This document shows, one piece after another, positions 1-64,000 of a stretch of 64,000 nt of DNA. Position 1 is the stretch's first letter; each line of letters starts with the position of its first letter. The translations under genes were made by a program, and so were the position numbers. Below the pieces are notes generated by a model. It did not search any database. It was not told the DNA's origin and was given only the letters and a program-made list of their open reading frames with translations. The stretch comes from Luteolibacter luteus. GTDB taxonomy: Bacteria > Verrucomicrobiota > Verrucomicrobiia > Verrucomicrobiales > Akkermansiaceae. The stretch covers positions 6,076,001-6,140,000 of the forward strand of contig NZ_CP051774.1 of the NCBI RefSeq assembly GCF_012913485.1, in the 5' to 3' direction.

Positions 1-60
1 ACACGTATGGGGAAGCCCGGGTGCCTTGGCGAGTCCCTTTCGTGTCGTTGGCCAAAACGC

Positions 61-498
61 TCACTCGAGGGACCGATACCCATCCCTGTGCCTCTTCCAG
101 CCGGGGTCGGAACGGGAAAAGACAAGAGCGCCTCGGATCCATATCTCGGAACCCGATCGGCGGAGCTCGACCTGCTGGCCCTTATGCAAGCTCTCATGGG
201 TGTAGGAGGCGCATTCCGACATCACCGAACCCGGATGCGTGTAATACTCCGCCCGATAGAGCACGTCGCCGATTCCCAGTAGTCCCTGGATCGACCAGGG
301 AATGACCTGCATCTCACGAACTTTCACCTGTGAGCTCCTCGCCACCACCTTGCCCGTGCTCGCATTCAAACCGAGGATGAGAATCCCGCCGACGGATACG
401 CTCGCGATCCACGTGGCGATCCGGGCCAATTGCTTTTCTTGCGCCTTGGTCACGACCGCCAGCCTGTTGCTCGTCGGCAAGATTGAACGATCCTCCAA
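61..498 (-). CDS. small single-pass membrane protein, unknown function
   Basis: The frame encodes up to 145 residues. A hydrophilic N-terminal stretch of about 25 residues is followed by one hydrophobic segment (about residues 28-46, ATWIASVSVGGILILGL) and a polar C-terminal part. That fits a bitopic inner-membrane protein. The longest reading starts at TTG (498); an in-frame GTG at 453 gives a shorter 130-residue form that keeps the membrane segment, so the start is uncertain. The C-terminal part loosely recalls the DUF3592-type protein at 1661-2200, which also lies on the minus strand nearby, but I could not align them convincingly. No family was recognised. Other frames here are also open, so coding status is likely but not certain. 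Confidence 0.5.
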   Translation of the reverse strand: MEDRSILPTSNRLAVVTKAQEKQLARIATWIASVSVGGILILGLNASTGKVVARSSQVKVREMQVIPWSIQGLLGIGDVLYRAEYYTHPGSVMSECASYTHESLHKGQQVELRRSGSEIWIRGALVFSRSDPGWKRHRDGYRSLE

Positions 499-597
499 GA
501 AGACCCGATGAAGAATCTGCGAAGGAGCCCGGCACCATTGTCTTTATCCGCGCCCCATGCTCCTTTTCAGCAGCCTCATCATACGGACAGGCATGGC

Positions 598-960
598 ATG
601 ACCGAATCCCTCATTGATCATTCCTCGAATCGGCCCGCTCCCTGGCTTTCTCTCTGCAGCCTCCTCTTGCTCCCCCTGCTTCTTGGAACCACCCTGCCCC
701 TCTTGCGGATCCATGTCGCTTGGGGCTTCGAGAACGATCACCCCGAGATCGAATCCCTCGGTGCTCTCGCCTTGGCCACCGAAGTCATCGTCATTGGCAC
801 CCTCGCCGCTCTCCTTGGAATGCTCCTCAGCTCCTTCTCCCGAAGAAGAGGCGAACGCTGGCGATTTCTCAGGATTGCTTCATGGGCGATCAATGGCCTC
901 GCCGCCATCCTCGGCATCGCTTGGATCGCCCTGCTCCTCATCGGCAATGCCATGACTTGA
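598..960 (+). CDS. small multi-pass membrane protein, unknown function
   Basis: The 120-residue product has three hydrophobic segments: about residues 19-38 (LSLCSLLLLPLLLGTTLPLL), 55-78 (ALALATEVIVIGTLAALLGMLL) and 94-117 (INGLAAILGIAWIALLLIG). It is therefore predicted to be an integral inner-membrane protein. The frame is open from 508, but the ATG at 598 is preferred because the added N-terminus has no protein-like character and the membrane topology begins just after this methionine. A frameshifted secreted protein follows 50 bases downstream on the same strand. Function is not recognisable. Confidence 0.6.
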   Translation: MTESLIDHSSNRPAPWLSLCSLLLLPLLLGTTLPLLRIHVAWGFENDHPEIESLGALALATEVIVIGTLAALLGMLLSSFSRRRGERWRFLRIASWAINGLAAILGIAWIALLLIGNAMT

Positions 961-1010
961 TCCGGTCCGCCTTGAGGAGGCGGCAACATCCTTCGAAGGC
1001 ATCTCCACCC

Positions 1011-1522
1011 ATGACAACCTGTCTCTTTCCGATCGCGGTCCTCTTCATGATGCTCCTTCCGCTTCGCTCCACGGCGGCGGATCTTCCGCAACCTCCCAAC
1101 GAGATTCGCGAGCAATTCGACGTGCTTGCGGCGGGATTGAACGACGATGCCGAGGTCTGGTTTCTGATCCCGAAAGATGAAATGTGGCGGACCTTCTCGT
1201 GGACGAAACTCGATCCCCCTTTGGCCCACCTCAAGCAGGCTTTTCAAGGGCGGAGCTTTCGAGCAAGGCTGGAGAGTTCTTTCTCTTCGAATACGCTTTT
1301 AAGGATGCTCTCAAAGCCGGTTGCGGATTCTTGGTCATCGAAAGCGGAGGTAAGATCCAGGGGCTCCGCAGCAGACCCAATTTCATCAACAAACATGCCA
1401 TCGAGTTTGTAAGCGTGCGCGAATTTGAACCGGACCAAAAGCGGTTCGTTCATGTCCCCCGGATGGGCTTCTGGGGTGTGATTGTGCCGATGCGCTTCCT
1501 TGAGTTGATGGGGAAAAAGTAG
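1011..1522 (+). pseudogene. secreted hypothetical protein interrupted by a frameshift
   Basis: Reading from the ATG at 1011 gives a clean signal peptide (MTTCLFPIAVLFMMLLPLRSTAA) and then about 60 soluble residues ending around QAFQGR. After roughly 1250 that frame turns into low-quality sequence. From the same point a second forward frame becomes protein-like (ELSSKAGEFFLFEYAFKDAL onward) and runs to the stop at 1522. Joining the frames around 1235-1265 gives one exported protein of about 170 residues. The N-terminal part contains an acidic/aromatic stretch (DDAEVWFLIPKDEMW). Either a real inactivating indel or a base-calling error explains this. The family was not recognised. Confidence 0.6.
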
Positions 1523-1660
1523 CTCTGCAGGGAATCGATGGATCTCATGATTTAGAACCGCCCGCTGTGGCTTCGCTCCTTCGTATAGCCGAACCTTGGC
1601 GCGGCGAACTCCGGAGCCGAACTGCCGATTCGACGTCTCCTCTCCTCTGTTCAAAAACTC

Positions 1661-2200
1661 CTACGCCGCCGCAAGATTCCGGTGCTTCCAGCACCATCGC
1701 AAACCGTAGGTCCCCATTCCCACGGTTCCTAACACCATCAGGACAGCTCCCGCGAAAGGCCAGAGCCTGAACTCGCGATCATACACCGAGTAAGATGGAG
1801 TCGCCGGATCGACATACACCCGGATCTTCGCGTCACGGCGCAGCGCCAAGTCGAACTCGCGATGAAACGGCCTCGTGTATCCCCATAGAGAAATCCTGTC
1901 CCCCCGATACGTCCGCCCTCCGAAGTCATATTCATAGTTCGCAACCATCGTCTTCCTGCCGGTTCGGCCACCTTTGACCAATTCCACCGAACTTAATCTC
2001 GCCGGTACCATCGTCTTGCTGCGAGTCCGCCAGTAGCCGTGGACACTTGGAACGATCAAGCCGCAGAAGAAACAGATCCCCAGCGCCACCAGCGCTCCGA
2101 ACACGATCCATTCGATGACGGCCTTCGTGGTAGATCGTGTTCTAGCGTCGGGCATCGGGGAGGACATGCGTTCTGCGATCTTTCCTAAGGCCCTCATCAT
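1661..2200 (-). CDS. DUF3592-like membrane protein
   Basis: The 179-residue protein has an N-terminal transmembrane segment (about residues 27-50, VIEWIVFGALVALGICFFCG). A periplasmic beta-rich domain follows with the hallmarks of DUF3592 proteins: a basic stretch, then YEYDFGGRTYRGDRIS, and later VYVDPATPSYSVYDREFRLWP. A second membrane segment lies near residues 147-168. In this family the domain sits between two helices and its role is unknown. An internal methionine at residue 12 (MSSPMPDAR) is an equally good start. Its 3' end faces the frameshifted gene convergently with about 140 bases between them, in which I see no strong terminator. Confidence 0.75.
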   Translation of the reverse strand: MMRALGKIAERMSSPMPDARTRSTTKAVIEWIVFGALVALGICFFCGLIVPSVHGYWRTRSKTMVPARLSSVELVKGGRTGRKTMVANYEYDFGGRTYRGDRISLWGYTRPFHREFDLALRRDAKIRVYVDPATPSYSVYDREFRLWPFAGAVLMVLGTVGMGTYGLRWCWKHRNLAAA

Positions 2201-2460
2201 GGGAATTCAAGCTGCCGCCGTGTGTTCAGCGCTCCAATCATCACCGTGGATTCAACTCGCTCAGGATCGGCCTGTGGATTTTCAAATGAACTCCGCGCCG
2301 CTCCCGGTGGTGTATGGTGGGCAAGGGTTGCGGGGGGGATGATTGAGGTTGATGACTACTTCGACCTGACCCCGGGCATCTGATCCAGTCCCTGTCCCAC
2401 GGCTGATCTCCCCTGCCCTTCGGGTCCCGTTTTATCTCGTGACAAGCCATCAACGAGCCG

Positions 2461-3045
2461 ATGGTATCTCATCTCGTGATCACCCTCGATGATATCAAGC
2501 GGCTTCCGGAGGTCGAAGATGCGCTCGAATGGCCCTTTGACTTCTCCCTGCCAAGGGCGGCGCGCCAGTATGACTGGATCCGTCTGAAGCCGGAGACTCC
2601 TTTCGAAGTCATCGCAGGAGAAGGCACCGGCGGCGCATTCCTCGTTTATGGCGAGGGACCTCCGGAATTCCTTCCGATCCTGCATGCGACGTCGGAGGGT
2701 GCGGCCGGTAAGGTTGCATCAAATCTCACCGAGTTGCTCGGAATTCTGATAGCGATCCCCTTTTGGCAGGATCTGCTGAAGTTTTCAGGTGGCGGTCGCT
2801 TGGAAGAGATGAGGCTCGCCGCAACCTTCATGGCTCGGGAGTACGAGGAGGACTATCCCGATCTTCCGGAAGCCAGGGAATTGATTTTGGCAGCGCTACC
2901 CATTCCGGTGCTCGAAGACCCGATCAAGATTCTCCACGACAACGTCCGCAGCACGGACTGCACGCTGGTTGCGGAGGATGGGTGCGTCTGGGAATCGCTC
3001 TTCAATACTTTCACACCCGCGGACAATCGCAGCTGGATTCCCTGA
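2461..3045 (+). CDS. cytoplasmic protein, possibly SMI1/KNR4 (SUKH)-like
   Basis: The product is 194 residues, acidic, and lacks any signal peptide or membrane segment. Features that recall SUKH/SMI1-KNR4-type proteins are a short N-terminal helix, a glycine-rich beta turn (AGEGTGGAFLVYGEGPP), the stretch ILHATSEGAAGKVASNLTE, and then a helix ending in IPFWQDLLKFS. Proteins with this pattern are often annotated only as hypothetical. SUKH relatives include immunity proteins against contact-dependent toxins, but no toxin gene lies next to this one, so an immunity role would be speculation. The start ATG lies after a weak purine stretch (aacgagccg). Confidence 0.7.
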   Translation: MVSHLVITLDDIKRLPEVEDALEWPFDFSLPRAARQYDWIRLKPETPFEVIAGEGTGGAFLVYGEGPPEFLPILHATSEGAAGKVASNLTELLGILIAIPFWQDLLKFSGGGRLEEMRLAATFMAREYEEDYPDLPEARELILAALPIPVLEDPIKILHDNVRSTDCTLVAEDGCVWESLFNTFTPADNRSWIP

Positions 3046-3404
3046 GCTTGAGCTGATCGTCCCCTGTCCTCGGATCGGAGATCGCCGAAGGCATTCATCC
3101 CCGGTCGCAGGGGACGGACCACCCTTGACAATCCATGCCGGAGGGTGCGGAATTCCCGCGTCGAAGTTTTCTCCGATGAACAAGGTTCTTCATCTTTCCT
3201 CGCCGCCGCCACCCGGGTCCTGAAACCCAGGTGTTGATTGATCCATTGCCGGGCCTAGGTCCGCTGCAATGAGCGAATGAGGAACAGGGCCATCAAGGTC
3301 CGATTCGCGGCCTCGCGCTTGTCCAGGATGATCCTTGGCGATTCGTCGCGTCGCGATCCCTCCGGCAGCCGGGCTTGTTCATGCATGCATGAGAAAGTTG
3401 AGAA
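3046..3404. other. non-coding interval with an inverted repeat
   Basis: No convincing gene is present; the open frames here are short and lack protein-like composition. A 9-base inverted repeat, CGTCCCCTG at 3059-3067 and CAGGGGACG at 3108-3116, lies just after the stop of the preceding gene. It could fold as a long-loop hairpin, but it has no T-run and the loop is 40 bases, so a terminator role is weakly supported. The right end must hold the promoter for the EamA transporter, but no clear -35/-10 pair is visible. Confidence 0.4.
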
Positions 3405-4277
3405 ATGAATTCGAAGTCTTCCAATGGGGCGGCCTTTGCCGCCATGTCTACATTCGTGCTGCTATGGGGCAGTGCGGCCATCTTCACTCGCTGGGCGCTC
3501 GACCACGGGTCCGTCTTTGCAGTGTTGGTCCTGAGGTATTCCATGGCCCTCGTCGCCTTGCTGATTCTCGGCCTGCCGAAGAAGCAGTGGCTGCCCCGGT
3601 CGGGCACGCGCTGGCAAGCGGCCGGCACCGGCTTGCTGTTGATCGGCGGCTACTCGGTGTGTTATTTCCAAGCAATGGCCCATGGCATCACGCCCGGGCT
3701 CCTCGCCACGGTTCTGGGTATCCAGCCAATCCTGACGCTTTTGCTTACGGAGCGACGCTTCTCCTCCGGGCGACTGCTGGGGCTCTTCACCGCATTGGCA
3801 GGCCTGATGCTCGTCGTATTCCAGAGTCTCATGCAGGCGAAGCTATCGGAGATCGGCATCATCTTCGCCTTGGCCGCGCTGCTCTGCATGACCTTCGGGG
3901 CGATGCTCCAGAAGCGGATCACCCAAGCGCCGGCTGTCGTCTTGCCGCTCCAATATCTCGTCACCCTTTTACTCTACCTCTGCTTCGTGCCCTTCCAGCC
4001 GATGAGGTTTGAGTTCGGCGTTCAATCCTTCATTCCGCTCCTCTACCTCGGGCTGGTCATCTCGGTGGGTGCGCAGCTGCTCCTCTATCGGATGATCCGC
4101 AGCGGCAATCTCGTGAATGTCACCAGCCTGTTCTATTTGGTTCCGGTAGTCACGGTCGTCCTGGATTACCTGGTGCTCGGCAATGCCATGTCCCCGCTGG
4201 CGCTTGTCGGGATGGCTGCCATCATTGGCGGGCTGCTACTCGTCTTCAGGCAGCGGCCAGCCGCAGTCTCCGGGTGA
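3405..4277 (+). CDS. EamA/DMT-family inner-membrane transporter
   Basis: The product has 290 residues and about ten hydrophobic segments arranged as two five-helix halves, the usual layout and length of drug/metabolite transporter (DMT) proteins with two EamA domains. Typical marks are the N-terminal TFVLLWGSAAIFTRWAL helix, the GYSVCYFQAMAHGITPGLLATVLGIQPI stretch in the first half, and LFYLVPVVTVVLDYLVLGNAM in the second, which matches the YLxPVxxxxxxxxxLGE-like motif of the family. Members export metabolites such as amino acids or take up small solutes; substrate cannot be told from sequence. The gene stands alone, with convergent transcription from the nucleoside hydrolase and a strong hairpin between them. 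Confidence 0.9.
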   Translation: MNSKSSNGAAFAAMSTFVLLWGSAAIFTRWALDHGSVFAVLVLRYSMALVALLILGLPKKQWLPRSGTRWQAAGTGLLLIGGYSVCYFQAMAHGITPGLLATVLGIQPILTLLLTERRFSSGRLLGLFTALAGLMLVVFQSLMQAKLSEIGIIFALAALLCMTFGAMLQKRITQAPAVVLPLQYLVTLLLYLCFVPFQPMRFEFGVQSFIPLLYLGLVISVGAQLLLYRMIRSGNLVNVTSLFYLVPVVTVVLDYLVLGNAMSPLALVGMAAIIGGLLLVFRQRPAAVSG

Positions 4278-4290
4278 GATCCCCGCGACC

Positions 4291-4340
4291 GGCTGCCTTG
4301 GTTTCTCACGGGGGTTTTCCAAGGAGTCACCAAGGCAGCC
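4291..4340. terminator. bidirectional hairpin between convergent genes
   Basis: A perfect 12-base inverted repeat (GGCTGCCTTGGT at 4291-4302, ACCAAGGCAGCC at 4329-4340) with a 26-base loop fills the 67-base gap between the convergently transcribed transporter and nucleoside hydrolase. The position and GC-rich stem suit a shared transcription terminator. No clear T-run follows on either strand. Confidence 0.55.
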
Positions 4341-4344
4341 TCTC

Positions 4345-5340
4345 CTACTCCTCGTTATCGAACTTCGCCACCTTCGCGTAGAAGTCCTCGAACATCAGGC
4401 GCGTGTCCAATCCCGTGTAGATTCTCATCCCAGCACCTGCGGGATTCATCTCATACTTGCCCGCGTCGTTGATTCTGGGTGTCGGCATGAATCCGTTGCT
4501 GCTCGACGAAGGAGCAGGCTCCCACCCCGATTGCAGCGCGGTGAGTAGTACCAGCGGGCTATCCCCGAGCACGTAGGCTTCACCAAGTGAATGCTTGGAG
4601 CGCTCCATCAAATCATCCAGCCGCCCCAGCAGGTATGCGCCAAGCTTTCCCTTTCCTCGCATCCGCTGCCGCAACTCCGCATGCGAGACGAGGGCCTGCC
4701 GGTAAGCATCCCGTGGCACTTGCCACATCGCTAGGCGGGATCGATTGAAAACGACCTGTCCCGCTTTCAAGTCGATTCCCAGGTTGTATTCCACCTTGCT
4801 CGCCTTCGGTGGCGGCAGAGCTATCCCTTCGTGTTCGGCTCCTCCGATCCATATCACCGTCACCTTCTCCGCGATTTCCGGCTTCATCAGCCAGGCGCTT
4901 GCAAGATTCGTGAGCCCGGCCCCGCAGACGATGTAGAGCGGGGTCTTCACATCCTCCCGCATCGCTTCGCGCACGATGAAACGCGCGCCCTCCGATTCCA
5001 TCGGTGCATCGGCAGTTTCCAGGCTTTCCGACGCTCCTGCATAAAGCGGGATCTTTTCGGAGAGCTTCATCACTTCCAATAGCTCCTTTGCCGCCTTGCA
5101 TGAATGTTCCGTCGATCCCGGGTAGCCATAGAAGCCTCCCTTGTAGTGATGCGATGCCACGATGCCCGGCACCTCGACGGATGGCGAAAGAAGCAGATGT
5201 GCCAATTGGAACAAGCCATCCGGATCTTCGCCAAAGTCATTGTCCACGACCACCCGCATCCTCGCTACCAGTTCTGCTAGAGCATGTCCGGAAAGCGCCA
5301 TCAACACGGCGACAACCATCAACGAAAATGTCCTCCTCAT
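4345..5340 (-). CDS. exported nucleoside hydrolase (IUNH-like)
   Basis: The product of about 331 residues begins with a signal peptide (MRRTFSLMVVAVLMALSGHALA). The mature part starts VVVDNDFGEDPDGLFQLAHLL, a variant of the DTDxGxDD Ca2+-binding motif of inosine-uridine-preferring nucleoside hydrolases. It continues with PLYIVCGAGLTNLASAWLM and VTVIWIGGAEHEG, both typical of the family core. These enzymes cleave the N-glycosidic bond of ribonucleosides; an exported form would salvage nucleosides in the periplasm. The frame is open further upstream, but the adjacent ATG codons at 5340 and 5343 place the signal peptide at the N-terminus and are preferred. Confidence 0.88.
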   Translation of the reverse strand: MRRTFSLMVVAVLMALSGHALAELVARMRVVVDNDFGEDPDGLFQLAHLLLSPSVEVPGIVASHHYKGGFYGYPGSTEHSCKAAKELLEVMKLSEKIPLYAGASESLETADAPMESEGARFIVREAMREDVKTPLYIVCGAGLTNLASAWLMKPEIAEKVTVIWIGGAEHEGIALPPPKASKVEYNLGIDLKAGQVVFNRSRLAMWQVPRDAYRQALVSHAELRQRMRGKGKLGAYLLGRLDDLMERSKHSLGEAYVLGDSPLVLLTALQSGWEPAPSSSSNGFMPTPRINDAGKYEMNPAGAGMRIYTGLDTRLMFEDFYAKVAKFDNEE

Positions 5341-5835
5341 CATCGTTCCGTCAGCTTGCATCGCCAATCCTTGCTCGCCAAGGAGATCCCCGGAAATCCC
5401 CCGATCGGAGGATGGATCCGCTGCATCCGAACCATCGGAGCTATCGTGCAAAATCGTATGCGTAAATCCCGCTTCTACGCGCACACGTAATACGGGTCGA
5501 GTTGACATTACCGGCACCCCGTCGCACTAACTCCGCCGTGAACCAAAGCACCCCCCTACTTTGGCGCGCCGCAATTAGAATCTGCGAAGCAGCCATCATC
5601 TGTGCCCTCATTTCCCTTGCTGCCCCCGGCATGGCAAAGAAAGTGGCGAACGTTGTCGTGTCGATTCCCGATCGGATCACGACCCTCAAAACGGAACTGA
5701 AGGCGTCACCGTCACCGGGCGACGCGACCCCTTCCCAAGCTCAATCCGGAGTCGGCCTTCCCGCTGGGATGGTCCGCATGAAGTAAGCCGGTAACATCCA
5801 CACGCCGGCGGATGCAGGGCCATTCCGTCGGCGCC
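5341..5835. other. interval between minus-strand genes; at most one doubtful small ORF
   Basis: This stretch separates the start of the nucleoside hydrolase from the stop of the coiled-coil membrane protein. The only possible gene is a plus-strand frame listed separately (5538-5786). The promoter of the nucleoside hydrolase should lie near 5345-5500 on the minus strand, but I could not pick out a -35/-10 pair with confidence. Confidence 0.4.
5538..5786 (+). CDS. possible small protein with one hydrophobic segment
   Basis: From a GTG at 5538 the frame gives about 82 residues. One hydrophobic stretch (ICEAAIICALISLAAPGMA) could be a membrane anchor or a late signal peptide. It is followed by a short polar region and a proline/serine-rich tail (ELKASPSPGDATPS). 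The frame is open back to 5502. No family is recognised, codon evidence is weak, and the opposite strand is also open over much of this stretch. It is listed only because the interval otherwise lacks a gene. Confidence 0.25.
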   Translation: MNQSTPLLWRAAIRICEAAIICALISLAAPGMAKKVANVVVSIPDRITTLKTELKASPSPGDATPSQAQSGVGLPAGMVRMK

Positions 5836-6813
5836 TCAATTCTTCTCTTCCATCCCCGAGATGATCGTCGAGTAGACACCCATCCCCTTCGTCTTCAGTT
5901 CGCTACGGTAACGCTCCAACTGTGCCTCATCCAGCACGGGCCGGAGTTTCTCCACCTTGCCTTCGATCCTCTCATCCACCGCCTTGCGAAAATCCGCGGC
6001 CGACTCCTTGTTCCCGGAACTGCCGCTTTTCATCATCGTGTCGGTCAGCAGCTTTTGAAGACCGAGGTCATAGGGATCCATGTCCACGGCCATGCCGCCG
6101 CTCACGCCGCCACTGAGCATCTTGACGAGTTCAGCCTGCGGATCCGGATTCGCCAGTGCTTCTGCGGCGGACTCCGAAAGCACCCGGTAAACCTCGTCCC
6201 GCTGTCCCTCCTTGAAGTCCATGATCCCCTGCAGCCGCGAGAGCCCCTTCAGGGCCTGGGTGTCGATCTTCCGCGTCTTTTCCCGCTCCTTCAAGACCGT
6301 CATGGCCTCCTGCTGTTCCGGAGTCAAAGTCTCGGCGATGCTCTCATCCAGCGGTGTAGTCCCCATGCCGCGCGCGAGATCGAGATCGGGAACGGCCCCT
6401 CCTGCCTTCCGATCGAGCAGGCCTTCCATCTGTGAAATCTGCTTCTCGATGCCCTCCTTGAGCTTGGCCTCTTGAGCAGGGGTGAGCTGAAGGCTTTCCC
6501 GAAGCGAGGCCACGTGGTCTTCCAGTGCCGAGCGATGCCGGGCCGTCATGTCCTCCTGCATCTTTGTCATCATCTCCCTCGCTGCTGCGGGCATCTTGTT
6601 GTCCGGTTTGCTTGCCGGACGTTCGCGGTCGGTCTTCGCCGGACGATCTGTGGGAGTCGCGCTCGCCGCCGGCTTCTTTTCGGACGAAAGGGACGCCTCG
6701 GCTTTTGTCCCGCTTGGCTGGACCTCCTGTTCCGTCATCGGACGCGCGAACCATCCGATGCCAATCCCGATAAAGAGCGTGCCGATGGGTAAAATGGCAA
6801 GGGAGGGTTTCAT
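5836..6813 (-). CDS. membrane-anchored coiled-coil protein with LTPxQ motifs
   Basis: The 325-residue protein starts with an N-terminal hydrophobic segment (LAILPIGTLFIGIGIGWFA). A low-complexity Ser/Lys/Pro linker follows, roughly residues 28-75. The rest is a long, strongly helical, charge-rich domain. Two LTPxQ-type motifs occur, LQLTPAQEAKLKEGIEKQIS and ETLTPEQQEAMTVL, which recall the LTxxQ motif of Spy/CpxP periplasmic chaperone-like proteins. That similarity is limited to the motif and helical character, so a chaperone or stress-sensor role is only a guess. It lies downstream of the pectate lyase gene on the same strand with a gap of about 110 bases. Confidence 0.75.
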   Translation of the reverse strand: MKPSLAILPIGTLFIGIGIGWFARPMTEQEVQPSGTKAEASLSSEKKPAASATPTDRPAKTDRERPASKPDNKMPAAAREMMTKMQEDMTARHRSALEDHVASLRESLQLTPAQEAKLKEGIEKQISQMEGLLDRKAGGAVPDLDLARGMGTTPLDESIAETLTPEQQEAMTVLKEREKTRKIDTQALKGLSRLQGIMDFKEGQRDEVYRVLSESAAEALANPDPQAELVKMLSGGVSGGMAVDMDPYDLGLQKLLTDTMMKSGSSGNKESAADFRKAVDERIEGKVEKLRPVLDEAQLERYRSELKTKGMGVYSTIISGMEEKN

Positions 6814-6924
6814 TTGGGAAATGCTGTGGCACGAAAGACCCGCATGCGAGCCGAAATCTATCAGAGATCCCTACCCGATCGCTCCCCTCCTGAAATGGCA
6901 ATGGCTCCTTCTTGAAATCGCCTC

Positions 6925-7926
6925 TCAACGCTGCGGCCAGGACGCGTATTCCTTTAACACCGCATTTCCCCAGGCTCCGTACCACGCGTAACCGTTGCGG
7001 CGTTCGGCATCGATCTCGGAGAGCTTGTCCTTCTTCACTCCATCCCGCCCGCAGAAGAACGGGCGTCCTGTTTCCAGATCGTAAAAGCGTGCCCAGAGCA
7101 CCGGTGCGTCGGCGTCCTCGGTGATCTTGATCGCTCCATCCGTCTTTTCAACCCGAAGCCCCTCGACCTTCGCTTGCTCGAACCATGCGGCCCCTGCTTT
7201 CACGGCTTCGGTAACCTGAGGAGAGGGATTCTTGATCGACATCAACAAGCGCAGGATCCCAGCGCTTTCACAACCGCTCAAGGAAGCCAGTTCGAAGGCA
7301 CGGGCCCCTGCGGGAGCCAGGGTCTTTTCGTCATGCTGCGCGCACCAAACCGTGCGACGCCCTTCGATCACGACCTGGCACTTCACGATGCAGTCCACCC
7401 CGCGCTCGAAGGCCTTGCGTGCCGCCTCGCGGCGCGGGTGATCCACGAGGCCTCGTGGCGCCTCATCGGCGGCGAAGCGAAGCAGGTTCAACAAATGAAC
7501 CATCGTGTCGTCATTGAAAGTGATGTGGCGGGGGTAACCCTTTCCCGGCGGATGGAATTGCGGGAAGCCGCCGTTGGGATACTGCGCGGCCAGGATGTGA
7601 TCTAGCCCGCGGAGGAAAGCCTTGGCACACGCATCATCGTGTGTGGCCTCGAAAGCACGGGCCAGATAGCGCAGCTCATCTGTCGTAGCCTTGTTGTCGA
7701 AGGTGCCTTGGATCTTCGCCGCGTCGCCTTCATGGGCGACCATGCTGTTGTCCTGGTTCTTCGGCCAAGCTCCCGAAGCCGCTTGCCATGAAAGGATGTT
7801 GGCGGTGGCAGCAAGACCCTCCTCGCTGCGGAACCACGGGGCATCCTTCTTGAGCAGGCCGGATGGTAGCGCTGCGGAAAGGACATCTGCCGAGAAGATG
7901 GCGGCAAGCAGGGTGAGGCGAAGCAT
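6925..7926 (-). CDS. secreted pectate lyase, polysaccharide lyase family 10
   Basis: The 333-residue protein has a short signal peptide (MLRLTLLAAIFSADVLSAALP) and then family PL10 signatures in order: SGAWPKNQDN, GTFDNKATTDELRYLARAF, NGGFPQFHP, a YPRHITFNDDTMVHLL block, and near the C-terminus APVLWARFYDLETGRPFFCGRDG and RRNGYAWYG. PL10 enzymes cleave polygalacturonate by calcium-assisted beta-elimination in an (alpha/alpha) barrel, and the length matches single-domain members. It would act outside the cytoplasm on plant pectin. No other pectin-utilisation gene adjoins it, so the rest of the pathway must be elsewhere or absent. Confidence 0.92.
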   Translation of the reverse strand: MLRLTLLAAIFSADVLSAALPSGLLKKDAPWFRSEEGLAATANILSWQAASGAWPKNQDNSMVAHEGDAAKIQGTFDNKATTDELRYLARAFEATHDDACAKAFLRGLDHILAAQYPNGGFPQFHPPGKGYPRHITFNDDTMVHLLNLLRFAADEAPRGLVDHPRREAARKAFERGVDCIVKCQVVIEGRRTVWCAQHDEKTLAPAGARAFELASLSGCESAGILRLLMSIKNPSPQVTEAVKAGAAWFEQAKVEGLRVEKTDGAIKITEDADAPVLWARFYDLETGRPFFCGRDGVKKDKLSEIDAERRNGYAWYGAWGNAVLKEYASWPQR

Positions 7927-8004
7927 CGGCGCGAAGTCTTCCGTAAAAATGAGCCATCGGGATGGCTCGGGAATGTCATCTTTTCGGGCAATGGCGGCTT
8001 GTCG

Positions 8005-8331
8005 CTATCGGCTCACCAGATCCTCATCCGCCGTTCCCTGCTCGTAGTTCTTAAGGTCGATGTCCGGAGGTCCGTCACCGCGTGTGCCGTGGGGTCCGCT
8101 GCTATACGTCGCGGGTTTTCTCGCAAGCAGGCTTTCATCGGTAACCGCGTTCTCCCCGCTGGTCGACTGCGCCCGGTGCCGCTCCAGCCACGCATTCAGA
8201 TCGGAGGCTGCTTCACCGGTACGGGCTGCCTCGTTCAGTTCGGAAAGCGGGAACACGCCTTCGGATTCCCCCGCCAGGGAGTCCGGATTACATGCACGAA
8301 GATGAACGAGAGTCGGGGACGCAATTCTCAT
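8005..8331 (-). CDS. possible small acidic protein, unknown function
   Basis: The 108-residue frame has protein-like composition in its central and C-terminal parts (LSELNEAARTGEAASDLNAWLERHR, then a polar stretch ending NYEQGTADEDLVSR). There is no membrane segment, no signal peptide and no recognised family. No ribosome-binding site precedes the ATG at 8331. Forward frames over the same bases are also open, as is common in this GC-rich DNA, so coding status is uncertain. Confidence 0.35.
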   Translation of the reverse strand: MRIASPTLVHLRACNPDSLAGESEGVFPLSELNEAARTGEAASDLNAWLERHRAQSTSGENAVTDESLLARKPATYSSGPHGTRGDGPPDIDLKNYEQGTADEDLVSR

Positions 8332-8427
8332 GCTGCATTTTCGGGCTGACTTCGTCGCTTTGCAAGGGACGCATTTCGGCAGAATTCCAGCACGGGATCG
8401 GAGCCGAATCTCTCGCGGGATGCCCTA

Positions 8428-8476
8428 TTGATTTCCTGTGGTTATCACGGTTATGAAATATCACCATTGGTGTTAT
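8428..8476 (+). promoter_or_regulatory. putative sigma70-type promoter with overlapping dyad
   Basis: TTGATT (8428-8433) and TATGAA (8452-8457) are spaced 18 bases apart and each match four of six consensus bases. Directly downstream lies the dyad ATATCACCATTGGTGTTAT (8458-8476), with perfect CACCA/TGGTG arms around one base. A site overlapping the start region would suit a repressor of the HAD-phosphatase gene at 8503. This is pattern recognition only. Confidence 0.3.
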
Positions 8477-8502
8477 CGGGTGTTTTTTGCGAAGATAGGG
8501 GC

Positions 8503-9219
8503 ATGAAGAAAGCCAAACAGCTCCTCGAAGGAGCCAAAGCGATTCTCTTCGACATGGATGGCGTGCTCGTCGACTCGGAGCCGATGCACGAGCGGTCGAT
8601 CGTTGCCCTGAGCGCCGAACTCGGCGAAGCGATCACCAGCAAGGAAGTGCTCGATTCCTTCAAGGGGGCTCCCGAATTCATCATGGGCCGCCGTCTGCAA
8701 GAGATGTATCCAGCATCCGGCCTCGATGCGGAGCAGATCATCCGCCGCAAGGGCGATCTCTATGAAGGAATGTTCGATCAGGTCTCGTTGCTGCCCGGAG
8801 TGCTCGATTTCCTCAAGCAGTCCAAGGCCAACGGCCTCCGCTTCGCCTTGGCCACTTCCGCGAACCGCTTCACGCAGGAACTCAGCTTCAGCGGCCACGG
8901 CCTTGCACCTTGGTTCGAGGCGATCGTGACCGGCGAGGACATCACCCGTGGCAAGCCCGATCCTGAGCCTTACCTGCTCGCCGCCTCGAAGCTTGGCATC
9001 GCTCCGGAAGATTGCGTCGTGATCGAGGACTCGCTCAATGGCGTCCGCTCCGGCAAGGCCGCGGGCTGCAAGGTCATCGCCATCACCGGCACCTTCCCCC
9101 GCATCATCTTGTCAGAGTTGGGCCCGGATCTCATCATCGATGGCTTCAGCGAGCTGCTGTTTCCGAAGGACACCGCGCAAACCAAGCGTGAATCAGCAGC
9201 GCTTGGTAAAATAGCGTGA
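8503..9219 (+). CDS. HAD-superfamily phosphatase / beta-phosphoglucomutase-like
   Basis: The 238-residue product carries HAD motif I AILFDMDGVLVDSEPMH (nucleophile Asp in DMDGV), motif II in ALATSANRF, motif III lysine in RGKPDPEPYLLAA and motif IV VIEDSLNGVRSGKAAGC. The helical cap after motif I matches subfamily IA enzymes such as beta-phosphoglucomutase and sugar-phosphate phosphatases. Physiological substrate cannot be assigned. The frame is open from 8428, but the ATG at 8503 is preferred: it follows a purine-rich stretch (gataggggc) and gives the family-standard N-terminus. The 3' end overlaps the convergent methyltransferase gene by 74 bases. Confidence 0.9.
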   Translation: MKKAKQLLEGAKAILFDMDGVLVDSEPMHERSIVALSAELGEAITSKEVLDSFKGAPEFIMGRRLQEMYPASGLDAEQIIRRKGDLYEGMFDQVSLLPGVLDFLKQSKANGLRFALATSANRFTQELSFSGHGLAPWFEAIVTGEDITRGKPDPEPYLLAASKLGIAPEDCVVIEDSLNGVRSGKAAGCKVIAITGTFPRIILSELGPDLIIDGFSELLFPKDTAQTKRESAALGKIA

Positions 9220-9853
9220 CCTCTTCGAACCCGGCGGAGCCGATCAGCCGGCCGAGTTCAGCGGGCGGCAATACCGCCACCTCGCGACTGTAGGCAGCAC
9301 GCATCCGCTCAAGTTGCTCCGGCGGCACCTCCGCACCGGACTGGATGCGGGCCCATGCCTCCAGCACGCGGCCATACTCTGCGGTGGAGAGGTCTGCGGA
9401 AAGATCCGCATTCACCAGATAGCCACCGGGCAGCAATCGCTCGGCCATCCCTGCGAAGAACTCGCGCCGATCCTCCGGCCCGAGGATGAATTGGGAGACG
9501 AGGATGGAGGTCACTGCATGGAATTTTTCCGTGGTCGGCAGGGACTCCAGATAGCCCTTGTGAAAAACGCAGCGGCTGGCGATGCCCTCTTCCTCCGCCT
9601 TGCTCCGGCAGATGTCCAGCATCGCTCCCGCGGGCTCCAGCGCCGTGAAAGTCCAGCTAGGGAAGCGCTTGGCGAGGACGAACAGTTCGGCACCCGTGCC
9701 GACGCCCACGCAGAGGATCCGGGCATCTTCGGGCAGCGTGGAAAGAATCGCGATGGCGAGCTGCAATAGCGTATCGCGGAGCGGTGCCAGCTTCTTCGAT
9801 CGCTCGTCGTAGCTGGCCGCCTGATTCTTGTCGAAGAAGACCGGGTGGGACAT
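9146..9853 (-). CDS. class I SAM-dependent methyltransferase
   Basis: The preferred start (ATG at 9853, MSHPVFFDKNQAASYDERS) gives 235 residues. Rossmann-fold methyltransferase motifs are clear: motif I RILCVGVGTGAELFVLA, the acidic end of strand 2 in FTALEPAGAMLDICR, and a motif II/III region with VTSILVSQFIL followed by LLPGGYLVNADL. The layout resembles small-molecule methyltransferases of the UbiE/Tam type. The substrate is unknown. The frame extends to 9919, but that extension is arginine-rich and unlike protein. It is convergent with, and overlaps, the HAD gene. Confidence 0.87.
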   Translation of the reverse strand: MSHPVFFDKNQAASYDERSKKLAPLRDTLLQLAIAILSTLPEDARILCVGVGTGAELFVLAKRFPSWTFTALEPAGAMLDICRSKAEEEGIASRCVFHKGYLESLPTTEKFHAVTSILVSQFILGPEDRREFFAGMAERLLPGGYLVNADLSADLSTAEYGRVLEAWARIQSGAEVPPEQLERMRAAYSREVAVLPPAELGRLIGSAGFEEVTLFYQALLIHAWFARCPSETAAR

Positions 9854-10013
9854 GGGCCGCCGATTCTCAGACGGCACGGCAGCCTTGTCAAATGGGCCTC
9901 CGCGTCGCCGCGGGCGCACTTCATTTCATCCGCTGCGCAACTTTCCCCCGCGCCTCCGGTTTGCATGCAGAAGCAGGGAAAAGGTCTGCTCCTTGCCACT
10001 CCTCGTCGTTGCC

Positions 10014-10625
10014 ATGAAAGCGAACTCTCTCTGGATCCCGGCCATGGTGGCACTGCTCGCGGCATCCTGTGAAAAACAGGAAGATCCCGCTGCAGCCGCC
10101 GCAGCAAAGCCGAAGGCAATCAAGCCTGTGGCAAGCAAGCATCGCCCGGCTTCCGGTACCCCCTCCTCCAGCGCGCCGCTCACGCTGCCCGATGTCGGCG
10201 AATCGAAGGCCAGCCTCTCGATGCAGTCCGAGTCCCAGGCTGATCCTGCCGCTCAGGGCCAAGCTCACGCGGGCCCTGCACCCGCAGCACCTTCCCAAGC
10301 GCCGATGACCACGGAGGAGGCAAACGCCTGGCGAGAAGGCCGTCGCGCCGAACAGCGTGCGCAGCGGGTCGCCCAGGTGAGCGAGCGGATAAGCGCCCGC
10401 TTCAAGGAACGCGATGCCAATGGTGACGGGGTTCTCCAAGCCAGCGAGGTGTCCGAGCAAATGCAGCGTGGATTCAGCCGCATGGACACGAACGGCGACG
10501 GCGCATTGGATGCAGCCGAGCAGGAAGCCATGATTCAAAACATGGCCGACCGCGCCGGCAACGATGATGGCCGGGATCGCCGCGGCGGCGGACGTGGCGG
10601 ACGCGGACCGGGACGCGGGAGGTGA
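10014..10625 (+). CDS. EF-hand lipoprotein with Arg/Gly-rich tail
   Basis: The 203-residue product starts with a lipoprotein signal ending in LLAASC, so it should be lipidated and anchored in an envelope membrane. A low-complexity Ala/Pro/Ser linker follows. Two EF-hand calcium loops are then visible: DANGDGVLQASE and DTNGDGALDAAE, both with the D-x-[DN]-x-D-G pattern and the closing Glu. The last roughly 25 residues are rich in Arg and Gly (RRGGGRGGRGPGRGR), which is odd for an envelope protein. The ATG at 10014 is chosen because it gives the lipobox; upstream frame is shadow. Function beyond calcium binding is unknown. Confidence 0.82.
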   Translation: MKANSLWIPAMVALLAASCEKQEDPAAAAAAKPKAIKPVASKHRPASGTPSSSAPLTLPDVGESKASLSMQSESQADPAAQGQAHAGPAPAAPSQAPMTTEEANAWREGRRAEQRAQRVAQVSERISARFKERDANGDGVLQASEVSEQMQRGFSRMDTNGDGALDAAEQEAMIQNMADRAGNDDGRDRRGGGRGGRGPGRGR

Positions 10626-10629
10626 GTTC

Positions 10630-11091
10630 TTACCACCGCAGCTCCATGAAGATCGTCTCCGCCAGCGGAGTGTCGTAGTACGAGGACCTTCGTACAAATC
10701 CCAGGGACTCATAGAGCCGGATCGCCCCCTGCATCGGTGGCAAGGTGTCCAGCAGCATGGAGCGATAGCCGGCGCCCTTCGCTCCCTCGATCAACTGCTC
10801 GCACAAGCTGCGGCCAAGGCCTGTCTTTCTGAATTCCGGCCGCACGTAGAGCCGCTTCATTTCACAGATGTCATCCTTGAAGGGCCGGAACGCGGCGCAG
10901 CCCGCCAGGGCATCCCCTCCCCGTGCAATCAGAAGGAGGCCTTCCGGTGGCGCGTAGGCCCCCGGCAGTCCCGCCAGCTCAGTCTCGAAACCCTGATATC
11001 CCAGATCAAGATTCAGGGCGCGGGCATACTCGATGAAGATCTCGCGGATCCCCGCGAGGTCCTCGGCAGTGCTGGCTCGGGTGATTTCCAT
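10630..11091 (-). CDS. GNAT-family N-acetyltransferase
   Basis: The 153-residue product is a complete single-domain GNAT enzyme. The acetyl-CoA pyrophosphate-binding motif A is visible as MKRLYVRPEFRKTGLGRSLC (pattern R/Q-x-x-G-x-G/A), and motif B as AIRLYESLGFVRR near the C-terminus. The central strand GCAAFRPF is typical. Acceptor substrate is unknown. It ends convergently with the EF-hand lipoprotein gene four bases away and starts divergently from a second GNAT gene, but the two are not obviously a duplicated pair. Confidence 0.88.
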   Translation of the reverse strand: MEITRASTAEDLAGIREIFIEYARALNLDLGYQGFETELAGLPGAYAPPEGLLLIARGGDALAGCAAFRPFKDDICEMKRLYVRPEFRKTGLGRSLCEQLIEGAKGAGYRSMLLDTLPPMQGAIRLYESLGFVRRSSYYDTPLAETIFMELRW

Positions 11092-11204
11092 GGCGGATGC
11101 CCCGGAGGAAATCAGGTCGCTTTCACCGTGGCCACGCCCAAATCGGGTGCCTCACCCTGCTTCCCGCCATTGCCATCCCGACGCTCATCCGCTTGGCTGC
11201 TGCA

Positions 11205-11909
11205 ATGCTAGGAAAGGACACACTTGCGAAGGCAGATGCCTATTGGGCCGGAGAGATGGGGCTCCTTGCGGATGAGCTTTTCCGCGAGTCGCTTCACGTT
11301 CGCCCGCATGGCGAACGCTTGGCGGATTACAACGGCATCTTCGCGCTCTTTCGCAACGGCAGGACCGCGATCTCCCATCCCGCCGATCGCCCCGATGTGC
11401 TCCGTGCCTGCCTGCCTGAAGTGCTCTTTGACCCCGCTCTCTTCGCCGCCGGCTTCCCCGGCAAGATGGTCATCGGCCCTGCCAGTATCGCCTACGCGGA
11501 AGCACTCGAAGCCAGTTCGAAAGCACAGCCGCTGACGGCGAGCCACCATCTGCAGGCTCAAGCACTGCGTGACGCCTGTACCGAAAGCGAATGGGTCCAC
11601 GGCGGTTGCGAGTTGGGGGAGGTCGTTGCCTCGGGTGTCTTTGCCGATGGGAGGCTGGTTGCCCTTGCCAGCTACGAAATCTGGGACGGCAGCATCGCCC
11701 ACATCTCGATCGTCAGTCATCCCGAGCATCGCGGCCAAGGTCACGGACGGACTGCCGTGGCCCATGTCGCGAAGCGCGCCTTGGAGGCCAGGCTGGTCCC
11801 CCAGTATCGCACCCTCATCGCGAACGCACCGTCCATTCGCATCGCCGGATCACTGGGCTTCATCCCCTATGCCACCTCCGTGGCCGTGCGCCTTGGCACG
11901 CCAGGTTGA
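11205..11909 (+). CDS. GNAT-type acetyltransferase with N-terminal extension
   Basis: From the ATG at 11205 the product has 234 residues. The first 130 or so form an unrecognised domain (LGKDTLAKADAYWAGEMG, then HGERLADYNGIFALFRNGRTA). The C-terminal half carries a GNAT core: VASGVFADGRLVALASYEIW, then the acetyl-CoA-binding motif AHISIVSHPEHRGQGHGRTA, and a final SIRIAGSLGFIPYATSVAVRL. The arrangement resembles GCN5-related proteins of the FR47 type with an N-terminal partner domain. The upstream frame (from 11097) lacks protein character. Substrate is unknown. Confidence 0.8.
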   Translation: MLGKDTLAKADAYWAGEMGLLADELFRESLHVRPHGERLADYNGIFALFRNGRTAISHPADRPDVLRACLPEVLFDPALFAAGFPGKMVIGPASIAYAEALEASSKAQPLTASHHLQAQALRDACTESEWVHGGCELGEVVASGVFADGRLVALASYEIWDGSIAHISIVSHPEHRGQGHGRTAVAHVAKRALEARLVPQYRTLIANAPSIRIAGSLGFIPYATSVAVRLGTPG

Positions 11910-11984
11910 GCATCCCCTGTCACGGATTCGTCACCGCTTGCTTGTTGGTGGACATTCGGGAACTCCGGTGAAGATGTAGGATCT

Positions 11985-12803
11985 ATGAAAAAATTCTCAT
12001 CTCTCCCCTTAGCGGCTTTATGCCTCCTCGCCGCGCTTGGCACCGCCAGTGCCCAAGTGGTCAGCATCAAGGGATCGGACACCTTGGGAGCCCAGTTGGT
12101 GCCCCAGCTTGCCGAGGCCTTCAATGCGAAGAACAAGGACAAGCCCGTGAAGTTCGAGATCGCCGCCGAAGGCTCAGCGGTCGCCTTCACCGCCCTGACC
12201 AATGGCACCGCCCACATCGGCATGTCATCACGCCAGGCCACGCCGGCGGAGCTCGCTGCCGCCAAGGCAAAGGGAATCAACCTGAAGGAAATCGTCGCTT
12301 GCCACGACATGATCGTCGTCATCGTCAATAAGGCGAATCCCATCAAGAAGCTCAGCCCGAAAGAGGTTGAGAAAATTTTCACGGGTCAGGTAAAGGACTG
12401 GGCCGAAGTGAAGGGCATGCCGGGAGAGATCTCGATCTACACCCGAAATACCGCTTCCGGAACCTACAAGGATTGGCAAAAGATCGCCATGAACGGTCGC
12501 GACTATGTGAGGACCGCCCAGAAGATGGCGGGCGGCGAGCAAGTCGTTGAGGAGGTCTCCTCAAACAAGAACGGCATCGGCTACGTCGGCCTCGCCTTCT
12601 CCGACAAGCCGGGCGTGAAAGGCGTGATGATCGATACCATCGCCCCTCTCGCCGCCAATGCGGAGAAGTATCCCTTCAGCCGCAAGTGCTACTACTACCT
12701 TCCGGAGAATGCGGATCAGAATGCAGTCGCCTTTGTGGAATTCGCCACCAGCGAGGAAGGCCACAAGATCGCGAGAAGCCTCGGCTTCGTGCCGGAGGAG
12801 TGA
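11985..12803 (+). CDS. PstS-like periplasmic phosphate-binding protein
   Basis: The 272-residue product has a clear signal peptide (MKKFSSLPLAALCLLAALGTASAQ). The mature domain follows the PBP-like phosphate-binding fold: IKGSDTLGAQLVPQLAEAF, HIGMSSRQATPAEL, a VEKIFTGQVKDWAEV stretch and YTRNTASGTYKDWQK, the last matching the SGT phosphate-binding loop. It ends in a typical FVEFATSEEGHKIARSLGFVP. Proteins of this kind deliver phosphate to the Pst ABC transporter or signal phosphate status. No pstC, pstA, pstB or phoU gene is near, so it may be an orphan or auxiliary binding protein. AGGA lies eight bases before the ATG, a usable ribosome-binding site. Confidence 0.9.
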   Translation: MKKFSSLPLAALCLLAALGTASAQVVSIKGSDTLGAQLVPQLAEAFNAKNKDKPVKFEIAAEGSAVAFTALTNGTAHIGMSSRQATPAELAAAKAKGINLKEIVACHDMIVVIVNKANPIKKLSPKEVEKIFTGQVKDWAEVKGMPGEISIYTRNTASGTYKDWQKIAMNGRDYVRTAQKMAGGEQVVEEVSSNKNGIGYVGLAFSDKPGVKGVMIDTIAPLAANAEKYPFSRKCYYYLPENADQNAVAFVEFATSEEGHKIARSLGFVPEE

Positions 12804-12807
12804 GGGG

Positions 12808-13299
12808 TCACCCCTCGTAGGCCTTCTTCAGTTCGGCGATGTCGAGCTTCTTCATCTGCATCATCGCGCCGAAGGCACGCTTGCAGCGCGGATCGCTCAG
12901 GTCCTTGGTGAGATCCCTCAGGATACTTGGCACGACCTGCCAGGAAAGGCCGAACTTGTCCTGCACCCAGCCGCACTGCTGGGCCTCGACTGGACCGCCT
13001 TCGCCCAGCTTCTCCCAGAAGTAGTCCACCTCCGCCTGATCGGCACAATCGATCTGGAAGGAGATTGCGGGGCTGAGCGTGAAGTGCGGGCCGCCATTGA
13101 GCCCGGTGAAGCGGTGGCCCTCCAGTTCGAATTCCACGACCATCACCGAGCCCGCCGGGCGGCCGTGCTGCTCCTGTCCCACCTCGCTGTAGCGCGAGAT
13201 CTCCGTGATTCGGGAATTCTTGAAGATGCTCACATAGAAATTCGCGGCTTCTTCGGCCTGATGGTCGAACCAAAGGCAGGGAGTGATTTTCGAGATCAT
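12808..13299 (-). CDS. VOC-family protein (PhnB-like)
   Basis: The 163-residue product has the vicinal-oxygen-chelate fold pattern of PhnB/3-demethylubiquinone-methyltransferase-like proteins: KITPCLWFDHQAEEAANFYV at the N-terminus, VMVVEFELEGHRFTGLNGGP in the middle, and DKFGLSWQVVPSILRDLT followed by MMQMKKLDIAELKKAY at the end. Many such proteins are annotated as methyltransferase relatives, but the fold is that of glyoxalase/dioxygenases and substrate is not known. It faces the PstS-like gene convergently with only four bases between stops. Confidence 0.88.
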   Translation of the reverse strand: MISKITPCLWFDHQAEEAANFYVSIFKNSRITEISRYSEVGQEQHGRPAGSVMVVEFELEGHRFTGLNGGPHFTLSPAISFQIDCADQAEVDYFWEKLGEGGPVEAQQCGWVQDKFGLSWQVVPSILRDLTKDLSDPRCKRAFGAMMQMKKLDIAELKKAYEG

Positions 13300-13417
13300 G
13301 GTGATGGATGGGTCGGTGGTTTGTGTTGCTCTTCAGGAAGACGACGGATGGAGCAGGTAGGATCGGACAGCCTCGGGGAAACTTTTTCCGGAATCCCAAG
13401 CCAAAGCTCCCAAGCGA

Positions 13418-13442
13418 AAGGGCGGACCATCGGCCCGCCCTT
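13418..13442 (-). terminator. hairpin downstream of the DUF2383-like gene
   Basis: A perfect 8-base stem (AAGGGCGG and CCGCCCTT on the plus strand) with a 9-base loop lies 24 bases beyond the stop codon of the minus-strand gene ending at 13466. On the minus strand the stem is followed by TTCGCTTGG, a weak T-tract. Confidence 0.55.
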
Positions 13443-13465
13443 CCATCTTCGCAAGGTGACATCGC

Positions 13466-13903
13466 TCAACTCGCTCGCAGGCTTTCGAGCGCCGAGACAT
13501 GCTTGGTCAGCGGGGGTTGGAGATCACGACGGATTACGGTTTTGATTTCGTCCATCACCTCCGGGTTGCGCAGGGCTTCGTCATACTCGTTGATCCCATG
13601 CTCCTCGCCTTCTTCCAGCACGGCTAGGGCGGGGCTTTCTCCCAGCAGCTTCGCCGCGCCTTCCACGGCCTTCGCAAAGCTGCCCCAGGCCCCTGAGTTG
13701 GTCGCTGGCGTGGCTCCCATGTCCACCAGATGGTCGCAGAGTCGGGCTGCACTGTTCACGTGGTCCGTCCGGATGGACTGGAGCGCGGCACGCTCGGGCT
13801 CGGAGCTGAATTTCTCGATGGCCTGCGTGTAGGTTTCGATTGCGGAAAGCTCGCCGCGCAGAAGGCTGTTGCAGATTTCCGCACATTCATCGGTTGCGTT
13901 CAT
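13466..13903 (-). CDS. DUF2383-like ferritin-fold stress protein
   Basis: The ATG at 13903 gives 145 residues, all helical, with no signal peptide. The sequence matches the PA2169/DUF2383 four-helix-bundle style: CNSLLRGELSAIETYTQAIEKF in helix 1, RTDHVNSAARLCDHLVDMGATP in helix 2, WGSFAKAVEGAAKLLGE and a final helix starting EEGEEHGINEYDEAL. Carboxylate and histidine residues at ferritin-like positions (E, H) are present, but whether metal is bound is not known. Members are often found among stress-related genes. The upstream frame extension to 13957 is not protein-like. Confidence 0.8.
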   Translation of the reverse strand: MNATDECAEICNSLLRGELSAIETYTQAIEKFSSEPERAALQSIRTDHVNSAARLCDHLVDMGATPATNSGAWGSFAKAVEGAAKLLGESPALAVLEEGEEHGINEYDEALRNPEVMDEIKTVIRRDLQPPLTKHVSALESLRAS

Positions 13904-14125
13904 ATCTTTGGGGTGGGTTGAGGCAGGCGGAATTGCCAGCCCCCTTCTTTGAAGCAAGGGCTATGCGATTTTATAACCCGCTTGTTTCCAGAGGCTGGTG
14001 AAATGGCGCAATTGCATATCTCCGCCTTGCCCGGTGCCTCGCATTGCCGATTGCAAAATCCGGTGACCGCGGAAAAAGCGGAGTGTTCCAGTGGACGTCG
14101 CGCGAAAGCGGGTGAACTTCCTCCT

Positions 14126-14287
14126 ATGGCAGCAAAACCAAAGGAGCGCGAGGCCGTCGAGGAGAACCGCAAGGCACCGGTCCCCGAGCCGGTGGGCGAC
14201 GGTTTCCCGAGGGAAAAGGATGTCTCCACGCCCCCTCCCGGCAGCGATCAGGCGCGGCCAGACAAGGAGCGGGATGAGGATCGCTAA
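14126..14287 (+). CDS. small, highly charged, probably disordered protein
   Basis: The frame from the ATG at 14126 gives 53 residues rich in Lys, Glu, Asp and Pro (AAKPKEREAVEENRK, then a proline/glycine-rich middle and the tail ARPDKERDEDR). There is no hydrophobic core, so the product would be intrinsically disordered. The frame is open further upstream, but that part is not protein-like. No family is recognised. A second small gene follows on the same strand. Confidence 0.35.
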   Translation: MAAKPKEREAVEENRKAPVPEPVGDGFPREKDVSTPPPGSDQARPDKERDEDR

Positions 14288-14346
14288 CGGTTGGGAAAAG
14301 CGACTTGATTCCCATCTCCCGGATGGATGACGATGGGAGAAATCGG

Positions 14347-14368
14347 GTTCCCGAAAAAGAACGGGAAC
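14347..14368 (+). other. short hairpin between two small genes
   Basis: GTTCCCG (14347-14353) pairs with CGGGAAC (14362-14368) around an A-rich 8-base loop. It lies 60 bases after one small gene and 50 before the next. It may terminate or attenuate transcription, but no T-run follows. Confidence 0.3.
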
Positions 14369-14420
14369 AGTTCATCAGCCCTAACCCCTCCGGTGCGCTG
14401 CACCGGTCCCAAGCAAGCGC

Positions 14421-14681
14421 ATGAACAACGTGAAAATCGGCGACATGGTCCGGCTCCCAGGTTTCCCCGGATTGCTCAGAATCGAGGATGTTTCAGGGGC
14501 CCGTGGCACGGTTTCGTGGACCTCCTCCACGGGTGATATGATCCGTGGCGAAGTCTTCCTCTCGCAACTCCAGCCCGCCGATTGGTACCAGGGGAAAGGC
14601 GAGTGCGTCGAGCAAGTCGGCCAGCCCGCGGACATGCCCTTCCTCCATGAGGAAGACTGGCATCTGCCGCAGGATGGCTGA
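14421..14681 (+). CDS. small SH3/KOW-like protein, unknown function
   Basis: The 86-residue product begins NNVKIGDMVRLPGFPGLLRIEDVSG and continues with RGTVSWTSSTGDMIRGEVFLSQL. That is the strand pattern of a small beta barrel of the KOW/SH3 type, as in DUF1653-like or cold-shock-size proteins that handle VRL-x-G-x-x-G-x-V turns. The C-terminal quarter is acidic. There is no signal peptide. The family could not be named. Its 3' end lies nine bases from the convergent fusion gene. Confidence 0.65.
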   Translation: MNNVKIGDMVRLPGFPGLLRIEDVSGARGTVSWTSSTGDMIRGEVFLSQLQPADWYQGKGECVEQVGQPADMPFLHEEDWHLPQDG

Positions 14682-14689
14682 GGAGCGTG

Positions 14690-16648
14690 TCAGGCCGAAA
14701 GCACGATGCCCGCTTCCCCGCCGACATTCCGGCGTGAGGGGCGTACTTCTTCAGCCAGGCTGGCCATGAACTCCTCATGCTGGATCAGCTCGAGACGTCC
14801 GTCGTGGTGTTCCACGATGGCGGTCAGGCTCTCCACCCAGTCTCCGGAATTCAGGTAGCGGATCTCTCCGACCTGCTTGTCCTCCGGCGTGTGGATGTGG
14901 CCGCAGATAATGCCGTCGCAGCCTTTCCGCCGTGCGAATTCCTGGAGCTGGGTTTCGTACTCCCCCACGAAGTTCACTGCGGACTTCACCCGCGCTTTGA
15001 TCGCCTTGCTCACCGAGTAGTATTCCTTCCCGCGCCACGCACGGTAGCGGTTGTAGACCCGGTTGGCGGCAAGCAGCGCATCGTAGCCGATCGCCCCCAG
15101 CACCGCGATCCACTTGTGATTCGTGGAGACGGAGTCGAAGCCATCGCCATGCACCACCAGGTAGCGCTTTCCATCCACGCCCTTGTGAATGTGCTCCTTC
15201 ACGAATTGCAGCTTGCCGAAGCCGAGCGGTAGGAAGCGTTCCAGGATGTCATCGTGATTGCCGCGGAGATACACCACCTCGGTATCGTCCTTCTCCATCT
15301 TCTTCAGCACGGTGCGGATGAAGCGGCTGTGGCGCTTGCGCCACTTCGCGCCGCGCTTCAGGGCCCACCCGTCGATGATGTCGCCATTCAGCACCAGCTT
15401 CTCGCAGCGGGTGTGTTTCAGGAAATCGATGACTTCGTGGACCTTCGCATCCGCCGTGCCGAGGTGCACATCGGAGATGAAGATAGTGCGGAAGTTCCGC
15501 TTCGGGCGCTTCTTGCGCTCCTTGAGCGTGAGGGTCACCGGACCGCGGGCCTCGGAGGCTTCGCGCAGGTGGTTCTCGAACGACTCGACCACCTGGTCCC
15601 AGCCGAGGTTTTCGGCGGAGGCACGGGCGCGCCTCCGGAAGGAATCATCACGCCAGCGCTGCAGCGCGGCCATGCACTCGCCAAGGTAGGCATCCCCATT
15701 CCCCTTGGGTGACTTCAGGCCATTGTGCCCATGCTCCACGTGGCGCGCGGAGGCGGCGTAATCGTGGCTCACCGTGACCAGCCCGCTGGCCATGCCCTCC
15801 AGCAGCACATTGCCGAAGGTCTCGGTCTCGCTGGGAAAAAGCAGGATATCGGCGGACGCATAGTGGCGCGCCAGATCCTCGCCGGTCTGCATCCCGGCGA
15901 AGTGGACGAAGGAGTGCTCCACCCGCAGCTTCTCACGCAGCGGGCCGTCGCCCACCACCACGCAGCGCAGATCCGGCACGAGCTCCCGCATCTTGCGAAA
16001 GCATTCCATGGCGAAGGGCAGGTTCTTTTCCGCAGCCACCCGGCCCACGATGATCGCGACCGGTGATTCGCCTCGCGCACCCCAAGTAGCACGCAGGGAG
16101 GCGTCTCGCTTCTCCGGATGGAAGAGCTCGGTATCCACGCCGCGACCGAGCAGCCGCACGTTGTTGAAACCCTCGCGACGCAGCATGTCCACCAGGTCGG
16201 AGGTGGGTGCCATGGTCAGATCCGCACGATTGTGCACGCGCTTCAGGTAGGACATCGCCGCGGGCTGCAAGCCCCCGAGGCGATACTGCTCCATGTACTG
16301 ATGGAAATTCGTGTGGAAGCCGGCGGCCACCGGGATCTCCAGCGAGTTCGCCGTCTTGATCGCGGAGCTGCCCAGCGGGCTCTCCGTGGCCACATACACG
16401 GCATCCGGCCGGCGCTTCATCCAGCGCTTCCGCAGCTTGAACGGGCCCGGCAAGCCGACCCGCACCTCCTTGTAACCCGGCAGCGGGAGCGAGGCTGTCA
16501 CGGTTTCCCCCGGTCCCCCGCCCTCTCCGGTGCGGATGACATGAACCAAGTGCCCGCGCCGGCGCAACCCGTCGCAAAGCCGACCGAGCGTCATGGCCAC
16601 GCCGTTGACGTCGGGAGCGAAGGTATCGGTGACGATGTCAATTCTCAT
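14690..16648 (-). CDS. fusion of GT4 glycosyltransferase and LpxH-like metallophosphoesterase
   Basis: The 652-residue cytoplasmic protein has two enzymatic halves. Residues 1-370 form a GT-B glycosyltransferase of family 4: N-terminal IVTDTFAPDVNGVAMTLGRL, the second Rossmann domain starting VAIIVGRVAAEKNLPFAME, and the nucleotide-sugar site SETETFGNVLLEGMASG. Residues about 386-630 form a calcineurin-like phosphoesterase: ISDVHLG (D393, H395), NGDIIDGW (D423), RGNHDD (N464, H465), VHGDGFD (H500) and CGHIHTP (H584, H586). All metal ligands expected of UDP-2,3-diacylglucosamine hydrolase relatives are present. Known LpxH hydrolyses the pyrophosphate in lipid A synthesis; here the partner suggests a glycolipid or capsule intermediate. 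One continuous frame with no internal stop links both halves. Confidence 0.9.
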   Translation of the reverse strand: MRIDIVTDTFAPDVNGVAMTLGRLCDGLRRRGHLVHVIRTGEGGGPGETVTASLPLPGYKEVRVGLPGPFKLRKRWMKRRPDAVYVATESPLGSSAIKTANSLEIPVAAGFHTNFHQYMEQYRLGGLQPAAMSYLKRVHNRADLTMAPTSDLVDMLRREGFNNVRLLGRGVDTELFHPEKRDASLRATWGARGESPVAIIVGRVAAEKNLPFAMECFRKMRELVPDLRCVVVGDGPLREKLRVEHSFVHFAGMQTGEDLARHYASADILLFPSETETFGNVLLEGMASGLVTVSHDYAASARHVEHGHNGLKSPKGNGDAYLGECMAALQRWRDDSFRRRARASAENLGWDQVVESFENHLREASEARGPVTLTLKERKKRPKRNFRTIFISDVHLGTADAKVHEVIDFLKHTRCEKLVLNGDIIDGWALKRGAKWRKRHSRFIRTVLKKMEKDDTEVVYLRGNHDDILERFLPLGFGKLQFVKEHIHKGVDGKRYLVVHGDGFDSVSTNHKWIAVLGAIGYDALLAANRVYNRYRAWRGKEYYSVSKAIKARVKSAVNFVGEYETQLQEFARRKGCDGIICGHIHTPEDKQVGEIRYLNSGDWVESLTAIVEHHDGRLELIQHEEFMASLAEEVRPSRRNVGGEAGIVLSA

Positions 16649-16991
16649 GGATATTCAAGAGATTTAAACAATCTGCACCTAGCATGTAGCATGAGGGACT
16701 TGCGGCATGTCTTACCTTTCACGTGGCGATTTCGACACGTGCTCCGCTCCCAGAGGTAGGACCCCTCGCCTCCGCCGCCACGGGTAATCAGGAGGTAGGT
16801 CGGACGCCCAAGCAACCATCCTTGGGAACCGAGCCTCTCTGAAAGCCCCCTGTGGCAAGTAGACACTCCTGCCCGCCCCCCACAGCGCTCCAGTCCCAAT
16901 CGCACCTTCCCCCGCAAGGGAAAGACCGCAGGCTCAAGGGTGCGAACGGAGCGACCGAGTCAGAGATTGCCGATCAAGGGGATCCCCTCTC
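16649..16991. other. non-coding interval with paired CACGTG palindromes
   Basis: No credible gene is present. Two CACGTG palindromes (16720-16725 and 16736-16741) lie 16 bases apart about 75-90 bases before the start of the minus-strand fusion gene, a spacing of roughly one and a half helical turns. They could be an operator. TTTAAA at 16663-16668 lies only 15-20 bases from the start codon and is too close to be a usual -10 box. Nothing else stands out. Confidence 0.35.
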
Positions 16992-17909
16992 TCACGGAGC
17001 CAATCCCGGCAACAAGCTTGCGGTCGTTGGCACCGTCACGTCCTTCAGTTCGGTGTCCGGCTTCAGGTTCAGGGTGATGTTCGCTGGAGATCCCTTCAGC
17101 TTCGACTTGCTGTCCTTCACGTAGAGGTCCACCTCGATCGGCTTGGACATGCCTTCGATCTTCTCCGAGTCGTCGGTGAAGGTGCAACCCTCGAAGATGC
17201 ACTCACGGGTCAGCAGCAGGAAGCTCACCGGGATGGTGCATTTCACGAAGCGCGATTGCGAAACCCGCAGCCACTTCTCATTCACGTAGTTCACCGGCTC
17301 CTTCTTGCGATAGTCCATGGACGGCATCTCGATCCCTTCGAGCACGCAGTTCTGAATGCGGAAGCCGGTATCCGTCAGGTTCAGCGGATTCGCGAAATTC
17401 TTCCGGATGATGCAGCTCTCGAAGTAATACTTCCCCGCCAGATCGCCCCCGTACCACACGCCCGTCTTGCCGAACCGGCAATCATCAAAGCCGCAATTGA
17501 TAAAGTAATAGCGGCACGCATGATCGACCTCCAGAGGTAGCTGGAGGAAGCGGCACTTCCGGGCGATCACATTGCCACCGGAGATTTCCACCCGCCCGCT
17601 CTTGGTGCCGGTCCACACGCTGCCCGGTGCGATCACCATGGTCGGCCACTTCTTCTTCATGCGGTCGCCGATCACGATATGCGAATGCACGCGCTCCTTT
17701 CCTGCGGGAATGGTCATCGGCTCCAGCCAGCGATCCTTGATGTCAAAGGCGGCCTTGTTCTCCGGTGGAGCATCCGCAGGCACTTCCACCGCTTCGAGCG
17801 GCTTCAGCTCCTGAGCCATCGCGAAAGGCAGCGCGAAAGCCACCAATGCGACACGGCACGAAGTGCGGAAATTACTCCACAGCGCCGGAGGGGTTTCGCC
17901 TGAGATCAT
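16992..17909 (-). CDS. exported protein, probable right-handed beta-helix
   Basis: The 305-residue product has a signal peptide late in the N-terminus (CRVALVAFALPFAMAQE), leaving open whether a nearer start is used. The mature part shows repeated short strands with inward hydrophobic/aromatic and Asn/Cys positions (GGNVIARKCRFLQL, RYYFINCGFDDCRF, KYYFESCIIRKNF, GFRIQNCVLEG, RVSQSRFVKCTIP, CIFEGCTF). This periodicity of about 20-25 residues is typical of parallel beta-helix proteins. Such folds occur in polysaccharide lyases and surface adhesins, but no catalytic motif is recognised. It would act in the periplasm or outside. Confidence 0.7.
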   Translation of the reverse strand: MISGETPPALWSNFRTSCRVALVAFALPFAMAQELKPLEAVEVPADAPPENKAAFDIKDRWLEPMTIPAGKERVHSHIVIGDRMKKKWPTMVIAPGSVWTGTKSGRVEISGGNVIARKCRFLQLPLEVDHACRYYFINCGFDDCRFGKTGVWYGGDLAGKYYFESCIIRKNFANPLNLTDTGFRIQNCVLEGIEMPSMDYRKKEPVNYVNEKWLRVSQSRFVKCTIPVSFLLLTRECIFEGCTFTDDSEKIEGMSKPIEVDLYVKDSKSKLKGSPANITLNLKPDTELKDVTVPTTASLLPGLAP

Positions 17910-18168
17910 AACTCCTCCTATCCGGATGGCATATCCCTGTCAAAACCCCAGCGTGTGAGCAGACGGGTAAGTGCGGGCGATTCGCCTTGCGCGCCTCGAA
18001 AATGGGTGTATGAATCTCGCGCGCCGACCGAGGTCGGCAGGAACCAATTGACGGTTCCGCCCCCTTTCCGGTCTTCATCGATGAGAGATTGATCTGGGAT
18101 CTACCTGACGCTCATCGAGACCCGCCAGCCGCCGAAATCCATTCGCGCCGGCAGGCATTTAAAACAAC

Positions 18169-19626
<1,458 letters not shown>

Positions 19627-19636
19627 GGAACTTCAT

Positions 19637-19675
19637 GCTCCCGGCGTGCTGCCTTGCGAGGCGGCCTCCGGGAGC
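19637..19675 (+). terminator. hairpin downstream of RNA helicase gene
   Basis: GCTCCCGG (19637-19644) and CCGGGAGC (19668-19675) form a perfect 8-base stem. The loop contains a smaller GCCT/AGGC stem. It begins 10 bases after the helicase stop codon. The absence of a T-run lowers confidence that it acts without Rho. Confidence 0.45.
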
Positions 19676-19754
19676 GATGTGGAGGGCGGGCACTCTCGCC
19701 CGCTGCTAACAGGTCGCTCCGGACAGACACCGACCGCCAAGCCGTCCGGAAGAA

Positions 19755-20378
19755 TCAATACCTCCTTCCTGCCGGTCGTCCCGCGATTGTCTCCATGGCG
19801 GTCGTATTGGTGGCAGAGGTCATCGGCGCCGGCACCGGATCCGGCACGTTGTTATAGACCGGCGGCAAACTACTAAGGTAGGCGTAGATCGCCTTCAGGT
19901 CTTCATCCGGGGACGCCGCCAGCTGCTGCCATGGCATCGGCGGCAAGATTTCCCTGCCATGGCCACGGCGCTTGCCCGTGCGCATCGCCTTGATGAAGGT
20001 ATCTTCCGACCACATGCCTGTTGCCGGATCCGAGGTCAGGTTTGAAGCATAGCTGATCCCCCAGGGACCTTCCCATGCGGTCTTGCCTGCGGTGGCCGGT
20101 CCTTGGCTGTTAGCCATGAGTTGGCCTGGTTCCAGTTCTTCCTCGGCGGGATGACCGGCGAAGAGCCGCGCCTTGTCTTCGATCAGTCCCATCTCGGTCA
20201 TGATCTTCGGTGTGTGACAGTCCGAGCAGTTGCCAGCCCGCACCAGGGACTCTCCGCGGGCCATCATCTCTTCGTGGCTCGCCGGTTTGCGGAAGCCTTC
20301 ACTCCCCGGCCTGACGACGAGCAGGGCTGCCGCGATGGCCAGAAAGCCCAAGGATGCATAGGTCAGAGGAAATTTCAT
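19755..20378 (-). CDS. membrane-anchored monohaem cytochrome c
   Basis: The 207-residue protein has an N-terminal hydrophobic anchor or signal (LTYASLGFLAIAAALLVV) and one CxxCH haem-binding site (C51, C54, H55 in AGNCSDCHTPKIM). A candidate distal Met ligand lies in ILPPMPWQQLA. The ending AIYAYLSSLPPVYNNVP is the usual C-terminal helix of cytochrome c subunits of alcohol/aldehyde dehydrogenases and related proteins. It should carry electrons in the periplasm. No dehydrogenase is adjacent; the next gene on the strand is a beta-propeller protein without haem motifs. Confidence 0.88.
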   Translation of the reverse strand: MKFPLTYASLGFLAIAAALLVVRPGSEGFRKPASHEEMMARGESLVRAGNCSDCHTPKIMTEMGLIEDKARLFAGHPAEEELEPGQLMANSQGPATAGKTAWEGPWGISYASNLTSDPATGMWSEDTFIKAMRTGKRRGHGREILPPMPWQQLAASPDEDLKAIYAYLSSLPPVYNNVPDPVPAPMTSATNTTAMETIAGRPAGRRY

Positions 20379-20513
20379 GGCGTGTGGAGGGGTTGTTGTG
20401 GCAATGAGACCCTTCAGGGCCTTGCCTTATTCATCCAGCCACGCTTTTCGCGCTTCGTATATGGACCGAACGGTGTAAGGAAAACTCCCACCGTTGCTAC
20501 CTGAAGCGCTTAT

Positions 20514-21287
20514 TCAGCGCCGCTCCAGCACCGTGAAGATCACCGCTTTTCTTGTGCGGTCAATCCCCACGAGGCCACCGGTCTTCGGGTCCGCGGCGAT
20601 CCCTTGTCCGGGGAAAGGCGAGTCCACCGTATCGATCCACTGCATCGTCTTCCCTTCTGCGGGCAGCTTCAAACGATACACGCGTTTGTGATCGTGGCCC
20701 GTTGCAAGCAGCACATCTCCTTGCCAGACCGCACCGGACAAGCTGGCGCTGCCCCAATCTTTTACCAAATCCGCCGGGTAATCCCAGCGGCCGGTTTCAT
20801 GCCACGATTCATCAAAGCGCAACAACAGCGACTTCGTATTGTCCTTTCCGTAATGGGCGAAGTGGCACCACCACTCCTTCCCTTTCCTTAGCGCCCAGGT
20901 AAGGCTGCCCGGAGGATCATCAAAGCGATGAAACAGCCCGAGTTCCATCGTCTCCGGATCCAGCACGCGGATCTCGCCCTGCTCCGGCTTCAGCGGAAAG
21001 TTCGAATGTGCGGCGTAGACCTTCCCATCGAGAATGACCGCGCTGTTGAGATGAGATGCCTTTCCCTTGCTTAGCGCGAGTTCTTCGCCCGTCGCCCGAT
21101 CAAGCTTCGCGATCGCGGTGCTCGAAACGGCATAGACGAACTTCTCATCCGCCGCAGCCGCCTGCGTGGCATGCGGCGAAGGCATCGCCTGCTTTTCCAC
21201 GTAAGCTTCCCCTGCGAAGGAATGGGATGCTGCCATCCAGAGAAGGCAGCACCCCATGCTTCGAAAGCAAGGCCACATGAGCGGCAT
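20514..21287 (-). CDS. exported beta-propeller-like protein
   Basis: The 257-residue product has a short signal peptide (CCLLWMAASHSFAGE). The mature part has PQQ/WD-type repeats with VYAVSSTAIAKLDRATGEELAL, SAVILDGKVYAAHSNFPL and IRVLDPETMELGLFHR, the alternation of VYA/VVA strands with D-x-x-T-G-E turns typical of outer-membrane-assembly or quinoprotein-like propellers. Only about four blades fit, fewer than in quinoprotein dehydrogenases, and no catalytic residues are recognised. It may simply bind ligand or protein. Its stop lies 135 bases from the cytochrome gene start, and its start is seven bases from the SDR gene stop. Confidence 0.7.
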   Translation of the reverse strand: MPLMWPCFRSMGCCLLWMAASHSFAGEAYVEKQAMPSPHATQAAAADEKFVYAVSSTAIAKLDRATGEELALSKGKASHLNSAVILDGKVYAAHSNFPLKPEQGEIRVLDPETMELGLFHRFDDPPGSLTWALRKGKEWWCHFAHYGKDNTKSLLLRFDESWHETGRWDYPADLVKDWGSASLSGAVWQGDVLLATGHDHKRVYRLKLPAEGKTMQWIDTVDSPFPGQGIAADPKTGGLVGIDRTRKAVIFTVLERR

Positions 21288-21294
21288 GCAGGGA

Positions 21295-22092
21295 TTATCT
21301 CCGCGGACGCGAAGACATGATCAACCGCACCAGCGCGATCGGCACCAGCGAGATGGCGGCAGCGGCCAAGGCGATTTTCAGCCCGGGATAAACACGCGGC
21401 TTGTCCCAAGCGAGACCCTCCAGCGCTTCGCTCACCACCTGTTCCTGCGGCACGTAGAACCACTCCCGCGAGCCCCAGTCTTTTCCGGGGCCACGGCCTG
21501 CCACTCCGCCGAACTCGGTGTGCACCGGTCCCGGGCAAAGCGCCATCACGCGGATCCCGTGCTCGCGCACCTCGATCCGCAGCGCTTCGGAGAAACTGGT
21601 CACGTAGGCCTTCGTCGCCGCATACACCGCGAAGTCCGGGATCGGAAGGATGCTGGCAAGCGAGCTCACATTGATGATCGCGCCGCCCTGCTGCTCGATC
21701 ATCGTCGGCAGAAGAGCGTGCGTCAGATGCGTCAGTGCCTCGATGTTGAGGCGCAGCATCGACTCCACCTTCATCCAATCGGAAGTCGCGAACTCACCGT
21801 AATCCCCCATGCCGGCATTGTTCACCAGCAAGTCGGGAACCAGGCCTTTCGAGAGCAAGTGACCCACCGTCTGCAAGCGCGCGGATGGATCGGTCAGATC
21901 CGCCTCCAGCGGCATCACCCGCAGGCCGGGATAAGCTTTCTCCAGGTCGCCAGCCAGCTCGACCAAGCGCTCGGAGCGCCGGGCCACCAGTACCAGCGTC
22001 CGGCACTGGGGTGCCAGCTGGCGGGCGAATTCGGCCCCGATGCCGGCGGATGCGCCGGTCACCAAGGCACAGGAATAACGGGCTTCCGTCAC
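21295..22092 (-). CDS. short-chain dehydrogenase/reductase (SDR)
   Basis: The 265-residue product has the classical SDR motifs: cofactor loop TGASAGIG near residue 13, NNAG at about residue 92, catalytic serine in IINVSSLASILP and the YAATK motif giving Tyr and Lys. The RR pair after strand 2 (LVARRSERL) indicates preference for NADP. The C-terminus ends in a hydrophobic segment (IALAAAAISLVPIALVRLIM), suggesting membrane attachment, as in several SDRs that reduce fatty acyl or sterol substrates. Substrate is unknown. It lies immediately upstream of the beta-propeller gene on the same strand. Confidence 0.9.
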   Translation of the reverse strand: MTEARYSCALVTGASAGIGAEFARQLAPQCRTLVLVARRSERLVELAGDLEKAYPGLRVMPLEADLTDPSARLQTVGHLLSKGLVPDLLVNNAGMGDYGEFATSDWMKVESMLRLNIEALTHLTHALLPTMIEQQGGAIINVSSLASILPIPDFAVYAATKAYVTSFSEALRIEVREHGIRVMALCPGPVHTEFGGVAGRGPGKDWGSREWFYVPQEQVVSEALEGLAWDKPRVYPGLKIALAAAAISLVPIALVRLIMSSRPRR

Positions 22093-22101
22093 GCGATACG
22101 A

Positions 22102-22530
22102 TCAGGCAACGGGTTCCGGCTGCGGCTGCTGGGCCACTTGCACGATGCGCAGCGGCAAGCGCATCAGCAGTTCGCCGTCGCAACCAAGGTCGATCGAGTA
22201 GATGCCGGCTTTCGGGAAACGAAGGCCCTGCAGGTTCATGATCACGTTGCGGGTCAGGAAAGGCGTGCCCGGCGGAAGCTGGACTTCGAATTCCGGCTCG
22301 ATCGGCATGTTCTGCGGATCGAGCGACTCGCCGTCTTCATTGATGATGTTGATGGAAAGCTTGTGGCGGCCGCTGTCTTCCTGCGTGAAGCAGAAGCGGA
22401 GCGCGAGGGAGCACATCGGATGAACCACCGGGAGCGCACGCGCGGCGAGGGTGTCGAAGGTTCCGGAAACCACGAGCTTGCCATTGTAGTCGGCGGCGAA
22501 GTCGCAAAGGGTGGCGATTTGGATGTCCAT
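22102..22530 (-). CDS. DUF6941-like cytoplasmic protein
   Basis: From the ATG at 22530 the product has 142 residues, mainly beta strands, with no signal. The N-terminus DIQIATLCDFAADYNGKLVV and the pattern SGTFDTLAARALPVVHP, followed by LALRFCFTQEDSGRHKLSINI, match the family I know as DUF6941, whose role is unknown. The final part ends in a short Gln/Pro-rich tail. The frame extends to 22635, but that extension is not protein-like. It is ten bases upstream of the SDR gene on the same strand, so they are probably cotranscribed. Confidence 0.75.
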   Translation of the reverse strand: MDIQIATLCDFAADYNGKLVVSGTFDTLAARALPVVHPMCSLALRFCFTQEDSGRHKLSINIINEDGESLDPQNMPIEPEFEVQLPPGTPFLTRNVIMNLQGLRFPKAGIYSIDLGCDGELLMRLPLRIVQVAQQPQPEPVA

Positions 22531-22744
22531 GGAATTGGATGCTTGGGTCGTTTCGAATAAGACCCCTCGTAACGGGGGCATGGGGTATCTGCCGCCAAAG
22601 TGACGCCGCGTCCAGCCTCGAAAACAGGCTCGCACCGAATCACATCAATGAGACGGGCCCGTCGCAGGGAGAACCTTTCCGACATATCCCGGTTTGCAGA
22701 CAGATAGCTCGGGAAAGCACATCGTCCGCTCTCCAGGACACGCT

Positions 22745-24838
22745 TCAGTCCTCCGGTAATTCCGTCGAATCAGGCGGCACCACTTCCTCCGGACCTTGTT
22801 CAAGTTCCTCGGGATCCACCGGCAGGGCTTTCGGCACTTCCATGGCACCTTCTTCCTCCCGCGCGGCCGCGTCACCATCCAGATCCAGCGGCTCGACCGG
22901 CTGGGCCTTCAGCACGCCATCCTTGGACTCCTTCTTGCCCTCTCCGTCCTTCGGCGCGTCTTCAGCACCTTCCTCGCCCTCCTTCGCAGCCGGCTCGCCG
23001 GTTTCCTCGACGATCTGCACGGCCTTTGGTGCCGGGGCGATGATCTCTTTGAATTCTTCCTTCAGCGGTTCGAAGAACGCGCTGACCACCGGCGCGGCAT
23101 TCTTGCCACCGCTCGGGTTCTCACCCGGACGGCCTTCATAGACCGCGGCAAAAGCGAAACGCGGCTCGTCATACGGCAGGAAGCCGCCGAACCACGCCAG
23201 GTTCGCGCTGGAATTCCACTGCGCTGTACCGGTCTTGCCGCAGAGCTCGGCGAAGCTCACGCCTGCCGAGCGTCCCGTGCCGTGATCCACCACATCGCGC
23301 ATGCCTTCACGCACCACGCGGATCGCGTCCTCTTTCACCCCGAGCCAATTCCGTCGCTCGGGAGTCGCCTGCTTGATCACTCGGCCGTAGGGATCCTGAA
23401 CCTGCATCACCAGATGCAGCTTCGGCAGCACGCCACCGTTTGCGATCCCTGCCATGGCCTGCGCCACTTGCAGCGGGGTGACTTCCAGCGAACCCTGGCC
23501 GATCGAAAGGTTGAAATCGTCACCGTCTTTGAAGCGGCGGTGGTGGACGCGCATCATCCACTCGTTGGTTGGCACCAGGCCGGGATTCTCACCCTTCAGC
23601 GGCAGCCCAGTCAGCTGGCCGAAGCCGAATTGCCGGGCCACGCCCAGGAAGGCCGGGGCACCGATCTTCATGCCCACCTGCCCGAACCAAATGTTGTTCG
23701 AGGTCGCAAGCGCCTGCTTCACGTTGATCGAGCCCGCCGCGCGCTTGTTGTGGTTGTGGAACGTGTGACCGCCCAGCGTGATCGCGCCAGCGCAATAGAT
23801 CTCGGTGTTCTCATCCACCTCGCCGTTGTTCAGCGCGGTGAGCGCCACGATCGGCTTGAAGCTCGATCCCGGCGGATAGGCGGATTGGAAGGCCCGGCCC
23901 ACCATCGGCTTGCCGGGGTCCTCATTCAACGCCTTGAAATCCTTGTCGGAGATTCCGGGAACGAAGCCGTTCAGGTCGAAGGACGGGCGCGAGGCCATCA
24001 CCAGCACCTCGCCGGTGTTCACGTCGATCAGCACGAAGGCACCGCGGCGCACCTTGTCGCGCAGCACATCCTCCGCGTGATCCTGCCATGCCTTGTTCAG
24101 CGTGGTCACCAAGGCTCCGCCGGGGCGCGGCCGCTTCACCTGCTCCTTCAGCAGCTCGCGGCCGTTCTCATCATAGAGCATCCGCTTCATGCCCGGTTGC
24201 CCGGTGAGTTCGGTGTTGAAGATCGCTTCCAGGCCGGCACGGCCCTCCTGCTCCTCCCACATCGGCTCATTGAAATTGATCGGGCCGGTCGGTAGCTTCC
24301 CGACACTTCCGGTGTAGCCGATGATGTGCGCGGCCAAGCTCTTGCCCGGATAAAATCGCTGGTAAACCGGATGCAGGATCAGTCCCTTGCTCAACTGCGG
24401 TTCGATCTTCTTGCGTCCAGCTTCATCCAGATGCGAGCTGATCAGCAGCGGCAGCCAACGTCGGTTTTGATAGTGGTCCCACAGCTCGTCATCCGTCGGC
24501 TCCGAGGCCTCCGGGATCAAGGTCTTCGCCTTGGCGATGCGGGTGCGGCCCCATTCGATCACGAACGCGCGGTCCGCCTTTTCAAACTGCTCGTATTGGA
24601 TCCCGAGTTGCCAAGCCACCCGGCTCTGCGCGAAGGCCGCGCCGCTGCGATCTAGGATGGGCCCGCGCGGTGCCGGAATCGATTGCGTGATCGTCCGGGC
24701 ATCCTTGCGCGTGAAGATCGACGCGTTGTTCGGCGAAATGTCCGGCGCAGCTGTTTGCGGAATCGAAGCGAGGTCCTGCCCCGCGGAAACGGAGACCACG
24801 AGGGCTCCGGAGAGTAGCTTGGCGATCGGTCTTCTCAC
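22745..24838 (-). CDS. mrdA: penicillin-binding protein 2-like transpeptidase
   Basis: The 697-residue protein is a class B penicillin-binding protein that would cross-link peptidoglycan, in the elongation (PBP2) style. The pedestal domain begins RGPILDRSG near residue 58. The transpeptidase has the active-site SxxK motif S325-S-F-K328 in YPPGSSFKP, SNN (380-382) and KTGT (535-538). The PBP2 length is usual up to about residue 600. An acidic tail of about 95 residues follows (many Glu/Asp/Lys/Pro), which ordinary PBP2 lacks. Also unusual: the N-terminus has only a short weak hydrophobic stretch (LLSGALVVSVSAG) rather than the usual 20-residue anchor. Assigning mrdA is by similarity of motifs, and ftsI is less likely. 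Confidence 0.85.
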   Translation of the reverse strand: MRRPIAKLLSGALVVSVSAGQDLASIPQTAAPDISPNNASIFTRKDARTITQSIPAPRGPILDRSGAAFAQSRVAWQLGIQYEQFEKADRAFVIEWGRTRIAKAKTLIPEASEPTDDELWDHYQNRRWLPLLISSHLDEAGRKKIEPQLSKGLILHPVYQRFYPGKSLAAHIIGYTGSVGKLPTGPINFNEPMWEEQEGRAGLEAIFNTELTGQPGMKRMLYDENGRELLKEQVKRPRPGGALVTTLNKAWQDHAEDVLRDKVRRGAFVLIDVNTGEVLVMASRPSFDLNGFVPGISDKDFKALNEDPGKPMVGRAFQSAYPPGSSFKPIVALTALNNGEVDENTEIYCAGAITLGGHTFHNHNKRAAGSINVKQALATSNNIWFGQVGMKIGAPAFLGVARQFGFGQLTGLPLKGENPGLVPTNEWMMRVHHRRFKDGDDFNLSIGQGSLEVTPLQVAQAMAGIANGGVLPKLHLVMQVQDPYGRVIKQATPERRNWLGVKEDAIRVVREGMRDVVDHGTGRSAGVSFAELCGKTGTAQWNSSANLAWFGGFLPYDEPRFAFAAVYEGRPGENPSGGKNAAPVVSAFFEPLKEEFKEIIAPAPKAVQIVEETGEPAAKEGEEGAEDAPKDGEGKKESKDGVLKAQPVEPLDLDGDAAAREEEGAMEVPKALPVDPEELEQGPEEVVPPDSTELPED

Positions 24839-24885
24839 AGGCAGGATTTATGGAATCTAGGCGGCTTCCGGTCATATAGCAACGC

Positions 24886-25509
24886 TCAATCCCAGCCCGA
24901 ATTTTGCCAATCCGCAGGGTCTTCCCCGATGCTTTTGACGATCTCCGCGGGCAGGAAAATGAACTCGTCCTCCCGCTTCACCGTCGGATCCAGGTGAAAT
25001 TTCACCATTTTTCGCTCCCAGCGGCCCCCGGATTTCACGGAAAGATCGGCGAAAACCTCCAGGGCCCCGTCTTCCCGCGGCTTCACCTGTAGGAGGCCGG
25101 GGATCTCGTAGACCGCCCGGCTCCTCCCCGGTTCGTCCTTCACCATCCGGAAATCCGCCGTCCCCTGCAGCTTTTCTGCCGGATACCATTCGTCCTGTTT
25201 GCTCAGCGCCGTTTTTGTCCGCAGGCGGTGAATCATTAGCGACTCCTGCTTTCCCGGCTCCCCGTTCGCCTCGATCCGCCAGCGGAAGGGGCCGTCGAGC
25301 GTCGCCATCCCTCCGGACACCACCATCGCGCTCATCACGAAGCTTCCGCCCGCATTCCCCTCCGGCTTCACCCGCAACGCCACCTGCGCCCCGTTCACCG
25401 CCCCCCCGCCGGAACTCCCATAAGTGTGCTTCTTCGCCACGATGGCGGCGCAGCCGGGCAGCAGTGAAACGAGGAGGGGAGCAAGGAAGGGTCGGAGTGG
25501 GATCGGCAC
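24886..25509 (-). CDS. lipoprotein of unknown function
   Basis: The GTG at 25509 starts a short lipoprotein signal (PIPLRPFLAPLLVSLLPGC) with lipobox LPGC; the product is about 207 residues. The longer reading from 25644 has an unprotein-like N-terminus and is rejected. The mature part is beta-rich (GAQVALRVKPEGNAGGSFVM, PFRWRIEANGEPG, VKFHLDPTVKREDEFIFLP) and may be a periplasmic or surface beta-sandwich. No family is recognised. It lies directly upstream of the penicillin-binding protein on the same strand, so a link to envelope growth is possible but unproven. Confidence 0.7.
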   Translation of the reverse strand: MPIPLRPFLAPLLVSLLPGCAAIVAKKHTYGSSGGGAVNGAQVALRVKPEGNAGGSFVMSAMVVSGGMATLDGPFRWRIEANGEPGKQESLMIHRLRTKTALSKQDEWYPAEKLQGTADFRMVKDEPGRSRAVYEIPGLLQVKPREDGALEVFADLSVKSGGRWERKMVKFHLDPTVKREDEFIFLPAEIVKSIGEDPADWQNSGWD

Positions 25510-25938
25510 GACATGTTTGGACCCTAATCCGGGCTGTCCGGCAAGACACACCATGCTTGGCAGCCTTGCCCGGGCACCAGGCGGGACAAGCTCCCCTCGC
25601 AGGGAGACTCCGGCCGATCGTTCGCCGAGCAAGCCCGGCACCATCCCATCCCTGCCACCCTTATTTATAATTGTCGTGTTATGAACTTCCTCTCGTGGTG
25701 GATTATTACAATATGCTAATACTGTATTGTTTTCGTTTCCGAGTTAACAGAATATTTCCTTGCATGAAAGCATGGAATTGATCTACGGATCCAGGTGGTA
25801 AATCCAGTGAGCCTGCAATTGGCATATCAGGCTGCCGTCCTCCCTTACTTGTCTCTTTTTTCCTTCCCGGGAACCGTTTTCCCCGCCGCAAGCCTGCGTC
25901 CGGTTTCCGGAATGTCGCATCCTTGAATCATCACCGAC
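25510..25938. promoter_or_regulatory. low-GC leader upstream of the four-gene unit
   Basis: About 430 bases without a convincing gene. The stretch around 25660-25780 is strikingly AT-rich (runs such as TTATTTATAATTG and GGATTATTACAATATGCTAATACTGTATTG) against GC-rich surroundings. It includes TACAAT (25707-25712) and similar -10-like boxes but no well-placed TTGACA. It probably holds the promoter of the plus-strand unit starting at 25939. A 61-residue frame on the minus strand here is not protein-like. Confidence 0.45.
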
Positions 25939-26967
25939 ATGTCAGCCGAATCGCACCAAACAACCCTCGATTTCTGGTTCGATTTTGACAACCAGACCCT
26001 GTACCAGCGAACCCCGGAAGTCCAAGCCTCGATCGATGCTTCCTACGGCCGCCTGGGTTTGGATCTAGATGGCCTGGTGGATGAGTTCCGCACTTCATTC
26101 GCATCCTCCGCTCATCCGGAGCGCTTCGCGGAACGGATCGCGGACGGCGCGGAGGGATTCCGCGCGCTGGCCGATCTGCAGATGGCGATCATTCGCAGCC
26201 ATTTTCCGGACGGGACTAACGGAGCTCGCCAGACCGCCTTCGAGAAGTTCGGGGAAGGCGTTCTTTATGATGAGAGGAGGATCGTTTTCACGGATCATGT
26301 CATCCATATGATGGACGGAAGCCCCACCACATGGGTGGGCTATCACCGCTGGCATGCCTTCGTGCGCGCGGCTATCCTGTCCGGCGGGGACGCGGCCTCC
26401 TGGCAGGAAGTTCTGGGTTGGATCGCGCTGGCTTGGGCGATTCAGAGCGAGACCGACCCCATGGTAGATAATCCAAGCAACCCGGGAATCCCCGCCGGAC
26501 GCCTCGGGGAGCTCCGCGCGCGCTGGCTTGGTGCGGATGAAGGATTCATCGATGCCGCCTTTGTCCACTTCCGCGGGCCTGCTCCCACGGAGGCAGACCT
26601 TCCCTCTCCCGCCCGCGCCGGCATCGCCACGGTGGCGGGAGAAGAACAGGAAATCTCTCCCTACCTGCGGGTCCAGCAAATCCTCAATGATGCCGCCGGT
26701 ACCGGCCGCCCCAACCATGGCGGAAAGCGGCGCTTCTGGAATCTACCCCACGCGGAGTTCATGGCGCTGGGACCGGTCTACGGCGTGCAGCTCATCGCTC
26801 CGCCAGGCCCCGATCGCGGGGCCCGCTCCGGCCTCGTCCTCGCCCTGAAAGGTGAACCTCCCTTCGGCCCTGGCGGTTTTCCCCGCATGCCGCTGAACCG
26901 CCCGCCGGTCACACCGGAAAATATCCAGTTCATCCAGGACTGGATCGATTGCGATTGCCCGGAATGA
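25939..26967 (+). CDS. unknown cytoplasmic protein, first gene of four-gene unit
   Basis: The 342-residue product lacks a signal peptide and membrane segments. Visible features are a His/Trp-rich block (DHVIHMMDGS, WVGYHRWHAFV) that could bind metal, a Trp-rich helix SWQEVLGWIALAWAI, and a C-terminal segment PVTPENIQFIQDWIDCDC. That last segment recalls the final helix of planctomycete/verrucomicrobial c-type cytochromes (pattern I-x-x-WIDxGCP), although no CxxCH site is present. The family is not recognised. It is followed 46 bases later by an exported haem protein. No Shine-Dalgarno sequence precedes the ATG. Confidence 0.8.
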   Translation: MSAESHQTTLDFWFDFDNQTLYQRTPEVQASIDASYGRLGLDLDGLVDEFRTSFASSAHPERFAERIADGAEGFRALADLQMAIIRSHFPDGTNGARQTAFEKFGEGVLYDERRIVFTDHVIHMMDGSPTTWVGYHRWHAFVRAAILSGGDAASWQEVLGWIALAWAIQSETDPMVDNPSNPGIPAGRLGELRARWLGADEGFIDAAFVHFRGPAPTEADLPSPARAGIATVAGEEQEISPYLRVQQILNDAAGTGRPNHGGKRRFWNLPHAEFMALGPVYGVQLIAPPGPDRGARSGLVLALKGEPPFGPGGFPRMPLNRPPVTPENIQFIQDWIDCDCPE

Positions 26968-27013
26968 CCTGACTCATCCGCCCCCGAAATAACTCATCCT
27001 CCTCCTCCTCCTC

Positions 27014-28087
27014 ATGAAACGAATCCCCCCGCTTGGTATCATTGTCCTTTGTTCCCTTCCCTTGGCCGCGGCCCGCGGGGAAGAACTGCCCGGTGAAAGC
27101 ATCGACCCCGCCACCGCCATCCTGAATCCCGACAAGCACGCATGGGCTCTCTTCACGGAGCTGAATCGCGATGCCGGCACCGGCGACGGGCGGGTGGTCT
27201 GGGAGACTTGGAAAAATGCGGTGAATCCGGACGAAATCTTCAAGCCGGATGGGACGAAGCCCGAGCCTTGGGGAGAGGGCGCGAAGCCCCGCTCGAACAA
27301 GGACTTCGAGAGCCGTCCCAAGCAATTGGAAATGGCCCGGGCTGCCGGAGGGAAGGCAACCATCCAATTCGATCCCGATGCCGGGACGGGCAACGAAGTC
27401 CGCATGAACCGCCCGGCCTTCAACTTCATCGTGGACAACGGCCTCTATAACAAGGAGGGCCAGCTCGCTTTCTTCAGCCGCCAGAATGCCGATCGCCCCG
27501 GCCCCGGCTTCCCCATGGCGGCAAAGGAAATCAAGGCACAATGGCGGCCTCTCGGCGAGGGCAAGGATCCCTCCCGCTATCACACCGCAAAGCACCCGGA
27601 CACGGGCGAGTTATGGGGACTCACTTCCCTCCACATCACCACGAAGGATCTTCCGAACTGGTTCTGGGCCACCTTCGAGCACCGGGACAACGAAGGCATC
27701 GAGGATCAGGTGCCCTCCGTCGATAGCCACGGCCTGCCAGCCCCGCTGAAGGGGACCAAGTGGGAGAATTACGTCCTTCGTGGTACCCAGATCGACTTCG
27801 TTTCCCCGGTGGGCACTCCTACCATCCTGGCCAGTTCCCAGATCGAGGAACCCTTCCAGAAGACCTCCTCCTGCATCACCTGCCATGCCCGGGCCACCAT
27901 CGGCAAGCTGCCGGAAAGCAATGAGTTTCTCGTCCTCGATATCTTCGAATCCTTCTCGCCCCTGCGCGGGTCGGTCGGAGCGCCGGATCCAAGGTGGTTC
28001 TTCGATCCCAATGCACCGGCCAAACGCCTCTATCACCAGCTCGACTTCGTGTGGTCCCTGGACCGCGCCTCATCCGTCAACCGCTAA
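27014..28087 (+). CDS. exported monohaem cytochrome c-family protein
   Basis: The 357-residue product has a signal peptide (PLGIIVLCSLPLAAARGE) and one c-type haem site, C287-I-T-C290-H291 in KTSSCITCHARATIG. The region before it contains HAWALFTELNRDAG followed by RVVWETWKNAVNPDEIF, a pattern I associate with an uncharacterised family of cytochrome c proteins whose N-terminal part has no known role. It should be exported and haem-loaded in the periplasm. It sits between an unknown protein and a subtilase in a tight unit (13 bases to the subtilase start). Confidence 0.85.
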   Translation: MKRIPPLGIIVLCSLPLAAARGEELPGESIDPATAILNPDKHAWALFTELNRDAGTGDGRVVWETWKNAVNPDEIFKPDGTKPEPWGEGAKPRSNKDFESRPKQLEMARAAGGKATIQFDPDAGTGNEVRMNRPAFNFIVDNGLYNKEGQLAFFSRQNADRPGPGFPMAAKEIKAQWRPLGEGKDPSRYHTAKHPDTGELWGLTSLHITTKDLPNWFWATFEHRDNEGIEDQVPSVDSHGLPAPLKGTKWENYVLRGTQIDFVSPVGTPTILASSQIEEPFQKTSSCITCHARATIGKLPESNEFLVLDIFESFSPLRGSVGAPDPRWFFDPNAPAKRLYHQLDFVWSLDRASSVNR

Positions 28088-28099
28088 CCAACTGAAGCC

Positions 28100-29659
28100 A
28101 TGATCGAGAAGAGAATCAGGGACAAGGAATTGCTACGCTACCATCCGGACAAGATGATCGTGAAGGTGAGGCCGGAAGCGGCAGCTCCGGCACGCGCGGG
28201 AGTGCGGAGCTTTGGTGCGCTGGAGAGCGCCTCCGCGGGATTGGGAATCCTCCAGAGGTTGGAAAGGGCGGGAGTCGTGAAGGCCGTGCACTCGCTGGCC
28301 GGTCCTTCGCGCGGGTTCGAGCCTGAAGTCATCCGCCGCGGCAGAACCATGACGGCAGCCGCCTTGGAAACCTCCTTCGCGGCGGAGCGCCAGGATCCTT
28401 CCAAGGGCGGATCCATGTTGGTGGAACTTAGCCAGCAATCCGAAGACGAACTGGCGAGACTGCGCCTGCAATTGGTGGATGATCCCTATGTGGAGTATGC
28501 CTCCTTGGTCCCGATCCGCTATCTCATGCTGCCGGCCAAGAAGAGGCCGCGGGCCGGTATCGCCGCGACTCCGCCCGCGACGAATACCCTGTGGAATCTC
28601 GACAAGATTCTCTGGCGGCAGGCAAGGGGCCGGAACGGCTTCGTCGATGCGGACGGGGTCAGCATCGCGGTGCTCGATTCCGGCATTGATGAGTTCCATC
28701 CGGACCTCCAGCCGGTGATGTCGAGCAATACCATGGGCTATCCCGATGTCCCCTCCTCTTCGTCGAAGGACGTGATCGGGCACGGGACACACGTCGCGGG
28801 CATCATCGGTGCCGCCATGAACAATGGCGTGGGAATCAACGGCGTATGCCGTTGCCAGCTCCACGGTTGGAAGATCTTCGACGACGAGCCCGACTATGAC
28901 GGCGAGAGCTACGTCTATTGGGTGGATCCGGTGATGTATTACCGGGCGCTGCGGGCCTGCATCCGGGAGGGGATCCAAATCGTGAACCTGAGCATCGGCG
29001 GTGGCGGGGAGCCCGATCAGGACGAGAAGGCGCTCTTTGCGGAAATGGTGGAAAAGGGAACCGTGGTGGTGGCGGCGATGGGCAATGAGCGGACCATCGG
29101 TAGTCCGGTTTCCTATCCCGCGGCTCTCCCTGGAGTCATCGCCGTCGGTGCCACCGATCTCGCGGACCGCGTCGCCCGCTTCTCGAATTCGGGCAACCAC
29201 ATCTCCGTGAGCGCACCGGGGGTCGGGATCTGGTCCACCCTGCCGACTTACGCCGGGCAAACCGGATTCAATGTGGGCACGAGTCCCGCCGGAAGGCGCG
29301 TCCCGGGCTCCCCGCACAAGCGTGAGATTGACTATGACGAATGGGATGGGACCTCCATGGCCGCTCCCCATGTCGCGGGAGCGGCCGCATTGTACCTCGC
29401 ACGGAATCCCGATGCCTCACCCGAACAGGTAAAGGATGCCTTGGAACGGAGCGCCGACCAGGTCCCGGGCATGAGGGGACGGGATCATCACCCGGACTTC
29501 GGCTTCGGCCGCATCAATCTCGAAGCCTTGCTCGCCCCACCTGCCGGTCCTTCGTCCGCTAGGAAAAGGCCGGCCCGGAAAGTGGCCGCCAAGAAGGCTC
29601 CAGCAAGGAAAGCGGCCAAAGCCGCTGCGAAAAAGGGTGCCGCGCGAAAACCCGCGTGA
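28100..29659 (+). CDS. subtilisin-like (S8) serine protease with histone-like tail
   Basis: The 519-residue protein has no signal peptide. Residues about 15-145 form a propeptide-like region (IVKVRPE, and MLVELSQQSEDELARLRL). The catalytic domain has Asp193 in VLDSGIDEFHP, His228 in IGHGTHVAG, oxyanion Asn329 in AAMGNE and Ser419 in DGTSMAAPH, so it should be active. It ends near residue 480. The last 33 residues are almost entirely Ala, Lys, Arg and Pro (ARKRPARKVAAKKAPARK and on), like the tails of bacterial histone H1-like and HU-like proteins. With no export signal, the protein would stay in the cytoplasm unless exported by another route, and the tail suggests nucleic-acid binding. Confidence 0.92.
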   Translation: MIEKRIRDKELLRYHPDKMIVKVRPEAAAPARAGVRSFGALESASAGLGILQRLERAGVVKAVHSLAGPSRGFEPEVIRRGRTMTAAALETSFAAERQDPSKGGSMLVELSQQSEDELARLRLQLVDDPYVEYASLVPIRYLMLPAKKRPRAGIAATPPATNTLWNLDKILWRQARGRNGFVDADGVSIAVLDSGIDEFHPDLQPVMSSNTMGYPDVPSSSSKDVIGHGTHVAGIIGAAMNNGVGINGVCRCQLHGWKIFDDEPDYDGESYVYWVDPVMYYRALRACIREGIQIVNLSIGGGGEPDQDEKALFAEMVEKGTVVVAAMGNERTIGSPVSYPAALPGVIAVGATDLADRVARFSNSGNHISVSAPGVGIWSTLPTYAGQTGFNVGTSPAGRRVPGSPHKREIDYDEWDGTSMAAPHVAGAAALYLARNPDASPEQVKDALERSADQVPGMRGRDHHPDFGFGRINLEALLAPPAGPSSARKRPARKVAAKKAPARKAAKAAAKKGAARKPA

Positions 29660-29727
29660 TTCCCCCGAGTCCGGAATCTCGATTCATTCAGCCTTTGATC
29701 CCGCGGAAAATCCGCTATCGTCTGAAC

Positions 29728-29982
29728 ATGGCAGAGGTCTTCTTCCATGTGCAGCCGGGGATCGGGCAAAAGCAGCTCGAACACGCCTTCCGGCCGATCC
29801 TCCGCGATGAAGCGGCGGGACCGCCGCAGCGCCTCTATCCGGATGCAGAGCCGGGAACGAAGGACTCCCGCGCCTTCTATGTCCGCTTGCGCCCGGAAAC
29901 GCCGGCGGAGGAAGCATTGGACCGGATCAAGTCCCTGGAACTGGTGGAACGCGCCAGCATCCCGGCCCGCCGGGGGCTCTGA
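29728..29982 (+). CDS. small protein resembling a subtilase propeptide
   Basis: From the ATG at 29728 the product has 84 residues and no signal. It begins AEVFFHVQPGIGQKQLEHAF and ends RAFYVRLRPETPAEEALDRI followed by KSLELVERASIPARR. The second part lines up by eye with the propeptide-like stretch of the upstream subtilase (MLVELSQQSEDELARLRL ... DDPYVEYASLVPIR), with a matching strand, helix and final A-S-[LI]-P-x-R. Free-standing propeptide-like proteins (I9 type) inhibit or help fold subtilases in other organisms. A role as inhibitor, chaperone or decoy of the upstream protease is an inference. The frame reaches back to 29656, overlapping the subtilase stop, so a longer form is possible. 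Confidence 0.65.
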   Translation: MAEVFFHVQPGIGQKQLEHAFRPILRDEAAGPPQRLYPDAEPGTKDSRAFYVRLRPETPAEEALDRIKSLELVERASIPARRGL

Positions 29983-30089
29983 TGGGATCGGAATTCCCTG
30001 CCGCCATGCAGCCCGCCCCTCGATTGGTTGGGGGCTGCTCCTTGGTCTGCGAGCCTCCAGTTCGTTTGGGATCGCAGGACCGGCGAGCG

Positions 30090-30119
30090 GGATTCCCTTC
30101 ATGATGCTCCCGGGAATCC
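30090..30119 (+). terminator. hairpin downstream of the four-gene unit
   Basis: GGATTCCC (30090-30097) pairs with GGGAATCC (30112-30119) around a 14-base loop, about 110 bases after the last gene of the unit. No strong T-run follows. It may mark the end of the transcript. Confidence 0.35.
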
Positions 30120-30238
30120 GCCACTCGCAATTCCCTCCTTGTCAATAGCCCCGGATCATCCCTGCACCATCTTTCACATACCCGTTCTCCCCGCTTGCCC
30201 CCCTCGCCGGGGCCGCCCATGATCGGGGCGCGCCGCCC

Positions 30239-31162
30239 ATGAAAGTCAGCCCCTACAAGCGTTTTGAAAAAGCCTTCAAACGCGCTTATCTCAAGCCCCT
30301 TACGCTGATCCGCTACGGAACTTTGCATCCGGAGCGGGCGAAGCTCCATGGCAGCGACCATTGGATCTACATCGATGCCTATGACCCCTGCGCCCGCAAG
30401 AAGGTGGTCGAGGAGCCGCTGCGCGGGAAAGTTTCCGATAACCTCATCTTCTGGCGCGATTTCAACCGCCACCTCCAGCCCGACCTGATCGTGGACGTGG
30501 GCCTGAACTACGGCGAGTGCCTCTTCGGCACCGACTACGCGGAGAATGCTGTCTTTTACGGCTTCGAGGCGAATCCCCGTCTGATCCCGCACCTCGAGAA
30601 GAGCAAGGCTGAGCACCCCGCCGGCCTGCGCATGACGATTACCAATTGCTTGGTCTCGGATCAATCCGCGGACGACATTCCTTTCTTCGTGAATCCGGAC
30701 TGGAGCGGTTCCTCCTCCGCGGTGAAGGAAATGAACACCCGCCCGCAGACGCTCGAATTCAAGCTCCCCGCCCGCACCATCGATTCGATCGTGCCGCTCG
30801 ATGAAGCACGCGGAAAGACCCTGCTCTTCAAGATGGACATCGAGGGTTACGAGAGCAAGGCGCTCCGGGGCTTTGTCGAGACCCTCGCTTCCGTGTCCCG
30901 CTCGGTGGGCTTCATCGAGTTCGATGCTCAGTACATCCGCTGGGCCGGGCAATCTCCGGAAGAATACCTTTCCTGGCTGCAGCAGCGCTTCAATACCTAT
31001 CGGGTCAGCGGCATCAAGGCGAAGACCCTGAAGCGGGTGACCAGCTTCGATGATCTGCCGAAACTCCATGGCAATGCCGAACGCGTGCATACCGACCTCG
31101 TGCTGATCGGCAAGCAAACCCCGGATGGCTGGCTGGCTCCCGAATGGACCATCACGCACTAA
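30239..31162 (+). CDS. FkbM-family methyltransferase
   Basis: The 307-residue cytoplasmic protein has FkbM-type features: SAM motif I variant LIVDVGLNYGECLFG, VFYGFEANPRLIPHLE for the strand-2 acid, TLEFKLPARTIDSIVPLDEA, and the hallmark LFKMDIEGYESKALRGF. FkbM-like enzymes O-methylate sugars or other hydroxyl groups. As the first gene in a glycan-modification cluster, methylation of a surface polysaccharide is the likely job. It has no Shine-Dalgarno sequence; the start lies in a GC-rich stretch that contains two copies of GCCGCCCATGA, only the second of which begins this frame. Confidence 0.85.
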   Translation: MKVSPYKRFEKAFKRAYLKPLTLIRYGTLHPERAKLHGSDHWIYIDAYDPCARKKVVEEPLRGKVSDNLIFWRDFNRHLQPDLIVDVGLNYGECLFGTDYAENAVFYGFEANPRLIPHLEKSKAEHPAGLRMTITNCLVSDQSADDIPFFVNPDWSGSSSAVKEMNTRPQTLEFKLPARTIDSIVPLDEARGKTLLFKMDIEGYESKALRGFVETLASVSRSVGFIEFDAQYIRWAGQSPEEYLSWLQQRFNTYRVSGIKAKTLKRVTSFDDLPKLHGNAERVHTDLVLIGKQTPDGWLAPEWTITH

Positions 31163-31174
31163 ACGAGACCGAGC

Positions 31175-32035
31175 GTGATTCCCGAACTGCCTGCGCCGAT
31201 CCTGGCCGAGGTCAATGCCTTGGCCGATGATCTCGATGCGCTGATCACCCGCAAGCCGCGTACCACCACCACGCCTTGCGACGAGCGCCGCTACAAGCTG
31301 CTCTCCGCTCACCTCGGTCGCGAGCTGAAGGGACCGATCGAGCCGATCCCATGTCTGGGCGATAGCAATACGATGTTCTTTGCCGGAGCGGAGCGCCTGC
31401 GCTTCATCCGTTACCGCCGCAGTGCTTTCTGGAGGCCGCATTGGATCAATCGGGGCCTCGATCTGCTGCCCTGTTTCCGTGTCTTTCACGTAGGCCCGGC
31501 CACGGCATGGAAAGCGGGGGATCTCGGATCCTCCACTCGTTCGCGGGAGAAGATCGACATCCTGCTAAAGAAGGACATCAAGCCCGGCTCGAAGATCATC
31601 ATGAGCTTCGGCGAAATCGATTGCCGCATCCACATGGCGAAGGCCGTGAAGGGCGGCGCGAATATCGATGACGTCGTGGAGAAGACCGCCGCGAAGTTCG
31701 TGAAGCTCCCGCAGGAAATCGCCGCTCTCGGATTCCTCCCGATCATCTGGGGTCCTCCGCAGATCATCCCGAAGGATGAGAAGCTCTCCAGTCCCACCTT
31801 CCCTTTCATCGGCTCATGGGAAATGCGCCGGGACATCACTTACGCCTACATCGCGCGCCTCCGCGAGCATTGTGAGGAATCCGGGATCCCCTTCCTGTCG
31901 ATCGCCGGGATGTATCATCCGCCGCAGGAGAAAGCCGACCGCGCCCTCTTCCATGATGGCACCCACCTTTCCCAGCGCCTGATGCCGCTTGCCTTGTCCG
32001 AGCTCCAGAAAGCGGGCGTCCTGCAGATCCCATGA
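31175..32035 (+). CDS. SGNH/GDSL-like hydrolase of glycan cluster
   Basis: The 286-residue product, starting with GTG, has a GDSN motif (PCLGDSNTMFFAG) that provides the nucleophilic Ser of SGNH esterases, an SFGEIDCRIH stretch in the position of block III, and FHDGTHLSQR, the catalytic D-x-x-H, near the C-terminus. It lacks a signal peptide, so it appears cytoplasmic. SGNH hydrolases of polysaccharide loci add or remove acetyl groups. Its stop overlaps the next gene's ATG (ATGA), which suggests translational coupling. Confidence 0.8.
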   Translation: MIPELPAPILAEVNALADDLDALITRKPRTTTTPCDERRYKLLSAHLGRELKGPIEPIPCLGDSNTMFFAGAERLRFIRYRRSAFWRPHWINRGLDLLPCFRVFHVGPATAWKAGDLGSSTRSREKIDILLKKDIKPGSKIIMSFGEIDCRIHMAKAVKGGANIDDVVEKTAAKFVKLPQEIAALGFLPIIWGPPQIIPKDEKLSSPTFPFIGSWEMRRDITYAYIARLREHCEESGIPFLSIAGMYHPPQEKADRALFHDGTHLSQRLMPLALSELQKAGVLQIP

Positions 32036-32337
32036 GGATCCGAAGTCGAGTTCCGACCCATCCGACATTCCTCATGAAAGCTCTGGCGGACGCAGCCATC
32101 GAATCGATCCTCTATCTCAGCCTCGCTCCTGATGAGGACGAGCGTGCGGATGCCGATGGGGAGATCCTTGAATCCCTGGTGGCCACCCTTCAATCGAGCT
32201 CCCCGGAGGAACTCGACGAGCTTCGTGCCGCGCTCGAACGCTCCCGCGTTGCCGCGAGAGCGGCCAACAGGCTGACACCGGAGCTTCTGGAAAGCTTCCG
32301 CGTGATTGAGACGGACATCTTTGGCGATCCTGACTAA
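32032..32337 (+). CDS. small helical protein of glycan cluster
   Basis: The 101-residue reading overlaps the upstream stop as ATGA; an internal ATG at 32074 (MKALADAAIESILYLSL) gives 87 residues and is the other candidate. The product is acidic and all helical (EILESLVATLQSSSPEELDEL, RAALERSRVAARAANRLTPELLESF). There is no signal peptide or family match. Position inside the cluster and overlap with its upstream neighbour support coding. Confidence 0.6.
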   Translation: MRIRSRVPTHPTFLMKALADAAIESILYLSLAPDEDERADADGEILESLVATLQSSSPEELDELRAALERSRVAARAANRLTPELLESFRVIETDIFGDPD

Positions 32338-32361
32338 GGACAGCCTCGCCCGACGGATCGG

Positions 32362-33870
32362 ATGCTTTTCAATTCCTACACCTTCCTGCTGGTCTTCCTG
32401 CCGATCACCCTGATCGGCTTTCTGGCCTTGCGAAAGGCACCCTTCCGGCTCGGGCTCGGCTGGCTGGTGGTGATGTCGCTGGTCTACTACGGCGTCTGGA
32501 ATCCGAATCCCGAGGAACCGTGGAGCCCGAAGTATCTCGGCCTCATCCTCGGGTCCTGCGCGGCGAACTACTTTCTCGGGCGCTCGCTCTCGCGCCTGAA
32601 GTTCACCGGCCAGGGCAAGCTGCTGCTGGCCCTCTCCATCGCGGCGAATCTCATCCTGCTCGGCTACTACAAGTACGCAGGCTTCCTCGCGGGCATCGCC
32701 ACCGATCTAACAGGTTGGCCCGGGGATCTGGCGAAGATCACGCTGCCGCTGGCCATCTCCTTCTTCACCTTCCTGCAGATCGCCTACCTCGTCGATGCAT
32801 GGAAGGGCCTCACCGAGGAGTATCACTTCACGGACTACCTGCTCTTCGTGACCTTCTTCCCGCACCTCATCGCGGGCCCGCTGATCCATCACCGGGAAAT
32901 GATGCCGCAGTTCGCGAAGAAGAACCATGGCTGGCACCGGGACTTCCCGGTCGGCATGGAGATCTTCATCGCCGGGATGTTCAAGAAGGTGGTCATCGCG
33001 GATAACCTCGCCCCCATCGCGAATCCGGTCTTCGCCCTGGTCGCGGGGGATGGGCGCATGCCGACCATGGCGGAAGCATGGATCGGGGCGCTGGCATACA
33101 CGCTCCAGCTTTACTTCGATTTCTCCGGTTACTCGGACATGGCCATCGGCTCGGCCCGCATGTTCGGCATCCGCTTCCCGCTGAATTTCCACTCGCCCTA
33201 CAAGGCGGTCTCGGTGATCGAGTTCTGGCGGCGCTGGCACATGACCCTTTCGCGCTTCCTCCGGGAATATCTCTATATCCCGCTTGGCGGCAATCGGAAG
33301 GGGCCCTCGCGCCGCTATGTGAATCTCTTCCTCACCATGCTGCTCGGCGGTCTCTGGCATGGTGCGGGCTGGACCTTTATCATGTGGGGTGCCCTGCACG
33401 GGACCTATCTTTGTGTGAATCACGCTTGGGCGGGATTTCGGAAGCGCACCGGTCGCGCGCCCCTGCCGGCGCCGCTGGCAGTGCTGCTGACCTTCGTGGC
33501 CGTGGTGATCGGCTGGGTCTTCTTCCGGGCCCATAATTTCGAAGGTGCGGGCCGCATGCTTGCCTCGATGTTCGGGATGAATGGATTCGGCGGCTTGCCG
33601 GACAAGGCGACCCGGGTGGTGGCCAGCGTCTCGAGCGTCCACGTCGCGCTGGCACTCATCGCCTGCTGGATTTTCCCGAATACCCAGCAGATTTTCGCCC
33701 GCTACAAGCCCGCCCTGCGTGTGCCCGGTGCGCCTTATCCGGAACGCACCCGCTACCGCTGGTACCAGTGGCGCCCCACCCCGCTCTTCGCCCTGCTCAC
33801 CATCGTCTTCATCGTGGTGATCGGCATGCAGTTCGACAAGGTGAGCGAGTTCATCTACTTCCAGTTCTAA
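32362..33870 (+). CDS. MBOAT O-acyltransferase (AlgI/DltB-like)
   Basis: The 502-residue protein is an integral membrane protein with about eleven hydrophobic segments. It has the family's conserved sites: SFFTFLQIAYLVDAW, FPHLIAGPLIHHREMMPQF, YFDFSGYSDMAIGSARMFGI, FWRRWHMTLSRFLREYLYIPLGGNR (His293) and GGLWHGAGWTFIMWG with the proposed catalytic His333. Members such as AlgI and DltB move acyl groups across the inner membrane to a polysaccharide or teichoic acid. Here the partner for the transfer is probably the next gene product. Length matches AlgI-type members. Confidence 0.93.
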   Translation: MLFNSYTFLLVFLPITLIGFLALRKAPFRLGLGWLVVMSLVYYGVWNPNPEEPWSPKYLGLILGSCAANYFLGRSLSRLKFTGQGKLLLALSIAANLILLGYYKYAGFLAGIATDLTGWPGDLAKITLPLAISFFTFLQIAYLVDAWKGLTEEYHFTDYLLFVTFFPHLIAGPLIHHREMMPQFAKKNHGWHRDFPVGMEIFIAGMFKKVVIADNLAPIANPVFALVAGDGRMPTMAEAWIGALAYTLQLYFDFSGYSDMAIGSARMFGIRFPLNFHSPYKAVSVIEFWRRWHMTLSRFLREYLYIPLGGNRKGPSRRYVNLFLTMLLGGLWHGAGWTFIMWGALHGTYLCVNHAWAGFRKRTGRAPLPAPLAVLLTFVAVVIGWVFFRAHNFEGAGRMLASMFGMNGFGGLPDKATRVVASVSSVHVALALIACWIFPNTQQIFARYKPALRVPGAPYPERTRYRWYQWRPTPLFALLTIVFIVVIGMQFDKVSEFIYFQF

Positions 33871-33880
33871 CCCATTCGCC

Positions 33881-35068
33881 GTGCGACAGCTCCGCCGCTA
33901 CCAGTGCTTCTTCCTCGTCCTCATGGTGGCCGTGGCAGGGCTCGCATTGGGTTTCAATTCATGGGCGAATCCATGGCGCGTGATCCCCTCGCCATTGAGC
34001 TCTCAGAAGATGGAGCCCTACCGCGCGATCGAGCAAAACTGGAACCGCACCTGCAAGGCGGGCCTCGCCAGTTCCTCGGCATGGGATGCCGGGCTCTTCG
34101 GTTCTTCCCGCGTCGATATCGGCCTGAATCCGAAGCACCCTGCCTTCGATGGGATGAAGTGCGGGAACTTCGGCCTGAATGCCGGCCTGCTGGCGGAGAA
34201 CGAGGCAATGTGCCGCTACTTCCTCGATCACCAGAATCCGAAGCTGATCGTCCTCGCGATCGATGCCACGGACCTCACCACGCCGGTGGCGAAGAAGAAG
34301 CAGGCAGATTTCGATATCTCGCCCTTGGCCGGTGGCCCGGCGACCTTGGAGCAGCGCCTGCGGGACCACGCGGGTATTTCCACTCTTTCCTCATCGCTCG
34401 CCGCCACCAGCCGGATGCTGCGCGGCACCCTGGCCGAGCACACGCCGGAGGGATTCCGCCGGGAACCGGAATATCCGGATGGCCAGTTGCTCTACTTCTC
34501 CACCATCTATCGAATGGCGAAGCAGCACACCGCCCAGGGGAAGGTGGACGCGGAAAAGATCGCCATGCTTGAAGAGATTGTCGCCCGTTGCCGTCAGAAG
34601 GGCGTGCGTCTGGTCATCTTCTTCACCCCGAACCACGGGCTCTTCCAATTGGCCTTCCGCGAACTCGGCGATCCCGACCCCTATTTCCTCGAAGACCGCC
34701 GCGCCCTGGCGGATCTGGCGGCCCGCGCAAACGCCGCGGATCCCGCCGCACCACCCGTGGAAGTGTGGGATTTCCTCGATGGACATCCCCTCAACACCCC
34801 TCCGATGCCCCCGGCCGGACAGAAAAAAGGCCACCCCGCCGGTTGGGTGGATCTCTTTCACGTTCTGCCGGAGACGGGTGATCGCATGCTTGAGCGCTTG
34901 CAGGGTCGCGGGGATTACGGCGAACTGCTCCTGCCGGACGGCGTGGAGGCGCGGGTGGCGAAGGTGAAAGCGCAGCTCGACGAGTATGAGGCGCGGAATC
35001 CGGAAGATGCCGCATACCTCCGCAAGTCGCTCGCGAAATTCCAATCCCTTCCGTCGAAGAAGCAGTGA
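33881..35068 (+). CDS. AlgJ/AlgX-like (SGNH) acyl-transfer partner
   Basis: The 395-residue product begins with GTG and has an N-terminal signal-anchor (CFFLVLMVAVAGLALGF), placing the rest in the periplasm. The FGSSRVDIGL motif is the serine block found in proteins that accompany MBOAT enzymes. A D-x-x-H pair occurs in VDLFHVLPETG, and ILPxGV-like strands precede it (LVIFFTPNHGLFQ). Such proteins receive the acyl group from the MBOAT and place it on the glycan. The start is ten bases after the MBOAT stop, and its stop overlaps the fucosyltransferase start (GTGA). Confidence 0.8.
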   Translation: MRQLRRYQCFFLVLMVAVAGLALGFNSWANPWRVIPSPLSSQKMEPYRAIEQNWNRTCKAGLASSSAWDAGLFGSSRVDIGLNPKHPAFDGMKCGNFGLNAGLLAENEAMCRYFLDHQNPKLIVLAIDATDLTTPVAKKKQADFDISPLAGGPATLEQRLRDHAGISTLSSSLAATSRMLRGTLAEHTPEGFRREPEYPDGQLLYFSTIYRMAKQHTAQGKVDAEKIAMLEEIVARCRQKGVRLVIFFTPNHGLFQLAFRELGDPDPYFLEDRRALADLAARANAADPAAPPVEVWDFLDGHPLNTPPMPPAGQKKGHPAGWVDLFHVLPETGDRMLERLQGRGDYGELLLPDGVEARVAKVKAQLDEYEARNPEDAAYLRKSLAKFQSLPSKKQ

Positions 35069-35928
35069 AACGTATCGCCGTTGCCATGATCAAAGGCGGG
35101 CTGGGCAACCAGCTCTTCGCCTATGCGGCTGCCCGTGCCTACGCGATGCGGACGAACCGGGAGCTCCTCATCGACCACGTCTCCGGCTTCACCCGCGATG
35201 GCTACGGCCGCGGCTACAAGCTCGACCTCTTTCCCATCTCCGGGACCCTCGCGCCGAAGCGTTGGCAACTGGGCGACCCGAAGGGCTCGCATCACAAGTT
35301 CATCCGCTCGATGAACAAGGTGCTGCCGAATCCATGGAAATCCTACCTCGCCGAAGACCAGGACAAGGACGAGACACAGCTCACCGGCTTCATCTCGAAC
35401 CGTCAGGTGGTGCGCCTGAATGGCTACTGGCAGAGTGAGAAATTCTTCGCAGAGCGTGCTGCCACCATCCGCACCGAGTTGAAGCTGCCGGCCTTTGAAG
35501 ACGGTCCCGACAAGGATCTGGAGGCGGAGCTGGCTTCGAGTTCTTCCGTGTTCCTTCATATCCGCCGGGATCGCTACAGCCCGCGGCTGGGATCCGGCTA
35601 CTACGACTCTAGTATCGCATCCGCGCTTTCCACCCTGGGAAGCTGCCAGTTCCACGTCTTCGGGGACGACCTGGAGTGGGCAAGGCAGTATCTCGATTTC
35701 CAAGGCGCGCCGGTGACCTTCCAGTCGTCGGAGAACAGCGATGAACTGCGCGATTTCCGCCTGATGATGGCCTGTCGTCATGCCATCGTGGCAAACAGCT
35801 CATTCAGCTGGTGGGCCGCATGGCTGAAGCGCCATGCCGACAAGCGGGTCTGGACCCCCTCCACCCCCGGCTGGCCTCTCAAGCCCGCCTCCGAGTGGAC
35901 GAAGGTTCCGAACCGCCTTGAATATTAA
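35065..35928 (+). CDS. alpha-1,2-fucosyltransferase-like glycosyltransferase (GT11)
   Basis: The 287-residue cytoplasmic protein has GT11 features: GGLGNQLFAYAAARAYA at the N-terminus, LNGYWQSEKFF, a variant of the H-x-R-R-G-D-Y motif (HIRRDRYS) and IVANSSFSWWAAWLK. Members transfer L-fucose from GDP-fucose, usually in alpha-1,2 linkage, to galactose. It begins with GTG that overlaps the previous stop. As the last gene of the cluster, it implies a fucosylated surface glycan. No GDP-fucose synthesis genes are seen in the window. Confidence 0.9.
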   Translation: MKRIAVAMIKGGLGNQLFAYAAARAYAMRTNRELLIDHVSGFTRDGYGRGYKLDLFPISGTLAPKRWQLGDPKGSHHKFIRSMNKVLPNPWKSYLAEDQDKDETQLTGFISNRQVVRLNGYWQSEKFFAERAATIRTELKLPAFEDGPDKDLEAELASSSSVFLHIRRDRYSPRLGSGYYDSSIASALSTLGSCQFHVFGDDLEWARQYLDFQGAPVTFQSSENSDELRDFRLMMACRHAIVANSSFSWWAAWLKRHADKRVWTPSTPGWPLKPASEWTKVPNRLEY

Positions 35929-36334
35929 AGCTCCCTGACGCGGAGCGGGCTCCGGATGTCCGGTCTTTCGCGGGAGATTGCTTTCCGGCGTGCGGCTCCC
36001 ATCTCCCGATGCCATGTGCTTCTTCCGCGTCGAGGTAAGGGAGGGCTAAAGCCCCCCGCTTCGCCGGGGACCTCTGCCATTTCTCCCCATCGCGGCGACT
36101 TCTCCTTATCATGGCCGCCGTGAATCAAAGTTCCGTCCTCCGCACCGCGCACCGCGAGGACTTGGTCCGACTCTGCCGCCTGTTAAATTTCCTCCTTTTA
36201 GCAGGCATAACAGGCACTCTTCCCCTTCCCGTCTCCGCGCATTTTCCCGCTAAACCAGACTCCCTCATCTCCACCCTCAATATGTAACGCCAAGTATTTT
36301 GCCTTACCTGAGATTCCGACTATGTTGCGCACCC
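35929..36334. other. non-coding interval with several hairpins
   Basis: No credible gene. Two adjacent small hairpins (GGGC-TAAA-GCCC at 36043-36054, then CCCCG-CTTCGC-CGGGG at 36054-36069) lie about 115 bases past the fucosyltransferase stop and may terminate the cluster transcript. A perfect 8-base inverted repeat, GCCTGTTA at 36178-36185 and TAACAGGC at 36208-36215, lies 120-155 bases before the next gene and could be an operator. The DNA from about 36180 to 36300 is lower in GC than its surroundings, as expected of a promoter region. Confidence 0.4.
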
Positions 36335-39300
36335 ATGAGCCGGAAATCTCTCCTCCTTCTCGCCGTGCTGTGTGGCGTCGCCGATGCCCAATCCGTCACC
36401 CATCGTTGGAAATTCAACGATACGCCCGCTGGCTCTCTCTCCCATCTCACCATCATCCCGGACGTCATCACCGGTGCTCCCGGACAGATCGTTGGCAATG
36501 GCGCCACCCGCACCGGCACCGCCCTGACCCTGCCGGGCACCAGCGGCGGTGACAACGCTGCCAATGCGATCTCCGCTTACCTCGACCTGCCGAATGGCAT
36601 CGTCTCTTCGAAGACGAATCTCACCCTCGAGATCTGGGCCACCATTCATTCCGGAAAAAATTGGCAGCGGCTCTTCGACTTCGGCCGCATGAACATCTCC
36701 GGGAATGGCGCGGCGGGTGAACTCACGCCGTCCAGCGTTGCCCCGGGCGGCACGAATTCCAGCGATAACCTGATGCTCGCTGTCCAGCGCGGCGGCGATA
36801 TCAACACCCAGCAACTCACCGCACGGCTTGATGGCGGCGGCGAGATCCAGAGCCAGACCGGCATCGCGACCACGCTCAATACCCAGTACCACTACGTCAT
36901 CACTTTCCAATCCGGAGTCGGCGCGAATCCCGGTACCGGCGGCCGTCTCACCTGGTATCGCAATGGCGTCCAGGCCGGTTTCCTCGACACGAACTTCAAG
37001 CTGAACCAGGTCGAGGACGTGAACAACTGGCTCGGCCGCTCGATGTGGAGCAACGACAGTAATTCGAACATTTCCTACAACGACGTCCGCATCTACGACT
37101 ACGCGCTTTCTCCTGCCCAGATCACTGCGAACACCAGCGCCGGTCCCGATGGCGCCTTTCCCGCTCCCGTCACCCAGCCGGACGCGGCGACCATGCGGCA
37201 CAATGCAAAGGCTCGCGTCAGGGTCTTGGCGAACGATGTCGGCGAAGTCTCCCGGGCCACCTTGGCCATCGACCAGCAGCCGGCCTCCGGCACCGCAACT
37301 GCCATGCCCGATGGGACGGTCCTCTACACCCACACCACGGGCACTCCGGCGAATGACAGCTTCGTCTACCGTGTCTCGAATAGCACCGGACAATCCAGCA
37401 CCGGCACGGTGACCGTGACCTTCTCTTCGGCGCTGAAAATCCCTTCGCCCGGCCTCAATGTCCCGTCCACCCCGCCTCCCACCGCCTATGCGCTGAACAA
37501 CGCGCTGGGCAGCCTCACCTTCAATCAGCCGCTCAGCATCGCCACGCCACCGGGCGAGACCCAGCGGCTCTTCATCTGCGAGAAGCCCGGAGTCGTGAGG
37601 CTGGTGCCGAATGTCACCGCCGCCTCACCGACGTCCAGCGTCTTCCTCGATCTCGCGACGCTGGTGAACAACCGCGCGAATGAGGATTTCTTCCCCGACT
37701 CCGGCGGAGAATCCGGCCTGCTCAGCATCGCCTTCCATCCGCAGTATGCGAGCAACCGCCAGTTCTACGTCTTCTACACCGTGAGCAAGACTGGCGGGAA
37801 CCGCTTCCAGCGTGTCAGCCGCTTCACCGCCCAAGCGGGAAATCCGAACGCCGCCGATACCGCCTCGGAGCAGATCCTCATCGAACAACTCGACGACGAA
37901 ACCAATCACAATGGCGGGGACATGCACTTCGGCCCCAATGACGGCTATCTCTACATCTCCGTGGGAGACGAAGGCAGCGGCAACGACGCGCTGAACAACA
38001 GCCAAACGATCAACAAGGACCTCTTCTCCGGGATTCTCCGCATCGATGTGGATAAGAAGCCTGGAAACGTCGCACCGACCGCCCACGCATCCATCCCGCT
38101 CGATAGCGGGGTCGCACGTTTCTCCATCCCCATCGACAATCCCTTCGTCCACACCTCGCTCGGGGGAAGCTGGGACGGAAAATACAATGGCGCGAATGTG
38201 AGTCAGACCACGGTGCGCCGCGAGTTCTGGGCCACCGGCCTGCGGAACCCCTGGCGCATGGGCTTCGATCCCGCCACCGGTGATCTCTGGTGTGCCGATG
38301 TAGGCCAGGGCGCTTGGGAAGAGGTGGACGTGATCCGCCGTGGAGGCAACTACGGCTGGGCCTACCGCGAGGGAGAACACAACGGGGCCAAGTCCGGATC
38401 CGCTCCCGCAAATTTCGACACGCTCTACCACAGCAAGCCGATCTACGAGTACCCTCGTAATAATCCGGGCTTCGACGGCTACTCCGTGACCGGCGGCCGC
38501 GTCTATCGTGGCACCCGCATCGCAGCCCTGACCGGGAAATACATCTTCGCCGACTATGGCTCCGGGAATGTCTGGGCATTGAATCTCGATGGCGAAGGCA
38601 TCCAGCGCCTCGCTGGCGAAGGCGGGATCTCCGGCTTCGGATACGATCCCTCGAACCAGGATATTCTGATTGCGGATATCGGGGATGGCATCATCCGCCG
38701 TCTCACTGCCACCACGGATGACAGCAGCTATCCTCAGACCCTGAGTTCCACCGGTCTCTTTGCCGATCTCACCGATCTCTCTCCCTCGCCGGGTGTGACT
38801 CCTTACAATGTGAACCTGCCCTTCTGGAGCGATCACGCGGTGAAGAGCCGCTGGTTCACCATCCCGAATGGCACCTCGCAGTTCACCTGGTCGAAAGACG
38901 GGCTGTGGACCCTTCCTACCGGCACCATCTGGGTGAAGCACTTCGACATGGAGATGGAGCGGGGCGTACCCGCGAGCAAGAAGCGGATCGAGACCCGCCT
39001 GATCGTGAAAAACGCCGGGGGTGCCTATGGCGTGAGCTACCGCTGGAATGAAGCCGGCACCGAGGCCACCTTGGTCGGGGACAGCGGCGAGGATTTCACA
39101 TTGGACGTCACCAGCAATGGGACCCCCGTCCCGCAGACTTGGCATATTCCCAGCCGCGCGGAGTGCATGATCTGCCACACGTCCCAAGCGGGCCACGCGC
39201 TTTCCTTCAATACGCGCCAGCTCAATCTCGCGAACGATATCCTCGGCTTCTCCGGCAATCAGCTCACGACGCTCAGGACCCAAGGTTATCTCTCGAATGA

Positions 39301-40045
39301 GCCGGGCTCTCCGAACCTGCTGCCGCGGCACCTCCGCGCGGATGAGGATGACTATTCGGTGGAAGCACGCGTGCGATCCTACATCGCGGTGAATTGCTCC
39401 TACTGTCACAAGATCGGCGGCACTGCCCCGGCGTCATGGGATGGCCGCCCGGAACTCACCTTGACTCAGACGGGCCTGATCAATGGCGAAGCCACCAACA
39501 ACGGAGGAAATCCCGCGAACAAGCTGGTGGTCCCCGGAGACACCACGCACTCCGTAGCGTTGAATCGCGTGGCCGTGACCAATGGCTTCACCCGCATGCC
39601 CCCGATCAGCAGCAATGTGATCGATACCGCGAGCGTGGCCCTGCTGACGGAGTGGATCAATGGCGAGTTGGACGAGCGCGTGGTTTATGAGGACTGGCGC
39701 ATCACCAATTTCGAGCCGGACAATGATCCCGCCGGCGCTCCTACCGCCGATCCGGATGGCGATGGCATCACCAATCAGGACGAATACCTGGCGGGGACCA
39801 ATCCCCACAACGCCGCCAGCGGGCTGCGTCCACTCGTCACCGCTGATCCCGCCGGCATCAAGCTAAGCTTCCCGGTGCCCGTGAACCGATCCTACCGCAT
39901 CGATGCCTCGCAGGATATGCAGGCTTGGACACCTTGGAACGTCCCCGGCAATCAGGGCCTGCCCGCCCCCGGCGGCGAGATCGAGCTCGTCATTCCGCCC
40001 AACGATCCAATGCGCTTCTTCCGCGTCGAACTCCGGGAGAACTAA
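36335..40045 (+). CDS. secreted LamG + PQQ-type sugar dehydrogenase + dihaem cytochrome fusion
   Basis: The ATG at 36335 gives 1,236 residues with a signal peptide (SRKSLLLLAVLCGVADAQ). Domains in order: LamG-like (about 25-245), a cadherin-like module (about 255-345, ending in FVYRVSN), a glucose/sorbosone dehydrogenase-type propeller (about 360-790, with GGESGLLSIAFHPQYA, TNHNGGDMHFGPNDGYLYIS, YGWAYREGEHNG), and a TIGR03806-like C-terminal domain with two c-type haem sites: C944-M-I-C947-H948 and C1021-S-Y-C1024-H1025. It ends with a thrombospondin-type-3-like calcium loop (DPDGDGITNQDEYLAGTNP) and a beta module with a putative surface-attachment role. It would oxidise sugar or an alcohol and pass electrons to its own haems. 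Confidence 0.88.
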   Translation: MSRKSLLLLAVLCGVADAQSVTHRWKFNDTPAGSLSHLTIIPDVITGAPGQIVGNGATRTGTALTLPGTSGGDNAANAISAYLDLPNGIVSSKTNLTLEIWATIHSGKNWQRLFDFGRMNISGNGAAGELTPSSVAPGGTNSSDNLMLAVQRGGDINTQQLTARLDGGGEIQSQTGIATTLNTQYHYVITFQSGVGANPGTGGRLTWYRNGVQAGFLDTNFKLNQVEDVNNWLGRSMWSNDSNSNISYNDVRIYDYALSPAQITANTSAGPDGAFPAPVTQPDAATMRHNAKARVRVLANDVGEVSRATLAIDQQPASGTATAMPDGTVLYTHTTGTPANDSFVYRVSNSTGQSSTGTVTVTFSSALKIPSPGLNVPSTPPPTAYALNNALGSLTFNQPLSIATPPGETQRLFICEKPGVVRLVPNVTAASPTSSVFLDLATLVNNRANEDFFPDSGGESGLLSIAFHPQYASNRQFYVFYTVSKTGGNRFQRVSRFTAQAGNPNAADTASEQILIEQLDDETNHNGGDMHFGPNDGYLYISVGDEGSGNDALNNSQTINKDLFSGILRIDVDKKPGNVAPTAHASIPLDSGVARFSIPIDNPFVHTSLGGSWDGKYNGANVSQTTVRREFWATGLRNPWRMGFDPATGDLWCADVGQGAWEEVDVIRRGGNYGWAYREGEHNGAKSGSAPANFDTLYHSKPIYEYPRNNPGFDGYSVTGGRVYRGTRIAALTGKYIFADYGSGNVWALNLDGEGIQRLAGEGGISGFGYDPSNQDILIADIGDGIIRRLTATTDDSSYPQTLSSTGLFADLTDLSPSPGVTPYNVNLPFWSDHAVKSRWFTIPNGTSQFTWSKDGLWTLPTGTIWVKHFDMEMERGVPASKKRIETRLIVKNAGGAYGVSYRWNEAGTEATLVGDSGEDFTLDVTSNGTPVPQTWHIPSRAECMICHTSQAGHALSFNTRQLNLANDILGFSGNQLTTLRTQGYLSNEPGSPNLLPRHLRADEDDYSVEARVRSYIAVNCSYCHKIGGTAPASWDGRPELTLTQTGLINGEATNNGGNPANKLVVPGDTTHSVALNRVAVTNGFTRMPPISSNVIDTASVALLTEWINGELDERVVYEDWRITNFEPDNDPAGAPTADPDGDGITNQDEYLAGTNPHNAASGLRPLVTADPAGIKLSFPVPVNRSYRIDASQDMQAWTPWNVPGNQGLPAPGGEIELVIPPNDPMRFFRVELREN

Positions 40046-40506
40046 CCGCCGGCACGGATCGCATAAATCACCTGCGCCTCACCGAATCGCTCCAAGCGCC
40101 GGTCCTCGTTCATGCCCAACCTCTCTAACAGGGCGATCGATCTTTTGTTCGCTACCTGGGTTTCCGACACCACACGCTCCAAGCCCAGCTGATCAAAGGC
40201 GAAGCGCAGCGCTTCGGTGCATGCGCGGAAAGCCACGCCCTTCCCCTGCCACTCCCGCAGCAGGACGAAGGAAAGTTCCATATCATCACTACCGTGATGG
40301 GGCGAAAGCCAGATCAGGCCGACCGCTTCGCCATCCTCCCGGATCACTCCTGCTCCTGCTCCTGCTCCTGCTCCTTCGATCAGGCCCGCCACCCGGACTT
40401 CCGCAGCCTCTTGGGAAAGCGGTCCGCCCAGATAGCGTCGTACTTTCGGGTCGGTGAAAAGCCGCACCAAGGTCGGCGCATCGCGTGGTTCAGGAGCCGG
40501 GAGCAT
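40042..40506 (-). CDS. GNAT acetyltransferase (RimJ/RimL-type)
   Basis: The 154-residue product has GNAT features of the RimJ/RimL branch: PAPEPRDAPTLVRLFTDPKVRRYL at the N-terminus, EAVGLIWLSPHHGSDDMELSF, motif A-like WQGKGVAFRACTEAL and ETQVANKRSIALLERLGMNED. The substrate is unknown. Residues near 43-53 are the run GAGAGAGAG, encoded by a hexanucleotide tandem repeat, in a loop of the fold. Its stop overlaps the end of the convergent dehydrogenase gene by four bases. Confidence 0.85.
   Translation of the reverse strand: MLPAPEPRDAPTLVRLFTDPKVRRYLGGPLSQEAAEVRVAGLIEGAGAGAGAGVIREDGEAVGLIWLSPHHGSDDMELSFVLLREWQGKGVAFRACTEALRFAFDQLGLERVVSETQVANKRSIALLERLGMNEDRRLERFGEAQVIYAIRAGG
40347..40375. 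repeat. CTCCTG hexanucleotide tandem repeat inside a GNAT gene
   Basis: The plus strand reads CTCCTG four times followed by CTCCT. On the coding (minus) strand this gives alternating Gly and Ala codons. The 6-base unit keeps the reading frame if copies are gained or lost, so the site can change loop length without inactivating the enzyme. Confidence 0.85.
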
Positions 40507-40509
40507 CGA

Positions 40510-40995
40510 TCAAAAGTCGGTGGACCATTGGTTCGGCATCTGCGGCGCCCGCAAGAGAATCTCACGGTCCTCCTGCTCCCGGCGCAGGAAATAGTCCTTT
40601 TCCCTTTGCATGATGTTAAACTCCCCGACTTCGTTCAGCAGGATCCACTTTCCATCGGCATTCGCAAACTCCCAACCCACCGCCGGCCTCGACTTGTGGC
40701 GGACGTAAATGCCCTGGGTGGGGCCGACTTGAATCATCCGCACCAGAACCGGCGAGGGGCCCTTCTTCCAAGGGTTCTGCAAGCGCTCCAGATAGACATT
40801 CCAAGCAAATAGCTCGGCACCCGGTGCGTCCGGGGAATCACACCATGCCAAGACGGCCTGTCGCGCTTCCTGCGGCACCGCAGGGTCGAAGTTAACCCCC
40901 GGCTTCATCAGGAAGAAACGCGCGCACCATCCCGCATAGCCGAGCAGCGCCAGCGTCATGAGTCCGAAGAGCAGGATGGCCTTTCCGCGTCTCAT
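40510..40995 (-). CDS. bitopic membrane protein, unknown function
   Basis: The 161-residue product starts with a positively charged N-terminus and one hydrophobic segment (AILLFGLMTLALLGYAGWCA), then a soluble domain outside the membrane with several Trp and charged residues (VLAWCDSPDAPGAELFAWNVYLERL, RPAVGWEFANADGKWILLNEVGE). The final 40 residues are helical and charged. The family was not recognised. It is three bases upstream of the GNAT gene on the same strand, so cotranscription is likely. Confidence 0.75.
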   Translation of the reverse strand: MRRGKAILLFGLMTLALLGYAGWCARFFLMKPGVNFDPAVPQEARQAVLAWCDSPDAPGAELFAWNVYLERLQNPWKKGPSPVLVRMIQVGPTQGIYVRHKSRPAVGWEFANADGKWILLNEVGEFNIMQREKDYFLRREQEDREILLRAPQMPNQWSTDF

Positions 40996-41035
40996 CTCCC
41001 GATAGTAGGAACCGCCACCGCGCTACGGATTTGTC

Positions 41036-43435
41036 TTAAGGATCGATCAAGCGATAGAAAGCGCGGCCTGTCGGGGGATCCTCATCCTGAAAAAATACCG
41101 CGCCCGCCCCGCTGGCATCTACCTCGCGTTGCCAGTTCCAATTTGTCATGTCGGAGCTTCGTTGCAGGAGGTAGGTCTGCCGTGCCGTGCCCTTGAAATA
41201 AACCGCCGGCGTCCCCGTCTCTTGCAAGACGATCGAACTGCCTTCCGGTACCCCATAGGAAAAGAGGGCCACTTTGTTCGCCATTCGCTGCCCCACCGCG
41301 AGCTGCCTGCGGTCCGGGTCATAGGCCATCGCCTGGGCCAGGCTCAGGGTGGTGAGATCCCCGATCACGCTGTTGCTCGCATCGATCTCGCCGCTGGTTC
41401 CATTGATGCCGTTGCCGAGGGTTACCGCACCGGGATAGGGAGCCGCCGATTGAAAATACTGGGAGCCCACCAGATAGTGACCATCCGAAGTCGGGAAGAC
41501 CTTCGGAACATAGGTACCGGACAAGTAGCGCGTGCTGCCGATCCTATCATTGGCGGTGGCACCCACCAGCGAGTTCGCCGCGGATACCACGCCGCTTGTT
41601 CCTGTTGTTCCATTCCCCCATGTCACCGCGCCGGCATCAGTCACGACGCCCCGATCCCAGAAGCTTGCCACCGCCACGTAGTTCCCATTGCTCAGCGGCA
41701 CGACCGTCTCGCCCACCTTGTCGCTGGCGGAAGATCCGACCAGTGAGTTCTCCGGTCCCACGATACCCACCGTCCCGCTTGAGCCATTCCCCCAACTGGC
41801 GGCTCCTTGATCTTCCGGACCGCCGGGGCTTTCCCACTGCGGGCTACAGACCACATAATTGCCGTTTGCCAAGGCGATGGCCTTGGCACCCACGTATTGG
41901 GCCAGATGGGTTCCCACCAGCGAGTTCGCGGCATTCACGGACCCTGTCACCGGACCGCTGCCATCGCACCACGTTGCCGCTCCGCATCCGTAGATGCCGT
42001 TGCTATACCAATACGGACTGCACACCACATAATTGCCATTCGTGAGCGCGGTGATGCCGCCGAGGCTGATGAGGTCGCCCACCTTGCCCAGCAGCGAGTT
42101 TGCTGCGGAAACTTCGCCGGTGGTTCCTGTTGTACCATTTCCCCAAGTGACCGCACCACAGCTTACACCGGCGTCCGTTTGCACCGAGACGCTTCCGACG
42201 ACATAGTGGCCATTCGCCAAGGCAAAGACCCCGTTTGCTCCCGCCGCGCCGGAGCCCACGTTGTCGTTGTTATACGTGCCGACCAGGGAGTTGTCCGCCG
42301 AAACGGTCCCCACGCTGGGACTTGAACCTTGGCACCAGGTGACCGCACCGGCGTTGAGAATCGCACCGTGATCCACCCTCGCGCTACTGATCACGTAGTT
42401 CCCGTTCTTGAGAGGCGTCACGCCGACGTCACCCACGAAGGACTCCGCCTGTCTACCGGTCATGGAGTTCGCGGCGGATACCGTGCCGATCAGGCCCGTC
42501 TCGCCATTGGCCCAGGTCACAGCACCCTCGTAGTTCGGACCCCAGTTCGGGGTTCTCACCACATAGTTGCCATTGCTCAGGGCATACACTCCCGGTGTCC
42601 AGTTATAAGCCCCGACCATCTCCCCGTCCTTGGTCCCCATCAGCGAATTGCTGGAGGATACCACACCCGTGATACCGGTGGTTCCATTTCCCCAGGTGAC
42701 CGCACCGGTGCGCTTGCCCGATGCATTGAAGGAATTCCACGTGCAGGTTACATAGTTGCCATTGGTCAGTGGATACACCCCACCCGAGCCCACACCTTCG
42801 CCCACGCTGCTTCCAGTCAGGGAGATCGTAGTGGAGATAATACCGCTCACGCCCGTGTCGCCGCTGCCCCATGTGACAGCTCCCGCCCTTTCCCAACCGC
42901 CAACATTTGCATCGGGAGAGACCACGACGTAGTTGCCGTTCGCCAAGGCGACGACTTGCGTCCCATACGTCTGGTCATTCAGTCCGCCCCCTGTGCCGAG
43001 CAGGGAGTTGCTGGGCGAGATGGTTCCGCTTACTCCGGTATCCTTGTCACCCCAGGTCACCGCACCTTTGTCGGCACCATTGGAGTTCCAGAAAGGGCTC
43101 ATGATCACATAGTTCCCATTTGCCAGTATCTTCACGCCGCCGTTGCCAATGGCGTCGAAGGCATAGCTCCCCTTCAACTGGCTGATCATCCGGCCGCCCG
43201 GGGTGAAGAGAAAGACCGCACCGGCTGCCAGCGGTCCACCCGGCTCGGTGAACTGCGCGGCCACGACCACGAGATTGCCATTTGGAAGCACCGTCACATG
43301 GTGGCCGAAAAAGGGGACATCCCCGCCGCCCGGATAAGTGAAGTCCGTTTGGATCGCCGCCGCCGCAGGCTTGGCCAAGCCGCATAGGGACCACAGGATC
43401 ACGACCGCGTTCCGGAAGATGTAGGAGGGTGACAT
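41036..43435 (-). CDS. secreted protein of about ten 60-residue repeats (DUF5650-like)
   Basis: From the ATG at 43435 the product has 799 residues with a signal peptide (FRNAVVILWSLCGLAKPAAAA). It then repeats a unit of about 56-64 residues about ten times, with one degenerate unit at each end. Each unit reads A-L-[AST]-NGNYVV-x-SP-x-W, then GAVTWGNGTTG-x-x-G-x-VSAANSLVG, often closed by a turn with D or N and VG. This matches repeats I know as DUF5650, found in surface proteins of unknown role. The closing 50 residues (RQTYLLQRSSDMTNWNW) resemble a C-terminal beta module common to this phylum. Surface attachment or adhesion is likely. The longer frame upstream is not protein-like. Confidence 0.85.
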   Translation of the reverse strand: MSPSYIFRNAVVILWSLCGLAKPAAAAIQTDFTYPGGGDVPFFGHHVTVLPNGNLVVVAAQFTEPGGPLAAGAVFLFTPGGRMISQLKGSYAFDAIGNGGVKILANGNYVIMSPFWNSNGADKGAVTWGDKDTGVSGTISPSNSLLGTGGGLNDQTYGTQVVALANGNYVVVSPDANVGGWERAGAVTWGSGDTGVSGIISTTISLTGSSVGEGVGSGGVYPLTNGNYVTCTWNSFNASGKRTGAVTWGNGTTGITGVVSSSNSLMGTKDGEMVGAYNWTPGVYALSNGNYVVRTPNWGPNYEGAVTWANGETGLIGTVSAANSMTGRQAESFVGDVGVTPLKNGNYVISSARVDHGAILNAGAVTWCQGSSPSVGTVSADNSLVGTYNNDNVGSGAAGANGVFALANGHYVVGSVSVQTDAGVSCGAVTWGNGTTGTTGEVSAANSLLGKVGDLISLGGITALTNGNYVVCSPYWYSNGIYGCGAATWCDGSGPVTGSVNAANSLVGTHLAQYVGAKAIALANGNYVVCSPQWESPGGPEDQGAASWGNGSSGTVGIVGPENSLVGSSASDKVGETVVPLSNGNYVAVASFWDRGVVTDAGAVTWGNGTTGTSGVVSAANSLVGATANDRIGSTRYLSGTYVPKVFPTSDGHYLVGSQYFQSAAPYPGAVTLGNGINGTSGEIDASNSVIGDLTTLSLAQAMAYDPDRRQLAVGQRMANKVALFSYGVPEGSSIVLQETGTPAVYFKGTARQTYLLQRSSDMTNWNWQREVDASGAGAVFFQDEDPPTGRAFYRLIDP

Positions 43436-43532
43436 CGGCCCGGAGAATGGAGATTCACCATGACCCGGCAATCTTATCCCGCGGGCCCTGCGGGTTTTCA
43501 CCGGAAATTCATGGAGCTTGCCGTGGCTGGTG

Positions 43533-44732
43533 CTACTTCTTCGCCAGGAATTCCTGTTGGTTCTTCCGCAGTTGTTCGAAGACCGCACGCTGGCCCTCCA
43601 GCACCCACTTCTTCACGCTGTCTTCCGGGGTGAGATCCCATTGGTTCCGGTTGAAAGTGCCGCCCAGCACCACACCGTCGGCACGCGGGAACATGTAGAA
43701 CGGACCGCTGATCAGATTGTAGTTCACCTGCGGCTGCGGCATCAGGATGCTCAGCTGGCCCTTGATGGGGATCAGCTCCTGATCATTGAAAAGCTCCCTC
43801 GCACCGAGTCCAGTACAGTTGAAGATCACCTGCTCCGGCAAGCGCAGCACCTCCTCCGCATTTGCAAAGCGCCGGATGTCGATAGCGGCTCCTGCTCCCT
43901 GCACTTCGCCTAACAAGGCGGGAAGGTAAACCGAAGGCTCGATCATCATCGTGTAGAAGCGCCGCGCATGCGTCGAAGGGAAGATGTGTTCCCCGGGGCC
44001 GAAGTCCTTGAAGCCGACCTGCATGTCATGCAGCACCCCGCCGGGGCCATCGATCCAATTGCTCCCTTGCGCGCGATCGCCCAGATAGTAGTTCGGGATC
44101 CAGCGCACGCCCCAGCGCACGCCCCAGCGCGGACTCACCAGACGCTGGAAGTAGCGGAAGGAAAAATGAGCCGCCTCGATGTACTGCGCCTCAAACTCGG
44201 GCGTGCGTCCGCTGCTGTCGAAAACAGAGACCGGCCAGCATTGGGCACCCGCCACGTTGGAAGTCGTCTCCGGCGGCAGTTGATCCGTATAGAGTGTCAC
44301 CTTCGCGCCGCGCAGTTGCAGCAGCCGCGCCGTGCTCAAGCCCATCACCCCTCCACCGATTACCGCGCAGGATACTCCGGACACGCTCTCCACCTGCCGG
44401 GTCGCAAGATGGGAGCTACCCCAGGAAAGCGTCATGCCCCCGCCACCATGGCCGTAGTTGTGCACCAGGATTTTCCCGTCCCGCTCCTCCCGGCGCACCA
44501 TGAAGCCGGCGGGCCGGAAAGGCCGCAGCCCGGTGATCGTGCGGATCTCGAAAGCAGGATCGATATCGACCGGCACCAGCCCGAGACCCTCGGGGTCCTT
44601 CACAGGTGGCGGAGCCGGAGCCGGGACCACTGCGGGTTCACCGGAAGCCGCGGATGGGTCCGGCTGTCGGCGACACCCGGGCGTTGCGGCCAAGCCACAG
44701 AGAAAGACGGAAAGCGATCGACGGCGATTCAT
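43533..44732 (-). CDS. circularly permuted D-amino-acid oxidase-like lipoprotein
   Basis: The 399-residue product has an N-terminal lipoprotein signal ending TPGC (Cys20), preceded by RRRSL, a possible twin-arginine motif that would suit export of a folded flavoprotein. FAD-binding Rossmann motif GGGVMGLSTA is at about 126-135. In ordinary D-amino-acid oxidase the segment G[LF]RPxRP plus HNYGHGGxGxTxxWG lies at the C-terminus. Here it lies at residues 68-105, before the Rossmann motif, and the protein ends shortly after GGTFNRNQWD. Substrate-handling signatures NCTGLGARELF (about 305) and the above motif are intact. It probably deaminates D-amino acids in the periplasm. WGVR is duplicated at 203-210. 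Confidence 0.85.
   Translation of the reverse strand: MNRRRSLSVFLCGLAATPGCRRQPDPSAASGEPAVVPAPAPPPVKDPEGLGLVPVDIDPAFEIRTITGLRPFRPAGFMVRREERDGKILVHNYGHGGGGMTLSWGSSHLATRQVESVSGVSCAVIGGGVMGLSTARLLQLRGAKVTLYTDQLPPETTSNVAGAQCWPVSVFDSSGRTPEFEAQYIEAAHFSFRYFQRLVSPRWGVRWGVRWIPNYYLGDRAQGSNWIDGPGGVLHDMQVGFKDFGPGEHIFPSTHARRFYTMMIEPSVYLPALLGEVQGAGAAIDIRRFANAEEVLRLPEQVIFNCTGLGARELFNDQELIPIKGQLSILMPQPQVNYNLISGPFYMFPRADGVVLGGTFNRNQWDLTPEDSVKKWVLEGQRAVFEQLRKNQQEFLAKK
44101..44124. repeat. 12-base exact tandem duplication in oxidase gene
   Basis: CAGCGCACGCCC occurs twice in a row, giving a duplicated Trp-Gly-Val-Arg in the encoded protein (RWGVRWGVRW). It looks like a recent in-frame slippage duplication. Confidence 0.8.
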
Positions 44733-44803
44733 GCCGGAAGCTACTACGCCGCTCTCCGGGCCGTCGATTCATCGAATGCTACAAATGCCCCGTGAAATTT
44801 CTG

Positions 44804-45442
44804 TTAGACGGTTTCCTCGGCCACCGATGCCAAGCTGTCGGCGATATGTACCAGCTCCGCGATCGATCGTGCTCCCATCTTTTCCATGACCCGGGCGCGA
44901 TGAGCTTTCACGGTCCGCTCTGCGGAACCGACCTCCGCCGCGATCTGCTTGTTTGGCTGTCCCTCCACCACCCGGCGATACACCTCCAGTTCGCAGGGCG
45001 TCAGGGAGGCCAGACGATCCGCCATGGCCCGGCGATTCTCGTCACGGCTCCAGCGTTCCTGATCCAGAGCCAAGGCGGAATCGACCGCGGATAGCAGCGT
45101 GTCCCGCAGCACCGGCTTGGTCAGGAAATCGACGGCCCCGGCCTTGATCGCACGCACGCTCATCGGGATGTCCCCGTGGCCGGTGAGAAAGATCACGGGC
45201 ACCGATTCCGCCTGGCGGTTCAGGCCTGCCTGAAGTTCGAAACCGCTTGGGCCCGGCATCCGGACATCCAGCACGATACAGCCGCGCAGCGGCCCCTCGC
45301 GAGCGAGCAGGAATTCCGCCGCGGAGCCGAAGGACTTTACGCGATGGCCTGCGGATTTCAGCATCCGGGTGACGGCGGTTCGCAGTGGTTCATCGTCATC
45401 CACGACATAGACCGACTGTTCCAGGTGTTCAGCGGTTTTCAT
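44804..45442 (-). CDS. FixJ/LuxR-family response regulator
   Basis: The 212-residue protein has a receiver domain (1-120) with acidic pocket DDD at 15-17, phospho-acceptor Asp59 in IVLDVRMPG, the conserved Thr in FLTGHGD and Lys109 in LTKPV. A LuxR-type helix-turn-helix (about 146-205; LTPCELEVYRRVVEGQPNKQIAAEVGSAERTVKAHR) follows. It should bind DNA when phosphorylated by the upstream kinase, whose gene overlaps its start by four bases. The oxidase gene 71 bases downstream is a possible target. Confidence 0.92.
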   Translation of the reverse strand: MKTAEHLEQSVYVVDDDEPLRTAVTRMLKSAGHRVKSFGSAAEFLLAREGPLRGCIVLDVRMPGPSGFELQAGLNRQAESVPVIFLTGHGDIPMSVRAIKAGAVDFLTKPVLRDTLLSAVDSALALDQERWSRDENRRAMADRLASLTPCELEVYRRVVEGQPNKQIAAEVGSAERTVKAHRARVMEKMGARSIAELVHIADSLASVAEETV

Positions 45443-47238
45443 GGCTTGTTGGGAGAGACCGGTCCCTCATGGACCGGCAGGATGAGCCGGAAGGTGGCAC
45501 CACCCGCGGCATTGTTCTCTGCCGTGAGTCGTCCGCCGTGCGACTCGGCGATCGATCGTGCAAGGGCCAAGCCGAGGCCCATCCCTTGAGTTTTGGTAGT
45601 GAAAAACGAATCGAAAATCCTGTCGAGTTTTTCCGGCGCGATTCCGTGCCCGTTGTCCGTCACGCTGGCCTCCAGTTCGCCGCCCGGCAGCCGGGCTGAG
45701 CGCAGTTGCACCCGGCGGCTGGCAGGTGCCACCCCACGCACGGCGTCCATGGCATTCAGGATCAGATTTAGCATGACCTGCTCGACCTGGGTGGAATCGC
45801 AGGAAACCGGGGGCAAGTTCATCTCGAAATCAGTGACAAGCGTGACACCCCTCGTCATCGAGTCGTGGGCCACCAGGCGCATCACATCGGTCAGGATCTC
45901 GTTCAGAAATTTCGGCGCCATGGTGAATTCCCGTCTCCCGACCAAGCTCCGCACGCGCTTGATCACCTCGCTCGCCCGGAGGTCGTCCCGTCGGATATCC
46001 CCCAGAATCAGGCGCAGTTCCTCGATCGGAGGGTTTTCTCCGGCGAGCAGGAATTCCGCGGTCTCCGCATTTCCAAGGATCGCGCCAAGCGGCTGGTTGA
46101 TCTCATGGGCGATCGAGGCGGTGAGTTCTCCCAGCATCGCGAGCCGCATTGCCTGCACCACGCCTTGCCGGGCATCTTCCAGCTCCTTGTGTCCGGTGAC
46201 GTCCTTGCTCATCACCACGAAACAAGGCTCGCCCGCCAGGGAGATCAGCTCGCAGGACATGCTCGCCCAGCGCGTTTCGCCGCCAGGCGTGATCACCGGC
46301 TGTTCAAAGCCATTCAGGGGCTGGCCCGAGGCAAGGAAGGATTGGAAGCGCTCCTCCGCATCCTTGCTACCCACCAGCCCGAGTTCGACCGGGCTGGCTC
46401 CGATCGCCCGCGCGCGGTCGATCTCGAAAAACCTTTCCCAGCTCGGGTTTACTTCCACGAAGCGTCCGTCCGATTGGCGGATGATCGCAATCGCGATCGG
46501 GCAACCCCGGAAAATCCCTGCGAAGCGCTCCTCCGATTGCCGCAGTGCTTCCTGGGTTCTCTCCCGCTCCGAAACATCACGCCCGATGCCCTGTAGTTCC
46601 TCGAGTTCTCCCCGTTCGTTGAGCACCGGGTGATCCTCCCACTCCATCCAGCCCACGCCGCCGTCAGCCCGGATCACCGGATGAGAATTCACGATCGGCT
46701 TCCGCTGTTCGACAATCCGGCGAACCGTTTCCCTCACATCGTTGTGAAGGGTCTCCGGGATCAGCTCAAGGAAGCAGGTTCCGATCAATTCTTCGCGCGT
46801 CCTCCCAAAAAACCGGCAGTAGGCCTCGTTGACGAAGGTCAGCACCATGTCCGTCCGATAGCGGCAGACCATCTCCGTCTGGCTCTCCAAAACCATGCGG
46901 TAGCGCTCCTCACTCACGCGGAGCTGCCTTTCGGCCCGCTGGCGCCGTTGCGAGGCAATCAGCAGGCAGAAAATCAATGCGGACTGAATGAGCACCGCGG
47001 CCACGATGCCCGCCATCACCTGCGGATGCTCCTTCCAGACCTCCGCCATCCTTCCGCCCGCCATCGCCGGCAGCCAGTCCAAGATGCCCCCGTCGGCCCG
47101 GGAAATCGGCATCATCATCCCCGGGATCACGACGCGCAAATCCCCTGCGACCCGGGTTTTCTTCTCCAGCCGGGTCGAGGTCGGGCCATGTGGGACGGTG
47201 TGTCGGAGTCTTCGGCGATCTGAAGGCTTTTCTAACAC
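45439..47238 (-). CDS. PAS-domain sensor histidine kinase (FixL-like)
   Basis: The frame gives up to 599 residues; starts near residue 41 (MMMPISR) are equally possible. One hydrophobic segment (VMAGIVAAVLIQSALIFCLLIA) precedes two PAS domains (about 110-225, SEERYRMVLESQTEMVCRYR, and 240-350, SEERFAGIFRGCPIAIAII). The kinase core has an H-box, SIAHEINQPLGAI, an N-box ILNAMDAVR, and G-boxes DNGHGIAPEKLDRIF and GMGLGLALARSI. In better-known relatives this membrane segment follows a long periplasmic substrate-binding-like sensor; here that sensor is missing. The kinase probably senses through PAS, and no haem-binding residue typical of FixL was identified. It phosphorylates the coupled FixJ-like regulator. 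Confidence 0.9.
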   Translation of the reverse strand: MLEKPSDRRRLRHTVPHGPTSTRLEKKTRVAGDLRVVIPGMMMPISRADGGILDWLPAMAGGRMAEVWKEHPQVMAGIVAAVLIQSALIFCLLIASQRRQRAERQLRVSEERYRMVLESQTEMVCRYRTDMVLTFVNEAYCRFFGRTREELIGTCFLELIPETLHNDVRETVRRIVEQRKPIVNSHPVIRADGGVGWMEWEDHPVLNERGELEELQGIGRDVSERERTQEALRQSEERFAGIFRGCPIAIAIIRQSDGRFVEVNPSWERFFEIDRARAIGASPVELGLVGSKDAEERFQSFLASGQPLNGFEQPVITPGGETRWASMSCELISLAGEPCFVVMSKDVTGHKELEDARQGVVQAMRLAMLGELTASIAHEINQPLGAILGNAETAEFLLAGENPPIEELRLILGDIRRDDLRASEVIKRVRSLVGRREFTMAPKFLNEILTDVMRLVAHDSMTRGVTLVTDFEMNLPPVSCDSTQVEQVMLNLILNAMDAVRGVAPASRRVQLRSARLPGGELEASVTDNGHGIAPEKLDRIFDSFFTTKTQGMGLGLALARSIAESHGGRLTAENNAAGGATFRLILPVHEGPVSPNKP

Positions 47239-47307
47239 TTATCTAAGTATCGGCGCAAAACTCCGCGGTGAGCAAGCTCCGATCTCATATACCCGTCCCC
47301 TCGCCTT

Positions 47308-48294
47308 TCAGAAATCGCGGCGGCAGAACATCCATGCCGCAATTCCCAGGATGAAGACCTCGAAGCCCAGCGAGCTGCCGATCACCAGCCAGGATGGATT
47401 CCGCTTCAGGTCCTCCTCCGCATGCTCGCTGAGGCCTTCGCCCATCGAGCCCTTGCGGGCTGCCTTGATCGTCGCATCGTCGAGTGCCTTGCCATCCGGC
47501 ATGACCATCCAGCGTTCGATCAGCGCCGTGGTCTCGGCTGTCTTGGGCAGCAGCAGATAGGGCAGCCGCGCGATATCGTGAGCTGTCTTCCACTTTTGCT
47601 GCTCGGCTTGTTCCATCTTGCCGAGCGTGAAGGGATTTTCTCCCCGCACTCCGATCGAGTGGGTCATTTGCTCGCCCAGTTGTGCCAGGAAGCAGGTGAA
47701 CCAGAATAGGATCGTCAGCAGGACCGCTGCCATCACCGATCGCGTCCTGATTCCGATCAGCACGGTGACCGCATAGAGGTACGAGAACACCAGTAGCAGG
47801 ATCGGCACCGACCACAGGACGGACGGCATCCAGTGGCCGATCCGCAGCTTGATCGCGAAAAACACGATCACCGCGAACAGGGTTGCCTGGATCCCCATGA
47901 ACAGGAGCGCCCCTACATACTTGTAAAGGAAAAGCCTGAGACGGGATAGGGGTTTTGACAAGGCGACCCCCGCGGATCCCTCGGCCATGAATTCCGGGAA
48001 AATCGGCGCACAGGAGATGAGCGCGATCACGATGGCGATCCACGACAGCCACCAGCCGACAATGAACTTGGTGTAGATGCCAAGATAGACGAGTTCCGCA
48101 CCTTCCGATCCCTTCTTGACCATGTCGCTCTCGAAGCTCCAGGCGCCGAACATCACGGTCATCCCTTTCTCGTCGAACCCGATCGAGAGGTAAACCACCG
48201 CCGCGATCACGGAGATCACCAGCGAGATCCAGAACAACGCGCGTGCCTTCAACAAGCGGAAGGAATCTCCCAATACCGCGAGAAACGCTCTCAT
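47308..48294 (-). CDS. ABC-2-type transporter permease
   Basis: The 328-residue protein has six or seven hydrophobic segments (LFWISLVISVIAAVVYLSI, VGWWLSWIAIVIALISCAPIF, YVGALLFMGIQATLFAVIVFF, VLWSVPILLLVFSYLYAVTVLI, AAVLLTILFWFTCFLAQLG, IGSSLGFEVFILGIAAWMF). A helical soluble insert lies between the last two. The GVALSKPLSRLRLFLYKYVG segment is a typical coupling region of ABC-2 permeases. Its gene overlaps the ATP-binding subunit gene by four bases (ATGA), so they form one transporter. Substrate is unknown. Confidence 0.88.
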   Translation of the reverse strand: MRAFLAVLGDSFRLLKARALFWISLVISVIAAVVYLSIGFDEKGMTVMFGAWSFESDMVKKGSEGAELVYLGIYTKFIVGWWLSWIAIVIALISCAPIFPEFMAEGSAGVALSKPLSRLRLFLYKYVGALLFMGIQATLFAVIVFFAIKLRIGHWMPSVLWSVPILLLVFSYLYAVTVLIGIRTRSVMAAVLLTILFWFTCFLAQLGEQMTHSIGVRGENPFTLGKMEQAEQQKWKTAHDIARLPYLLLPKTAETTALIERWMVMPDGKALDDATIKAARKGSMGEGLSEHAEEDLKRNPSWLVIGSSLGFEVFILGIAAWMFCRRDF

Positions 48295-49211
48295 GCCGCC
48301 TCCTTTCCTTGTCCTTGGACTGCTTGCAGGAAGATCTCCTCAAGGGAATAGCGGGCTTCCTTGATCTCCCGGATGGTGGCACCTGCGGCTCGCAGCGCAT
48401 CGATCACCGGTTGGATGGCTCCGGCATCATCCGCATCCAGCGAGAGGCAGTCTCCGGCCACGCCGATGCCATGGCTCAAGAGTTTTTCACGCAGCTCCAG
48501 CGGAACGGGTCCCTGAGTGCGGATCTCGTAGCGGCGGCCTCTCTTGGTGAGCTGCTCGACAGGACCGGACTCAATCACGCGGCCCCGCACCAGGATCGCT
48601 ACCTGATCGGCTACTTGCTCCACTTCCTGCAGCAGATGACTGTTCAAGAAAACGGTGCGGCCTTCTTCACGCATCCCTTCGATCATCTTGCGGATCTCGA
48701 TGCGTCCCTCGGGGTCCACTCCATCCGTCGGCTCATCGAGGAAAACGATCTCCGGCTCATTCACCAGCGCCTGCGCCAGCCCGATGCGTTGGCGCATGCC
48801 TTTAGAATAAGTGCCCAGCTTCTTGTCCGCCCAGCCGCCCATGCCCACCAGTTCGAGCAGCGCGGGGATCCGCCGCTTTCCCTCGACGGCAGGGATCCCG
48901 GCCAGCCCGGCGGAATACGCGATCACCTCGCGGCCGGTGAGATATTCGGGGAAACGGGCATGCTCGGGCAGGTAGCCGGTTTTCCCGAGCGTCTTCCGGT
49001 GCCCGATCGCCTCGCCCAGCATGCTGCCCCGGCACTCGGTAGGGCGCACGATGGTAAGCAGGGATTTCACCAGCGTGCTCTTGCCCGCGCCGTTCGGGCC
49101 TAACAGGCCAAAGACGGAACCGCGCGGGACATGGAGCGAAACACCGGCCAGCGCCTCGAAGCTGCCGTAGCGCTTGCGCAGATATTCGATTTCGACCGCA
49201 GGACTTGTCAT
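48291..49211 (-). CDS. ABC transporter ATP-binding protein
   Basis: The 306-residue protein has a complete ATPase domain: Walker A GPNGAGKST (about 37-45), signature SKGMRQRIGLAQAL, Walker B IVFLDEPTDGVDP and the switch-loop His in FLNSHLLQEVE. The rest resembles CcmA-type subunits of ABC-2 exporters, with a C-terminal regulatory portion. It energises the permease encoded by the overlapping downstream gene. Such exporters transport drugs, lipids or polysaccharide precursors. Confidence 0.93.
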   Translation of the reverse strand: MTSPAVEIEYLRKRYGSFEALAGVSLHVPRGSVFGLLGPNGAGKSTLVKSLLTIVRPTECRGSMLGEAIGHRKTLGKTGYLPEHARFPEYLTGREVIAYSAGLAGIPAVEGKRRIPALLELVGMGGWADKKLGTYSKGMRQRIGLAQALVNEPEIVFLDEPTDGVDPEGRIEIRKMIEGMREEGRTVFLNSHLLQEVEQVADQVAILVRGRVIESGPVEQLTKRGRRYEIRTQGPVPLELREKLLSHGIGVAGDCLSLDADDAGAIQPVIDALRAAGATIREIKEARYSLEEIFLQAVQGQGKEAA

Positions 49212-49416
49212 GGAAGGAGGTAGCCGCCAGTCCAGCGGGAGACATGTCTCCTGCCAAGTGGGAAACTATCGCGGGATTGGAGCCTCGGGGCCTGCCGTCT
49301 CCGCCGCAGTTTGAAACCCGCCCCTCGCAAACTGACATTTCCGTGACAAGCCCGGGCTCGCAGGAACGTTCCCAAGGCGCGTGAGGTGGTTTCTTGCTTC
49401 ACGCAATTTTCCTGCC

Positions 49417-50211
49417 ATGAGAATCCTGTTCGCTGTTTTCGCTTCCACCACTGTGGCCACCCTTTCCGCTGCTGATCTTCCGAAGCTTGTCGCCCACCGC
49501 GGCGCATCCCATGCCGCTCCGGAGAATACCCTCTCCGCCTTCAAGCTCGCCTGGCAGGAAGGCGCCGACGGCATCGAGGGCGACTTCCACCTGAGCTCCG
49601 ATGGCAAGGTGGTCTGCATCCACGACTTCGATACCAAGCGCGTGGCCGGCGAGAAACTGGTGATCGCCCAGACTTCCTGGGAACAGCTTTCCAAGCTCGA
49701 TGTCGGCTCCTGGAAGGATGCCCGCTACAAGGGTGAGCCGATCCCGCTGCTGACCGATGTCCTCGACGTCCTGCCTGCGGGCAAGAAGTTCTTCCTTGAG
49801 ATCAAGGCCGGTGTCGAAATCGTCGAGCCGATCCGCAAGATCCTCGAAGAAAAGAAGGCCGATCCCGCACAGGTGACGATCATCTCCTTCAATGACGATG
49901 TGATCCGCGAGTGCCGCGAGAAGATGCCGCAGTTCCCGGCCCACTGGATTTCCGACCTCAAGGAGATCAACAAGGAGGGCAAGGAAAGCTACTACCTTGA
50001 GCGCTTCGAGGCGACCAAGGGCCAAGGTCTCCAATTCCAAGCCACCTCGCCGGTCACGGCCCAGTGGCTTGCCCCGCTCAAGGAGAAGCACATCCCGCTC
50101 ACTTCCTGGACCGTCGATGACCCGGAGATCGCCCGCAAGATGATCAGCTACGGCGTGAGCAATATCACCACCAATCGCCCGGGACCTCTCCGCGCGGAAC
50201 TCTCGAAGTAA
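49417..50211 (+). CDS. glpQ: exported glycerophosphodiester phosphodiesterase
   Basis: From the ATG at 49417 the product has 264 residues. A signal peptide (RILFAVFASTTVATLSAAD) is followed by the GDPD motif LVAHRGASHAAPENTLSAF with the His-Arg and the Glu-Asn of the active site, EGDFHLSSDGKVVCIHDFD with the metal-binding Glu/Asp and second His, and FLEIKAG. These enzymes release glycerol 3-phosphate from deacylated phospholipids. The symbol glpQ refers to the periplasmic form in enteric bacteria and is given by function only. It is transcribed divergently from the ABC transporter. Confidence 0.9.
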   Translation: MRILFAVFASTTVATLSAADLPKLVAHRGASHAAPENTLSAFKLAWQEGADGIEGDFHLSSDGKVVCIHDFDTKRVAGEKLVIAQTSWEQLSKLDVGSWKDARYKGEPIPLLTDVLDVLPAGKKFFLEIKAGVEIVEPIRKILEEKKADPAQVTIISFNDDVIRECREKMPQFPAHWISDLKEINKEGKESYYLERFEATKGQGLQFQATSPVTAQWLAPLKEKHIPLTSWTVDDPEIARKMISYGVSNITTNRPGPLRAELSK

Positions 50212-50242
50212 TTTCCGCGCCCCGCGGCATGCCACTTCTTTT

Positions 50243-50271
50243 CCCGTGTGGACCGGGATGCTCCACACGGG
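50243..50271. terminator. strong hairpin between convergent genes
   Basis: A perfect 10-base inverted repeat (CCCGTGTGGA at 50243-50252 and TCCACACGGG at 50262-50271) with a 9-base loop sits in the 73-base gap between the phosphodiesterase stop and the stop of the convergent zinc-ribbon gene. No T-run is adjacent on either strand, so Rho or the stem alone may act. Confidence 0.6.
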
Positions 50272-50284
50272 ATGGGATCCCCTG

Positions 50285-50596
50285 CTACCTCAGGACGCCC
50301 CACACCATCAGTCCCACCAGTGCGATTGCCGTCACCCACCAATACCACGCGATCCCGATCCGCTTGTGCGGCTTGATCCCGAACTCCCGGGCGACATAGG
50401 CATCGTAGTCGAAATCCTCATCGGGCAGATCGATCCCGTCATGGACGGAGCCACTTTTCCACCCCGGCTTCCCGCTGGATGCTGCGGCACGCCGGCGCTT
50501 CCGCCGCTTTGAGGGAGGGTTGCAGTGCGGACACCCGCGAGATCCGACAAGGACTTCCTTGTCGCATCCCGGACAGAGATAGGTATCCGCGCTCAC
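50285..50596 (-). CDS. zinc-ribbon membrane protein, unknown function
   Basis: The GTG at 50596 gives 103 residues. An N-terminal zinc ribbon with two Cys pairs (YLCPGCDKEVLV, GCPHCNPP) is followed by a Lys/Arg-rich patch, an acidic linker (DLPDEDFDYDAYVAREFG) and one C-terminal membrane helix (AWYWWVTAIALVGLMVWGVL). It should be tail-anchored with the ribbon in the cytoplasm. The longer frame to 50803 is rejected because the extra part reads as a shadow of the lipoprotein gene on the same strand. Confidence 0.75.
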   Translation of the reverse strand: MSADTYLCPGCDKEVLVGSRGCPHCNPPSKRRKRRRAAASSGKPGWKSGSVHDGIDLPDEDFDYDAYVAREFGIKPHKRIGIAWYWWVTAIALVGLMVWGVLR

Positions 50597-50612
50597 AAGG
50601 GACAAGATGCAC

Positions 50613-51446
50613 TCAAGGCGGGGGCTGGGCCAGCAGGTTCTCGGTTTTCCTGCGAATTTCCACATCCCGGAATTGCGACAAAATCTGCTCCTTTTTCTCC
50701 TCAGGCTCGTTCCGGAGCATGGAGGCCAGTTCGGCCAATGCGGCCATCTGCACCCCCTTCTCCGGCCTGGCCTCGATCCATGTAGCGGCAGCCAGAGGTT
50801 CACGCGCCAGCCAGCGCGAGATCACCTCGTGAAGGCCCGCTTTCCGCGCGGCACCCTCGGGAAGTCCGGCAACCCATTCAGCCGCCTGCTCCGGGGCTAC
50901 CTGCACCCAGCGTTGTGATACCAAGACCAGCGCCCGGTCATGGGGCTTCCCCTCCGGCATCTCCGCCATGACCAATGCGGCACCGCGCTCGGGATCCCTC
51001 GCGGCGATCACCACCGCGATGCTGCCAAAGGCCTCGGTGCGTTCGGCGGACTGCTCCAGGCCTTGGGCCCATGCGATCGCCTTTTCCGGATCCTCATCGG
51101 CCAGCCGCATCGCGAAGTGCGCTACCAGCTTGCGGCTCGCCTCGCTATCCGGCTCCAGCTGCTCGAATGCCTCGCGGGCCACGTCGGGGTCCACATCGAT
51201 CGCATCCCAAGCAAGCTTCTCCAAGGCCTGCTGCCTCGATGCCCCGTCGGGATCCTTCAAGGCTGCGTCCAGTTCGCCGCGCAGCTCTGCCTTGGCATCG
51301 GGCACAGGATCATCGTGCTCCCTTTCGACAGGTCGCGTCGCGCGGGCAGCCTTCAGCTCCGGGGTGGATCTGCTCTCCTGCTTCTCCCGTTCGCCACAAG
51401 AGCAGGAAAGGACGGCAAGCAGGGAGAGAAGGCAGCGGGCGATCAA
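50613..51446 (-). CDS. helical-repeat lipoprotein coupled to giant protease
   Basis: A TTG at 51446 starts the lipoprotein signal IARCLLSLLAVLSCSC with a lipobox ending in Cys; the product has 277 residues. After a low-complexity linker it contains tandem helical pairs of about 35 residues (ALEKLAWDAIDVDPDVAREAF, KAIAWAQGLEQSAERTEAF, APEQAAEWVAGLPEGAARK, EPLAAATWIEARPEKG), the pattern of alpha-solenoid repeats. That suggests a protein-binding role at the membrane. The TTG overlaps the stop TGA of the preceding 1,839-residue protein gene (TTGA), so translation is probably coupled. The longer frame to 51569 is shadow. Confidence 0.75.
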   Translation of the reverse strand: MIARCLLSLLAVLSCSCGEREKQESRSTPELKAARATRPVEREHDDPVPDAKAELRGELDAALKDPDGASRQQALEKLAWDAIDVDPDVAREAFEQLEPDSEASRKLVAHFAMRLADEDPEKAIAWAQGLEQSAERTEAFGSIAVVIAARDPERGAALVMAEMPEGKPHDRALVLVSQRWVQVAPEQAAEWVAGLPEGAARKAGLHEVISRWLAREPLAAATWIEARPEKGVQMAALAELASMLRNEPEEKKEQILSQFRDVEIRRKTENLLAQPPP

Positions 51447-54400
51447 GGAGCGATGCTCACGTTGCTGAAGTGAGCCTGATGGAGCAAGCTCTGGCTTCCG
51501 CTCGCCACCGCAAGGCCAAAGTAACAGGTCTCCGGGAAATCCGCGGTCAGGCTGCCGATCGGTGTCCACGCTTCACCATCCATGCTCTTGTAGGCGGTGA
51601 TCACGCTTCCGTTGCGCGTGAGCCGCACCCAGGCATTCGGGAAGGCCGCACTGCCGCTCGAGTTCGTGGAGGTGTTCCCGTTGAAGCCCGTGCGGCGGAT
51701 CCAGCGGAAGCCGCCTTCCTCCGTCACGCCCAGGAAAACATGCCGTGAGTTCGAAGCTAGCGTATCGCGGATCATCACACCCGCCCGCGAGAGGCTCCCG
51801 CTGGCCGAGACCGACGCCACCCGCGCGGTAATGCTGCCGTTTCCGCCAAGCGGCTGCCACACGAACTGGAAGCTATCCGAACGCCCCGCCAATTCGCCCG
51901 CGCCGCTCACGTCGAACTCGCCATTCCCATGAACGCTGGATCCCGTGACCTCGCCGCTTCCGATCTGGCTGTCACTCCACGGCAGAGGCAGGTCCGGTCC
52001 CGTCACATCGATCAGAAGCCCGGCCTCGGCATACGCACCCGCGGCATCGCTCACACGGATGACGAAAACCTGCAATCCCGCACTGCCCGCAGGAGGCGTG
52101 CCCGATAGCGATCCGTCGGAGGCCACTTCCAGCCACTCCGGTCCTTCGATCTTGGAAAAACTCAGGGTATCGCCCAGATCCTCATCCATCGCTTCTCCGT
52201 CGAGCGTCGTGCCCTCATAGGGCAGCTCTTCTTCCCCGGCGGATCGCTGCACCGGATTGTGAAGGAAGAGCGGAGCGTCGTTCACATTCACGACCTCGAT
52301 CACCAGCGTGGCCTCGGCGGAAAGCCCCGCCGCATCCGTCACGCGAACCCTCGCGAGATTCGTCCCGACTTGGGAACCCGGTGGTTTCCCCTGCAGGCTG
52401 CCGTCGTTGGCGATACCCAGCCAGGGAGGTCCGGAGACCAGTTCGAAGCTCAGGGATTCGCCCGGATCGGGATCCACCACGTGGTTGGCAAGCGCCACCG
52501 CGTATTCCTCGTCCTCCGCCGCTTCGGGGAGTGCCAGAATCGGTGCCAGGAAAACCGGCGGGTCATTCACGTTCACCACCACGATCCAAAGCAATGCTTC
52601 GCCAAAAGCCCCGGACTTGTCCGTCGCCCGCACCACCACCTCGCTGATTCCGACATCCCCCTTGCCAGGGACACCCGTTACCGTGCCATCCGCCGCGATG
52701 CTCACCCATTCCGGGCCGGATATCTTCGAATAGCTCAGCTCATCCCCCGCGTCGGCGTCCGATGCGGCACCGGAGAGCATCTGCATATAGGTCACATCCT
52801 GCGTCGCATCGCCCAGAGCGAGCGACGGACTCATGAAGACCGGCGCATCATTCACATTCGCGACCTCCACCGTGAGAGCCAGCTCGTCGTAGAGCCCCTC
52901 ATGATCGGTCACGCGGATGACGACGACATGGGTGCCTACATCCTCATTCGCCGGCACGCCATGCATCGCACCGCTTGGCTCGATGACCAGCCATGAAGGC
53001 CCCGACTCCTTGCTGAAGACGAGTACGTCCCCGGCATCAGGATCGTAAGCAGACCATTGGCCTTCCAAGGCTTCGTCTTGCATCACCGCAGCCGATTCGC
53101 TTTCCACCGCGAAGGCAGGCGCGCGATTGCCGCTCAGGATCGTCACCGTGACGTCCAGGCTCGCGCTCTTGAAAGGATAGCCTCCCCCCAGTCCGCGATC
53201 CTGCACGGAGATCCGCAGCTGATGAGCGCCGATTAAAAGCGGAAGCGGATCTACGATGCTCAAGGTCCCGCTCGCCGGATCGATGGCAAAGGCTCCGGCC
53301 TCATTCCCGGAGGAGATGCGGTAAATCAGCGCCTCGTTCTCCGGATCCTTGGCCAAGCCTTCGCTGACCACCATGCCGGCCATCAGCGACTCCCGCAGGA
53401 TCTCGAAGCTCGCGGAAGCGGCATCGAATGCAGGTGCCTGATTGATATCAAAGGGACGAAGATGGGTCCCGGGAATCACGGTGATCGTAGGAAAGCCCGG
53501 GCCGGTCCACGCGACCTGCACGTGCCCGTCGCCCGTGCCATTCTTCTGCAACGCGCCGATGTAGTAGTCTTTACCCGCTTCGAGATAGATCGGCTCGGAT
53601 TGCTGGCCGGGATACTTTGTCCACTCGCCGGGATCGCTCCAGCCGTTGATTCCTGCAATCGTCGCGCCGGAACTCTCGCTCGCATCCGGACTAAGCACCA
53701 GGGAGCTCGAGTCGTTCGACGAGAGGTAGAAGGTATAGTAGCCGCTGGTTTCCGGCGTCAGAAGCGCTTGGATCCGCGAGCCATAATCCTGGCCGGGATT
53801 ATCCAAGCTTTCGAGGGATGGGAGCAAGCGGGTCGATGTCGGGAAATAGGGATAGCGCTCGTTTTGGAGCAACTCTTCCACGGAATCCCCCGGCACCTCG
53901 TTCCAGATCTGCTGCACCAGTCCCCGGTCCGGCATGGAGCCCTCCGGCAGCACATTGATGGTCACCTGGCCGGAGCCGGAAAGCGGCGGTGAGCCACTGT
54001 CAGTCACCTGCAGCGTCAGCGTGTAAGAAGGCACCACATCCGCATCCATCACGCCTCCGGCCGCCACCCGGATCATCCCGCTCGCAGGATCGATGCTGAA
54101 GACCTCACCGGCATTTCCCGCCGTGATGGTGAAGTTCCCATGAGTATCTCCGGGATTCGTGTCCAATGCCGACACCGTTCCGACGTTCTGGCCAGCAAAG
54201 GCAGTCTCCTCGATGGTGAGGATCGCCCCCTGCACCTGCGGCGGATAGTTCCGCTGGTAGGGCACCAGATACTTCCCGCCCAGCAATTGCTTCGGGATGC
54301 CGGGCCCGGAAAACGCCACCGCCACGTGATCCGTGCCGGTGCTCTCCTTGTGAAGCGCCTCGATGGAGTAGGCCTGTCCCGCGATCAGCGTGACCGGGGA

Positions 54401-56962
54401 GGATTGGTAGGGACTGCTATCTCCCCAGTGATAATGCTCCGTGCCGCCAATGACGGAGGCGATCTGCGAGGCCCCGCTTTGTTCATTGCTCGCGTCGAAC
54501 CAAAGCTGGCTGGATCCGTCGGAGGAAATCCAGAACAGGTAGCTCCCGGACACCGGCGGGATGAAATAGCCGCGCACCGTGCTGCCATAGTTGTCGCCAT
54601 GCTCCAGCCCATCGAAGGCGGTCAGGAATTCCTCGCTATCCGGATAGTCCGGATACTTCGTCGTGGCATTGATCAGGCCTGCCACGGAGCTACCCGGGAT
54701 CCCTTCGAAGTAAGTCCGGATCACTCCGCCCGGCAGGAGTCCTGAAGGAATGTCGATGATCGTGATCCCGAGTGTTGCCGTGTCGCTGGCCCCGCCCACA
54801 TCCGTCACCCGGAGGGTCAGCGTGTGCTGCACCGCGCCATCGATCTCACCGAGCCCTGCTGCTGATGCCGCGATCACCCCGCTACCCGGATCGATCGTGA
54901 AAAGCCCGGACTCATTTCCGGAGATGATCTCGAAAGCAAGCTGGTCGAAGCGGTCCACATCGGTGGAAAGCATCGTGAACAAAGCCGTGCCCGGCCGTGT
55001 TCTTTCAAGCAGGGTCACGGTGGCATCCTCCATCACCGGCGCTTCGTTCGCGTCGCTGATGCTCACCACCACGCGGATGGTCTCGCTCAATGATGCATTC
55101 GCCGCGTCGGTGATCGACACCAGTAGTTCGAAGGTCGCGGGATCGTCCCAGCGACTGGAGAGACGCTCGTAGTCGAGCCCTGAGGGATCGATCACCCGGA
55201 TCTCGCCGGTGGCGGGATCGATCGAGAAGATCGCGTCCTCATTGCCCGAGAGGATCGCCCAGGACAAGGCAGCGGTCCCGTGGTCATTCCGTGGCGCTAC
55301 CGTTCCCACCGTGAAATCCAGGGCGGGATTTTCCGCCACCGTGAAGCGCTCCGGTTTCACGCCGCCTTCCACCGTGCCGCTGATGAAGTAGGTCCCCAGC
55401 GAGCCATAGTCCGAGTAACCGTCCTCCAAGGGGTTGCCTTTCCCCGTGCCGCTCACCTCCACCACGTACTCTCCGGCGGGCAAGACCGTGGCAATGGTCG
55501 CGCCAAGCTCCTCCTGCGGATTCACGGTCATCAGGTAGTCGCCCGTCGTGGCGTCCACCAGTTCGGCCATCACGTCCAGATTGGGATTGGCCGCCACCGG
55601 CTTGACCTGGATCTCGACTGCGCCGCCGCTGGTCTTGAAGCGGTAGCAATCGACATCGGAAGTGCATTCGATGATCCCCTCGTTCGCCACGCTGTTGTCC
55701 GGCAGGATCTCCAGATACGACGAGCTTTCAAAGTCATCCCCGGTATCGTCCGCCCGGTAGTTGACGCTGTTGTTGCTGGTGATCAGCGCCAGATCGTCCT
55801 GGGTACGGCTGGCTCCGGCATACTCGCCCTTCGACCACTGGGTCAGGTTCTCGTAATAACCCGCTCCCATGATCGGCGCCCAGCCGGTCTCGCCACTACC
55901 ATGCCCATAGTAGTAATCTTCCGGCGGGAGGATCCGGCCGTCGTGGCTGAGTCCCAGCGCGTGGCCGAGTTCATGGGAAATCACCTCCGCCGCCACCTTG
56001 CCGCTGCTGTAGAAGGCCCAGCACACCGTGCTCGTGCTCCAATTGTAGGATCCCACGTAAGCCACACCACCGGCGTCCGGCGAGGCCGCGATCGTCGGCG
56101 TGATCACCACGTGCTGGCGATGCCCGGCAGCTGCATGGTCGAAAACCTTGCGATCCGTCGTGACGTTCAGGTTGAAGCCCTGGAAGTCCTCGCAGACCAT
56201 CTTCCAAACCTCGTGCACCTGCGCGTTGCTCACGCCGGGTGCCTCCGCGTCAAATTCACCCCAGCCCGGGAAGGGCCCCGCTTCACCATCGAAGTCCAGA
56301 TAGATCACTCCTTCCGCCCCCGGCAGGCTCTCCAGCGGCACGATCGTTTGATAGTGCGGGATCGGGATGTCGATCGGATGAGCCTCCGGCGCTTGCTCGA
56401 TGCCTGCTTGCTCTGGGAGGGCGATCCGGTAGTTGGCGCAGATCACCCCATCAAGCGGAGTTTGCACCAGCGCTGCTGCGCCCCCTGGACCCGCGGGTTC
56501 CACCTTCCATGACTCGCCGCTACCATCGAAGATCATGTTCCCCGCCAACTTCCCCGCGACGCCTTGCATCGTCTGGCGCTGGAAATAGAAGCGGCCGCGC
56601 TCCGGCGCATCGAAGCGGCCTTGGACAAAGAGCACTCCGTCCTCGTCCCGGCGCATCAGCGTGACCTTGCCCGCATGATCGCGGCCATCGGGAAGGCGGA
56701 TATGGAAACTCTCGCCCTCCACCGCGCGATCCAGGAAATCCTCCTGCAAGGGCATCGACAGGCGCTCCGCCTTATCCTTCCCGACCAGTTGCCGGACACT
56801 CGTCAAATCCGGCCGGACCTCTGTTAGAGCGGTCCTTGTCATTGTGCCGTCAGGAGTCCCGCTCGGAGACACGACCGCACTCGACCTCGTTTCCTTATGA
56901 AGGAAGAGGCCCAAAGTGGCGAGGAGCGGGAGGGTCGCCAGAATCGAGGCTGTCCGATTCAT
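51443..56962 (-). CDS. giant secreted metzincin-like metalloprotease with PA14 and Ig-like repeats
   Basis: The 1,839-residue protein starts with a signal-type segment (SILATLPLLATLGLFL). Residues 50-200 may be a propeptide. The zinc protease domain has HELGHALGLSH (330-340), the HExxHxxGxxH motif of metzincins, and a later Met in PIMGAGYY for the Met-turn. A PPC-like domain follows (about 405-530), then cadherin-like modules, two PA14 domains (about 745-905 and about 1015-1180), and four He_PIG/Ig-like repeats of about 93 residues (1250-1640, pattern NVNDAPVF). The last about 190 residues form a concanavalin A/DUF1349-like module with MIRDTLASNSRHVFLG. It is probably cell-surface or secreted and degrades protein. 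The gene is coupled to a lipoprotein gene. Confidence 0.88.
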   Translation of the reverse strand: MNRTASILATLPLLATLGLFLHKETRSSAVVSPSGTPDGTMTRTALTEVRPDLTSVRQLVGKDKAERLSMPLQEDFLDRAVEGESFHIRLPDGRDHAGKVTLMRRDEDGVLFVQGRFDAPERGRFYFQRQTMQGVAGKLAGNMIFDGSGESWKVEPAGPGGAAALVQTPLDGVICANYRIALPEQAGIEQAPEAHPIDIPIPHYQTIVPLESLPGAEGVIYLDFDGEAGPFPGWGEFDAEAPGVSNAQVHEVWKMVCEDFQGFNLNVTTDRKVFDHAAAGHRQHVVITPTIAASPDAGGVAYVGSYNWSTSTVCWAFYSSGKVAAEVISHELGHALGLSHDGRILPPEDYYYGHGSGETGWAPIMGAGYYENLTQWSKGEYAGASRTQDDLALITSNNSVNYRADDTGDDFESSSYLEILPDNSVANEGIIECTSDVDCYRFKTSGGAVEIQVKPVAANPNLDVMAELVDATTGDYLMTVNPQEELGATIATVLPAGEYVVEVSGTGKGNPLEDGYSDYGSLGTYFISGTVEGGVKPERFTVAENPALDFTVGTVAPRNDHGTAALSWAILSGNEDAIFSIDPATGEIRVIDPSGLDYERLSSRWDDPATFELLVSITDAANASLSETIRVVVSISDANEAPVMEDATVTLLERTRPGTALFTMLSTDVDRFDQLAFEIISGNESGLFTIDPGSGVIAASAAGLGEIDGAVQHTLTLRVTDVGGASDTATLGITIIDIPSGLLPGGVIRTYFEGIPGSSVAGLINATTKYPDYPDSEEFLTAFDGLEHGDNYGSTVRGYFIPPVSGSYLFWISSDGSSQLWFDASNEQSGASQIASVIGGTEHYHWGDSSPYQSSPVTLIAGQAYSIEALHKESTGTDHVAVAFSGPGIPKQLLGGKYLVPYQRNYPPQVQGAILTIEETAFAGQNVGTVSALDTNPGDTHGNFTITAGNAGEVFSIDPASGMIRVAAGGVMDADVVPSYTLTLQVTDSGSPPLSGSGQVTINVLPEGSMPDRGLVQQIWNEVPGDSVEELLQNERYPYFPTSTRLLPSLESLDNPGQDYGSRIQALLTPETSGYYTFYLSSNDSSSLVLSPDASESSGATIAGINGWSDPGEWTKYPGQQSEPIYLEAGKDYYIGALQKNGTGDGHVQVAWTGPGFPTITVIPGTHLRPFDINQAPAFDAASASFEILRESLMAGMVVSEGLAKDPENEALIYRISSGNEAGAFAIDPASGTLSIVDPLPLLIGAHQLRISVQDRGLGGGYPFKSASLDVTVTILSGNRAPAFAVESESAAVMQDEALEGQWSAYDPDAGDVLVFSKESGPSWLVIEPSGAMHGVPANEDVGTHVVVIRVTDHEGLYDELALTVEVANVNDAPVFMSPSLALGDATQDVTYMQMLSGAASDADAGDELSYSKISGPEWVSIAADGTVTGVPGKGDVGISEVVVRATDKSGAFGEALLWIVVVNVNDPPVFLAPILALPEAAEDEEYAVALANHVVDPDPGESLSFELVSGPPWLGIANDGSLQGKPPGSQVGTNLARVRVTDAAGLSAEATLVIEVVNVNDAPLFLHNPVQRSAGEEELPYEGTTLDGEAMDEDLGDTLSFSKIEGPEWLEVASDGSLSGTPPAGSAGLQVFVIRVSDAAGAYAEAGLLIDVTGPDLPLPWSDSQIGSGEVTGSSVHGNGEFDVSGAGELAGRSDSFQFVWQPLGGNGSITARVASVSASGSLSRAGVMIRDTLASNSRHVFLGVTEEGGFRWIRRTGFNGNTSTNSSGSAAFPNAWVRLTRNGSVITAYKSMDGEAWTPIGSLTADFPETCYFGLAVASGSQSLLHQAHFSNVSIAP

Positions 56963-57195
56963 CAGGGGCTAGATCAGCCGGAGTTGATCTATCAGCCGAT
57001 GATGCGAATGACACCTTTGTTTGCAAGCCGGTATTTGACTCAAGGCTATTTAAGTCAGAGATTTACGATGAACTTCGTTCATTTCGTGAATAAGGCGTGA
57101 AGTTACTGTGACTTGCGCCGGTTCGCATGTCCCCTATGCCGGCTATGGGTAAATTCCCTAAGAAGACGTAGGGCCAAGCCGTTATTCCATGAGCC
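56963..57195. promoter_or_regulatory. divergent promoter region with dyad
   Basis: The 233-base gap serves two divergent genes. It contains TTGACT at 57035-57040 and, about 30 bases on, a perfect dyad ATGAAC-TTC-GTTCAT at 57068-57082, plus AT-rich spacers. A shared operator controlling the metalloprotease and the squalene-cyclase-like gene is plausible. No -10 box with good spacing is clear. Confidence 0.35.
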
Positions 57196-58314
57196 ATGAA
57201 ACAAGGATCACCTTCTGTCTTACAACTTCCGCTCATCGCGATAGCCGTTGTTTCAATGGCGGCTATCGATAACGTGAAGGCCGCCGGTCTCGAAGACTCC
57301 ACTCGCGCCAAGGCCTTGGAAAGTATCGGCAGCGGGCTGAAGTTCCTCGCGGATGCCCAGAAGGATCCGGGCTACTGGTCCACGCCCGACATGCCGGGCC
57401 TCAGCGGGCTGATCGTCCAGTCCTTCCTCGTCGCCCCCGAGTTCTCGCGTCCGGCAGGTGATGCCGTGGACAAGGGGCTGGATTTCATCCGCTCCGCCGC
57501 CAAGCCGGATGGAGGGATCTATAACAAGGGCATGGCGAACTATAACACCTCGATCGCGCTTGCGACGCTCCTCCGCGCCGACAAACCGGGCGATGAGGTC
57601 ATCATCGACAAGGCGCGGAACTTCCTCGTCGGGGCGCAGAAGAAGGACGCGGAGAAGCCCGCGAATGACGGCGGCTTCGGCTACGAACCGGGCGGTAACC
57701 GTAGCCGCCCCGATCTCGACAACACGGTCTTCGCCGTCGAAGCGCTGGCGATGTACCGCGACAAGCATCAAGGCGAAGAGCCCATCGGCCAACCGGATCT
57801 CGATTGGCAGGCGGCGATCGATTTTGTCAGCCGCTGCCAGAACCTCAAGGCAACCAACCCTGCTGAATGGGCGAGCGACGAACCGGCGGAGAAAGGTGGC
57901 TTCACCTACACTCCGGAGGGAGGAAACGGCGGCACCCACAGCTACGGCACCATGTCCTACTCGGGACTGCTCAGCCTCATTCATGCGAAGGTAAAGGCTG
58001 ACGATCCGCGTGTGAAAGCCGCTGTCGATTGGCTCTCGCGTCGCTACACCGTGGAGGAGAATCCGGGCCTCGGTGACCAGGGCCTCTACTATTACTACTT
58101 CGTCATGGCAAAGACCCTCCATGCCTCCGGCGTCCCGCAGCTCGAAGCCGATGGCAAGAAGATCGACTGGCGCGAGGACCTCGCCCGCAAGCTGATCTCG
58201 CTTCAGAAGAAAGACGGATCGTGGGCCAACGAGAATGGCCGTTGGATGGAACAGGATCCCGTGCTCGTCACCGGCTACACCGTGACAGCCCTGGCGATCC
58301 TTTGCGGGAAGTGA
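57196..58314 (+). CDS. exported squalene-cyclase/prenyltransferase-fold protein
   Basis: The 372-residue product has a signal peptide (LPLIAIAVVSMAAIDNVKAAG). Then about six alpha-alpha repeats have the terpene-cyclase or prenyltransferase pattern: GLKFLADAQKDPGYWST, GLDFIRSAAKPDGGIYN, DGGFGYEPGGNRSRPDLDNTVFAV, AIDFVSRCQNL, and the final KLISLQKKDGSWANENGRWMEQDP. The QxxDGSW motifs are typical of the squalene-cyclase QW motif. No catalytic acid (DxDD) is seen, so it is not a cyclase; this fold in secreted proteins of planctomycetes and verrucomicrobia probably binds ligand or protein. It is divergent from the giant protease gene and convergent with the second giant gene. Confidence 0.85.
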   Translation: MKQGSPSVLQLPLIAIAVVSMAAIDNVKAAGLEDSTRAKALESIGSGLKFLADAQKDPGYWSTPDMPGLSGLIVQSFLVAPEFSRPAGDAVDKGLDFIRSAAKPDGGIYNKGMANYNTSIALATLLRADKPGDEVIIDKARNFLVGAQKKDAEKPANDGGFGYEPGGNRSRPDLDNTVFAVEALAMYRDKHQGEEPIGQPDLDWQAAIDFVSRCQNLKATNPAEWASDEPAEKGGFTYTPEGGNGGTHSYGTMSYSGLLSLIHAKVKADDPRVKAAVDWLSRRYTVEENPGLGDQGLYYYYFVMAKTLHASGVPQLEADGKKIDWREDLARKLISLQKKDGSWANENGRWMEQDPVLVTGYTVTALAILCGK

Positions 58315-58333
58315 TTCGCGAGGGCGATGTCCC

Positions 58334-61300
58334 TCACGGCGAAATCTGCACGTTGCTGAACTGCGAGGTATTCAGGATCTCTTCCCCACCGCTCGCCACC
58401 GCCAAGCCGAAGTAACATGTCGCCGGGAAGTCCGCCGTCAGGCTGCCCACCTGTGTCCATGCAGTGCCGTTTACACTCTTGTAAGCGGTGATCACGTTCC
58501 CGCTGCGGACCAGACGCACCCAGGCATTGGGCAGCGTGGCCGTGCCGCTCGGCGACGATGACGTGTTCCCGTTGAAGCCTGTTCGACGCACCCAGCGGTA
58601 AGCTCCATCGCCCGTGAGTCCCATGAAGACATGGCGCGAATTCGTCGCCAGCGTGTCGCGGATCATCACGCCTACCCGCGAATTCATGCCGGTGTTCTCC
58701 AGCGAGCTGATCCGCGCGATGATCTCCCCGTTTCCGCTGACCGGTTGCCAGGCGAAGTTCATCGCGTCATTCCGTCCTGTCAACGTGCCCGCTCCCGTGA
58801 CCGTGAAGACCCCCGCTCCATAGCTGGCAGAGCCCTCCGTAGTCCCGCCACCGATGCCGTCCGTTGTCCATGGCAAGGGCAGTTCATCTCCTGCGACCTC
58901 GATGGCCAGCGTGGCCTCGTCCCAAAGGCCCGCGGTGTCGGTCACCCTTACGGTGAAGCTATTCGTCCCGGTGCTTCCTGCCGGGGGACTGCCGGAGAGG
59001 GTTCCGTTCGCCGCCACCAGCAGCCACTCGGGACCGCCCGTCTTCGAATACGTGATCGCATCCCCGGCATCGGCATCTGCCGCGGTTTCCGCGATGCTTT
59101 GGCCGGTGTAAGCCTGTTCCTCGGTCGCGCTTGCCCGCTGGATCGGATCCACGGTGAAGACGGGAGCGTCATTCACATTGATCACCGTCACCAGAAGCGT
59201 GGTCTCATCGTAGGCTCCTGCAGCATCGGTCACGCGCAGGCTGAAGCTATTGGTTCCCACGTCCCCGTTTGCAGGCGTGCCAGTGATGGCGCCATCCGCG
59301 GCCACGTTCAGCCATGCGGGTCCTTCATGTTTGGAATAGGTGATCGTATCATCTGCATCCACGTCGCCCGCCGCTCCTGCTAGGTTGGCGTTGTAGGCCG
59401 TATCCTCGGTCGCGTTCGTGCCATGGATGGGATCCGCGGTGAAGACCGGCGCGTCATTCACGTTTGTCACCATGATCACCAAGCTGGCTTCATCATAGGC
59501 TCCGCTGCCATCGCTCGCCCGGATGGTGAAGGTGTTCGTCCCGACGTCGCCGTTTCCGGGCGTTCCGCCCAGCGTGCCATTGGCTGCCACGCTCAACCAG
59601 TCCGGGCCGGACTGCTTGGAATACGAGATGGTATCCCCCGCATCATCGTCGGACGCCACGCCTGCGATGCTTCCGCTGTAGGCGGCATCTTCGGTCGCAT
59701 CCGCGCCGTGGACCGGATCGCTCGCGATCACCGGTGCGTCGTTCACGTTCGCGACCACGATGGTGAAGCTTGCCTCTTCCCAAAGCCCGCCCGCATCGGT
59801 CACCCGCACCGTGAAGTTGTTTAATCCCACATGCGCGTTCAAGGGCGTGCCGCTCAATGCTCCGTTGGCCGCCACGTTCAGCCAGGCCGGCCCGCCTTGC
59901 TTGGTGAAGCTTAGCGCGTCGCCAGCATCCGGGTCGGTCGCGTCCGTCGCGATGCTGCCGCTGTAGGCACTATCCTCCGTGGCACCTGCCTTCGTGAAGG
60001 GATTCGTGGTGAAAGCAGGCGTGCGGTTCGGCACCAGTGCGTCGTGCAGCGAGTCGATCTCCGCGGAGCTCAATGCCCGCTCGTAGATCCGCACGTCGTC
60101 GATCGATCCGTCGAAGTGTTTGTTGTTATCGCGATGGTCGTAGCCGACCGCTACCGCGCGTGGGAGCAATGGCTGGATCGCACCGCTGCCGGAGGCTGCT
60201 TCCACTCCATCGAGGAAGATCCTACCTGCGGTTCCGCTGCGGATAGCCGCCACATGGTGCCATTGGCCGTCGTTCAGCGTGGCCGTGGTGGTCAGGTCGA
60301 ATTGATGCTGGTCGTTGTTGTAGACGAAGAAATTCACCGTGCCGTTGGCATTCACGTTGAGCACGTATTCGCCTTGGTGCCCGCTCGCACCCGGCTCGCG
60401 CTGTTGGATCACCGTGCCCAGCGGCGAGCCCGGATCCACCTTCACCCAGGCCGCCAGGGAGAAATCCCCGCTCCCGGTTACAGCGGCGGAGGTCCCCACC
60501 AGTAATCCGTCGTCGCTGCCATCGAAATCGAGCGCATTGCCTGAAAGTCCGCCGACCCAGCTGGCACCGCTCACCGTTCCATCCTGGAGACGCCCCGTGC
60601 TGTCGTCGGCATTCGTTCCGCTGCCGTCATCCAGCTTCCACCAGGCGCGGAGGTTCGCATAGCTGGCAGGCGGCTGGGAGGCATTGGAATCGGGGTCGCT
60701 GCCCAGCAAGGTTTCCAAGCCGGTCGGGAAACCGTCGCCGTCCGGATCTGCCGAGGGATCGGTATTTTCCACGGTGATGGAGGCCGGCGAGGAACTCACC
60801 GCACCGCCGCTGTAGTTCACCCTTGCCGTCAGCGCGTGGGTCCCTGCCACCGCCCCAGTCCAGGTCACCGAGTAGGGCGCGGAGCTATCGCTATCGATCA
60901 AGGTGGCACCACGGAAGAACTGCACCGAGGTGATGGCCTGGGAGCCTCCTGCCAGATCCGCGCTGATGGTGATATTGGATCCCGCTTGGAAGGTCGCTGC
61001 CGCCAGCGGCGAGCTGATGTTCACCGTCGGCACCGCGGGCGGAGCACCGAAATCCGCTGCCGCCACGAAGGGGAAAAGCACGCCCGCCGGGAGATCCTGC
61101 CGTGCGATCTGCGGCCCCGACCAAGCCACCGCGAGGTGATCGCCACCCCCGCCTTCGCGTTGCTGGGCTTCCAGCCAGTAGACCTTCCCTGCCTGCAATT
61201 GGATCGCGGCCGACTTCTGGGATCCCTGCGCATCCCAAGCCTTGAAATTCGTGTAGCCGTCCACCCATGCGATCTCTTCCTTGCTCGCCGAACTGGCATC

Positions 61301-64000
61301 CGTTCCTAAGTAGAGGCGGCAGTCATCATCGCCCGCCACCCAGAACGTGTATTCACCCGTGGCGGTCGGCTTCAACAGGCCGGTAAGACGGCGCGAATAG
61401 GTGTCTGCCACATTCTGGCCGGTGACGAAGTTTGCCAGCGTGCCCGTGAAGTTGGGAGCACCGCTCCAGTTCTCGTTCCAGAAGGCATCCTCGCCGGCCC
61501 AGCGGCGTTCGACCACCTTGTTCGCCGGTGGATTGCAAACCACGTTCACCACGCCATCACCGGATGCACCGAGGTTGTCGGTCGCACGCACCACCAGTTG
61601 GACCGCTCCGGGGTTCGGCAGAGAGGCTGGCACGGCCAGGGTTACCTGGCCCGTGGCATTGATCGCAAAGATCCCGTTGGTGTTTCCCGCAACAATGGAC
61701 CAACTGGCAATGCTTCGTCCCGGAGCAGGAGTCGCCGTGGCCGTGCCCACGATGGTGCCGGTCATCGATGAGGACGATGCGGAAGCGAAAACCGTATCCA
61801 CCGCCGGTGCCGCGGCATCCAGCAGCATGATCGTGTGCGTGGTGGGACTCTGCAAGGCCGCGCCGGTCGCGCCGGTGATCGTGACCACCACCGCTTCCGG
61901 ATTCTCGGCAAGGCCATCCGCCAGGATCGTGAATGGCAGCAGCTTCACCTGCTCTCCGGATGCGAAGTTCAGCGTGCCGGGAGACAACTGATAGTCGCTG
62001 CCCGCTGTCGCGGTACCGCTCACGCTGTAGGTCACGCTCGCTCCGCTGGCGCCTGCCGGCCGATCCAGCACGGCCATCAGCATTGGCTCGGTGCCATCGC
62101 CTTCACGGCGCGTGGAGTTCGCCATCAGGAAGCGCACGCTGCGGGGCGCCACATCGGAGACAAAGGTGATCGGAGTGCGGCTGAAGCCCGGGCCCGACCA
62201 TGCGACCGAGGCGTGGTCCCCGCCCCCGCCCTCCTGGTGTTGCACCTCCATGTAGTAGGACTGTCCGGCCACCAGATTGATCAGGGCCGATTGCTGTGAG
62301 CCGTTCGCATCCCAGTTCTGGAAGTCGGTATAGGTGCTGAGGTTCGCGATCTGCACCTTGTTCGCCGCACTCGAGGTCGTGCTCAGGTAGAGCCGCGAAG
62401 CATCGTCGGAGGCGATCCAGAAACGGTACTGCCCGGTGGCCGGTGCCACGATCTGTCCGGTCAGGCGGCGCGAGTAGTTATCCGCCACGTCGAGCGCGGT
62501 GGTGAAAGATGTGAGAAGGCCGGTGTAGTTCGGCGTGACCGAGTTGAAGGTGTTGTTCGTGTAGACCGCGCCGTTGTTCCAGCGCTCCTCCGTCACCAGG
62601 GTCGGTGTCGGCCCGTCGAAGATCAGCACCGAGTTCTTGTTCAGGCCGCTGGTCAGGCCGGCCTGGTAAGCCGCGCGCAGTTCGATCACCGCGGTCTCCG
62701 CTTGCTCGGCCACGCCGTCGTTCTTCACACGGATACGGATGTTCTGTGTGGTCGTGCCGGGAGCGAAGGTGAGCGTGCCACCGGGAATGATCGCATTTCC
62801 CGCGCCAGCATCGACAAAGGCCCAATCGACATCATCGCCCGCGGCACTGCTGCCGGCACCGGCCACGTAGTCCACTGTCACGGTGTTCGCGGAGCTGGCG
62901 GAAAGCACCACCGGGATGTCGCGGAATTCGCCGTTGGCACCCGGTTGTTCACTGGTCGGCGTGGTGCTGTTCTGGAAGCCGACCGTCAGCGGCATCGTCT
63001 CGTTATCCGCGATCTCCAGTATCGCCGAGTCCGGGCGATCCACGCCATAGGTGGCACCTGGCACGATGCTCAGGGTCACCTTCTCGGTGCCTTCCGCGAG
63101 CGAGTCATTTACCGGCGTGAAGGTCACCACCGCGCCCAGCGAGCCATCCGGAATCTCGACCGATCCGGAGAGCCCGGTGTAGTCGACCCCGTTGGTCGCG
63201 GTGCCGCCGAGCAGGTAGTTCACTGTCAGTGCGCCGCTCGTGCCCGTGCGGGAGATATAGAACTTCCCGGAGCTGCCTCCTTCGGCGGCGCTGGAGTTGT
63301 AAGCCGATACCGCAACCCGCTCGCCACCGCTGTCATTGTCGCGGATTGCGGCTTCAGCCGTGCCGTCGTTGTAGACGCGGTAAGCAGCACCCGGCGTGAT
63401 CTTCAACTTCACCGTCTCGGTCGGTTCGGGCAAGCTGTCGTTGAGCACCGTGAGATTCACGGTTACCTCGTTCGTGCCATTCGCCGGGATCGAAACCGTG
63501 CCCGGGAGCGCCGTGTAATCCGAGCCCCGGGTGGCCGTGCCGCTCACCGTGTAGTTCACGGTGATATTGCCAGCGGTCGAGCCGATCGCGCGGAAGATGA
63601 AGGTCCCCGCGGATCCACCTTCCGTGCCCGTGGCTCCGGCCCGCACCGAGACCAGCGGCGTATCGGAATTGTCCGCGATGTTCAGCGTCGCCTGGTACTT
63701 CGTGCCGATGCTGTAGGAGTTGTTGAAGGTCGTGACGGCAAGGGTCACATCCTCGGTCGGTTCACCCAGGTCGTCGTTGTAAGGAGTGATCACCACCGGT
63801 GCGCTCGTGGCACCCGCAGGGATCGTGGTCTCGCCCGTGAGCGGCGCATAGTCGGTGCCGTGGAAAGCACTGCCGGAAAGGCCATAGTAAACCTTCAGCG
63901 GTGCCGCGGTGCTGCCCGTGCGAGTAAGGAGGAACATTCCGGCGTCCGGCCCGGCTTCAGAGGCGCTCGCGTCCGCCACGCTCACCGTCACCACCGGCGT
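58334..64000 (-). CDS. giant modular surface protein (5' end outside window)
   Basis: At least 1,886 residues are within the window; the true N-terminus lies beyond the right edge. Modules seen from the edge: four Calx-beta domains (each about 110 residues; pattern GTDYxxLxGxxxIPxG, NDxxxExxE), a PA14 domain (about 463-620, FWIASDDASRLYLS), a fifth Calx-beta, a cadherin-like domain, a second PA14 domain (about 827-985), an Ig-like domain, a thrombospondin-like calcium loop (DPDGDGFPTGLETLLGSDPDS), a LamG domain (about 1115-1315), four He_PIG/Ig-like repeats of about 93 residues, and a C-terminal module of about 190 residues that matches that of the giant metalloprotease. It has no evident catalytic motif in the visible part. 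An adhesin or matrix component is likely. Confidence 0.88.
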   Translation of the reverse strand, partial: TPVVTVSVADASASEAGPDAGMFLLTRTGSTAAPLKVYYGLSGSAFHGTDYAPLTGETTIPAGATSAPVVITPYNDDLGEPTEDVTLAVTTFNNSYSIGTKYQATLNIADNSDTPLVSVRAGATGTEGGSAGTFIFRAIGSTAGNITVNYTVSGTATRGSDYTALPGTVSIPANGTNEVTVNLTVLNDSLPEPTETVKLKITPGAAYRVYNDGTAEAAIRDNDSGGERVAVSAYNSSAAEGGSSGKFYISRTGTSGALTVNYLLGGTATNGVDYTGLSGSVEIPDGSLGAVVTFTPVNDSLAEGTEKVTLSIVPGATYGVDRPDSAILEIADNETMPLTVGFQNSTTPTSEQPGANGEFRDIPVVLSASSANTVTVDYVAGAGSSAAGDDVDWAFVDAGAGNAIIPGGTLTFAPGTTTQNIRIRVKNDGVAEQAETAVIELRAAYQAGLTSGLNKNSVLIFDGPTPTLVTEERWNNGAVYTNNTFNSVTPNYTGLLTSFTTALDVADNYSRRLTGQIVAPATGQYRFWIASDDASRLYLSTTSSAANKVQIANLSTYTDFQNWDANGSQQSALINLVAGQSYYMEVQHQEGGGGDHASVAWSGPGFSRTPITFVSDVAPRSVRFLMANSTRREGDGTEPMLMAVLDRPAGASGASVTYSVSGTATAGSDYQLSPGTLNFASGEQVKLLPFTILADGLAENPEAVVVTITGATGAALQSPTTHTIMLLDAAAPAVDTVFASASSSSMTGTIVGTATATPAPGRSIASWSIVAGNTNGIFAINATGQVTLAVPASLPNPGAVQLVVRATDNLGASGDGVVNVVCNPPANKVVERRWAGEDAFWNENWSGAPNFTGTLANFVTGQNVADTYSRRLTGLLKPTATGEYTFWVAGDDDCRLYLGTDASSASKEEIAWVDGYTNFKAWDAQGSQKSAAIQLQAGKVYWLEAQQREGGGGDHLAVAWSGPQIARQDLPAGVLFPFVAAADFGAPPAVPTVNISSPLAAATFQAGSNITISADLAGGSQAITSVQFFRGATLIDSDSSAPYSVTWTGAVAGTHALTARVNYSGGAVSSSPASITVENTDPSADPDGDGFPTGLETLLGSDPDSNASQPPASYANLRAWWKLDDGSGTNADDSTGRLQDGTVSGASWVGGLSGNALDFDGSDDGLLVGTSAAVTGSGDFSLAAWVKVDPGSPLGTVIQQREPGASGHQGEYVLNVNANGTVNFFVYNNDQHQFDLTTTATLNDGQWHHVAAIRSGTAGRIFLDGVEAASGSGAIQPLLPRAVAVGYDHRDNNKHFDGSIDDVRIYERALSSAEIDSLHDALVPNRTPAFTTNPFTKAGATEDSAYSGSIATDATDPDAGDALSFTKQGGPAWLNVAANGALSGTPLNAHVGLNNFTVRVTDAGGLWEEASFTIVVANVNDAPVIASDPVHGADATEDAAYSGSIAGVASDDDAGDTISYSKQSGPDWLSVAANGTLGGTPGNGDVGTNTFTIRASDGSGAYDEASLVIMVTNVNDAPVFTADPIHGTNATEDTAYNANLAGAAGDVDADDTITYSKHEGPAWLNVAADGAITGTPANGDVGTNSFSLRVTDAAGAYDETTLLVTVINVNDAPVFTVDPIQRASATEEQAYTGQSIAETAADADAGDAITYSKTGGPEWLLVAANGTLSGSPPAGSTGTNSFTVRVTDTAGLWDEATLAIEVAGDELPLPWTTDGIGGGTTEGSASYGAGVFTVTGAGTLTGRNDAMNFAWQPVSGNGEIIARISSLENTGMNSRVGVMIRDTLATNSRHVFMGLTGDGAYRWVRRTGFNGNTSSSPSGTATLPNAWVRLVRSGNVITAYKSVNGTAWTQVGSLTADFPATCYFGLAVASGGEEILNTSQFSNVQISP

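Follow-up and report, generated by a model that had tools for sequence, protein, structure and literature searches.

Described systems resemble the locus reported here part by part. Its protease falls among the S8 subtilases (subtilisins), and it also matches, far below the cut-off, the model of QhpE, a protease that matures quinohaemoprotein amine dehydrogenase. Its haem protein is best compared with the P460/c'-beta superfamily (PF16694), members of which bind NO or oxidise NH2OH according to PMC11928373, and whose fold has been discussed so far around NH2OH and NO chemistry. In NsP460, Lys106 is the haem cross-link lysine (Table 2 of PMC11928373), and the main text of that article contains no word starting with 'peptidase' or 'protease'. 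A domain encoded next to the haem protein recalls PSCyt1, the planctomycete cytochrome C domain (PF07635), and also the C-terminus of AsqI (cyclopenase, PDB 5yy2 and 5yy3), a fungal biosynthetic enzyme described in PMC6053404 as a hemocyanin-like zinc enzyme.

The window, by which we mean the whole 64 kb stretch of DNA that was analysed, comes from a host genome of 6.41 Mb in a single contig. The features discussed below are the following (gene coordinates are those of the ORF list):

25661..25800, no strand: AT-rich leader, G+C 0.35
25939-26967, + strand: gene A
25939..26583, + strand: N-terminal part of A (about residues 1-215), a domain with an HMM...YHRWHxF motif
26584..26967, + strand: C-terminal part of A, the S domain, most likely of haem-less cytochrome-c type, with an MP...WI motif
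27014-28087, + strand: gene B, predicted exported mono-haem c protein with CxxCH near the C-terminus and invariant K174, H207 and E278
28100-29659, + strand: gene C, S8 subtilase, catalytic motifs intact, C-terminal tail Lys/Ala-rich
29656-29982, + strand: gene D, small orphan ORF, probable start ATG 29728, 84 aa

A preliminary description of this DNA had portrayed four genes in one orientation with short gaps, preceded by an AT-rich leader, and this layout stands. All four ORFs are on the + strand; 46 bases separate A from B and 12 bases B from C, C overlaps D by 4, and the G+C of the leader is the minimum among 3193 sampled 140-base windows of the 64 kb. The leader is probably a regulatory region or an acquisition boundary. 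The genes themselves have a G+C of 0.62-0.64, near the 0.617 of the window, and a promoter scan of positions 25600-30300 returned 2 sites, compared with 1.0 +- 0.9 in shuffles. Since only 4 of the 57 related genomes searched, the host genome among them, gave a match to B, and A was matched in the host genome only, we regard the A-D group as accessory; B was not found in the remaining 17 genomes of the same genus. Searches of A, B and D against Pfam, NCBIfam and PADLOC returned no match at E<=1. The test proposed earlier, whether the four genes occur together elsewhere, has a mixed outcome. The whole unit was found only in the window, and relatives of the N-terminal half of A or of D were found beside no other B. 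The core, however, consisting of the S domain, B and a peptidase, does recur across phyla, and it is with this core that we are mainly concerned.

There is little doubt about the nature of C. It matches Peptidase_S8 (PF00082) over the full domain with an E of 4.8e-53, and its catalytic motifs are intact (Asp in VLDSG at 191, His in GHGTH at 227, Ser in GTSMA at 417). What sets it apart from other S8 subtilases is the Lys/Ala-rich tail, the adjacency of its gene to B and S, and the lack of a signal-peptide-like stretch, which had been claimed earlier and holds under a hydrophobicity rule. Among 38 related genomes, ordinary S8 matches to C occur in 33, the best foreign one having an E of 1.2e-19 and 37% identity. 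Against the NCBIfam model of QhpE it scores 62.2 bits, below the cut-off of 165, and in PADLOC its matches are confined to the subtilase and IetS models.

B was described earlier as an exported c-type haem protein, and indeed its start resembles a signal peptide and it contains a single CxxCH; signal peptides were judged throughout by the same simple hydrophobicity rule and not by SignalP. Its relatives come from 51 plasmid records, mostly rhizobial, in which the annotated entries that we viewed call the product a hypothetical protein, and from a genome scan, limited to genes that contain either of two peptide patterns, which gave 49 loci in Planctomycetota, Alphaproteobacteria, Nitrospira, Acidobacteriota, Chloroflexota, Myxococcales and other lineages. 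In one bacterial order, a match to B at E<=1e-20 is present in 14 of 397 genomes, and these are mostly distant forms. By this we mean a form mostly of 500-600 aa, for example in Nitrosomonas and Rheinheimera, as opposed to a short form mostly of 360-450 aa; the division is our own, and given that some of the control proteins used below have 390-490 aa, the distant form is not defined by length alone. A signal-peptide-like start is seen in 42 of 47 short-form ORFs. The five others comprise three with doubtful starts (L038, L039 and L118), that of L115, whose hydrophobic start contains neither Lys nor Arg, and, for the frameshifted gene of L008, its second piece.

K174, H207, E278 and the CxxCH are invariant in all 46 short-form rows and all 36 distant-form rows that have letters at these positions. 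The haem motif itself (C287, C290, H291) is kept in every row with letters, and W177, W216 and W218 are kept in nearly all. Because a lysine, a histidine and a glutamate are invariant in addition to CxxCH, it is likelier that B is an enzyme than a mere electron carrier. The nearest relative of B of the window (49% identity, in a grouping without strong tree support) is that of L019, where a trypsin domain (Pfam, E 5.2e-25) is joined to B in one protein.

When searched against PDB, the single sequence of B returned nothing and its profile returned chance-level rows only; hence, the relationship to P460 rests mainly on the predicted structure. The AlphaFold (AF2) model, built from 30 rows, has a pLDDT of 86.5 and a pTM of 0.85. 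Foldseek with this model found nothing significant, and the first three entries were P460/c'-beta chains (E 0.16-0.24). With VIA-align, the top 17 rows were all P460/c'-beta chains with Z of 6.1-7.4 over 122-136 aligned residues, and the first unrelated row had a Z of 3.8. As a VIA-align Z below 8 can mean merely a common arrangement, our confidence that the predicted fold of B resembles cytochrome P460/c'-beta is moderate.

The Pfam profile of P460 finds no match in B at E<=1. With 16 P460 proteins (16 of the 17 family matches, from eight of ten genomes), the best E in hmmsearch is 0.008 and is limited to the CxxCH stretch. Profile-profile alignment by hhalign to all 16 rows has an E of 0.031, with 1 of 150 column shuffles equally good; it pairs the CxxCH of B and puts K174 on the P460 lysine (Lys106 of NsP460). 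With the Lys-type P460 rows only, the E is 0.0055 and K174 does not fall on the cross-link lysine. Given that there is no sequence-profile match, we call B P460-like in fold and not a member of the family. Judging from its model, B seems to be a distant and larger offshoot of the P460/c'-beta fold. It shares with the superfamily the predicted fold, the single haem c, the position of CxxCH near the C-terminus and the export signal, whereas it differs in having about 330 mature residues (135-160 in the matched chains), invariant Trp-rich motifs, no significant sequence match, and peptidases and copper oxidases as neighbours.

In other loci, small proteins encoded beside B align with the last third of A, a domain that the preliminary description does not mention. 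This S domain exists in two subforms (profile-profile E 4.8e-6), and CxxCH is absent from all 13 rows of its alignment and from the 19 S sequences that were compared. Its profile matches residues 659-744 of AsqI in PDB with an E of 1.1e-6, and FoxE weakly. One S protein scores PSCyt1 with an E of 0.0021 and 19.1 bits, the Pfam cut-off being 22, and the profile also matches a CxxCH-bearing protein of the same genome (E 6.5e-4; the PSCyt1 label was assigned by eye). Direct hhalign comparison with three haem-c domains is weak, with E of 0.18 and 0.015. Because of these matches to AsqI, FoxE, PSCyt1 and the CxxCH-bearing protein together with the missing CxxCH, S is most likely, as far as sequence can tell, a haem-less relative of cytochrome c domains and not a member of PSCyt1, with which it has the MP...WI pattern in common.

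In AsqI, an S-type C-terminus is joined to a hemocyanin-like enzyme (PMC6053404), just as in the host genome of the window another S domain is joined to a tyrosinase (PF00264, E 2.6e-38). The locus differs from it in that AsqI is a fungal biosynthetic enzyme and in that no hemocyanin- or tyrosinase-like part is recognised in A. The His/Trp block pointed out earlier is there (HMM...YHRWHAF), and the HMM...YHRWH block is common to Streptomyces plasmid proteins with a Tat signal (28-29% identity); A has no signal peptide under the hydrophobicity rule. The YHRWH motif made a tyrosinase or hemocyanin domain a candidate for the N-terminal part, but the comparisons gave it no support (hhalign against tyrosinases E 0.5; nothing in Pfam). 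A profile search of PDB gave chance-level rows (best E 0.31), no further relatives were found in viral contigs, and in 288 genomes of the phylum this part matched its own genome and one 54-residue stretch (E 9.9e-4). The AF2 model of A (pLDDT 53, 13 rows) is too poor for a fold search. To our knowledge, AsqI has no B or peptidase partner.

What recurs around B was examined in 44 short-form loci. Besides that of the window, 28 came from the 49 loci that the genome scan had given, and 15, chosen for spread, from the 51 plasmid records. As a control we used 36 distant-form loci, consisting of the other 21 from the scan, three from the family of the window and twelve more. All ORFs of the flanks were searched with local profiles, the flanks having a mean of 10.9 kb (short form) and 10.5 kb (distant form) and a maximum of 12 kb. 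S lies less than 1 kb from B in 21 of the 44 short-form loci and in 0 of the 36 distant-form loci (p 2.3e-7), where it should be noted that the 44 include near relatives (L008/L119, L037/L112, L111/L113/L120) and are not independent, and that L118, with a weak B (8e-24), is yet counted as short-form. An S8 gene is found less than 3 kb from B in 10 of 44, again compared with 0 of 36; the profile itself shows S8 at 11 of 44 (p 7.9e-4), one of which, an ORF of L116, is a cross-match that we counted as S53. For tyrosinase at the same distance the counts are 7 of 44 and 0 of 36 (p 0.015). For M4, S53 and the large proteins beside some B that we take to be VioB-like, each taken alone, the difference from the control is not significant (p 0.12-0.25). 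The other partners, identified by Pfam or annotation unless stated otherwise, are these:

M4 peptidase: L028, L115
S53 peptidase: L114, L116; a fragment in L120
papain-type C1 peptidase: L019
caspase-family protein: L011, L117
serine protease: L008, L117
S8 peptidase, annotated, about 5 kb from B: L118 (the scanned cut piece has no Pfam match)
weak or motif-only peptidase calls: L010, L021, L025
multicopper oxidase: L116

Altogether, a peptidase is present by profile, Pfam cut-off or annotation in 17 of the 44 loci, and weakly or as a fragment in four more (L010, L021, L025, L120); since Pfam was run on 44 hand-chosen proteins, peptidase counts outside the S8, M4 and S53 profiles are lower bounds. 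Tyrosinase is the sole partner in two loci (L041, L043) and VioB-like neighbours in three (L012, L040, L045), and at 18 no peptidase, copper oxidase or VioB-like neighbour was seen. The M4 profile also matched L043 and L117, where separate haem-c genes adjoin B; as one seed of that profile carries a haem-c domain, neither was counted as M4. Thus, the position held by C in the window is filled repeatedly by unrelated peptidase families or by copper oxidases. The order S-B-S8 on one strand, with 12-99 bases between B and S8, is common to the window, L011, L027 and L035. Elsewhere the parts are fused: besides the trypsin fusion of L019, S8 is joined to tyrosinase in L008 and L119, and in L115 a signal-peptide M4 peptidase with a C-terminal haem-c domain (PF13442, E 3.1e-6) adjoins B.

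How often this would happen by chance can be estimated from the 28 genomes of the short-form loci in the scan, a sample drawn on B alone, which hold 125 S8 places in 177.6 Mb. S8 lies less than 3 kb from B in five of them (G333, G336, G340, G348, G350), when 0.13 are expected. The Poisson P is 3e-7, or 1e-5 for four genomes if the related L020 and L023 are counted once. In G348 (L035), the sole S8 of the genome is the one beside B. On a tree of B with 43 rows (L008 and L118 left out), the presence of S8 changes at least 7 times and that of any peptidase, weak calls included, at least 12 times. A test of independent pairs for S and peptidase on this tree is not significant (median p 0.25, 6 pairs). 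In our opinion, the association of B and S with peptidases or copper oxidases is very probably real. The link between redox chemistry and proteolysis proposed in the preliminary description is borne out as a genomic association, because S is near B in 21 of 44 loci as opposed to none of the controls, and S8 in five of 28 genomes as opposed to 0.13 expected; control of the protease by redox state, or stress or defence proteolysis, would be a candidate reading beyond this association. In the literature searched (open-licence PMC) we recognised no description of it.

We consider the locus to be, with a probability of roughly one in three, a copy, obtained by lateral transfer, of a mosaic module that occurs repeatedly and that oxidises and cuts, made of the haem protein B, the S domain (here the C-terminus of A) and an exchangeable enzyme (here the subtilase C). 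This reading is favoured because the common denominators of the partners are protein cutting and the oxidation of phenolic or aromatic groups. B would act as an enzyme outside the cytoplasm, and its haem might oxidise a small N/O substrate, peroxide or aromatic groups, with K174 possibly in place of the cross-linking lysine of P460. S would be an adaptor, a former cytochrome c that gave up its haem and became a docking domain. It would belong to the partner enzyme, as suggested by its fusions to a tyrosinase in the same genome and, in a fungus, to a hemocyanin-like enzyme. Oxidation of protein or phenolic material would then be coupled to its cleavage. C would be the cutting part, presumably made as a zymogen, and would either reach its substrate by a non-Sec route or work on intracellular material. 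We counted against this explanation that signal peptides are missing from A and C although B is exported, and that in 18 of the 44 short-form loci the searches showed no peptidase, copper oxidase or VioB-like neighbour. On the same side stand the want of a convincing sequence match of B to P460, the VIA-align Z below 8, the non-significant counts for M4, S53 and VioB-like neighbours, and the poor hhalign match of the N-terminal part of A to tyrosinases. The first point had been raised earlier as a puzzle of export and retention, and it holds at the locus of the window but not as a general feature: the partner peptidases of L008, L023, L037, L112 and L115 have signal-peptide-like starts, and those of the window, L027, L028, L035 and L116 have none.

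It is doubtful, albeit worth stating, that we are dealing with a new enzyme system. In it, proteins or peptides would be oxidised by an exported haem enzyme of P460 fold, their processing would be completed by an endopeptidase or phenol oxidase that docks and can be exchanged, and S would be a universal adaptor, retained also in the hemocyanin-like biosynthetic enzyme of a fungus. There is a minority chance that such a system is new in kind. If true, the P460/c'-beta fold would gain a branch of wide and scattered occurrence that is linked to proteolysis and the oxidation of phenols, haem-less cytochrome domains would be seen to serve as adaptors, a family annotated as hypothetical protein would be given a testable function, and bacterial and fungal hemocyanin-like chemistry would be connected.

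The occurrence of S in AsqI, a natural-product enzyme, can also be taken to mean that the locus is a biosynthetic cluster, whose peptidase and oxidases tailor a product derived from a peptide or amino acid, with D or another small ORF as the precursor. Tyrosinases and proteins taken to be VioB-like do adjoin B, C does match QhpE at the level of S8, far below the cut-off, and D is a small orphan ORF directly after C. However, many of the partners (M4, S53, papain, trypsin) are endopeptidases of broad action, unlike maturation proteases, and a look at the neighbours of B, which was unsystematic, did not bring a recurring precursor family to our notice. We find biosynthesis rather doubtful.

The fold of B, given what P460/c'-beta proteins do with NO and NH2OH (PMC11928373), could also serve sensing. 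Outside the membrane, B would detect NO, NH2OH or peroxide, and the protease would be switched by it through S. This would agree with a signal peptide on B and none on A and C. But a gene for a transmembrane relay is absent from the four, and where the peptidase is exported or fused to B no signal needs to cross a membrane; we hold this to be unlikely.

Defence or conflict, with exchangeable suicide effectors, would account for the patchy and rare occurrence of B (the 14 of 397 genomes mentioned above), its frequent location on plasmids, effector-like partners such as the caspase-family proteins, and the toxin-antitoxin or restriction-like neighbours seen at two loci. It is nevertheless quite improbable, as A, B and D match no PADLOC model and C perhaps matches there only as any S8 protein would, signal peptides occur on several of the partner enzymes, and tyrosinases and multicopper oxidases are unusual as suicide effectors. 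Finally, that B, S and peptidases merely share mobile DNA without joint function is very unlikely, despite the many plasmid loci, the transposases near some of them and the non-significant test of independent pairs, in view of the S8 excess over 0.13 expected genomes, its absence from 36 control loci with similar flanks, the gene fusions and the repeated partner changes on the tree of B.

As for D, its suggested likeness to a subtilase propeptide is not supported at the level of sequence. The best E in BLASTP against C is 3.1, Pfam gives nothing at E<=1, and hhalign against the prodomains of C and four relatives has an E of 0.42, inside the range of 100 shuffles. The codon usage of D from ATG 29728 is coding-like (0.28 per codon, compared with 0.20-0.29 for A-C), and besides itself it has one 34-residue match (E 6.6e-4) in 1 of 57 genomes.

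The S-tyrosinase fusion of the host genome belongs to a second cluster, 0.93 Mb in, where it follows an S8 subtilase and a multicopper oxidase. A second B was not found in this genome, and the other 17 genomes of the genus gave no S match at E<=1e-6. S matches of 3.6e-8 to 7.7e-7 do occur in 7 of 57 relatives, all of them from other families. The S8 protein of the second cluster has a Lys/Ala-rich stretch at its N-terminus, which recalls the tail of C.

The exported mono-haem c protein B is adjoined in three of the loci of relatives by a large protein (coordinates are local to each locus):
L012 7236-9239, large protein adjoining B, cyanobacterium
L040 2358-4286, large protein adjoining B, Polyangia bacterium
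L045 9829-12963, large protein adjoining B, Myxococcales bacterium
These three proteins match one another by profile, and they resemble VioB-type enzymes; the two of them that were scanned against Pfam gave no match.

In two relatives from the window's own family, a distant-form B adjoins a gene pair, whose products we take to resemble the DUF692 and DUF2063 proteins of methanobactin or bufferin type:
L015 9958-11495, distant-form B with the pair
L016 5887-7453, distant-form B with the pair

Among the rhizobial plasmids, plasmid B of Sinorhizobium americanum CCGM7 has a frameshifted B gene that is annotated as two separate ORFs; in the near relative L119 the gene is a single ORF:
L008 5887-7046, B gene
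B is also present on the Rhizobium plasmids L111, L113 and L120, with no annotated peptidase close by. The phaC and repA genes adjoin it in L111 and L120, and an S53-like piece is retained directly behind it in L120, as if the partner gene were in decay.

Relatives of the N-terminal half of A, the group's first gene, occur on Streptomyces plasmids:
L013 5833-6624, Tat-signal protein
L014 5833-6624, Tat-signal protein
Directly downstream in L013 lie genes annotated as inositol-3-phosphate synthase, prenyltransferase, EboA and EboE.

Finally, both L. luteus subtilases that adjoin genes for S, the haem-less cytochrome-c-type domain, carry a histone-H1-like Lys/Ala-rich stretch:
window 28100-29659 (+), subtilase C, stretch C-terminal
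L121 4648-6387, second-cluster subtilase, stretch N-terminal
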